DNA of 33,246 nucleotides. Source: Halobellus captivus (GTDB lineage: Archaea; Halobacteriota; Halobacteria; Halobacteriales; Haloferacaceae). This document shows positions 1 to 33,246 of the stretch, piece by piece. The notes beneath the pieces were generated by a model. It was not told where the DNA came from. It was given only the letters and a program-made list of their open reading frames with translations, and ran no database searches. The stretch's first letter is position 1. The number at the start of each line of letters is the position of its first letter. A program made the position numbers and the translations under genes. Location: assembly GCF_007655485.1 (NCBI RefSeq), contig NZ_VJXQ01000002.1, positions 715,962-749,207 on the forward strand, written 5' to 3'.

Positions 1-264
1 TACGAGGCCGTCACGATCGACTTCGAGGCCGAGTTCGCTTTCAGAAGGACCCTTGATGGGTTGAAGCAGAGGGTCCTGTTTTGGTTCGTGCCAGTCCCGG
101 CTCTTTCAGAAGGACCCTTGATGGGTTGAAGCGATTCCCGCTGATAATGTGGCAGTCTACACACGGAACTTTCAGAAGGACCCTTGATGGGTTGAAGCAC
201 GTGGGATACAACGACTGTTCCAACCAGAGCGGTGCTTTCAGAAGGACCCTTGATGGGCTGAAAG
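1..264 (+). CRISPR. CRISPR array, leader-distal end (4 repeats, 3 complete spacers)
   Basis: Four 30-nt repeats lie at 38-67, 103-132, 169-198 and 235-264. Each begins CTTTCAGAAGG, and the first three end GTTGAAGC. The spacers (68-102, 133-168, 199-234) are 35, 36 and 36 nt and unlike each other; bases 1-37 are a further spacer cut by the window edge. The repeat closely resembles the haloarchaeal type I-B family (from memory GTTTCAGACGG...ATTGAAGC), so the last eight bases probably form the crRNA 5' handle and transcription runs on the plus strand. The last repeat differs from the others at three positions, all in its last seven bases, marking the old end of the array. The leader and any cas genes must lie left of the window; none is visible here. 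Confidence 0.96.
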
Positions 265-597
265 CCAATATTGAGCGTTAACATTGGTTTTCCGTTTCAG
301 AACCTTCTATAAGTGCAAACTGCCGCCCCAAGGCGCGCCGAGTCAGGCGCGCCGACCAACCACTGTTTCTGCTGGACATCTGCCGAGCGAAGCGAGGCAG
401 TAGTTTAGTCAGGTGGCTCCTTAGCCACACCCCTAACGGAGAATCGGGTACCCCGCCTCGGAATTAGCAAAACCAGTTCGAGGTTGTTGAGTCACACACA
501 AGATCAACACTCGAAGCGACGCTATTCGGCTCTAAAACAAGCAAGAATATCCGCTAAAAAGAGCAATCGATAGTGATGCCTCTCACGAGTCGCCGCG
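265..597. other. Gene-poor stretch with short repeats between CRISPR array and minus-strand gene
   Basis: I see no convincing gene. A partial repeat-like string GTTTCAGAA lies at 294-302, 29 nt after the last CRISPR repeat. An 11-nt direct repeat AGGCGCGCCGA occurs at 331-341 and 345-355, each copy containing the palindrome GGCGCGCC. An imperfect palindrome of the haloarchaeal GAGCGAAGCGAG type is at 380-400. A 6-bp hairpin GTGGCT/AGCCAC with loop CCTT is at 413-428. The stretch from about 470 to 597 is clearly lower in GC than the ribosomal genes. Confidence 0.6.
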
Positions 598-2700
598 CTA
601 GCCGGGGGTCCCGAGCGCGGCCGCGAAGTATTCCGGCGCGTATCGTTTGCCGTCGACCGTCGTAACTACAGGGTCAAACTCAAAGGCGAACTGCCGAAGT
701 TGTTCACCGGTTACCTCCGCCCACCGCCGAGCCCCCTCTCGGAGGAGCTGACGAGCCTCTTCCAACGTGGAAGGCTTGAACCCAATATCTAGGTCATCAG
801 GATCAGCACCCTCCGTCTGACTGATCTTTCCACCGTATCTGTCCAGCCAGCGACTCCACGGGTCATCATCAGCATATGATTCTGCTCGTGTGAGACTGTC
901 GAGTGCACTTTCCCACCCAGCTCGAATGCTTTGAGAAACCGAGTCGATATACCCCGTCAGTTCCTGAGCGATGTACTTCGATCCTAGTTGTACTTCTCCA
1001 TATGAGTGGTCAACGAGAGGGCCGAGCCGTTTGAGCGCTCGATAGATCGTGTCTAAATGAACGCCAATTGATTCGGCTAACTCGCTGGGTGATATCTTTC
1101 CACCATCGGTGAGAAGTGTCTCAACAAGTTCGGTGTCCGTCGTGTTCATCTGGCTCGCAATCGCGAAAATCTGGTCATCCTGTTTTGACTCAATCCGGGG
1201 CAAGCTACCTGAAACGAGTTTTCTCCATCGACGCGACCCAGCAACCTCGAAATAATCATCAGCGACGTACGCGCCTTCAGTAGGGTCAGTAGAAATTCCG
1301 GACCATTCTAGGACGTTTAGTAGGGCTTCGTCGAGTTCTCTGGTAAGCGTGTCCAGATCGTCCCAGTAGACCGTTCCGTCGTTGATTGAGTTCTGAAGAG
1401 AAACACCAATCTTCGGGTTTTCGAGCTCTGTTCCCTCAACGGCATCTGGATTCCGCATATGATAGTGTTTGAACTCCTTCGCTAGAGTATGACCACCAAT
1501 CAGTTCAGCCGCACGCCGTGAATCGATTGTTGTAGTGTGGTAGTGGCCTGGACATTCACGGTCATCTCGTACTGATTTCACATATCCTTCCCGGTCACCA
1601 GCTAGGAGCATTGAAATCCGGGTAAGGGTCCCGTCGTACGCAATGACTCGTCCACTGAGTGCCTTTAGAATACGTACGAATAGCTCAGCGTCGACGATGT
1701 TCGACGAATGGTGTATCCTATCAGAGTCAAAGTCCTCCGGATTAATTGGGGTGTGACTGTCAAACCGGAATCCTTGGCGGTCTGCGAGTGCGCCGAGTGC
1801 CTGCTGTAGAACCTTGGGGTACTGTTCGAAGTCCCAATTGGATCCCTCGACCTCGACGTCGTATCCTTCGATGTCGCACGGATTCGACATCGAGCGTAGG
1901 CCTTCCTTGGTATCGATGTCAGGCCAACGTGGTGAGATTCGGAAGTAGGCACGTTGTCGAGCTTCCGATTTGGCGTCCTCCCAGGTTGAGTACGCGCTCG
2001 GATAGACGTAGATCAGGTACTCACGAACCTCATCGAGCTCGAAATTTGGAGAATCACGTGGGGCGATACCGGATTCTTTGAAACGGAACTGAACTGTCCA
2101 ATCATCTCCACCGATATTGACGCCAGTCCGTAGCGGACCGTGATTCTCGAAGTCGTGCTCTCCCTGGAGCGACCGAAGCCCGAAGTATGATCGAAGCGGA
2201 TTCTCGCGATCTGTACAGTCCCATTTGAGGTACGCGTGGAACTCGTGTGGCTGCGGATCGATGAAGAGTCTCGAAAAGCGCTCACTGTTCTCTTCCTCGG
2301 TTTCGGACGCGGAGCTGTCCTCCTGTTCTGCTTCCTGCTGTATGGCGCTGTGGTACGCCTCACAGGATTCCAGATGCTGGTCTGTAGATTCCTGTCGTTG
2401 TATCTCTTCCTCACAGTAGCGACACTGTGCGATCGGCTCTGCCTTGCATCGTCCCTCGTGATGATGCGCTACATCGATATCTGAGAATTTACAGCGGCAG
2501 AATCGACATCGATCAACGTACTTGGGCGCAAGATAGCTACGCCGCTGGGAACGCGTAGGGGTCTGTGAAGTAGTCTGTCTCTCCGACCTGATACGGTCTG
2601 CCTCCGATTGCTCGACGGACGATTGAACCGAATCCGTGTCGTCAGCAGTGACGGCTTTGGCGTCGTCGAGCTGGTCGAAGAAATCGTCCGGGTCGGTCAC
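598..2700 (-). CDS. Double C2HC zinc-finger / winged-helix protein, 700 aa, function unknown
   Basis: Function is not known to me; from memory it resembles haloarchaeal proteins carrying DUF7845, which needs a search to confirm. Two zinc fingers of identical spacing, C-x2-C-x12-H-x3-C, use C65/C68/H81/C85 and C93/C96/H109/C113. An acidic linker follows (about 121-142), then a long mixed domain rich in W, Y and F (about 150-510). A winged helix-turn-helix covers about 522-590, with the turn in ISPSELAESIGVHLDTIYRA. The N-terminal 60 residues look disordered. This suggests a nucleic-acid-binding protein. The GTG start at 2700 is supported by GGAGGGC seven bases upstream, and a TATA-like TTTAAA lies at 2763-2768. 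One sampled line (1501-1560) has 33 G+C in 60, clearly below the ribosomal genes, which suggests transfer. Confidence 0.85.
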   Translation of the reverse strand: MTDPDDFFDQLDDAKAVTADDTDSVQSSVEQSEADRIRSERQTTSQTPTRSQRRSYLAPKYVDRCRFCRCKFSDIDVAHHHEGRCKAEPIAQCRYCEEEIQRQESTDQHLESCEAYHSAIQQEAEQEDSSASETEEENSERFSRLFIDPQPHEFHAYLKWDCTDRENPLRSYFGLRSLQGEHDFENHGPLRTGVNIGGDDWTVQFRFKESGIAPRDSPNFELDEVREYLIYVYPSAYSTWEDAKSEARQRAYFRISPRWPDIDTKEGLRSMSNPCDIEGYDVEVEGSNWDFEQYPKVLQQALGALADRQGFRFDSHTPINPEDFDSDRIHHSSNIVDAELFVRILKALSGRVIAYDGTLTRISMLLAGDREGYVKSVRDDRECPGHYHTTTIDSRRAAELIGGHTLAKEFKHYHMRNPDAVEGTELENPKIGVSLQNSINDGTVYWDDLDTLTRELDEALLNVLEWSGISTDPTEGAYVADDYFEVAGSRRWRKLVSGSLPRIESKQDDQIFAIASQMNTTDTELVETLLTDGGKISPSELAESIGVHLDTIYRALKRLGPLVDHSYGEVQLGSKYIAQELTGYIDSVSQSIRAGWESALDSLTRAESYADDDPWSRWLDRYGGKISQTEGADPDDLDIGFKPSTLEEARQLLREGARRWAEVTGEQLRQFAFEFDPVVTTVDGKRYAPEYFAAALGTPG

Positions 2701-2736
2701 TGCAACCGCCCTCCATAGGAAGAAGGTTGAAGATGA

Positions 2737-2756
2737 AGCGGCCGCTGGAGGCCGCT
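2737..2756. terminator. 7-bp GC-rich hairpin after secY
   Basis: AGCGGCC (2737-2743) pairs with GGCCGCT (2750-2756) around a six-base loop. It lies 32 bases beyond the secY stop. It may end the ribosomal-secY transcript or shape the leader of the next gene. There is no long T tract after it on the minus strand, so a terminator role is tentative. Confidence 0.35.
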
Positions 2757-2760
2757 AAAG

Positions 2761-2769
2761 AATTTAAAG
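2761..2769 (-). promoter_or_regulatory. TATA-like box for the zinc-finger/wHTH gene
   Basis: On the minus strand the sequence reads CTTTAAATT, about 61-69 bases upstream of the GTG start at 2700. A start of transcription near 2738 would leave a leader of about 38 nt that carries the GGAGGGC Shine-Dalgarno at 2714-2708. The assignment is by position and composition only. Confidence 0.5.
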
Positions 2770-2787
2770 AAGTGTAGATATTCGGGA

Positions 2788-4257
2788 CTAGTTGTTGAAC
2801 ATCTCGCGCATCATCGGATGCATCTCCATCAGCTGCTCCTCTGCGATCTCCTCGTACAGCTTGTACGTGATGGAGACCGTTAGCAGCAGCCCCGTCCCGG
2901 ATACGCCACCGATGGTGCCGAGCATGTTCGCAAGGACCGCAAGGACACCGACGAGCGCACCGCCGATGACGGTCACCTGCGGGATGTAGCGCTCCATTAC
3001 CTTCTCGATCACCTGCGGGTTTCGCCGGAATCCGGGGATCTGCATCCCGGAGTTCTGGATCTGTCGGGCCGTCGCTTCGGGGCCCATCCCCGTCGTCTCG
3101 ACCCAGAAGATCGCGAAGATCGCGCCGCCGATGACCATAAAGATCAGGTCGATCGCGACGCGCACGGCGATCGCCGCGGGATCCTGGGACGTGAATCCGA
3201 GGAACCACATCCAGTCCTGGCGGGATTGAATCGGCGCGAGATACCAGAACAGGCCGCCGGTGACCTGCCCTTGGGTGTACTGTCCGATCCACGCGGGCAT
3301 CCCCGCCCACCAGTTGTTTAGAATCTGTCCGAGGAACTGGAGGTTCGCCTGCAGCGCACGAACGAGGATCATCGGCAGGACGCTCGCATAGATGAGCTTC
3401 ACCGGGAAGCGGCCGCGCGCGCCCTTCACGTTGGCGTGCGACAGCGGAATCTCGACTCGAACGCTCTCGGCGTAGACGACGATCCCGAAGATGAGAACCG
3501 TCGTGATGAGCGCGAGGATCTGTCCCTGTCCGAGGAAGAGATCCGAGAGCCCACCGGGCGTCAGCGGCGAGCCGACGTCGACGGCACCGGTGATGATGCC
3601 GATCCACGTCGGGAAGAGGCCGCTCTGTCCGCCGAGGCTCTGCCAGCTGAACAGCCCAGCGACGAGCTGTTGACTCACGCCAGCGATAATGAAGAGGCCG
3701 ACACCGGAGCCGACGCCCCATTTGCTGACGATCTCGTCCATAAACAGGATGAGGACGCCGCCGACGAAGATCTGCGCGAAGATGATCCCGCGGACGCCCC
3801 CGAGACCGACCCCGAGCGACTGTCCGAGCGCCTCACTCGGCGGCAGGAAGTTCCCCGCGAACACCATCGGCAGCCCCGTCAGGCAGATCATCACGATCAC
3901 CAGGAGCTTCTGGAGGCCCTGATAGAGCACCTGATCGCGGGGATCGTTAGTGTCCAGCCCCAGCAGGTCGGCCCCACCGAGCAACTGGAGCACGATGCTC
4001 GCAGTGACGATCGGACCGATACCGAGCTGCAGGATCGAGCCCTGCGCGCCAGCGAGGATGCTACGGAACTGTCCGAAGAAGTCGCTCCCCGCCCCGCCCG
4101 TCTGTAGGCCGAACAGGGGCACGTTCGTCAGGAAGAAATACAACACGAGGATCCCGGCGGTCCAGCCGAGCTTCCGGCGGAACGGGACGTGTCCCTCCGG
4201 ACGCGTGACTGACGGCATCCGCGTCAGCACCGGTTCGGCGGCCTCCTTCCATCCCAT
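2788..4257 (-). CDS. secY: Preprotein translocase subunit SecY
   Basis: SecY is the channel-forming subunit of the Sec translocon in the cytoplasmic membrane, working with SecE and Sec61-beta. At 489 residues it has the usual archaeal length, and about ten hydrophobic segments can be counted. The N-terminus (VPFRRKLGWTAGILVLYFFL) and the cytosolic loop before the second half (PLSHANVKGARGRFPVKLIY) are typical, as is the late stretch FRRNPQVIEKVMERYIPQVT, the region of the last cytosolic loop that contacts the ribosome. It is the last gene of the ribosomal protein run; its ATG follows the L15 stop by 3 nt. In many archaea adk follows secY, but here the next gene is an unrelated zinc-finger protein. 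Confidence 0.98.
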   Translation of the reverse strand: MGWKEAAEPVLTRMPSVTRPEGHVPFRRKLGWTAGILVLYFFLTNVPLFGLQTGGAGSDFFGQFRSILAGAQGSILQLGIGPIVTASIVLQLLGGADLLGLDTNDPRDQVLYQGLQKLLVIVMICLTGLPMVFAGNFLPPSEALGQSLGVGLGGVRGIIFAQIFVGGVLILFMDEIVSKWGVGSGVGLFIIAGVSQQLVAGLFSWQSLGGQSGLFPTWIGIITGAVDVGSPLTPGGLSDLFLGQGQILALITTVLIFGIVVYAESVRVEIPLSHANVKGARGRFPVKLIYASVLPMILVRALQANLQFLGQILNNWWAGMPAWIGQYTQGQVTGGLFWYLAPIQSRQDWMWFLGFTSQDPAAIAVRVAIDLIFMVIGGAIFAIFWVETTGMGPEATARQIQNSGMQIPGFRRNPQVIEKVMERYIPQVTVIGGALVGVLAVLANMLGTIGGVSGTGLLLTVSITYKLYEEIAEEQLMEMHPMMREMFNN

Positions 4258-4260
4258 AGG

Positions 4261-4755
4261 TTACTCCTCGGCGTCTTCGTCGTCGTCTGCTTCGTCCTCG
4301 GCAGCGAGCTCCTCGCCGCGTTCGGTGAGTTCGACGCTGCCACCGGCGTCCTCGATGAGTTCGGCGGCGTCCACGGAGAAGGCGTCGGCGACGACGTGCA
4401 GTTCCTGTCGGACCTGCCCGCCGCCGAGCACCTTCACGGCGTCCGCGCTCTCGGCGTCGTCGGCCACGTCGCGCGCGTCGATGTGGTAGGCGTCGCCGTC
4501 GGCCTCGGCGAGACCGTCGGCGACGAGAAGCGCCGCGTCCTCGTCCAGCGTCTGGACGTTGACCTCGGCGACCGTCAGCTGCGCGTCCTCGGGGCGCTTG
4601 AAGCCGTGCTTACCGATCGGCTCGTAGTTGTGGAACTCGTGTTTGGTGCGCCCCGCACGACCGCGACCGCCGCGGTGACCGGCGCCGCGCCGGTTCTTGT
4701 GCGTGCCGCCGCCGTGCGTTCGGGAGCCGCGCTGGCGTCGTTTCTTCGACGTCAT
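4261..4755 (-). CDS. rpl15: 50S ribosomal protein L15 (uL15)
   Basis: A large-subunit protein that binds 23S rRNA near the base of the central protuberance. The N-terminal third is the basic, glycine-rich extension typical of uL15 (GGGTHKNRRGAGHRGGRGRAG starting near residue 15, then KHEFHNYEPIGKHGFKRP), which threads into rRNA. The C-terminal part is the globular domain, followed by an acidic haloarchaeal tail ending DEADDDEDAEE. It is 164 residues long. Its ATG overlaps the L30 stop as ATGA, and secY begins 3 nt after its TAA, as expected in the archaeal spc cluster. Confidence 0.97.
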   Translation of the reverse strand: MTSKKRRQRGSRTHGGGTHKNRRGAGHRGGRGRAGRTKHEFHNYEPIGKHGFKRPEDAQLTVAEVNVQTLDEDAALLVADGLAEADGDAYHIDARDVADDAESADAVKVLGGGQVRQELHVVADAFSVDAAELIEDAGGSVELTERGEELAAEDEADDDEDAEE

Positions 4756-5216
4756 CGCATTGCCTCCAGGAGTTCGTCGATCTGGTCGGTCTGATGCTTA
4801 CCGATCTGACCGCCCTCGGTCGTCGGGTGCTTCTGACCGCGGTGCCCGCCGCGCGGCGGGTGCAGTCGGAGCACCGGTGAGAGACCCTGCTCGCGCAGCG
4901 TCGTCTCCTCGTCGACGAGCGCCTCCGCGAGCGCACCGAAGTCGTCGTACTCGGTGTTCTCCGCGAGCCACGACTCGTCGACGTCGGCGTCGCCCTCTTC
5001 GGGCTCCGCACGCGTCCGAACCACGGTCTCGACGACGTCGACGCTCGGTTCCCCGTGCGCGACGTAGTCGTTGACCTTCGTGATCATTCCGCGGTACGTC
5101 TCCGTCTCCGGGACGAACGCGCAGTGGTTGACGTGGTGGATGTTGAGCATCTTGAGCGTGTCGTGAACGGCCGAGCTCATATTAACATCGCCGCGAAGCT
5201 GAACGACCGCTTGCAT
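4752..5216 (-). CDS. rpl30: 50S ribosomal protein L30 (uL30)
   Basis: A large-subunit protein of the archaeal long form (154 residues), with the start [20 protein letters not shown] and the motif LNIHHVNHCAFVPET typical of archaeal and eukaryotic uL30/L7-like proteins. The open frame extends much further upstream, but that part is an arginine-rich shadow of S5. The ATG at 5216 shares its A with the S5 TAA (TAATG), and family alignment places the start here. The 3' end overlaps L15 by four bases. Confidence 0.97.
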   Translation of the reverse strand: MQAVVQLRGDVNMSSAVHDTLKMLNIHHVNHCAFVPETETYRGMITKVNDYVAHGEPSVDVVETVVRTRAEPEEGDADVDESWLAENTEYDDFGALAEALVDEETTLREQGLSPVLRLHPPRGGHRGQKHPTTEGGQIGKHQTDQIDELLEAMR

Positions 5217-5869
5217 TATTCGCTCACCTCCTGCTCTCGCTGCTTGGCTGCGGCGCGTCGGGGCGTCCGCGACTGCGACGCGTTCCGCAGCGCGTTGTAC
5301 GTCGCCTTCGCGAGGTTGACCGTCGTCCGCGTGTTCCCGTTCGAGCGGGTCCAGGCGTCCTGGACGCCCGCCAGTTCGAGGATGTTGCGAACGGTTGGTG
5401 CGGCCGCGAGGCCGAGGCCCTGCGGCGCGGGCATAATCTCGACGGTGACCGAACCGGCCTTCCCCTCTGCCTTCCGGGTGAGGGAGTTGAGGCCGCCGAC
5501 GGAGTCTTCCCACGACCCCGAGCCGCGGTCCACCGAGATGATGTTGAGTTTCGCGACGTCGATCGCCTTCTGGATCGCTGACCCGACCTGGTCGTCTCGC
5601 GCCTCGGCGTAGCCGAGGAAGCCGTCGCGGTTACCGATCGCGACGACGCAGCGGAATTTGACTCGGCGACCCGAGTCGGTCATCCGCTGGACCATGTTGA
5701 TGTCGAGCACCTCGTCGTCCAGCCCCGGCAGGAGCTGATCGACGAGTTCCGGCTCCTTGAGGGGCAGCCCCGTTTCGAGGGCCTGCTCCATCGAGGTGAC
5801 GTCGCCGTCCTGTACCATTCGGCCGAGCCGCGTTCGCGGCGTCCAGCCGTTGTTGTTGCGTTGGCTCAT
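5216..5869 (-). CDS. rps5: 30S ribosomal protein S5 (uS5)
   Basis: A small-subunit protein near the decoding site and mRNA entry, important for accuracy. The N-terminal double-stranded RNA-binding domain (about 45-110, [20 protein letters not shown]) is followed by the S5 C-terminal domain (about 125-190, [20 protein letters not shown]). The length of 217 residues fits archaeal S5. The ATG overlaps the L18 stop as ATGA; the TAA overlaps the L30 ATG by one base. Confidence 0.98.
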
Positions 5870-6420
5870 GCGTCCTCCTGTAGTCGCTCGAGCACTTCAT
5901 CGAAGTGCTCAGGGAGTTTCGTGGCGTCGAAGTCCCCGGAATAAAGGGGTTCGTCGAGCTGCTCGGCGTACTCGGCGATGTGCTCGCCCCGGTTACGCGA
6001 CCAGTCCGCGAGAACCGACTCGTTGTGCGGGATCTCGAGGCCAGCGTCTATTGCTCCTTCCTGCACCGCGAACACCTTGTTACCGGGCGTCGCAGTGTTT
6101 AGTCCAATGTCGAGCACGGCCTCTTCGAGACCGGCGTCGAGGGCTCGCACTCCCGCGAGGAACCCCGTCAGGTACGCGCTCGGCAGGTTCCCAGTGGGAG
6201 CCTCCCAGCCGTACTCGGCGAGATCCTCGGAGGATGCGGCCGCGTGCGTTTCGTCTCCATCGGGTCCGGGGGTGATCAGCTGCGCCCTGGCGTGCTTATT
6301 GCTCGTGCGAGCAACGAGGCGGGGCTTACCCGATTTCAGCAGGCGCAACCTCTGGTGGTAGTCCGTCCGGACCTCGCGCCGACGTCGCATCGGCACTTTG
6401 TAGCGTGGTCCTGTTGCCAT
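5866..6420 (-). CDS. rpl18: 50S ribosomal protein L18 (uL18)
   Basis: Binds 5S rRNA together with L5 in the central protuberance. The protein begins [20 protein letters not shown], an N-terminus characteristic of archaeal L18, and continues with [20 protein letters not shown]. It is 184 residues long and has an acidic C-terminus. The frame is open upstream to about 6594 but that part is noncoding in type. The ATG at 6420 shares a base with the L19e TAA, which fixes the start. Confidence 0.97.
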
Positions 6421-6875
6421 TATTCTATCTCCACGTCGTAGTTGTTCCGTAGGTATGCTTCGAGCCGGGCCACGTCGTCGAATTCGCCACCCGACGCCTT
6501 GTTGTACGCTTCGCGGTACTGCGTCGGCGTGAGCGGACCGTCGTCGCGCAGTTCCTTCAGGCGACGACGCTGGGCGCGGATCCGGCTGACCCATTCTTCT
6601 TTCGAGTTCTTCCGACCGCCGGCTTTCCCTTTGCGGGAGCCGGGGCCCTTACGGTGGCCGTACGCGCGCTTGTCGGCGCGTTCGCGGGCGCGACCCTTGG
6701 AGTTACCCTTCGCGTCTTTGGCGCGAATGAGTCCCTGATCGACAAGGTCACGGACGTCCTCGCGGGTGATGGCCTCCGCAATCTCGGACTGTTCGTCTGG
6801 ATCGAACCAGATGCGGCTTTTGCCGACGTCGAGGACGTCGGCCGCCATACGCTTCTGTGCTTTCAGATCCGTCAT
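6420..6875 (-). CDS. rpl19e: 50S ribosomal protein L19e (eL19)
   Basis: An archaeal/eukaryotic large-subunit protein with no bacterial counterpart, contributing to subunit bridges. The 151-residue protein starts [20 protein letters not shown] and has the conserved basic centre RAYGHRKGPGSRKGKAGGRK (about 70-90) that penetrates rRNA, followed by the helix-rich RIRAQRRRLKELRDDG. The ATG overlaps the L32e TAA by one base. Confidence 0.97.
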   Translation of the reverse strand: MTDLKAQKRMAADVLDVGKSRIWFDPDEQSEIAEAITREDVRDLVDQGLIRAKDAKGNSKGRARERADKRAYGHRKGPGSRKGKAGGRKNSKEEWVSRIRAQRRRLKELRDDGPLTPTQYREAYNKASGGEFDDVARLEAYLRNNYDVEIE

Positions 6876-7573
6876 TACTCTTCGACCTCCACTTCGACGT
6901 AGGTCGGGTTGAGGACGCGGATCTCGCGGTCCTCAGCCACTTCTTCGATGCGCTCGCGCTTGCGAGCGCCGACTTTCGAGGCGATTCGAACGGCCTGGAC
7001 GTCCCCGTCGACGCCGTCGAGGTCGTCGACGTTGTGGACGCGGACCTCCTCGAATCCCGAAGGGTGCAGGCCGCGGGCGGCCTTCGGCGTGCGGTAGCCC
7101 GCCTCGACCATATCGCCTTTGCCTTTGATACCGCGGCGCTGCTTCGAGAGGTTGCCGCGGGGCTTGCGCCACGATTCGGGCACGCGCTTTTTCGCGTGGT
7201 ACTTCTGTCGACGGAACGCGGGCTTGCCCTCGCGGTGCTTCTGACCGAGCGCACGCGCCGTCTCGTCGTCGAGTTCGGGCGTTTTGTCGGCGTGACCGCG
7301 GGGACGAAGCTCCGTTTCGACGTCCTCGTCGTCTTCTTCCTCGGTCTCTTCTTCGACCTCGGCCTCGGTCTCCTCGGAGACTTCGAGTCCGCCGACGTCG
7401 GCCTTGATTCGCGCAGCGAGCGCGTTGCCGATGCCGTCGACCTCGGCGAGCTCCGATTGGCTCGCGGCCTTGACGTCGTCGACCGATTCGTAGCCTGCCT
7501 CACGGAGCGCGTCGGCCTTCGAGGGGCCGACACCGCTGATGTCTTCGAGTGTTTCGATGTCGTCGTCGGCCAT
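6875..7573 (-). CDS. rpl32e: 50S ribosomal protein L32e (eL32) with N-terminal helix-hairpin-helix domain
   Basis: The C-terminal half is a standard eL32 ([59 protein letters not shown]). Before it are a helix-hairpin-helix domain (about 4-55, [20 protein letters not shown] and [14 protein letters not shown]) and a highly acidic linker (about 60-85). The total is 232 residues, against roughly 130-140 for eL32 without the extension. The HhH may add nucleic-acid contacts at the particle surface. The start is taken at ATG 7573, where GGAGG at 7586-7582 is eight bases upstream; the GTG at 7582 would fall inside that Shine-Dalgarno. Confidence 0.96.
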
Positions 7574-7574
7574 C

Positions 7575-8111
7575 TCAGGCACCTCCAGTCTGCGGCTTCT
7601 GCGTGATGTAGACGCCGTCCTGGAAGACGCGCGTGTCCTTGTCCGTCACGCGAGTGAGCTGTTCGATGTCGGCGGCGGTCTGCCCGACGTCCTCTTTCGA
7701 GGGACCCGTCAGCGTGACCGCCTCGCCGTCGATCTGTACCTCCGTGTCTCCGCGGATCGGCGTCCGTCGCGAGGACTTCTCACCGAGGAAGTTCTCGATG
7801 ACGACTTCGTCGCCCTCGACGCTCACCTGCATCGGGAAGTGAGCGTAGTAGACTTCCATCTCGTACTCCCATCCTTCGGTGACCCCGTAAATCATATTCG
7901 ACACGTGGCTCTCGAAGGTCCCGACGGTCGCGTTCGTCTTGGCGTCCTCCTCCTCGGAGGCGATGACGACCGCGCCGTCTTCGACGCTGACCGTGACCGA
8001 GGGGAACCACAGCGTCCGGGTGACGCTGCCGTTCGGCCCTTCGACGGTCAGATCGAGGTTGGACACCTCGGCGGAGACCTCGTCCGGAATTTCGATTTCT
8101 ACTCTGGTCAT
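7575..8111 (-). CDS. rpl6: 50S ribosomal protein L6 (uL6)
   Basis: A large-subunit protein near the factor-binding region and the sarcin-ricin loop. It is 178 residues with the two tandem L6 folds. The N-terminal copy contains [20 protein letters not shown] and [20 protein letters not shown]. The C-terminal copy contains [20 protein letters not shown]. The start [12 protein letters not shown] is typical for haloarchaea. It begins 4 nt after S8 and ends 1 nt before the L32e ATG. Confidence 0.97.
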
Positions 8112-8115
8112 GGTC

Positions 8116-8508
8116 TCAGTACACGTAGGCGATTATTTGGCCACCGATGCCCTGTTCGCGGGCCTCGTAGTGGCTCATGACGCCGTGGCTCGTCGTGACG
8201 ATGAGCGTCCCGTAGTCACGGGCGGGGAGGTATCGCTTCTCCCATTTCTCGAAGTCGTCTGCGCCCGCGGAGTAGCGGGGCTTGACTGCGCCACATTCGT
8301 TGATAGCGCCGCTCAGTTCGACCTCGAACAGTCCGGCCTTACCGTCGTCGACGAACTCGAAGCCGTCGATGTACCCGCGGTCGTAGAAGACCTCGAGGAC
8401 GGAGCCGATGACGTTGGAGGCGGGCTGTATCTCGTGGGACAGATGCCCAACGCTCTCGGCGTTATCGACGCCTGCGAGCGCGTTCGCGAGTGGATCATTT
8501 CCTGCCAT
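8116..8508 (-). CDS. rps8: 30S ribosomal protein S8 (uS8)
   Basis: A primary binder of the central domain of 16S rRNA. The 130-residue protein starts [20 protein letters not shown]. It ends with the conserved C-terminal block [20 protein letters not shown] then GGQIIAYVY, which forms the RNA-binding surface. The frame is open a further 60 bases upstream, but the family start and the 2-nt spacing after the S14 stop favour ATG 8508. Confidence 0.97.
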
Positions 8509-8510
8509 AA

Positions 8511-8681
8511 TTATCGGTACTTCTTGAATCCCATCTCGCGGGCGACCTCGCGGAAGCACTGTCGGCACAGGTAGATCTCGTACTTACCGACGAGTCCCTG
8601 GTTGCGACCGCAACGCCGACACTCGTGGCTCTGGCCCGTGCGACGGCTTGCTTGCTCGCCCGTTGTCTCTGATTCGCTCAT
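8511..8681 (-). CDS. rps14: 30S ribosomal protein S14 (uS14), zinc-binding type
   Basis: A 56-residue small-subunit protein of the short archaeal/eukaryotic S29 type. The zinc ribbon is C-x2-C-x14-C-x2-C (CRRC ... CRQC), followed by the conserved end [14 protein letters not shown] that binds the 16S head. The frame is open far upstream but only as an arginine-rich shadow of L5. The ATG at 8681 overlaps the L5 stop as ATGA. Confidence 0.97.
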
Positions 8682-9202
8682 TCTGTGACCTCCACGTCGA
8701 CGTCGAAGGCGTCCTCGACGAAGACGATCGCATCTTCGGGCGTCAGACGGTGTCGATTCGGAATCGACTGCGACGCCTTGTTGCGCTTCTTCACGCGGTA
8801 GCCGGGGCGGACGAGGTTGACCGTCACGTCCAGCCCGTAGATCCCGATCTGCGGGTCGTACTCCTGCGAGGGGAACGCCGTGTGTTCCTCGACGCCGAAG
8901 CTGAAGTTGCCCGTCTGATCGAACTGGCGCTCGGAGAGATCGGTGATCGGCAGCGCCTTCGCGAGGAACGACTCCGCCGCCTCGCCGCGAAGGGTGACCT
9001 TCGCGCCGACCGGGTCGCCGACGCGCCCGCCGAACGGTGTCGACGCGCTCGTCGCCGTCGTGCGGACGGCTTCCTGCTCGGCGATCTCCTCGAGGATCTC
9101 CTCGGCGTTCGCGAGCTCGCGACCGCCCTCGCCGACGCCCATATGGACGACGACCTTCTCGACGCGCGGCTGGCGCATCTCGGGAAACTCGGCCTCGCTC
9201 AT
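8678..9202 (-). CDS. rpl5: 50S ribosomal protein L5 (uL5)
   Basis: Binds 5S rRNA with L18 in the central protuberance and contacts P-site tRNA. The 174-residue protein has the archaeal start [20 protein letters not shown] and the conserved segments [19 protein letters not shown] and [20 protein letters not shown]. The ATG overlaps the S4e stop and the stop overlaps the S14 ATG, both by four bases. Confidence 0.98.
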
Positions 9203-9975
9203 TCGTCGTCACCTCCGTCCTCGGAGTCGTCTTCGGCGTCTGCCTCGTCAGCAGCCGCCTCGGCCGACGCCTTGTCGTCCTCGTCGCCGACGAACTTCTC
9301 GTCGATCACGACGACGTACTGTTCGACCGTCTCGAAGCCACCGTTCTCGGTGGCGACGGCGACGGTGTTGTCGCCGCTGCCAGCCGTGACGGTGATCTCG
9401 TCGATCTCGCCGATCTCGCCGGAGTGTGATCCGTCGACGGCGGTGACGAGCGCGCCCTCCTCGTAGGGGAAGTGCGCGACGATGTCTTTCGTCTCGTTGT
9501 CGACGATGAGCGAGTCCTTCGTACTGTACTCGCTTCCGTCCGCGATGCGGACGTTCGCGCCGTCGTGGAGCGTCAGCTGCGTGTCGCCGCCGCTGACTTC
9601 CTGCTTGCCGACGATCTTCCCGAGTCGGCTGTCGGCGGCGTCGCCGTCGATCGGCGTCAGCGCCAGCCGCCCACCCTCCTCGGGGAAGACGCGGTAGTAC
9701 TCATCGCGCTCGGTGAACGCGAGGATGTCGAACATCCCCACCGGGCGCTGTTCGTCGGAGACGGCGTCGCCGTTGACGAGGACCGATCCCTCGTTGAGGG
9801 CGTAGCGCGCCTCCTTCTTCGAGTCGACGTAGCCGAGCACGTCGCGCAGGAGCACGAGCAGGGGAACCCCCGCCTCTCCGTGCGGACCCGCTCCGGCCTT
9901 GACCGTGAACGTCTGCGTCTTGCGTTCGACGGGCCAGGCATTCGGTGCGGAAAGTCGCTTCTGGTGTCGGGTCAT
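9199..9975 (-). CDS. rps4e: 30S ribosomal protein S4e (eS4)
   Basis: An archaeal/eukaryotic small-subunit protein. The N-terminus ([20 protein letters not shown]) is diagnostic. It is followed by an S4 RNA-binding domain (about 40-85, [20 protein letters not shown]), the central RS4e domain and a KOW-like segment (about 170-195). The last 30 residues are an acidic low-complexity tail. It is 258 residues long, and it overlaps both neighbours by four bases. Confidence 0.97.
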
Positions 9976-10334
9976 TCTTCGTCCTCCGTCGCTTGCAGTC
10001 GCGCCTCACGGCGGTCGTCTTCGAGGTCCAGTTCCGTCACGCGGAGGTTCGAGGCGTCGAGCGGACGAGGGACTTCCTCGCCGTCGGCCTTCTCGACCGT
10101 CACGTCTTCGACGTAGACGACCGAGTCCGTGAGGTCGACCTCGACGACTTCGCCGTCCGTTCCGGCGTGGTCGCCGCGGAGCACCTCGACGGTGTCGCCC
10201 GCGTTGACGCGAACGTTCCGCTGTCCGTACTCCTCGCGGAGTTCCGCGGACAGCGTCGCGCGGACCTGACTCTGCCGCTCGTGCAGCGGCGCGTTCTGCG
10301 TCCGTGTTCGCTGTTTGCGTGGTTGTTTCGTCAT
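9972..10334 (-). CDS. rpl24: 50S ribosomal protein L24 (uL24)
   Basis: An assembly-initiating large-subunit protein. It is 120 residues with the archaeal N-terminus ([20 protein letters not shown]) and a KOW motif at about 40-70 ([20 protein letters not shown]). The C-terminus is acidic. It follows L14 after 13 nt, the widest gap within this operon, and overlaps S4e as ATGA. Confidence 0.97.
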
Positions 10335-10347
10335 TGCTATGCTAAGT

Positions 10348-10746
10348 TCAAACGATCATCGTCGCCGTCGAGGCGATGCTCCCGAAGCGCTCTGCCACTT
10401 CGCGCGCGATGGGACCCTTGATCTCGGTCCCGCGAGGCTCGTCCATCTCGTCGATGATGACGGCGGCGTTGTCCTCGAACTTCACGCGCGTCCCGTCCGG
10501 CCGACGGATCGGTTTCCGCTGGCGGACGATGACGGCTTGGAGCACCTGGCGGCGCATCTCCGGCGTCCCTTTCGTCACCGAAACGGTGATCTGGTCGCCG
10601 ATGCCCGCCTTGGGGTGTCGGTTCTTGGTTCCTGAGTAGCCCTTCACGCTGATGACCTTCAGCTCGCGCGCGCCGGTGTTGTCGGCGCACGTGATGAGCG
10701 AGCCTCGTTCGAGGCCCTGAGTGACGTCGGCTTTCAGCGCCTCCAT
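10348..10746 (-). CDS. rpl14: 50S ribosomal protein L14 (uL14)
   Basis: A large-subunit protein at the subunit interface. The conserved [20 protein letters not shown], the internal [20 protein letters not shown] and the C-terminal [18 protein letters not shown] identify it. The start is taken at ATG 10746, giving 132 residues: this ATG shares a base with the S17 TGA (TGATG). A GTG one codon upstream is possible but less likely. Confidence 0.97.
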
Positions 10747-11072
10747 CACTCCTCACCTCCGAGGATCTCGACCACGACGTGAGCCTTGGTCTTCGACAGC
10801 GGTCGGGTCTCTGCGATGCGCACCGTATCGCCTTCCGCGAGGTCCACGCACGGGGGTGCGTGGGCCGGAATGCGACTACGCCGCTTCATATAGCGGTCGT
10901 ACTTGGGGACGTGAACATCGTATTCACGCTCCACAATGACGGTTTTCTCCATGTCGGTGGAGGCGACCGTTCCTTCGAGCGTCTGTCCGCGCACGGAAAG
11001 CGTTCCGTGGAACGGGCAGTTCTCGTCGGAGCAGGTCTTCTCCGGTTCTTCTACGTTCAGTCCTATCGCCAT
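10746..11072 (-). CDS. rps17: 30S ribosomal protein S17 (uS17)
   Basis: A primary 16S rRNA binder with an OB fold. It is 108 residues with the archaeal N-terminal extension [20 protein letters not shown] and the S17 core [20 protein letters not shown], then [20 protein letters not shown]. The start lies inside the 3' end of the RNase P gene (10-base overlap), so the two are probably translated together. Confidence 0.97.
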
Positions 11073-11638
11073 AATGTGTCACCTGCCTTCTCGGTCCGCA
11101 AGGCGGGTCGTGAGAGCAGACGTGTGCCATCCACCGTAACGTAGGCCGCGCCCTCGCAATTCTCGGTCTCCCGAGAAGCCGCTGCGGAAGTCGCAGCGGG
11201 CCGACCAGACTGACTGGCATCGAATCCGCCAGCAGTATCCGACCGAAGTTTGGACGCGGTCCCCGACGCCTTCGCGGCGTCGGCGGCTTCATCTGTGCGG
11301 CCGGGTGTACCCGCCCGGACGGGGAGCTCGAACTCGAACGTCGAGCCCTGTTTCGGCACCTGTTTCACCCGAGAGCGACCGGTGGTCCCGTCGGCGTCGT
11401 CGCCGGACGGAGCCCGGCTGCCCGAGGCGCTCCGGGCCTCGCTGCCAACGGATCCCGCGTCAGCGGCGGTGCCGCCGACGGTCGCATCGCAGTCGCTGAC
11501 GTCCACGTGCAGCGTCCGCATCGTCTCGACGACGACGCGACCGCAGATCCCGACGAGGTCGGGGTTGGGCGCGTCGACGACGGCCACGCGGAGGCCGTTG
11601 AGTTCGTGTCGCGTCAGCGTCTCGGGTGTCAGTGCCAT
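11063..11638 (-). CDS. rnp1: Ribonuclease P protein component 1 (Rpp29/Pop4 family) with low-complexity insertions
   Basis: A protein subunit of archaeal RNase P, which removes tRNA 5' leaders; it pairs with Rpp21. The Rpp29 core is recognisable but interrupted. The first block is HELNGLRVAVVDAPNPDLVG to TLHV (about 10-45). The second block is KQVPKQGSTFEFELPV (about 92-107), and the last is AYVTVDGTRLLSRPALRTEK (about 165-184). Between them are two A/S/G/T/D-rich insertions (about 47-88 and 108-160). The core is about 100 of 191 residues. Position between L29 and S17 is standard for Euryarchaeota. It follows L29 by 8 nt and overlaps S17 by 10 nt. Confidence 0.93.
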   Translation of the reverse strand: MALTPETLTRHELNGLRVAVVDAPNPDLVGICGRVVVETMRTLHVDVSDCDATVGGTAADAGSVGSEARSASGSRAPSGDDADGTTGRSRVKQVPKQGSTFEFELPVRAGTPGRTDEAADAAKASGTASKLRSDTAGGFDASQSGRPAATSAAASRETENCEGAAYVTVDGTRLLSRPALRTEKAGDTLWR

Positions 11639-11646
11639 TGTCGTGT

Positions 11647-11859
11647 TTATTCGTCGTCGAAGTCGCCTTCTTCGGCCTGGATCGTCTTGATCCGCGCGAT
11701 CGTCCGCTTGAGTTCGCCGACGCGACCCGGGTTCTCGGGCGCGCCACCGGCCGCCTGCACGGCCTTCGTGTTGAGCAGCTCGGTCTCGAGCTCTTCGAGC
11801 TCGGCGTCGCGCTCTGCGGCCGTCATGTCGCGGATCTCTTCGGGGTAGAGGATCGCCAT
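11647..11859 (-). CDS. rpl29: 50S ribosomal protein L29 (uL29)
   Basis: A small helical protein at the polypeptide exit, part of the docking site for SRP and other nascent-chain factors. The 70-residue protein has the pattern [20 protein letters not shown], then [20 protein letters not shown] and [14 protein letters not shown]. The ATG shares a base with the S3 TAA. Confidence 0.97.
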
Positions 11860-12884
11860 TATTCTTCGACCTCCTCGTCGGCGTCCGACTCGTCTGCGTC
11901 GGCGTCAGCGTCGTCCGCATCGGCGTCCGCATCCTCGTCTTCGACCTCTTCTTCGGCGTCAGCTTCCTCGTCGGCTCCGGCCGACTCGTCGTCGGCGTCT
12001 TCCATCTCGTCGAGGAGTTCTTCGGCCTCGGCTTCGACGTCCTCGTCGAGTTCGTCGAGCTCTTCCTCGACGTCCTCGTCGTCGACGTCGCCGGTCTCGA
12101 CGGGTTCCTCGTCGGTCTCCTCGATAACCTCTTCGACGACTTCCTCGTCGATGACGTCCTCGGGGGCTTCGTCGGGGACTTCGACCGCTTCGTCGTCCTC
12201 GCCGACGTCCGGGATCTCCTCGGGTTCCTCTTCGAGGAGCGATTCGACGCCCTCGCTTTCGGCGACCTGCTCGACGGGTTCGACCTCGACGTCCTCGTGG
12301 ATCTCGAAGTCGTCGGGCAGCTCCGCACCCGGCGGGATGATCTTCACGGTCACGCCGATCGTGCCGAGTTTCATCACGGCGACGCCCTGGCCCTCGTCGA
12401 CGATCTCCTGGGCGGGTTCGCCGTTGTGCTTGATGTAGCCGCGGTTGAACTTCTCGACGCGCGAGCGCGCACCCGTGACTTTCCCGCTCAGGACGATCTC
12501 GGCGCCCAGCGCGCCTGCCTGCATAATGCGGTCGATCGTGGTGTGGCCCGCCTTCCGGAAGTACCAGCCGCGCTCTAACGCGTTGGCCAGTCGGTCGGCG
12601 ACGATGCGTGCGTTCAGGTCGGGTTCGTCGACCTCCTGCACGTCGATCTGGGGATCGTCGAGGTTGAACCGCTCCTCGAGTTCGCGGGTGACCTTGCGGA
12701 TGTTCTTCCCGCCCTTGCCGATGACCATTCCGGGCTTCTCGGCCTTCAGGACGATCTGGGTCCCCATCGGGGTCTTCGCGACGTCCATCCCGCCGTAGCC
12801 CGCGCGGCCGAGTTCGTCCGCGAAGAACTCGTCGATCTGAGAGCGCTGCAACCCGTCTTCGATGAACTGGTGTTCGTCCGCCAT
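11859..12884 (-). CDS. rps3: 30S ribosomal protein S3 (uS3) with long acidic tail
   Basis: A small-subunit head protein at the mRNA entry channel. A KH type II domain (about 25-90) carries the GxxG loop in [14 protein letters not shown], and the S3 C-terminal domain (about 105-190) contains [20 protein letters not shown] and [14 protein letters not shown]. From about residue 215 to 341 there is an almost uninterrupted Glu/Asp/Ala/Val tail. The total is 341 residues, the excess over usual archaeal S3 being the tail. The start at 12884 overlaps the L22 TAA by one base; an upstream open frame inside L22 is a shadow. Confidence 0.97.
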
Positions 12885-13354
12885 TAGGCTTCGACCTCCT
12901 CGACTTGCTCGACGATGAGTTCGACGTCGCAGATCGGCGTGTTCCACGGATCGGCGCTACCGAACGCGCGGGGCTTCCGGCCCTGTCGTTCGCCGACCTT
13001 GTGGGCGGCGACGTGTTTGATCGTCATCTCTTCGCCCTCGAATCCCTGCTCGTCGGCGTTCGACGAGACGTTCTCGAGGAGTTCGAGAAATGCCTTCGAG
13101 GCCTTCTCGGGGTAGCGTCCCGCGTCCCAGCCGTCGATGTCGGACCGGTGTCCGACGCCGGTGTTGTGCTGTTTGAACGGAACGGACTGCTTCTCGTCGA
13201 TGACGTCCTGGAGGTACTCCTCCGCGTCCGCGACGGTCAGTCCCTTGATCTGTCGGGAGATGGCCTTGCTGTGCTTCAGGCTGATGGGCCGATCGCGGAG
13301 CATCCCCTTGGCGGTGGTGTCCGGGTCGGCCTCGACGCTGTAGTTGATACCCAT
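12884..13354 (-). CDS. rpl22: 50S ribosomal protein L22 (uL22)
   Basis: A large-subunit protein whose hairpin lines the exit tunnel. At 156 residues it is the archaeal/eukaryotic L17-like form. It starts [20 protein letters not shown] and contains the motif [15 protein letters not shown]. The hairpin region around [20 protein letters not shown] is conserved. The C-terminus is acidic, and the TAA overlaps the S3 ATG. Confidence 0.97.
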
Positions 13355-13357
13355 GGT

Positions 13358-13780
13358 TTATTTGAGCGGTACGAACTTCGAGGACCGGGTCGCACCGATT
13401 CCGGCCTGCCCGTGTTCGACCGAGTTACGGGTCAGTTGGAACTCGCCCAGGTAGTGCCCGATCATCTCGGGCTCGACGCGGACGCGCTCGAAGGACTGCC
13501 CGTTGTACACCTCGAACGTCTTCTCGACGAACGCGGGGAGGACGGGCATATCCCGGAGGTGCGTCCGGATCGGGTCGTTAGCAGACTCCTGCGGGTCGGC
13601 CTCGCTGGCCTTCTCCAAGAGCTTCTCCTGCTGGACCGTGAGTCCTCGTTCGATGGTTCGCCGCTGTCGGGCGGGGAGCAGTTCCACAACTTCGTCGAGC
13701 GACAGCTCCTGCAGCTCGTCGAGCGTGTGACCGCGGTAGGTGAACTCACCTTCGCGGCCGGTACGGTATTCCGAACTCAT
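13358..13780 (-). CDS. rps19: 30S ribosomal protein S19 (uS19)
   Basis: A small-subunit head protein near the A-site finger bridge. The archaeal/eukaryotic S15-like N-terminus ([20 protein letters not shown]) is followed by the conserved core [20 protein letters not shown] and the C-terminal signature [20 protein letters not shown]. It is 140 residues. The ATG overlaps the L2 stop as ATGA; L22 starts after a 3-nt gap. Confidence 0.97.
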
Positions 13781-14514
13781 GAGTTATCTTTGCCTCCTTT
13801 GCCACCGCGACCGGTGCGCTTCGAGGCGATGTCACCGACCTTTCGTCCGGGCGGGGCGTTCCGCGAGACGGACTTCGGCTGTCCGGGGTGCTGACGGCCG
13901 CCGCCACCGAACGGGTGGTCGACGGCGTTCATCGCGACCCCGCGAACGCGCGGCCACTTGATGCCGCGCGCCTTCATCTTGTGGTACTTCTTTCCGGCCT
14001 TCACGAACGGCTTCTCCGTTCGCCCGCCGCCCGCGACGACCCCGATGGTGGCGCGACACTGCGGGTTCAGCCGTTTGACCTCCCCGGAGGGGAGCTTCAC
14101 GACCGCGACGTGGCGGTCGTGCGTGAGCAGCTGTGCGCTCGTCCCGGAGGCGCGGGCGAATTTCCCGCCGTCGCCGGGCTGGCGCTCGACGTTACACACC
14201 GGAACCCCTTCGGGGATTTCCCCGAGCGGGAGCGTGTTGCCGGGCTTGATCTCCGCGCTGACACCTGTCTGGATCGTGTCGCCGACGGCGACGCCCTCGG
14301 GAGCGAGGACGAGTCGCTGCTCGCCGTCCTCGTACTCGACGGCGACGACCGGCGCGCTGCGCGCCGGGTCGTGTTCGATGTCGACGACCGTCCCGGAGAT
14401 GGTGTCGTCCGATTCCGACTTCTTGTGCGAGAGTTCGGCCTTGTAGCGGTGCGACGGCGCCCGGAACGTGGACGTACCGCGTCCGCGACGTTGGCCTTGA
14501 ATTCGACGTCCCAT
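13777..14514 (-). CDS. rpl2: 50S ribosomal protein L2 (uL2)
   Basis: A core large-subunit protein next to the peptidyl transferase centre and bridge B7b. It is 245 residues with the archaeal start [20 protein letters not shown], a central OB-like/SH3-like region (about 40-170), and the conserved C-terminal block [20 protein letters not shown]. The histidine in DHPFGG corresponds to the functionally important one in bacterial L2. It follows L23 by 2 nt. Confidence 0.98.
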
Positions 14515-14516
14515 GT

Positions 14517-14771
14517 TTAGAACACCCCGATTCGCGAGGCGACTTCCTGCGCGTCGTCGTCGTCGCCGAGTCGGACGGTCGCCTTCTTCTTGCCTCGTGG
14601 CGTGATCTGCGTGTTCACGTCAACGACGGCCACTTCGTAGCGCGATTCGACCTCGTCGGCGATCTCCGCCTTCGTGGCGTCGATGTCGACGATGAACTGG
14701 AGCTTGTTGTCGAAGTCCATCACGTCCATCGCCTTCTCCGTGACGAGCGGGTGCTCGATGAGCGAACTCAT
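14517..14771 (-). CDS. rpl23: 50S ribosomal protein L23 (uL23)
   Basis: A large-subunit protein beside the exit tunnel, the main contact for SRP and the translocon. At 84 residues it is the compact archaeal form: IEHPLVTEKAMDVMDFDNKL, then NTQITPRGKKKATVRLGDDD. The ATG overlaps the L4 stop as ATGA. Confidence 0.97.
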   Translation of the reverse strand: MSSLIEHPLVTEKAMDVMDFDNKLQFIVDIDATKAEIADEVESRYEVAVVDVNTQITPRGKKKATVRLGDDDDAQEVASRIGVF

Positions 14772-15514
14772 CGGTCCGCCACCTCCTCGACCGCGCTCTC
14801 GGTGAAGAGCGTGAGTCGGCCCGCCTGCGTGCCGGGCGCGAGGTCTTCCGCGCCGACGTTGGTCGCGGTGACCACGTCAGCGCCGGGAAGGTTCCGCGCC
14901 GCCTTCGAGGGCTCTTCGCTCGTCACGAAGAGGATCGACGTCGGACGCGTGTACTTGCGGCCGCGGGTCTTGCCGCGACCGGCCTTCACTTTCTTGTTCT
15001 CGTCGGAGCGCTCGATGTCGGCGTGAACGCCGAGGGTTTCGAGCAGGTCGACGACCTCGCGGGTCTTGACGAGCTCCTCGAAGTCGTCGGAGACGACGAG
15101 CGGGAGTTCGACGTCGTCGCCGAACTGGTGTCCGCGTGCGCGAACGAGTTCGTCGTCCGTCGTGGCGGCGATCGCCGAGCGGACGGCGAGCTTTCGCTCC
15201 TTGTCGTTGATGTCTTTGCCCTGGTCTTTCTCCGCCTTCGGCGGGTGCGCTTTCCGACCTTTGACCGCGTGGGGGACGCGTCGAGCGCGTCCGTTCTCGC
15301 GTGGGTCGTGCGACATCCCGCGGCCGCTGCCGAACGATTCGGCCGGAGTTCGCATCCCCGCGTAGGGGTCGGCACCGTACGCCTGTTTTCGGTTCGCCTG
15401 CGCGGCGACTACGGCGCGCTCGATGAGGTCCGGACGGTAAGCCGTCTCGAAGACCTCGGGCAGGTCGAGCGTACCGGCGTCGTCGCCGTTCAGGTCGCGA
15501 ATTGTTGCCTGCAT
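14768..15514 (-). CDS. rpl4: 50S ribosomal protein L4 (uL4)
   Basis: A large-subunit protein that extends a loop to the exit tunnel constriction. It is 248 residues. The archaeal features are the start MQATIRDLNGDDAGTLDLPE, the long loop around MRTPAESFGSGRGMSHDPRE, and the C-terminal Rossmann-like part with GRGKTRGRKYTRPTSILFVT. It follows L3 by 3 nt. Confidence 0.98.
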   Translation of the reverse strand: MQATIRDLNGDDAGTLDLPEVFETAYRPDLIERAVVAAQANRKQAYGADPYAGMRTPAESFGSGRGMSHDPRENGRARRVPHAVKGRKAHPPKAEKDQGKDINDKERKLAVRSAIAATTDDELVRARGHQFGDDVELPLVVSDDFEELVKTREVVDLLETLGVHADIERSDENKKVKAGRGKTRGRKYTRPTSILFVTSEEPSKAARNLPGADVVTATNVGAEDLAPGTQAGRLTLFTESAVEEVADR

Positions 15515-15517
15515 AGG

Positions 15518-16534
15518 TTATCCTTGGTTCGATTGGGTCGACACGTAGCGCACCTCGGGGTCGAGACGCGGCTGGTCGCCTGGTCGGACGGCCGGACGGA
15601 ACCGCAGGAGGCGCTTGTCCGGACCCGGGAGCGAGCCCTTGACGAGCGCGTACGGACCGTCGACCTCGCCGTAGCCGACGAAGCCGCCGTCGACGGTCGG
15701 TTCTGCGCCCTCACCGATATCGATGAGGCGCTTGTTCAGTTCGGTTCGCTGGTGGTAGCCCGTCTGCCCCTGCTGTGGGACGGTCGAGCGCACGCGGGAG
15801 GGGTTCCACGGACCGAGGTTACCGATCCGACGCCGCCAACCCTGGCGGGCGTGTTTTCCCTTCCGCTTCTGGACGCCCCACCGCTTGACGGGACCCTGCG
15901 TCCCCTTTCCTTTCGTGACGCCCGCGACGTCGAGGTACTCCCCGGCGCGGAAGACGTCGGCGATCTCGTGTTCGCCGCCCTCGCCGACGAGGTCGAGCGC
16001 GAAGTCGACGCGCTCCTCGACGGAGCCGCCGCCGACGCGCGTCTCCATCACGTCGGGCTTCTTTTTGGGGACGTTCTTCATTCCCGCCGGAACGGTGTGG
16101 GTGATGAGTCGGACGTCGTCGACCTCGCCAGCCTCGACGGCTTCGCGAAGGTCGTCGGCGTCGTCCTCGAAGGAATCCTCGCTCGGGAGGTCCAAGACGC
16201 GGTCGAGGTTCTCCTCGAACGCGTCGGTCCACACTTCCGTCAGGGGCTTTGCACCGTACGGCGTATCTTCGTAGGCTCGCAGGGCGACAGCGCGCATCGG
16301 GGGCGTCTCGACGACGGTCACCGGAACGGCCTCCTCCATCCCTTCGCGGGGGGAGTTGGCCTCGTCGTTGACCATCATCACCTGGGTCATTCCGGCCTTG
16401 TAACCGGCGAACCCTTGGATGCCCGGGGACCCGTCGTCGTCGGGCCACGACCGGATGCGTGGGACCTCCTTGGCCGCACGCTTGCGCGGGCTGAAGCCCA
16501 TCGAACCTTTTCGTGGTCTGCTTGGTTGTGGCAT
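15518..16534 (-). CDS. rpl3: 50S ribosomal protein L3 (uL3)
   Basis: A core large-subunit protein whose long loop reaches the peptidyl transferase centre. At 338 residues it is the archaeal/eukaryotic form. It has GFAGYKAGMTQVMMVND near residue 42, the VTKGKGTQGPVKRWGVQ block (about 208-225), and GWRRRIGNLGPWNPSRVRST, which contains the tryptophan finger region. It is the first ribosomal protein of the operon and starts 4 nt after the upstream methyltransferase gene. Confidence 0.98.
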   Translation of the reverse strand: MPQPSRPRKGSMGFSPRKRAAKEVPRIRSWPDDDGSPGIQGFAGYKAGMTQVMMVNDEANSPREGMEEAVPVTVVETPPMRAVALRAYEDTPYGAKPLTEVWTDAFEENLDRVLDLPSEDSFEDDADDLREAVEAGEVDDVRLITHTVPAGMKNVPKKKPDVMETRVGGGSVEERVDFALDLVGEGGEHEIADVFRAGEYLDVAGVTKGKGTQGPVKRWGVQKRKGKHARQGWRRRIGNLGPWNPSRVRSTVPQQGQTGYHQRTELNKRLIDIGEGAEPTVDGGFVGYGEVDGPYALVKGSLPGPDKRLLRFRPAVRPGDQPRLDPEVRYVSTQSNQG

Positions 16535-16538
16535 ATGA

Positions 16539-17372
16539 TCACTCCGTGAGTGTCAGGGTCGCGAGGGAGGCGAACATCGCTTCCTCGGTTCGCACTACCT
16601 TGCTGCCCTGTCGCGGAATCGTATTCAGCCAGAGATCGAACCCCGGACCGTCTGCGGGTTCGACCGCATCCTCGACGTCGATGCCGAAGATGGCCGGAAG
16701 CCCACGACCGGGCGACCCGAACGCGACTGTCGCGCCCTCGCGTTCGACACGCGAGGCGAGCTGCGGCAGCCGAGTCGTGGTCAGCGCCTCGCCGAATCGG
16801 GACGTCGCGATTGCGACGCCCGCGTCGGCGCGGCCGAGTGCTTCCTCGAGGTCCATACGGGACACGTCGAAGCCCGGAACGGGCTCGTCGACGATCCGCG
16901 CACGGACCGGTTCTCGCGAAGAGATCCTGATGGCGACGCGCGCTCCCTGCTCGACCTCCATCGACGGAGGGGTGAGCAGAGAGACCGGGTGTTGCAGTCC
17001 GCAATTGACCCGAACGCGGCCGTCAGGTCCGACCTCGGTCACGATTCCCTGTGTTAACGACCCCGAACCGTCTGATTCGGAGCCGGTCATAGACGGGACG
17101 CGGAGGGGCGGTAAGACCCCGACGAACTCGAGTTCGTCGCGTTTGCCCCACACCTCTTTTCGGAGGTGCGGCGGCGTGGCGGCGTATCGCAGCACCGTTT
17201 CGACGAACTCGCCCCCCCAGCGTCGCTCGCCTTCCCGATCGGGGAAGACGGCGAGCCGATCCGCCCGAAACACCGTCGCCGCGCGGGCGACGTAGCCGAG
17301 TTTGCGAGTTGCCTCGCGTTTGTCTTCGGCCTCTCGGACGAGAGAGGACGGCACGAGTACGGTCAGCGTCAT
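16539..17372 (-). CDS. SPOUT-class RNA methyltransferase (putative RNA uridine N3-methyltransferase family)
   Basis: I recognise the family once called DUF171, now described as putative RNA uridine N3-methyltransferases related to human SPOUT1. It would use S-adenosylmethionine through a trefoil knot. The SPOUT domain is split: residues 1-90 (MTLTVLVPSSLVREAEDKRE), an OB-like insertion (about 105-165, GIVTEVGPDGRVRVNCGLQH), and the knot part (about 170-277, VAIATSRFGEAL, GATVAFGSPGRGLPAIFG, WLNTIPRQGSKVVRTEEAMF). The glycine-rich and P-x-Q-G-S-x-x-V-R segments fit cofactor binding. It is the promoter-proximal gene of the ribosomal operon, 4 nt ahead of L3. That suggests rRNA or ribosome assembly, but the target base is not known from sequence. 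Confidence 0.9.
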   Translation of the reverse strand: MTLTVLVPSSLVREAEDKREATRKLGYVARAATVFRADRLAVFPDREGERRWGGEFVETVLRYAATPPHLRKEVWGKRDELEFVGVLPPLRVPSMTGSESDGSGSLTQGIVTEVGPDGRVRVNCGLQHPVSLLTPPSMEVEQGARVAIRISSREPVRARIVDEPVPGFDVSRMDLEEALGRADAGVAIATSRFGEALTTTRLPQLASRVEREGATVAFGSPGRGLPAIFGIDVEDAVEPADGPGFDLWLNTIPRQGSKVVRTEEAMFASLATLTLTE

Positions 17373-17424
17373 ACCGGTCCCTTCAGCGTCACGTCTAGAC
17401 TGTACGCCTCATACCAAAGCGGAC

Positions 17425-17432
17425 CGTAAAAG
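17425..17432 (-). promoter_or_regulatory. Candidate promoter of the 25-gene ribosomal operon
   Basis: The minus strand reads CTTTTACG (plus-strand CGTAAAAG), the most A/T-rich TATA-like octamer between the methyltransferase gene and the tRNA. Transcription starting about 26 bases on would leave a leader of roughly 30 nt before ATG 17372. No other good TATA box is seen inside the operon. This is inference from spacing and composition. Confidence 0.5.
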
Positions 17433-17555
17433 AGTAGCGAAACCTCGCGGGGGTTGTGAGGGCGTCACACGCCCGCCAGCGGCCGTTTCGTGGTTCGCCG
17501 ACCCGTGGTATTTCCCCCCACGCTATCGGGCGTTTTTCTTCCCGATTCGCAAGTC

Positions 17556-17562
17556 TTATTTA
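17556..17562 (+). promoter_or_regulatory. TATA-like box upstream of tRNA-Gly
   Basis: TTATTTA lies 43-49 bases upstream of the mature tRNA 5' end, in a locally A/T-rich patch. A start about 26 bases downstream would give a leader of roughly 18-20 nt for RNase P to remove. Confidence 0.5.
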
Positions 17563-17604
17563 CGAATCCCGTGTCTTCGGAAATGCAGAAAGCGAACCAC
17601 GCAC

Positions 17605-17675
17605 GCGCTGGTAGTGTAGTGGTATCACGTGACCTTGCCATGGTCACAACCTGGGTTCAAATCCCAGCCAGCGCA
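17605..17675 (+). tRNA. tRNA-Gly (anticodon GCC)
   Basis: The cloverleaf folds completely. The acceptor stem is GCGCTGG (17605-17611) with CCAGCGC (17668-17674) and discriminator A at 17675. The anticodon stem TGACC/GGTCA encloses loop TTGCCAT, with anticodon GCC at 17637-17639. The T stem is CTGGG/CCCAG around TTCAAAT. The length is 71 nt, CCA is not encoded, and there is no intron. It reads GGC and GGU glycine codons. A T-rich tract (CTTTTTCC, 17683-17690) follows and may end transcription. Confidence 0.98.
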
Positions 17676-17682
17676 CTCCCAC

Positions 17683-17769
17683 CTTTTTCCACGGAGGGGT
17701 CCTGCGGACCCCTCCGCGCAAAAACCTGGAGGGAAAAAGCCGCGAGGCTCGCGAATGCGAGCCTCGCGG
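17683..17769. repeat. Nested perfect hairpins downstream of tRNA-Gly
   Basis: Three perfect inverted repeats are packed together. CTTTTTCC (17683-17690) pairs with GGAAAAAG (17732-17739). This encloses an 11-bp stem CGGAGGGGTCC/GGACCCCTCCG with loop TGC (17692-17716). Immediately after is a 13-bp stem CCGCGAGGCTCGC/GCGAGCCTCGCGG with loop GAAT (17740-17769). The block lies between convergent genes (tRNA-Gly and the DUF1405 gene). It could be a bidirectional terminator, a structured RNA or a mobile repeat. Confidence 0.75.
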
Positions 17770-18117
17770 TACTATTGCTGGTGGAACGTTTACCGTGTGT
17801 TTCGATCAGAGTGACTGCTCCGCGTGTCGCTCGCGACGTCGAATCCAGTGTGTGCGACACGGTGGGATCCTCGTGAGCGGAGCGAACGGGAGTTCACCGT
17901 GCGAGAGAACGGAAGCGTACGAGTACGGTGCGATTTGACCCCGACGAGTCGCAGCCCGCGCAGCGAACGGAGTGAGCGATCTAGAACAATTCGTATCTCC
18001 TATTGAGAGACCAGCGAATCGGTTACGACAGGTAACTGGTGTCCCGCACAGCGAACGGAGTGAGTGGGCCAAGGAACCCCCGAAACGCGGCACTGTCGCG
18101 CTGAGGGGGACGCACGG
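17770..18117. repeat. Intergenic stretch with haloarchaeal GAGCGAACGGAGTGAGCG-type repeats
   Basis: I see no gene here. A 16-nt string CAGCGAACGGAGTGAG occurs exactly twice, at 17961-17976 and 18049-18064. A related imperfect palindrome CGTGAGCGGAGCGAACGGGA is at 17872-17891. An inverted repeat GTGTCGC/GCGACAC spans 17824-17860. Such imperfect palindromes are common between haloarchaeal genes; their role is uncertain. Confidence 0.65.
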
Positions 18118-18801
18118 TCAGTCGACGTCGCTGGCGGACCGATGCTCGATCTGTCGGATGCGAATCGCGAGCGCGAGAAACGTCCCGAGGATCGTCAACC
18201 CGACGGCCGCGGCGGCGGCGACGTCGTGAGCGGGGACGGTGTGGTCGACCGCATTTCCCAACCGCGGGCCGAAGAACGTGTGGTGATAGTCACCCACGAG
18301 CGGGACGAAGTAATCGACCATATCGTTGAAGCTGAACCAGGCGGTGGCGACGGCGACCGACGGAATCGTGAATTCGGCGTACCGGTAGATCACGAGCGCC
18401 TGCAGTCCCATCCCGAAGTGGCTGACGAGCAAGAACCAGTTGTAGGGATCGCCGGTGGCGAGCACGTCGTTGATCGCGAGCTGGACGACGACCACCCAGA
18501 AGCCGTACTTCAGGTTCCCGACGAAGGCCAGCGCGTGAATCCAATTGCGGTTCTTCCCGATCTTCCACGAGACGAGACTCGCGACCATACACAACGTCGC
18601 CAGCGGGCTGTCGGGCACTGCGGGCCAGATCACGGGATGGCTGTCCAAGAGCTGAAACCGGTAGTGCCAGAACCCGAACACGGTGCCCGCGAGATTGACG
18701 GCGACGACGACCCATACGAGACGAAGCACCATTGTCTCGACACGGGCGGGCAGCGGAGCGAGGTACGCCGGAAGGGAGTCTGTGGTGGGAATCGAAGTCA
18801 T
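18118..18801 (-). CDS. DUF1405 family integral membrane protein
   Basis: A 227-residue membrane protein with about six hydrophobic helices (roughly 24-44, 66-84, 88-110, 120-142, 145-165 and 192-214). The segments VFGFWHYRFQLLDSHPVIWP, ATLCMVASLVSWKIGKNRNW and NLKYGFWVVVVQLA match what I recall of the DUF1405 family (Bacillus YpjA and archaeal relatives). No enzymatic function is established. Conserved His and Trp residues (SHFGMGLQAL, DHTVPAHD) sit near the membrane borders. It converges on tRNA-Gly and has no close operon partner. The ATG at 18801 gives the usual N-terminus with a short soluble lead. Confidence 0.85.
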   Translation of the reverse strand: MTSIPTTDSLPAYLAPLPARVETMVLRLVWVVVAVNLAGTVFGFWHYRFQLLDSHPVIWPAVPDSPLATLCMVASLVSWKIGKNRNWIHALAFVGNLKYGFWVVVVQLAINDVLATGDPYNWFLLVSHFGMGLQALVIYRYAEFTIPSVAVATAWFSFNDMVDYFVPLVGDYHHTFFGPRLGNAVDHTVPAHDVAAAAAVGLTILGTFLALAIRIRQIEHRSASDVD

Positions 18802-19228
18802 CGTGTGGTTGCTGTTTTAGTCGAGCGGTCACTCGACAGTCTCGTCCGACACGTCGAGTCCGTTCGTGCCTGCATCGACGGCAGTGTGCACCGTCTTCCA
18901 CTCGTCGCCACCGAATGAAACACAGAGGTAAGTCTCTATCGTTCGCTCCCGTGTTGACCGGCGAGCGATTGCTCGAAAGCGGCGATTGGATCGAGTCGGT
19001 TCCCGCCGCTTCGCGCCCGACAAACTACCACCCTGTCGTGTAACTGGGCAGCGGAGGCGGAACGGAGGCTCTGTCGATCAGTCGTCCTATGGGGTCGGAT
19101 CAGCCCCAGGTGACTGTACCTTGTACTCGGGGATTCCAGACGGGGACGAAGCTCTCCTGTGTCAGTTCTTCGCCGCGCTAGCGCGTCGTATACAACAGCT
19201 GAACGCGTCCCGACCTGTCGTCACCAAG
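18802..19228. other. Intergenic region, no confident gene
   Basis: A minus-strand open frame at 18829-19023 ends with acidic, haloarchaeal-looking codons (DEWKTVHTAVDAG ... DVSDETVE). Its first half is arginine-rich and noncoding in type, and it has no convincing start. It may be the remnant of a longer gene. Otherwise I see no RNA gene or strong repeat. The region separates the upstream side of the DUF1405 gene from the 3' end of the Yip1-family gene. Confidence 0.4.
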
Positions 19229-19963
19229 TCACAGCGCCCCGAACACGAAGAAAATCACGAGCGGGACGCCGACAGCGACGGCGGCGGCTCCACGCGAGAT
19301 CCCCGCGTCCTCGCTGAGCCCCGCACTGAGAATCGACCACTGCCAGACGAGCGTGACTATCGAGGCGATCAGGAGGACGGGTTCGATCGAGGCCATCGCC
19401 GCTTCCAGCACCGCGGGGGCTCCGTCGAGGGTCGTGATCGTGAGGTCGTCGAGGACGTACCAGAGTCCGATGAATCCGGCGGCCAGCCGGACGAACTCGG
19501 GGAGCGCCGCCCAGCCAGCGAGCGCCGCCGTGCCCGCGACGGAAGGATCTCCGGCCGCGAGCCGACCGCCCGCGAACAGGGTGACCGTCCCGAGAATCCA
19601 CAGGACGAACGGTCCGACGAGGCCGATCCAGAGCGAATCGTTCGCGGCCTCTCGGATGAGTTCTCCCGCGTCGCGTTCGATCGTCTTCGGCTCGTCACAA
19701 CCGTCTCCGAACGCCGAGTCGGGGTCGTCAGCGTGTTGTTCGCAGACGAAATCCGGCGGTCGTTCCGGGTTGTCCATCGTGACCGTGGCGTCGACCGATC
19801 CGGCGAGCATCGAGCCGACGAGGAGTATGCCACCGGTGAGCGCGACTGCGAACACGATGACGATACCGGCGGCGATCGGAAGCGTCTCCGCTGGCGGCCG
19901 TTCCTCGAAAAACCGCGTCGGCGACACGACGAGCTGGCGGAGGGGGCGAACGGAGGGAACCAT
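19229..19963 (-). CDS. Yip1 family membrane protein
   Basis: A 244-residue protein with the layout of haloarchaeal YIP1-family proteins: a short N-terminal soluble part with the motif VVSPTRFFEERPP, a first helix (about 28-55), an acidic soluble segment with two cysteines (about 60-105), then four to five further helices. TVTLFAGGRLAAGDPSVAGT followed by AALAGWAALPEFV is the typical core, related to membrane-trafficking Yip1 proteins in eukaryotes. The archaeal role is unknown. A minus-strand TATA-like GTATTTAC (19998-19991) lies about 30 bases from the ATG, so the mRNA is probably leaderless. Confidence 0.85.
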   Translation of the reverse strand: MVPSVRPLRQLVVSPTRFFEERPPAETLPIAAGIVIVFAVALTGGILLVGSMLAGSVDATVTMDNPERPPDFVCEQHADDPDSAFGDGCDEPKTIERDAGELIREAANDSLWIGLVGPFVLWILGTVTLFAGGRLAAGDPSVAGTAALAGWAALPEFVRLAAGFIGLWYVLDDLTITTLDGAPAVLEAAMASIEPVLLIASIVTLVWQWSILSAGLSEDAGISRGAAAVAVGVPLVIFFVFGAL

Positions 19964-19990
19964 TCCGATTGTCGGTTGGCCGAAGCGAGA

Positions 19991-19998
19991 GTAAATAC
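19991..19998 (-). promoter_or_regulatory. TATA-like box for the Yip1-family gene
   Basis: The minus strand reads GTATTTAC, centred about 31 bases upstream of ATG 19963, which predicts a leaderless or nearly leaderless transcript. Confidence 0.55.
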
Positions 19999-20129
19999 TT
20001 TTTCGAAACCCGCGAAGTCGAGAGCCGAAAAGAACGGGAGTTTGATTCGGATGAATCCCGCTGTCAGCTACACCTTTCTAGCAGTTTGGTATCGTGATTC
20101 CGGGTAAGGATCACCTTCCCAGAGCTATG

Positions 20130-20137
20130 TTTTAGTA
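20130..20137 (+). promoter_or_regulatory. TATA-like box for the AI-2E-family permease gene
   Basis: TTTTAGTA is centred about 29 bases upstream of ATG 20163. The spacing predicts a leaderless mRNA starting at that ATG and argues against the GTG at 20145. Confidence 0.55.
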
Positions 20138-20162
20138 CGGAACCGTGGAAACGTCAACGTAT

Positions 20163-21467
20163 ATGAACGGAAACCGCCTCGCGGTCGCCCTCTTCGGTCT
20201 CATCGTCGGCGTCGTCACCGCCGCCCTCGCCTACGAATTCATCGCCCCGCTGACGGTCTCTGTCTTTCTGTACTACTCGACTCGGCGCTATCACGGGGCG
20301 TTACGGCGCTTCCGACTCCCGGCGAGCGCCCGCGCGGTCGTCGTACTGGTGTCGCTCGCGTTGCCGCTGATCATACTGGTGAGCTACGCGACCATCCTGC
20401 TCATCGTCGAAACTCGGCGGTTCATCGAACAGTACGCACTGATCGAGGTCGCCAGCGAGAACTTCGAGTGGTTCGGGGGGATCACCGAACTTCCCGAGTT
20501 CACCGTCCAAGGACTGTACGACGCCTATCAATCGGGTGACCTCGCCCCGTTCATCGACTTCGCGACCGAGCACGCGGAGTTCCTGACGACGCTCGTCTCG
20601 GAGTTCTTCCTGAATATGTTTATCGTCATCATCGTCACCTACTACCTGCTCGTCGACGGTCACAAGGTCAGTCGCTGGCTGCTCAGGTTCGACGACGGCG
20701 CGATCGTACGCGAGTACCTCGAAGCCGTCGACGACGAGCTCGAAGCCGTCCTGTTCGGCAACCTCCTGAACGTGCTCGCGATCAGCCTGATCGCCATCGG
20801 CGCGTTCAGCATCTACAACACGTTCGCCCCCGCCGCGGCGGAGATCCCGTACCCCGCGCTCGTCGGCGCGCTCACCGGCATCGCGAGTCTGATCCCCGTC
20901 GTCGGGATGAAGATCGTGTACGTCCCGGTGACGCTCGTGAGCGCGCTGCCGATCGTCCTCAGCGGCGATCCGACCAATCTACTGTACATCGGCGTGTTCG
21001 CCTTCGTCGCGGTCGTCGTCGTCGACACGATTCCGGACCTGATCCTCCGACCGATTCTGAGTGGGAAGGAGACGCACGTGGGCCTGCTGATGTTGGCGTA
21101 CACGCTCGGTCCGGTCGTCCTCGGCTTCTACGGGCTCTTCTTCGCGCCGATACTGCTCGTGATCGGGCTGACCTTCGCGAACACGGCGCTGCCGCGGCTC
21201 CTCGGCGCACCACCGTCGACGCAGCAGCCGATCGCTGGTCACCAATCAGTCTCCGATCAGCACCCGGTCTCCCGACAGCATCCGGTCGCCGATCAACAGA
21301 CGGCAGCGGAAGGGCACCCAAGATCGAGTGCACAACCCGAATCGGGACAGCACTCACGGGCCGATCGAGATTCGGTCGACGAGCCGCGGGCAACGGGCGG
21401 CACCGGCACTGGCGACGGAACCCGCGATGGCACCGGCGACGAGGCCGGTGGGACTGAAAACGTTTAG
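20163..21467 (+). CDS. AI-2E family transporter (TqsA/YdiK-like permease)
   Basis: A polytopic membrane protein of the AI-2E transporter family (PF01594), whose members export autoinducer-2 or other small solutes, and in some halophiles Na+ for H+. The substrate here is unknown. From ATG 20163 it has 434 residues. There are paired helices at about 5-40 and 57-83, a soluble segment (about 85-140), then helices around 145-170, 195-220, 225-262, 270-294 and 303-338. LVGALTGIASLIPVVGMKIV and VVVDTIPDLILRPILSGKET match the family core, in particular the conserved D-x-x-x-x-P-x-L region. A hydrophilic His/Gln/Gly-rich tail of about 90 residues follows. It is 24 nt ahead of the thiamine-binding gene, a likely operon. 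Confidence 0.92.
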   Translation: MNGNRLAVALFGLIVGVVTAALAYEFIAPLTVSVFLYYSTRRYHGALRRFRLPASARAVVVLVSLALPLIILVSYATILLIVETRRFIEQYALIEVASENFEWFGGITELPEFTVQGLYDAYQSGDLAPFIDFATEHAEFLTTLVSEFFLNMFIVIIVTYYLLVDGHKVSRWLLRFDDGAIVREYLEAVDDELEAVLFGNLLNVLAISLIAIGAFSIYNTFAPAAAEIPYPALVGALTGIASLIPVVGMKIVYVPVTLVSALPIVLSGDPTNLLYIGVFAFVAVVVVDTIPDLILRPILSGKETHVGLLMLAYTLGPVVLGFYGLFFAPILLVIGLTFANTALPRLLGAPPSTQQPIAGHQSVSDQHPVSRQHPVADQQTAAEGHPRSSAQPESGQHSRADRDSVDEPRATGGTGTGDGTRDGTGDEAGGTENV

Positions 21468-21491
21468 CGCCTCGCGAACGAATGCGACGCT

Positions 21492-21806
21492 ATGACCGCC
21501 GTCGCACTCCTGAGCGTCGCACCCGTGATCGAAGGTAGTATGGCCGATGAGGTCGCGAAGGCCGTCGCCGCGCTCGACGACTTCGACGTCGAGTACGAGA
21601 CGAATCCGATGGGCACCGTCATTGAGGCCGACGACGTCGGAACGATTTTCGCGGCCGCCGAGGCTGCCCACTGCGCCGTGGACGGCGATCGCGTGAGCAC
21701 GGTGCTGAAGATCGACGACAAGCGCACGTCTCGCGATCGCGCCCGCGAGAAAGTGGCATCTGTCGAGTCGGTGCTGGGTCGCCCCGCCCGCAGCGACCAC
21801 TCCTAA
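21492..21806 (+). CDS. Thiamine-binding family protein (MTH1187/YkoF-like, formerly DUF77)
   Basis: A 104-residue cytosolic protein with a single ferredoxin-like fold: VALLSVAPVIEGSMADEVAK, DDFDVEYETNPMGTVIEADD, and a C-terminal helix SRDRAREKVASVESVLG. The pattern S-x-x-P near the N-terminus and Y-x-x-x-P-M-G-T in the middle match the MTH1187/YkoF-like family, which binds thiamine or related pyrimidines and forms tetramers. The gene follows the permease by 24 nt, so the neighbour could move a related compound, but that is inference. The ATG at 21492 gives the family's usual N-terminus. Confidence 0.88.
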   Translation: MTAVALLSVAPVIEGSMADEVAKAVAALDDFDVEYETNPMGTVIEADDVGTIFAAAEAAHCAVDGDRVSTVLKIDDKRTSRDRAREKVASVESVLGRPARSDHS

Positions 21807-21832
21807 CTCGGAGGCGAAGACGGGTCAGGCGC

Positions 21833-21838
21833 AAAAAA
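21833..21838 (-). terminator. T-tract terminator of the surface glycoprotein gene
   Basis: Six consecutive T residues on the minus strand lie 25 nt beyond the stop at 21863. Oligo-T tracts are the standard archaeal termination signal. It also separates the convergent thiamine-binding gene. Confidence 0.6.
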
Positions 21839-21862
21839 GTCAGACGCGAGAACCGTCGTCAG

Positions 21863-24800
21863 TCACTCCCGTCGAAGCGCGAGCAGTGCCGCACCGGCGA
21901 GCGCGACGAGCGCCGCCAGCACGCCGAATCCGGGCGTCGTCGTCGGCGTCTGGACCGTCGGAATATCGGTCGTGGTGGTGGCGGCGGTCGTCCCCGTCGC
22001 CGTCGTGGTCGTCGGCTGCGCAGTCGACGTGGTGGTCGTCTCCGTCGGCGTGTCCGTCGTCGGGGTCGCGATCACGGGCTGGACGGTTCCCTCGACGACC
22101 AGTTCGGACGCCGGACCGATGTCGTCGACCGTGATCGAGTAGCTATCGCCCGGACTCGTGTCGTTGAACGACAGCGTCACGAGGAACTGCCCGTCGGCGT
22201 CCACGGTCGTCGTCTCGCTCTTCAGGAACGCCGGTCGGACGCCGTCGGCGCTCCGCACGCGGACGCGGACTTCCGTCCCCGGCGCGACCGTCGCCTCGCC
22301 GAAGATCTCCTGACCGCTCACCTCGGTGACGTTGAACGGCTCGGTCATCTCGAACTCGGGATCGGTCAGCGAGTGCGTCGTCTCGACGGTCTCGTCCTCG
22401 CCGCCGGTCGTCAGATCGAGGTCGTTCTCGTCGTCGCCGAACACGGTGAACGACGCCCGCAGGCTGTCGTCGGCGTCGACCGATCCGGTCTCATCCTCGC
22501 CGGGATCGATCACGCCGTCGCCGTCCTCGTCGCGGACGCCTTCGAGGTCGTCCTCGCCGGTCTGTGCGACCACGTAGTAGGTGTCGTTGGCCGAATCCGC
22601 CACGACGCGGGCGTTAGAGCTACCAAAGTCGAGCAGGAGCGGGTCCTGATTCGGCCCGGGATCCTGCTGTTCGACGGTGAACTGGGTCCTGTTTCCGTCG
22701 GCGAAATCGAAGAACTCCGTGGTGACGGTGTCCTGGTCGTGGGCATCGAGCGCGCCTTCGAGACCCGAGGCCTCGATCTCGTAGACGACGGTGTCGCCGA
22801 CGGCGATGTCCGAATCGCGGGTCAGCCACTCGTCGTCCGTCCCCTCGCGAACGTCCGCGGCGGCGTCGAGGTCACCGTAGCGGTTTCGCGGCGCGGTCCA
22901 CGTCCGGATCGCGGTCGTCTCCCGCTCCTGCAACGAGAGCAGTTGGATATCGGTCTCTCGACCCTCAGTCTCGACTGACAGCGGATAAGCCTCCGCGTCG
23001 AGGAGGTCCGAGACGCCAATAGTCACCTCGCCGTCGACGACTTCGTCGCCGTCACTGACGCTGAAGAGATCGTTTTCGCCATCGAACGATCCGGTTCCAA
23101 CGTTCGGTGCCTCGTAGCTGTTGAAGTAGACCGTCACTTCGCCGTCGCGGTCGTCGCCGTCGTCGTCACGAACGGTCACCGACGCCTGATAGCCCGCCTC
23201 GTCGTCGCCGACTGTCAGAGTCGCCTCGCGAGTGTTCCGCAACTCGATCGGGATCGCGACGACGTCACCGCGGTGTTCCTCGACGACGTCGTTCGGAAGC
23301 AGCGCTTCCGTATCGCCCGCCTCTCGGATCGTTATCGTCTCGGATTCGGCCGAGACGCCGGAGGCGGTGTCAGTGGCGCGAACGGTGTACTCGCCTGTTT
23401 CGAGTTGGAGCGATTCGACGTCGTAGCTGAAGTCGCGGTCGCCCTGCCCGGAGAGATCGACAAGCCGTTCGTCGACGACTTCGTCGTTGTCATCGAGGAG
23501 TTCCAGTTGGATCTCTCTCCCACCGACTTGTCCGGAGACGGTCCCGTCGATCGTCTGTAGGGTCGTCACGTTTCGGTCCTCGATATCGAGTGTGAGATCG
23601 AGGTCACGGACCGTGATCGAGGCCGTCCCTTCGCTTCCAATGTCTGCCTCGTAGTCACCGATCTCCTCGCCGTCCGTATCGAAGAGGAAAATTCGGCTGT
23701 TGGTGCCGGTGGATCCCTCGAAGAAGTAACCGTCCGTGTCGTCTTCAGTTCCCTGCAGGGTGATGTCCGTGTTCGAGGAGTCGGCAACGATCGAAACGAC
23801 CGATCCGCTGTAGACGTTGGCGGACTCCCCCGCCCCCACAGTCGTCGGCGCGAAGGTGATCGGCTTGTACTCGGGGCTGTCGGGATTCGCGAGCGCATTT
23901 CCGTCAGTGTCCTCGATCCCGCCTTCGAGTCGGAGCGTCAGGTCTCGGCTGTCGGTGTCGTCGAGTTCGATGATGACGCGACCTTGCGCCTCGTTAACGG
24001 TGGGATTGAGCTCGCCCGTCACTTCCTCTTCGTCGACGTAAATCCCGTAATTCGACGCGAAGTTCTGGATATCTTCGGAGAACGCGACCTCGATGTACGC
24101 TGTGCCGCCCTGTTCGTACTGCGTCGCGCTCAGGAACTCGGGATCGCCGGGCTGGCCGCCCTCGTACTCGACAGTGAGCTCTTCATCCGTCGATTGCGAT
24201 CGTGCAGGGTCGCTGACCTCCACTGTGAGGTTATAGGTTACCTCCTCCTCGCCCTCGGGGACGGTGGGGCTGGTCAGATTGACGCTGCCCGCGAGATAGG
24301 CAGACTCCGTCGAGACGGTGTCGGAATACGAGAGCGTGTTGCCGCTCTCAGTCAGGGAACCGAGCTCAGCCCCGGAGGCATTCTTCACGACGACGTCGGA
24401 CGATTCGATCGAGAGCTCGCTGGGGACGTTGATCTCGAAGGTCGTTTCTTCGCTCGTGTCGATGCCCCTGATCGAGTAGTTGAACGTGTGCTGATTCTCG
24501 GTATCTTGCTCGACTGTGCTCGGATCGAACGGTTCTTCGCTGCCGATCGCGAACGCCCCCGGAACGTTCTCGACGGTGAGCGTTTCGTCGACCGAAGCGG
24601 AGTCGCCGTCGTCGTCGGTACCGTTGAATTTGAGGATATAGTCCTCGTCGGTCTCCACCGACGGATTCTCCAGCGTGACGCTGCCATCGAAGTAGACCGT
24701 CTCAGTCGTGGAGTTGACGTCGAAAGAGAGCGTTCGGGGATCATCGGTGACCGTCGCATCCAGTTCGGCCCCGGTGCCGTTCTTTACGACAATAATGTGA

Positions 24801-25060
24801 TCGACGATCTCCGGATATTCACCGGGAACAGAGAACGTCAGCGTGGTGTTTCCGCTCGTATTGATACCCGAGAACGAGTAGTTGAACGTGTGTTCGGTCT
24901 CGGTTCCTTCGTCGACGGTGAGCGGATCAATTTGCGATACAGCGGTCGCGTTACCGACGGCGGCGACAGAGCCAGCGAACGTGATACTGCCGACGACGAC
25001 CGACAGTACCATGAGCGTCGCGAGCGAAACCGCGCCGATTTGGGAGGGTAAGCGTGTCAT
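21863..25060 (-). CDS. Exported S-layer-type glycoprotein with PGF-CTERM-like C-terminus (BGTF-type surface protein)
   Basis: A 1065-residue cell-surface protein. A signal peptide covers about 1-35 (LATLMVLSVVVGSITFAGSV). Two tandem related domains follow (about 42-165 and 170-300), each with TFNYS, VVKN.(T/S)GAEL and a closing LTVE strand. A central part with SANVYSGSVVSIVADSSNTD resembles the haloarchaeal S-layer glycoprotein. A region with TAIRTWTAPRNRYGDLDAAA and FNVTEVSGQEIFGEATVAPG is typical of BGTF surface proteins. DEDGDGVIDPGED looks like a calcium loop. Many N-glycosylation sequons and a Thr-rich stalk precede the end PGFGVLAALVALAGAALLAL plus RRE, the motif cut and lipid-anchored by archaeosortase A. 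It may be the main S-layer protein or a second one; it is divergent from pilin genes. Confidence 0.93.
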   Translation of the reverse strand: MTRLPSQIGAVSLATLMVLSVVVGSITFAGSVAAVGNATAVSQIDPLTVDEGTETEHTFNYSFSGINTSGNTTLTFSVPGEYPEIVDHIIVVKNGTGAELDATVTDDPRTLSFDVNSTTETVYFDGSVTLENPSVETDEDYILKFNGTDDDGDSASVDETLTVENVPGAFAIGSEEPFDPSTVEQDTENQHTFNYSIRGIDTSEETTFEINVPSELSIESSDVVVKNASGAELGSLTESGNTLSYSDTVSTESAYLAGSVNLTSPTVPEGEEEVTYNLTVEVSDPARSQSTDEELTVEYEGGQPGDPEFLSATQYEQGGTAYIEVAFSEDIQNFASNYGIYVDEEEVTGELNPTVNEAQGRVIIELDDTDSRDLTLRLEGGIEDTDGNALANPDSPEYKPITFAPTTVGAGESANVYSGSVVSIVADSSNTDITLQGTEDDTDGYFFEGSTGTNSRIFLFDTDGEEIGDYEADIGSEGTASITVRDLDLTLDIEDRNVTTLQTIDGTVSGQVGGREIQLELLDDNDEVVDERLVDLSGQGDRDFSYDVESLQLETGEYTVRATDTASGVSAESETITIREAGDTEALLPNDVVEEHRGDVVAIPIELRNTREATLTVGDDEAGYQASVTVRDDDGDDRDGEVTVYFNSYEAPNVGTGSFDGENDLFSVSDGDEVVDGEVTIGVSDLLDAEAYPLSVETEGRETDIQLLSLQERETTAIRTWTAPRNRYGDLDAAADVREGTDDEWLTRDSDIAVGDTVVYEIEASGLEGALDAHDQDTVTTEFFDFADGNRTQFTVEQQDPGPNQDPLLLDFGSSNARVVADSANDTYYVVAQTGEDDLEGVRDEDGDGVIDPGEDETGSVDADDSLRASFTVFGDDENDLDLTTGGEDETVETTHSLTDPEFEMTEPFNVTEVSGQEIFGEATVAPGTEVRVRVRSADGVRPAFLKSETTTVDADGQFLVTLSFNDTSPGDSYSITVDDIGPASELVVEGTVQPVIATPTTDTPTETTTTSTAQPTTTTATGTTAATTTTDIPTVQTPTTTPGFGVLAALVALAGAALLALRRE

Positions 25061-25238
25061 AGTGGGTCAGTAGGGTGGACGGGGACGTCTGTGATCACCG
25101 TCCAGCGGGGGAATCTCGTTGACAGGGCGTCGCGGGTCGACACAGTGTCGCCGGAGCGTAGTCGACTCCGTATCGGTGGAGGGGGACAATCGAGCCACAA
25201 CGCCGTGCCGTCGCTATCCGTTAGGACTGACAGAGGCC

Positions 25239-25247
25239 AAAAATATA
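25239..25247 (-). promoter_or_regulatory. TATA-like box of the surface glycoprotein gene
   Basis: The minus strand reads CTATATTTTTGG across 25249-25238, the strongest A/T block upstream of ATG 25060. It predicts a start near 25214 and an unusually long 5' leader of about 150 nt. S-layer genes of halophiles are known for long leaders. No Shine-Dalgarno is seen near the ATG. Confidence 0.55.
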
Positions 25248-25352
25248 GGTTTTGTGTGACGCGGATACCCGACCGGCCGCAGAACGAGACGTCGCTCAGA
25301 TTCGGGTGAGAGAGCGGTTCTAGGTATCGATTCTGATAATTTGAGGAGTAGG

Positions 25353-25360
25353 CTTAAATT
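25353..25360 (+). promoter_or_regulatory. TATA-like box of the pilin pair
   Basis: CTTAAATT is the best TATA-like element upstream of ATG 25478 and predicts a start near 25384, with a leader of about 95 nt. A second A/T patch (TACTTACA, 25365-25372) is an alternative. Confidence 0.45.
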
Positions 25361-25440
25361 ACTGTACTTACAAGTCATACTTACGCCACTCACGACGGAC
25401 ATAAACCGCCGGAAACGACGCGGTTCACCCGGAACCGACC

Positions 25441-25467
25441 GATACCATCGCGTCGTGGGTTGGTATC
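25441..25467 (+). promoter_or_regulatory. Hairpin in the pilin leader
   Basis: GATACCA (25441-25447) pairs perfectly with TGGTATC (25461-25467) around a 13-nt loop, 10 nt before the first pilin ATG. It lies in the predicted leader, where a Shine-Dalgarno would be expected but is absent. It could be an RNA hairpin or a protein-binding operator. Confidence 0.45.
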
Positions 25468-25477
25468 AAGATTAACA

Positions 25478-25903
25478 ATGAACTTCAAAGAACTCTTCAC
25501 AGACGATTCGGCCGTCTCGCCGGTCATCGGGGTCATCCTGATGGTCGCGATAACCGTCATCCTTGCCGCCGTCATCGGCGCGTTCGTGCTGAACCTCGGC
25601 CAGGGGATTCAGCAGACGTCCCCGCAGGCGAGTTTTGGATTCGATTACGAGGGGAATAACGTTACAATCACTCACGAGACAGGGGATTCAATCGAAGGTG
25701 AGCGACTGAACACGACCGGAGTTGAGTGGAATGACGGCCCATCAGAAAACTGGTCTACGCATCCAACTGTAAACGCTGGGACATCAATTACGAAAAACGC
25801 GACCAACCCATTCAGTGGTGAGACAATCCGCGTCGTCTGGGAATCCCAGAACGGCGAGAACTCCGCGACGCTGAGCGAATCCACCGCACCCGACAACTCA
25901 TAA
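25478..25903 (+). CDS. Archaeal type IV pilin, copy 1
   Basis: A 141-residue PilA-like pilin. The N-terminus has a short prepilin leader [12 protein letters not shown] and the archaeal pilin H-domain [20 protein letters not shown], which both targets the protein and builds the filament core after PibD cleavage. The rest is a small extracellular domain with N-glycosylation sequons (NVT, NTT, NWS, NAT) and the C-terminal block [17 protein letters not shown]. The position expected to be Lys/Arg before the cleavage site is Ser. The start is ATG 25478; an upstream TTG would add six residues with no family support. Copy 2 follows after 4 nt. Confidence 0.93.
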
Positions 25904-25907
25904 GACA

Positions 25908-26333
25908 ATGAACTTCAAAGAACTCTTCACCGACGATTCGGCGGTTTCACCGGTTATTGGAGTCATCCTAATGGTCGCGATTACTGTCATCCTCGCCGCT
26001 GTCATCGGCGCGTTCGTGCTGAATCTCGGTCAGGGAATCGATCAGAGCGCACCTCAGGCAAGTTTCGACTTTGACTACAACGAGACGTCAAACAATGTCA
26101 CCATTACCCATCAAACGGGTGATTCGATTGATGCTGAACGACTATCCACAACGGGGCTTGCTGGAGGATCTGCAAACTGGACAGATCATATGGCTGGAAC
26201 CGTTTCAGCTGGAACGAGTGTTGAATTCAACAACACTGCGGACTGGAGCGGCGAAACCATCCGCGTCGTCTGGGAATCCCAGAACGGCGAGAACTCTGCG
26301 ACGCTGAGTCAGTCTACCGCGCCCACCGAATAG
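25908..26333 (+). CDS. Archaeal type IV pilin, copy 2
   Basis: A 141-residue paralogue of the preceding pilin. Residues 1-44 are identical to copy 1 (through LNLGQGI), and the C-terminal [17 protein letters not shown] is identical. The middle (about 50-115) differs in sequence and sequon positions (NETS, NVT, NWT, NNT). DNA in the shared N-terminus has many silent differences, whereas 38 nt near the 3' end are identical. G+C is low for this chromosome (29 of 60 in 26041-26100). It lies 4 nt after copy 1, so the two are co-transcribed and could form mixed pili. Confidence 0.93.
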
Positions 26334-26362
26334 TCGGTTCGACCGCGTTTTCTCCGGCGCGC

Positions 26363-26367
26363 TTTTT
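26363..26367 (+). terminator. T-tract terminator after the pilin pair
   Basis: A TTTTT tract preceded by a GC-rich GGCGCGC lies 29 nt after the second pilin stop. Archaeal genes commonly end at such tracts. Confidence 0.5.
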
Positions 26368-26499
26368 CATCTCTGCTTCATAGACGAGCGGCACGCTACC
26401 TTCCTTATTCCGAACGGGAAAATATCGCATTCGTGCGGTGTGGAAAAATCAGCGATAACCGGTCCGTCGACTCGATACGCGCGGGGGGAGATCCGTCAA

Positions 26500-26688
26500 T
26501 CAGACCGTCGGCTTGCCTTCCGAGGTGCCGACGAGCCACGTGCCGTACGTGATGAGCCCCGCGGCGAGAACGAGCGCGTACGTGAATATCTGGCCTGCGT
26601 TCGGGGCAACGCTCGGCAGGAGCAACAGCGACCCGACGATTATGAGGGCGACACCGGCGAGCACGCGAGTGCTATCGAACAGTCCCAT
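26500..26688 (-). CDS. Small two-helix membrane protein
   Basis: A 62-residue protein with two predicted transmembrane helices: VLAGVALIIVGSLLLLPSVA (about 10-29) and a second at about 35-52 (TYALVLAAGLITYGTWL). I recognise it only as the type of short conserved membrane protein seen in haloarchaea; no function is known. A GAGGAG sequence 11 nt upstream of ATG 26688 and a TATA-like CCATATTCC further up support expression. It is divergent from the CinA-like gene. The high hydrophobicity and clean N-terminus argue that it is real. Confidence 0.75.
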   Translation of the reverse strand: MGLFDSTRVLAGVALIIVGSLLLLPSVAPNAGQIFTYALVLAAGLITYGTWLVGTSEGKPTV

Positions 26689-26814
26689 ACACGGATCTAC
26701 TCCTCACGGAATATGGACTTTCCGTTTCTCTTCATCGAGGTGGATGACGCGGCATTGCGAACGTCGGTATCGAGAGGCGCAGGGGTTAATCTGTCGGCGT
26801 TCGAGTGGCCAGCT

Positions 26815-27555
26815 ATGAACGCGGCGATCGTCACCGTCGGCAACGAACTGCTCGCGGGCGACATCGAGAACACGAACGCGACGTGGCTCTCCGAGCGACT
26901 CACCGCCCGCGGCGTCGAGGTCGCTCGAATCATCGTCGTCCCCGACGAGGAGGCGGTCGTCGCCGAGCGAGTGCGGGAGTGGAGCGAGCGCTTCGACGCG
27001 GTCCTCGTGACCGGCGGCCTCGGCGGGACGCCCGACGACGTGACGATGTCGGCCATCGCCGACGGTCTCGATCGGGAGTTAGTCGTCGATCCCGTCGCGG
27101 AGGCAGCGGTTCAGGAGACACTCGATCGGATCTTCGAGGAGAATCCGGAACTCGACTTCGAGCTCCGCTCGGAGTGGTACGCGTCGATGCCCGCGGGCGC
27201 CTCGGCCATCCCGAACCCCGAGGGGCTCGCGCCGGGCTGCGTCGTCGACGGCGTCTACGTCCTGCCCGGGATCCCAGCGGAGATGCGAGCCGTCTTCGAC
27301 AACGTGGCGAACGAGTTCGACGGGAGCGTGGCGACCCGGACGCTCTACTCGCCCGAACCGGAGGGTGCACTGGCGTCGGTACTGGGGGACGCCGCCGAAC
27401 GGTTCGGCGTCCGAGTCGGCAGCTATCCCAATCGCGACGCGGGGGAGACGCGGATCAAGCTCACCGGCGACGACGAAACCGAACTCGAGGAGGCGGTGGA
27501 GTGGCTTCGAGAGCGTGCCAACATCCCGCTCGAATCGCAGCCGTCCGAGTACTAA
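26815..27555 (+). CDS. CinA/MoaB-like molybdopterin-binding domain protein
   Basis: A 246-residue protein of the MoCF_biosynth fold (competence/damage-inducible CinA N-terminal family). The start is AAIVTVGNELLAGDIENTNA, with the G-N-E-L-L signature. VLVTGGLGGTPDDVTMSAIA is the substrate-binding G-G-x-G-x-x-x-D-D-x-T motif. PEGLAPGCVVDGVYVLPGIP gives the conserved P-G-x-P. In bacteria CinA relatives act on NAD or ADP-ribose by-products; in archaea the role is unproven. It lacks the C-terminal amidohydrolase domain. The frame is open upstream to 26440, but the family start and a TATA-like TTAAT at 26786-26790 support a leaderless ATG at 26815. Confidence 0.92.
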   Translation: MNAAIVTVGNELLAGDIENTNATWLSERLTARGVEVARIIVVPDEEAVVAERVREWSERFDAVLVTGGLGGTPDDVTMSAIADGLDRELVVDPVAEAAVQETLDRIFEENPELDFELRSEWYASMPAGASAIPNPEGLAPGCVVDGVYVLPGIPAEMRAVFDNVANEFDGSVATRTLYSPEPEGALASVLGDAAERFGVRVGSYPNRDAGETRIKLTGDDETELEEAVEWLRERANIPLESQPSEY

Positions 27556-27582
27556 TCTGGAGAAACGACAGCGCCGTCCGGG

Positions 27583-28758
27583 TCACCGCGGGTTCGGCAG
27601 ACTCGATCGGTCGCTCGCCGAGAGCGACGAGAGCGCCCCGCGGGACTGGATGATGTTGAACGCGGTGACCAGATCCGAGCGGGAGATGAGCCCGACGACC
27701 TCGCCCGCGTCGTCGACGACAGGCAACCGTCCCACGTCGTTTTGCTGCATCTGTTCGATCGCGGTCATCGCGTCGGCATCGGGCGAGATTGTGGCCACTT
27801 CCCGCGACATCACGTCCTCGACCCGGTAAGCGTCGCGTTCGACCTCCTTGACCGATCGCGCGTCCCCGAGCGTCACCATTCCGACGAGTCGACCGTCCCG
27901 CATCACCGGATAGCCCGTGTGCCGCTCGGTGAACATCCGTTCGAGGAGCTCGGCGACGCTCGTGTCTTCGGCGACGGTATCCAAATTCTCCCGCGGCGTC
28001 ATCACGTCTCTGACCGTCACGTCTTGGAAGGCCGCCTTCATCACCGTCTGTTGGGCCTCCGAGGACGCGCCGATGTAGATAAAGAAAGCGAGCGCCACCA
28101 GGAACAGGTTCGCGAACAGGCCGAAGATCCCGAGCAGGAAGGCGAATACCTTGCCGACCTCGGCGGCGATCTGCGTCGCTCTCGCGTGCGGTCGCGTGCG
28201 CGCGAGAAGTGCGCGGAGGACGCGCCCGCCGTCCATCGGGAACCCCGGGAGCATATTGAACACCGCGAGCACGATGTTCGTCAGCGCGAGGTAGCCGAGG
28301 ACGAACTTCACGGGATCGAGCGCCGTCGGGAGTACGAGAAAGGCGAGATACGAGAGCACGCCGAGCGCGACGCTGACGATCGGTCCGGCGATCGCGATCC
28401 ACAGCTCCTGTCGCCAGTCTTCCGGCATCTCGGTGAAACTTGCGACGCCGCCGAAGAGCCACAGCGTGATCGAGTCGATCTCGTAGCCGAAGCGCATCGC
28501 GACAAGCGAGTGGCCGAACTCGTGCAGCAGCACGCAGAAGAACAAGCCGATCGCCGCGGCCGCGCCCAGTACCCACTGCATCGATCCGGTGGTGAGCGGC
28601 CCGACGTCGATAGCGGAGCCGAACAGGTCGTTGACGACGCCGACGAGTTGGCCGACGTCGCTGCCGATGAGCCACGCGAAGAGCGGAAGGACGAGCAGGA
28701 ACGTGAGATCGAGCTTGATCGGGATACCGAAGGCGCTACCGATACGAATTCCGCGCAT
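27583..28758 (-). CDS. Site-2 protease family membrane metalloprotease with two CBS domains
   Basis: A 391-residue intramembrane zinc protease. The zinc motif HEFGH is at 79-83 and the second active-site motif NMLPGFPMDGGR at 168-179, with D176 as third ligand. About six transmembrane helices occupy residues 10-240. Two CBS domains follow (about 245-300 and 308-365: VRDVMTPRENLDTVAEDTSV and VEDVMSREVATISPDADAMT), which in this family bind adenine nucleotides and may regulate cleavage. Such proteins release membrane-bound regulators; the substrate is unknown. It stands alone between the CinA-like and helicase genes. The ATG at 28758 has a TATA-like CTTAAGTC about 27 bases upstream, so the mRNA is probably leaderless. 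Confidence 0.95.
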   Translation of the reverse strand: MRGIRIGSAFGIPIKLDLTFLLVLPLFAWLIGSDVGQLVGVVNDLFGSAIDVGPLTTGSMQWVLGAAAAIGLFFCVLLHEFGHSLVAMRFGYEIDSITLWLFGGVASFTEMPEDWRQELWIAIAGPIVSVALGVLSYLAFLVLPTALDPVKFVLGYLALTNIVLAVFNMLPGFPMDGGRVLRALLARTRPHARATQIAAEVGKVFAFLLGIFGLFANLFLVALAFFIYIGASSEAQQTVMKAAFQDVTVRDVMTPRENLDTVAEDTSVAELLERMFTERHTGYPVMRDGRLVGMVTLGDARSVKEVERDAYRVEDVMSREVATISPDADAMTAIEQMQQNDVGRLPVVDDAGEVVGLISRSDLVTAFNIIQSRGALSSLSASDRSSLPNPR

Positions 28759-28780
28759 AGTGGTGCATAGTCAGGCACGG

Positions 28781-28790
28781 GACTTAAGTC
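28781..28790 (-). promoter_or_regulatory. Palindromic TATA-like box of the site-2 protease gene
   Basis: GACTTAAGTC is a perfect 10-bp palindrome centred 27-28 bases upstream of ATG 28758. Because it reads the same on both strands it might also bind a dimeric regulator, but position favours the TATA element. Confidence 0.5.
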
Positions 28791-28998
28791 CAGCCGCGGT
28801 ACGCCGAGTAGTGTGCCGGTATCCGCCTCAGCCGGAAAGCCGCCCAGTCGGGCCGAGAGTGTCCCGAAGCTTCCGAGCGCGTCCTCGTCGCGTGAACTGC
28901 GCCATCCGTGATATCGGGCGCCTCCACCGGTCACGAAAACACGGATCCGCTCGGAAGGAGACGAACCGCTGAAATACCTCCTCGACCTATCGTCGCGC

Positions 28999-31056
28999 GT
29001 GTCTCAACAGGTCGGCCGCGTCGACACGCTCTTTCTGCACGAGACCGGCGACGACTTTCTCGCGGTCGTCGAACGGGACGGGGAGCGCGTCTTTCAGGCG
29101 GTGCTCGAACTGCAGGAGACGGACGCCGGACCGCGCCCCGCGAAGTTCCGCATCAAGCGCGGGTCCACGGAGGAGCCGCGCGACCCGAGTCAGTTCGTCG
29201 AACTCGCGCGCCGCGCCTCGCGAATCCGTATCTCTCAGCAGACCTCGAAGGGTCGACGCCGCGACCTCCAGGAGATGCTCGACGGCTACCAACTGGAGGC
29301 GCTCGTCGTTCGGACGTGTCGGTTCTGCGCCTCCGACGGACGCTATTCGCCGATCACCGAAGATACCGCGATCAAGACCGACCGAGAGTACATCTGTCCT
29401 GACTGCGCGAAACGCGAGTTAGCGCGCGAACTCGACTTCTCCTCGTCGGGACGACTCACCGGCGCGGCGCAGGACCGACTCGAAGACCTGCTCCTCGAAA
29501 CACAGGACCTCGACAGGATTTCGAACCTCCTCGCAGGCGGTCTCGACCCCGACCTCACGAAGTTCGACACCGTCAGCGCGACGACCGACGACGTCGACCT
29601 CGTGGAGACGTCGACGCTGGATCTCCACCCCGAACTCCAGCGCCGCGTCGAGGACCGCTTCGACACGCTGCTGCCCGTCCAGTCGCTGTCCGTCGACAAC
29701 GGCCTCTTCGACGAGCGGGATCAACTCGTCGTGAGCGCGACCGCGACCGGGAAGACGCTCATCGGCGAGCTCGCGGGCATCGACCGAGCGCTGAAGGGCG
29801 ACGGAAAGCTGCTCTTTCTTGTGCCGCTCGTCGCGCTCGCGAACCAGAAACACGAGGATTTCGAGGAGCGGTACGGCGACGTCCTCGACGTGACGATCCG
29901 CGTCGGTGCCTCGCGGATCAACGACGACGGCAACCGATTCAACCCGAACGCCGACGTCGTCGTCGGGACCTACGAGGGGATCGACCACGCGCTGCGGACC
30001 GGGAAGGACCTCGGCGACGTCGGCACCGTCGTCATCGACGAGGTGCACACGCTGAAAGAGGAGGAGCGCGGCCACCGCCTCGACGGCCTCATCAGCCGCC
30101 TGAAGTACTACAACGAGGAGCGGGCGGCGCGGCGCGACACGTACGGGGATGCGCAGTACGTGTACCTCTCCGCGACCGTTGGCAACCCCGAATCGTTGGC
30201 GCAGCGACTCCGCGCGACGCTCATCGAGTTCGAGGAGCGACCGGTGCCGATCGAGCGGCACGTGACGTTCGCGGACGGGCTCGAGAAGCCCGACATCATC
30301 AACAAACTCGTCAGGCGCGAGTTCGACGCGAAGTCCTCGAAGGGCTACCGCGGACAGACGATCGTCTTCACCAACTCGCGGCGTCGGTGTCACGAAATCG
30401 CCAGAAAATTGGAATACGCTGCCGCGCCGTATCACGCCGGACTCGACTACGGCCGCCGAAAGCGCGTCGAGCGGCAGTTCGGCGACCAGGACCTGGCCGC
30501 GGTGGTCACGACCGCCGCGCTCGCCGCCGGTGTCGACTTCCCCGCCTCGCAGGTGATCTTCGACTCGCTGGCGATGGGCATCGAGTGGCTCTCCGTCCAG
30601 GAGTTCGAGCAGATGCTCGGGCGGGCGGGACGCCCGGACTACCACGACGAGGGGAAGGTGTACCTGCTCGTCGAACCCGACTGCGTCTACCACAACTCGA
30701 TGGAGATGACAGAAGACGAGGTCGCCTTCACGCTCCTGAAGGGCGAGATGGAGGACGTGCTGACGCGCTACGACGAGACCGCCGCCGCCGAGGAGACGCT
30801 CGCGAACATCGTCGTCGCGGGCAAGCGAGCCAAGCGGCTGAACGATCAGATGGTCGGCGAGGTGCCGACGAAACACGCGCTCGGAAAGCTGCTGCAGTGG
30901 GCGTTCATCGACGGCTTCGAGCCGACCCCGTTGGGGAGAGCGGTCTGTCGGCACTTCCTCTCGCCGAGGGACGCGTTCCGGATTCTGGACTGTATTCGGT
31001 CCGGGACCGACCCTTACGACCTCGTCGCCGAGATGGAACTGCAAGACGAGTTCTGA
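28999..31056 (+). CDS. DEAD/DEAH-box (Ski2-like) helicase with zinc-binding N-terminal region
   Basis: A 685-residue superfamily 2 helicase. An N-terminal domain (1-100, probably DUF5814 in haloarchaeal proteins) is followed by a zinc-ribbon pair, C107-x2-C110 and C133-x2-C136. Helicase motifs are: Walker A ATATGKT (247-253), box II DEVH (347-350), SAT (391-393), motif IV region GQTIVFTNSRRR, motif V AALAAGVDFPA, and motif VI QMLGRAGRPD (538-547). The last part (about 590-685) is helical, as in Ski2/Hel308 relatives. A DNA or RNA unwinding role is expected; the substrate is not decided by sequence. The start codon is GTG 28999, with a weak TATA-like GAAATACC about 25 bases upstream. The SLC13-type gene follows on the same strand. 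Confidence 0.93.
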   Translation: MSQQVGRVDTLFLHETGDDFLAVVERDGERVFQAVLELQETDAGPRPAKFRIKRGSTEEPRDPSQFVELARRASRIRISQQTSKGRRRDLQEMLDGYQLEALVVRTCRFCASDGRYSPITEDTAIKTDREYICPDCAKRELARELDFSSSGRLTGAAQDRLEDLLLETQDLDRISNLLAGGLDPDLTKFDTVSATTDDVDLVETSTLDLHPELQRRVEDRFDTLLPVQSLSVDNGLFDERDQLVVSATATGKTLIGELAGIDRALKGDGKLLFLVPLVALANQKHEDFEERYGDVLDVTIRVGASRINDDGNRFNPNADVVVGTYEGIDHALRTGKDLGDVGTVVIDEVHTLKEEERGHRLDGLISRLKYYNEERAARRDTYGDAQYVYLSATVGNPESLAQRLRATLIEFEERPVPIERHVTFADGLEKPDIINKLVRREFDAKSSKGYRGQTIVFTNSRRRCHEIARKLEYAAAPYHAGLDYGRRKRVERQFGDQDLAAVVTTAALAAGVDFPASQVIFDSLAMGIEWLSVQEFEQMLGRAGRPDYHDEGKVYLLVEPDCVYHNSMEMTEDEVAFTLLKGEMEDVLTRYDETAAAEETLANIVVAGKRAKRLNDQMVGEVPTKHALGKLLQWAFIDGFEPTPLGRAVCRHFLSPRDAFRILDCIRSGTDPYDLVAEMELQDEF

Positions 31057-31130
31057 TCTCACAGCGTGGCTGCGGGGCACCGTCTGTCCTCCGAACGCCT
31101 TTCGAGACCACAGCGGTATGCGATCCCACA

Positions 31131-31137
31131 GTATTTT
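31131..31137 (+). promoter_or_regulatory. TATA-like box of the SLC13-type permease gene
   Basis: GTATTTT is centred about 28 bases upstream of GTG 31162. The spacing predicts a leaderless transcript and favours that start over the GTG at 31066. Confidence 0.5.
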
Positions 31138-31161
31138 GCACCGCCGAAGCGACCCACCGGT

Positions 31162-33012
31162 GTGGAACCGATATCTCCGGGCATCGCCGTCGTCTTCCTC
31201 ATCGTGCTCGCCGCGCTCGCGCTCTTCGTGACCGAGCCGGTCCCGGTCGACGTCACGGCGATCGGCGTGATGGTCGCGCTGCTCCTCGTTGAGCCGGTAT
31301 CGGCAGCGTTCGTATCAGTCGGAATGCTCACGGAGCCGATCGTCCTCTTCGACGACTACCCTGGCGACGCGCTCTCGGGCTTTTCCAGTCAGGCGACGCT
31401 GACAGTGCTCGCGATGTTCATCCTCAGCGAGGGCGTCCAGCGAACCGGCGTGATACAGCGGCTCGGCGCGTGGATCGCCGCGTTCACCGGCGGGAGCCAG
31501 CGCAGGCAATTGGGCGCGACGATCGGCGTCGTCGCGCCGATATCGGGGTTCATCAACAACACCGCGGCCGTGGCGATCCTGCTGCCGATGGTGACTGACC
31601 TCGCCGAACGCGGCGGGACGTCGCCCTCGAAGCTCCTGCTTCCCCTCTCGTACGCCTCGATGTTCGGGGGGATGCTCACGCTCATCGGGACGTCGACGAA
31701 CATCCTCGCCTCCGAACTCTCGGGACGACTCATCGGGCGCACGTTTACGATGTTCGAGTTCACCCAACTCGGAATCGTCGTGAGCGTCGTCGGGACCGCG
31801 TACCTGCTGACGGTGGGACAGTGGCTGACGCCCGAGCGGATCAAGCCCCGACAGGACTTGACTGAGGAGTTCGGGATGGCCGACTACCTGACGGAGGTCG
31901 TCGTCCGCGGGGACTCGCCGTTGGTCGGCCAGCAGGTCCAGCGCGCGCTCGTCGAGACCGACTTCGACGTCGATCTGATTCAGCTCATCCGCGGCGAGGA
32001 GGTGTTTCTCGAACCCCTCGGGCCGAAGGAGATCCAGGCGGGCGACGTGTTCGCCATCCGGACCGACCGCGACACGCTGGTCGAACTGCTGGACGTCGAG
32101 GGACTCGACCTCGTCCCGACGGCGGTCGACGAGGCGGAGTTAGAGGCGAGCCAGTCCCGCCATAACCTCGTCGAGGTGGTCGTTTCGCCCGGATCGTCTC
32201 TCGTCGGGGAGTCACTCACCTCCGCGAGCTTTCGCCAGCGCTACAACGCGACCGTCCTCGCGCTGCGTCGCGGTGAAGAGCTGTTCCGCCGCCGGATGGA
32301 CAACGTCAAGCTACGCGTCGGCGACACGCTACTCGTGCAGGCGACCGCCGACAGCATCGAGCGCCTCGACGCCAACCGCGATTTTATCGTCGCCCAGGAG
32401 ATCGAACAGCACGACTACCGGGAATCGAGAACCCCGATCGCCGCGGGAATCGTCGTCGCCGTCGTCGGACTCGCCGCGCTCGACGTCCTCCCGATCGTCG
32501 TCTCGGCGCTCGCCGGGTCGCTCGCGATGGTCGCGACGGGCTGTCTCCGTCCGGGGGAACTCTACGACTCGGTCCAGTGGGACGTCGTGTTCCTGCTCGC
32601 CGGTGTGATCCCGCTCGGGATCGCGCTGGAGGCCACCGGCGCGGCCGCGCTCTTGGCCGAGGTCATCGTCGCCACGGGCGACGTCCTCCCGCTGGTGGGC
32701 GTACTCGCCGTGTTCTACCTCCTCACCGCCGTGCTGACGAACGTCATCTCGAACAACGCGAGCGTCGTGTTGATGGTCCCCGTCGCGGTCGAAGCCGCAC
32801 AAACGCTCGGGTCGAACGCGTTCGCGTTCATCCTCGCAGTCACGTTCGCGGCGTCGACGGCGTTTATGACGCCCGTGGGCTACCAGACGAACCTGTTCGT
32901 CTACGGTCCCGGCGGGTACCGCTTCAGCGACTACATTCGCGTCGGCGGCCCGCTGCAGTTGGTCTTCGCCGTGGTGACCACCGTCGGCATCGCTGCGATC
33001 TGGGGGCTGTGA
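31162..33012 (+). CDS. SLC13 family permease with two RCK-C (TrkA-C) domains
   Basis: A membrane transporter of the divalent anion:Na+ symporter superfamily (dicarboxylate, sulfate and related anions). From GTG 31162 it has 616 residues. The N-terminal membrane half contains SGFINNTAAVAILLPMV and the signature LIGTSTNILASEL. Two RCK-C domains follow (about 230-300, DYLTEVVVRGDSPLVGQQVQ; about 315-385, HNLVEVVVSPGSSLVGESLT). The second membrane half has the matching TNVISNNASVVLMVPVAV and FMTPVGYQTNLFVYGPGGYR. The two inverted halves each carry the S/T-N substrate and sodium motif. The RCK-C domains suggest ligand-gated transport. An upstream GTG at 31066 would add 32 polar residues unlike the family. 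Confidence 0.93.
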   Translation: MEPISPGIAVVFLIVLAALALFVTEPVPVDVTAIGVMVALLLVEPVSAAFVSVGMLTEPIVLFDDYPGDALSGFSSQATLTVLAMFILSEGVQRTGVIQRLGAWIAAFTGGSQRRQLGATIGVVAPISGFINNTAAVAILLPMVTDLAERGGTSPSKLLLPLSYASMFGGMLTLIGTSTNILASELSGRLIGRTFTMFEFTQLGIVVSVVGTAYLLTVGQWLTPERIKPRQDLTEEFGMADYLTEVVVRGDSPLVGQQVQRALVETDFDVDLIQLIRGEEVFLEPLGPKEIQAGDVFAIRTDRDTLVELLDVEGLDLVPTAVDEAELEASQSRHNLVEVVVSPGSSLVGESLTSASFRQRYNATVLALRRGEELFRRRMDNVKLRVGDTLLVQATADSIERLDANRDFIVAQEIEQHDYRESRTPIAAGIVVAVVGLAALDVLPIVVSALAGSLAMVATGCLRPGELYDSVQWDVVFLLAGVIPLGIALEATGAAALLAEVIVATGDVLPLVGVLAVFYLLTAVLTNVISNNASVVLMVPVAVEAAQTLGSNAFAFILAVTFAASTAFMTPVGYQTNLFVYGPGGYRFSDYIRVGGPLQLVFAVVTTVGIAAIWGL

Positions 33013-33062
33013 GAAACGCCGAACGAAATCCTTTACTCGGTGACCGTTCGAGTGATGAGTAC

Positions 33063-33135
33063 GGGACCGTGGGTTAGCCTGGTATACTTCGGGCCTTGGG
33101 TGCCCGTGACCCCGGTTCAAATCCGGGCGGTCCCA
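33063..33135 (+). tRNA. tRNA-Pro (anticodon TGG)
   Basis: The cloverleaf folds fully. The acceptor stem is GGGACCG (33063-33069) with CGGTCCC (33128-33134) and discriminator A at 33135. The anticodon stem CGGGC/GCCCG encloses loop CTTGGGT, with anticodon TGG at 33097-33099. The T stem is CCCGG/CCGGG around TTCAAAT. The length is 73 nt, with no encoded CCA and no intron. A CTTTAC patch about 30 bases upstream is TATA-like. Confidence 0.97.
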
Positions 33136-33149
33136 TACTCATTACGTAT

Positions 33150-33172
33150 AAACCGGGAGAATTTTCCGGTTT
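33150..33172 (+). terminator. Hairpin after tRNA-Pro
   Basis: AAACCGG (33150-33156) pairs with CCGGTTT (33166-33172) around a nine-base A/T-rich loop, 14 nt after the tRNA. It may end the tRNA transcript, but the TTTTA at its right side could also be the TATA box of the next gene. Confidence 0.4.
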
Positions 33173-33196
33173 TAGCGGCCATACGAGGTGGTCGCG

Positions 33197-33246
33197 ATGA
33201 TGCGTCTCAGCTATGAGGCGCAGCCTCGGTACTGCGACAACTGCGG
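33197..33246 (+). CDS. Start of a protein with an early CxxC motif (cut by window edge)
   Basis: Sixteen codons are visible: MMRLSYEAQPRYCDNC and the start of a further codon. The C-x2-C pair suggests a small zinc-ribbon protein. The start may be ATG 33197 or 33200; TTTTA at 33170-33174 is about 25-28 bases upstream, consistent with a leaderless mRNA. Too little is present to name a family. Confidence 0.4.
   Translation, partial: MMRLSYEAQPRYCDNC

Follow-up and report, generated by a model that had tools for sequence, protein, structure and literature searches.

A tandem pair of PilA-type pilin genes

The window, that is, the whole stretch of 33,246 nucleotides of Halobellus captivus DNA that was analysed, contains two pilin genes arranged head to tail, both intact and complete. 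Copy 1 runs from an ATG at 25478 to a TAA at 25903 and copy 2 from an ATG at 25908 to a TAG at 26333, each encoding 141 amino acids. The list of open reading frames puts the start of copy 1 at a TTG 18 nt upstream; its homologues begin at the ATG. The features of the pair are as follows.

25478..25903, + strand: PilA-type archaeal type IV pilin, copy 1, middle type B (Pfam PF07790, E 3e-23; TIGR02537)
25478..25609, + strand: constant N-end of copy 1, residues 1-44 (class III signal peptide and assembly helix)
25643..25813, + strand: variable middle of copy 1, with four N-X-S/T sequons (residues 61, 78, 91, 107)
25814..25891, + strand: constant 3' block of copy 1, corresponding to the last two beta strands and containing the identity at 25826-25863
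25904..25907, + strand: 4-nt intergenic gap between copy 1 and copy 2 (read from the sequence)
25908..26333, + strand: PilA-type archaeal type IV pilin, copy 2, middle type A (Pfam PF07790, E 3.1e-25; TIGR02537)
25908..26039, + strand: constant N-end of copy 2, residues 1-44 (codon comparison with copy 1)
26073..26246, + strand: variable middle of copy 2, with four N-X-S/T sequons (residues 58, 63, 90, 108)
26247..26324, + strand: constant 3' block of copy 2, containing the identity at 26259-26296 (direct repeat D2)

The 4-nt gap is consistent with the transcription of both pilins on a single message. The pair lies between an S-layer glycoprotein-like gene on the opposite strand and a gene without an NCBIfam match, which we take to be CinA-like.

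Both proteins scored far above the curated cut-off of the Pilin_N family (82.9 and 89.3 bits versus 25.2), and TIGR02537, the archaellin/type IV pilin N-terminal model, matched at 46 bits against a cut-off of 20. Copy 1 resembles in sequence the subunit of the solved Haloferax volcanii pilus, 8fj5 (phmmer E 7.8e-36). An AlphaFold model of copy 1 (pLDDT 84) has an N-terminal helix at residues 15-43 followed by six strands, the last two at 116-122 and 129-136. The best structural match of this model was again 8fj5 (Foldseek E 2.8e-11, about 50% identity; VIA Z 14.7, rmsd 2.9 over 125 residues), so that the two share a matching fold; this evidence for a helix with a beta-sandwich head comes from copy 1 only. 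The predicted PibD cleavage site, DSAVSPV, resembles those tabulated for PilA1-6 in PMC4371748. By sequence, both genes encode PilA-type adhesion pilins. The constant ends of copy 1 correspond in the model to the assembly helix and the final beta-hairpin of the fold, and conserved ends in the pair need not be recent because they form these structural elements.

The pilins resemble PilA1-PilA6 of H. volcanii in belonging to the Pilin_N family and in having a near-identical H-domain among the paralogues of one genome. In contrast to H. volcanii, the window species combines a tight tandem with two unlinked copies: its four such pilins are the tandem pair, one gene on contig C1 (the x locus) and one on contig C16 (z). 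A fifth, weaker Pilin_N match is found elsewhere in the genome.

Constant ends, a variable middle and the 38-nt identity

The initial annotation had described tandem pilins with constant ends and diverged middles, and our comparison agrees with this description. Residues 1-44 are identical in the two copies (44/44), as is the C-terminal block of 17 residues (17/17), while 32 of the 55 aligned residues are identical across residues 56-113. The many silent changes noted in the shared N-terminus are also real, affecting 16 of 42 degenerate codons and 12 of 26 fourfold sites. In the middle, 16 of 18 fourfold sites differ; in the C-terminal block, only 2 of 16 degenerate codons carry a silent change. 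The exact identity of 38 nt between 25826-25863 and 26259-26296 was confirmed, and it lies within direct repeat D2, which joins the two 3' blocks at 87% identity over 78 nt.

The same annotation had taken this identity as a sign that the 3' ends of copy 1 and copy 2 had recently undergone gene conversion, a reading that fared less well. Among 431 between-genome pilin pairs, only 2 have a run that reaches 38 nt in the 3' part, and both of these link two sister species; among 34 within-genome pairs, only copy 1 and copy 2 have one. Given the amino-acid matches and the codon conservation of the genus, the run-length test gave P = 0.025. However, this test was post hoc, 17 of the 25 codons in the whole 3' end are identical where 15.1 would be expected (P = 0.26), and the nearest 3' ends at the DNA level are in other genomes. 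Judging conversion from the 38-nt run alone was considered and set aside, as it is weakened by column-wise codon conservation. The 3' identity of the pair is only nominally unusual; a short 3' conversion between the two copies is possible on these codon counts, and we hold a recent event to be somewhat doubtful. More generally, a DNA repeat between tandem pilins is no proof of recent conversion without a genus-wide baseline. At the N-ends, 31 of 49 codons are identical against 31.7 expected (P 0.67), which is the genus baseline, and the codon comparison argues against recent conversion there.

Such a pair could in principle arise by constraint only, i.e., through an old tandem duplication whose ends stay under purifying selection while the middle drifts, with no recombination. 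The structural role of the ends in the copy 1 model fits this account, and so do the silent sites of the ends, which are at the genus baseline, and a codon bias that is weaker in the middle (third-position GC 0.69) than in the two ends (0.84 and 0.82). The comparison across the genus, given below, weighs on the other side.

The N-end of copy 2 (25908-26063) has a low third-position GC, 0.58 over residues 10-52 compared with 0.88 in copy 1. The silent changes in this part of copy 2 may reflect another origin, because this value is unusually low.

Pilin loci in the genus

A pilin match is present in all 17 genomes of the genus set, which holds one genome per species. The synteny comparison covered 15 of them, G001 and G016 (68 and 72% complete) being left out. 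The tandem locus (s) is syntenic: one flank consists of thiamine-binding genes and, mostly, S-layer genes, and the opposite flank of genes for an M50-CBS protease and a DEAD helicase. Pilins are present there in 10 of the 15 genomes, in one to three copies: two in G000, G002, G003, G009, G011, G013, and G015, three in G007 and G014, and one in G005. No pilin was found beside the corresponding protease and helicase genes in the other five (G004, G006, G008, G010, and G012).

The second, unlinked locus (x) is syntenic in G000, G002, G004, G005, G007, G009, G013, G014, and G015, and also lines up with G010 and G012. It is syntenic in G003 as well, where it holds only an N-terminal pilin remnant. 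The remnant (L093:6062-6181) keeps about 40 N-terminal codons, and behind it comes an inverted repeat of some 70 nt with the ends CTGTCGGCTATA and TATAGCCGACAG; this repeat looks like a small insertion element.

Ends and middles have different histories

The alignment (A1) comprises 44 of the 45 pilin genes of the genus, G008_1 being left out, and the trees and codon tests were run on 31 of the 45, namely those at the s, x, and y places together with G004_1 (y denotes an additional G014 copy close to x). The assignment of middle types was visual, by inspection of the alignment. It left two genes without a type, and type A does not form one clade. In the tree of middle proteins, copy 1 falls in the type B clade with support of 99/98 and copy 2 lies with type A, while type C is supported at 89/92. 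The middles appear as a few old types common to several species and loci.

At the x locus, the parts of a gene conflict. Its middles are of type A in G000, G002, G005, G013, and G004 and of type C in G007, G009, G014, and G015, and the middle tree rejects the x-locus genes as one clade (log-likelihood 46.9 lower, AU p 0.0054). The tree of C-end DNA, on the contrary, groups eight of the nine x-locus genes at 99/96, whatever their middle. C-end DNA also rejects the groupings by middle types A (p 0.0014) and C (p 0.0020) but not that by type B (p 0.27), and N-end DNA rejects types A, B, and C alike (p 0.0013 or lower).

Among eight x-locus genes, the middles split into two types at 100/100 and reject the species-like grouping {0,2,5,7,9} (p 9e-6), which the flanking genes do not reject (p 0.34). 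Conversely, the flanking genes reject the A-type genomes as one clade (p 2e-7 with G004, 0.039 without it). The ends of these eight genes alone carry too little signal against the split by middle type (p 0.27), and the DNA up- and downstream of the x-locus genes is too diverged to be read as a marker of breakpoints. At this one orthologous locus the middle type has been replaced; a single change suffices on the flank tree, and two changes are needed, by our reading, on the concatenated tree (2405 columns).

Because the trees of ends and middles conflict, the pilin genes of the genus are, on this phylogenetic evidence, true mosaics, and the different histories of their parts require recombination in the gene family. 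The mosaic nature proposed in the initial annotation is therefore upheld at the family level, both by these trees and by the homogenised N-tracts between tandem copies elsewhere in the genus that are described below. It had been opposed there to a picture of stable, orthologous copies with no sign of recombination, of which one half applies: the copies are mostly old orthologues, but recombination is present.

Homogenised ends

For the codon test, pairs from different genomes supplied the expected identity, against which 34 within-genome pairs were set. N-end codon identity was above expectation in G014 (copies 1 and 3, P 0/5000), G007 (copies 1 and 2, P 0.0002), G003 (P 0.0004), and G013 (P 0.0008). 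All four excesses survive correction for 34 pairs, and the pair in the window is not among them. Of the 31 N-ends, 10 have their nearest DNA neighbour in their own genome; the corresponding number is 1 for the middles and 1 for the C-ends, again of 31 each. The N-ends have thus, as far as codons and neighbours tell, undergone conversion at the DNA level in several species.

Long identical N-tracts, for example of 81, 62, 56, and 53 nt, join tandem copies with differing middle types. Such tracts speak against constraint as the only cause, as does the fact that the end and middle trees each reject the other's grouping, and we regard an origin of the pattern without any recombination as quite improbable.

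Protein ends are closer within than between genomes when tested by shuffling the s-locus genes of nine genomes, with the single-copy genome left out (N-end P 0.0003; C-end 0/3000 shuffles), while middles are not (P 0.87). Residue 35 agrees in 38 of 43 within-genome pairs, against a shuffled mean of 12.9 and a maximum of 26; for pairs that combine different loci of one genome, the count is 25 of 30. In G007, the three copies have homogeneous C-end proteins and fourfold differences of 10/15, 6/16, and 7/16, a pattern better explained by selection on the protein than by conversion. The likeness of C-ends is mostly at the protein level, and selection for co-assembly fits it at least as well. Paralogues are thus more alike than orthologues, as in concerted evolution, for protein ends and for the N-end codons of the four other species, and this is not the case for the middles or, at the codon level, for the pair in the window. 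A comparison of 12 genomes from other genera did not separate ends from middle, as all three segments exceeded the shuffles about equally; two pilin matches, one partial and one lacking the SPV motif, had been dropped from that set.

Possible sources of the middles

The initial annotation had likened the pair to systems that vary exposed pilin surfaces. In gonococci, a pilin with a constant N-end and a variable region (pilE) is altered by recombination between pilin sequences, drawing on silent partial cassettes (pilS). The genes described here share the constant N-end, the variable region, and recombination between pilin sequences, and constant ends around a variable middle are what silent-cassette variation would leave. 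The likeness does not extend further: no cassettes were found, both copies are complete, and the middles are old types, mostly with orthologues in relatives. A genome search for silent cassettes, as the annotation had suggested, returned with the middle of copy 1 just four places, all of them known and intact pilin genes. This was a protein search in an assembly of 21 contigs, in which absence is not absolute; a DNA search of the genome gave the known pilin genes and matches under 40 nt only. Active pilin variation from silent cassettes is accordingly extremely improbable in our view.

Alternatively, the middles may have been delivered by plasmids and viruses carrying PilA genes instead of being moved within the genome. 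A PilA-like match occurs in 39 of 72,556 plasmid records (21 at 80% or more query coverage), a Halobellus ramosii plasmid bears a tandem PilA-like pair, and the archaeal virus SNJ2 has two tandem pilins. The type A x-locus middle of G013 is as near to those of the more distant G002 and G005 (0.81) as these are to each other (also 0.81). However, we found no high-identity plasmid or virus copy of the middle types in the window, and identity between the H. ramosii middles and those of our set does not exceed 50%. Delivery of this kind, instead of movement within the genome, is rather unlikely. A search for pilins on viral contigs yielded one remote relative, which is no evidence for mosaics.

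The tandem pilins of SNJ2 (OP012469.1) lie at 1974-2438 and 2459-2956, one of them labelled gp10, "hypothetical protein", and the other unannotated. They are identical over their full length to the solved PilA1 (9myg) and PilA2 (8gi2) of Natrinema J7-2; therefore, these solved pilus subunits are also virus-encoded. This identity was not found in the literature searched and may be known to the depositors. The Natrinema pair is like ours in being a tandem of PilA genes with similar ends and dissimilar middles, and differs in being virus-borne, with 8gi2 only remotely similar to copy 1 (E 1.8e-11).

A proposed role for the pair

The explanation we favour, and consider fairly probable, is that copy 1 and copy 2 are two PilA-type major adhesion pilins of one pilus, the ends of which are homogenised and the middles exchanged by occasional recombination. 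Sequence and fold show a prepilin with an N-end that becomes the assembly helix, a beta-sandwich head closed by the conserved hairpin of the C-end, and a variable middle rich in sequons, which would be the exposed and probably glycosylated face; in the 31 pilins, 100 of 111 sequons are in the middle, 10 in the N segment, and 1 in the C segment. The co-assembly of both copies into one filament would hold the ends constant, and the ends could double as homology for recombination, which would occasionally even them out and exchange the middles. As a result, the cell might present different glycosylated surfaces, which could serve adhesion or the avoidance of pilus-binding viruses; change would accompany the divergence of species and would not amount to switching within a clone.

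This proposal leans on results from other archaea. The H-domains of H. volcanii PilA1-6 are almost fully conserved and each pilin forms pili, while adhesion differs among them; replacing the H-domain of PilA1 abolished pili (PMC4371748). By analogy with these H-domain results, a constant helix would admit both copies to one filament, and the two are likely to be co-assembling subunits, each with a glycosylated surface of its own to present. In Sulfolobus islandicus, loss of pilA1 and pilA2 by deletion leads to virus resistance (PMC7217056), which makes virus pressure a plausible driver. Gene conversion that equalises the genome copies of polyploid haloarchaea has been reported (PMC8223754, PMC11276520). 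Haloarchaea therefore possess a mechanism by which sequences can be homogenised, although those reports concern genome copies and not pilin paralogues.

PilA paralogues and haloarchaeal gene conversion are already known, as is the tandem duplication of pilins (PMC4858521). We did not find the modular history of PilA ends and middles in the open-access literature searched, nor, in the same literature, a genus-wide mosaic history for H. volcanii like the one seen here. The results bear on a puzzle posed by H. volcanii, namely why one genome maintains several pilins whose helix is the same and whose heads differ. Since ends and heads have separate histories, compatibility within the filament and the displayed surface can change independently. 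A broader view, which we put forward as unlikely, would see PilA as a system of slow modular surface variation: the ends would serve as assembly code for the filament of the species and as recombination handles, and the middles would pass among chromosomal loci, species, plasmids, and temperate viruses under selection by pilus-binding viruses.

Other features of the window

The S-layer glycoprotein-like gene that adjoins the pilins (21863-25060, - strand) encodes a protein with PGF-CTERM and a BGTF surface domain. An S-layer-like gene adjoins the pilins in several relatives, with no match at that place in G002, G007, and G011. A terminator-like site at 26344-26361 was discarded, as the scan finds 2 such sites versus 1.4 in shuffles, and promoter-like signals were discarded as well, as the scan uses bacterial-type promoters and is uninformative in an archaeon. 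At the left edge of the window, CRISPR-type direct repeats occupy 38-270, with Rfam RF01337 matches at 38-67, 103-132, and 169-198 and one more copy, slightly degenerate, that ends near 262. An L4 ribosomal protein leader (Rfam RF03135) lies at 16927-17026 (- strand), upstream of a ribosomal protein operon.
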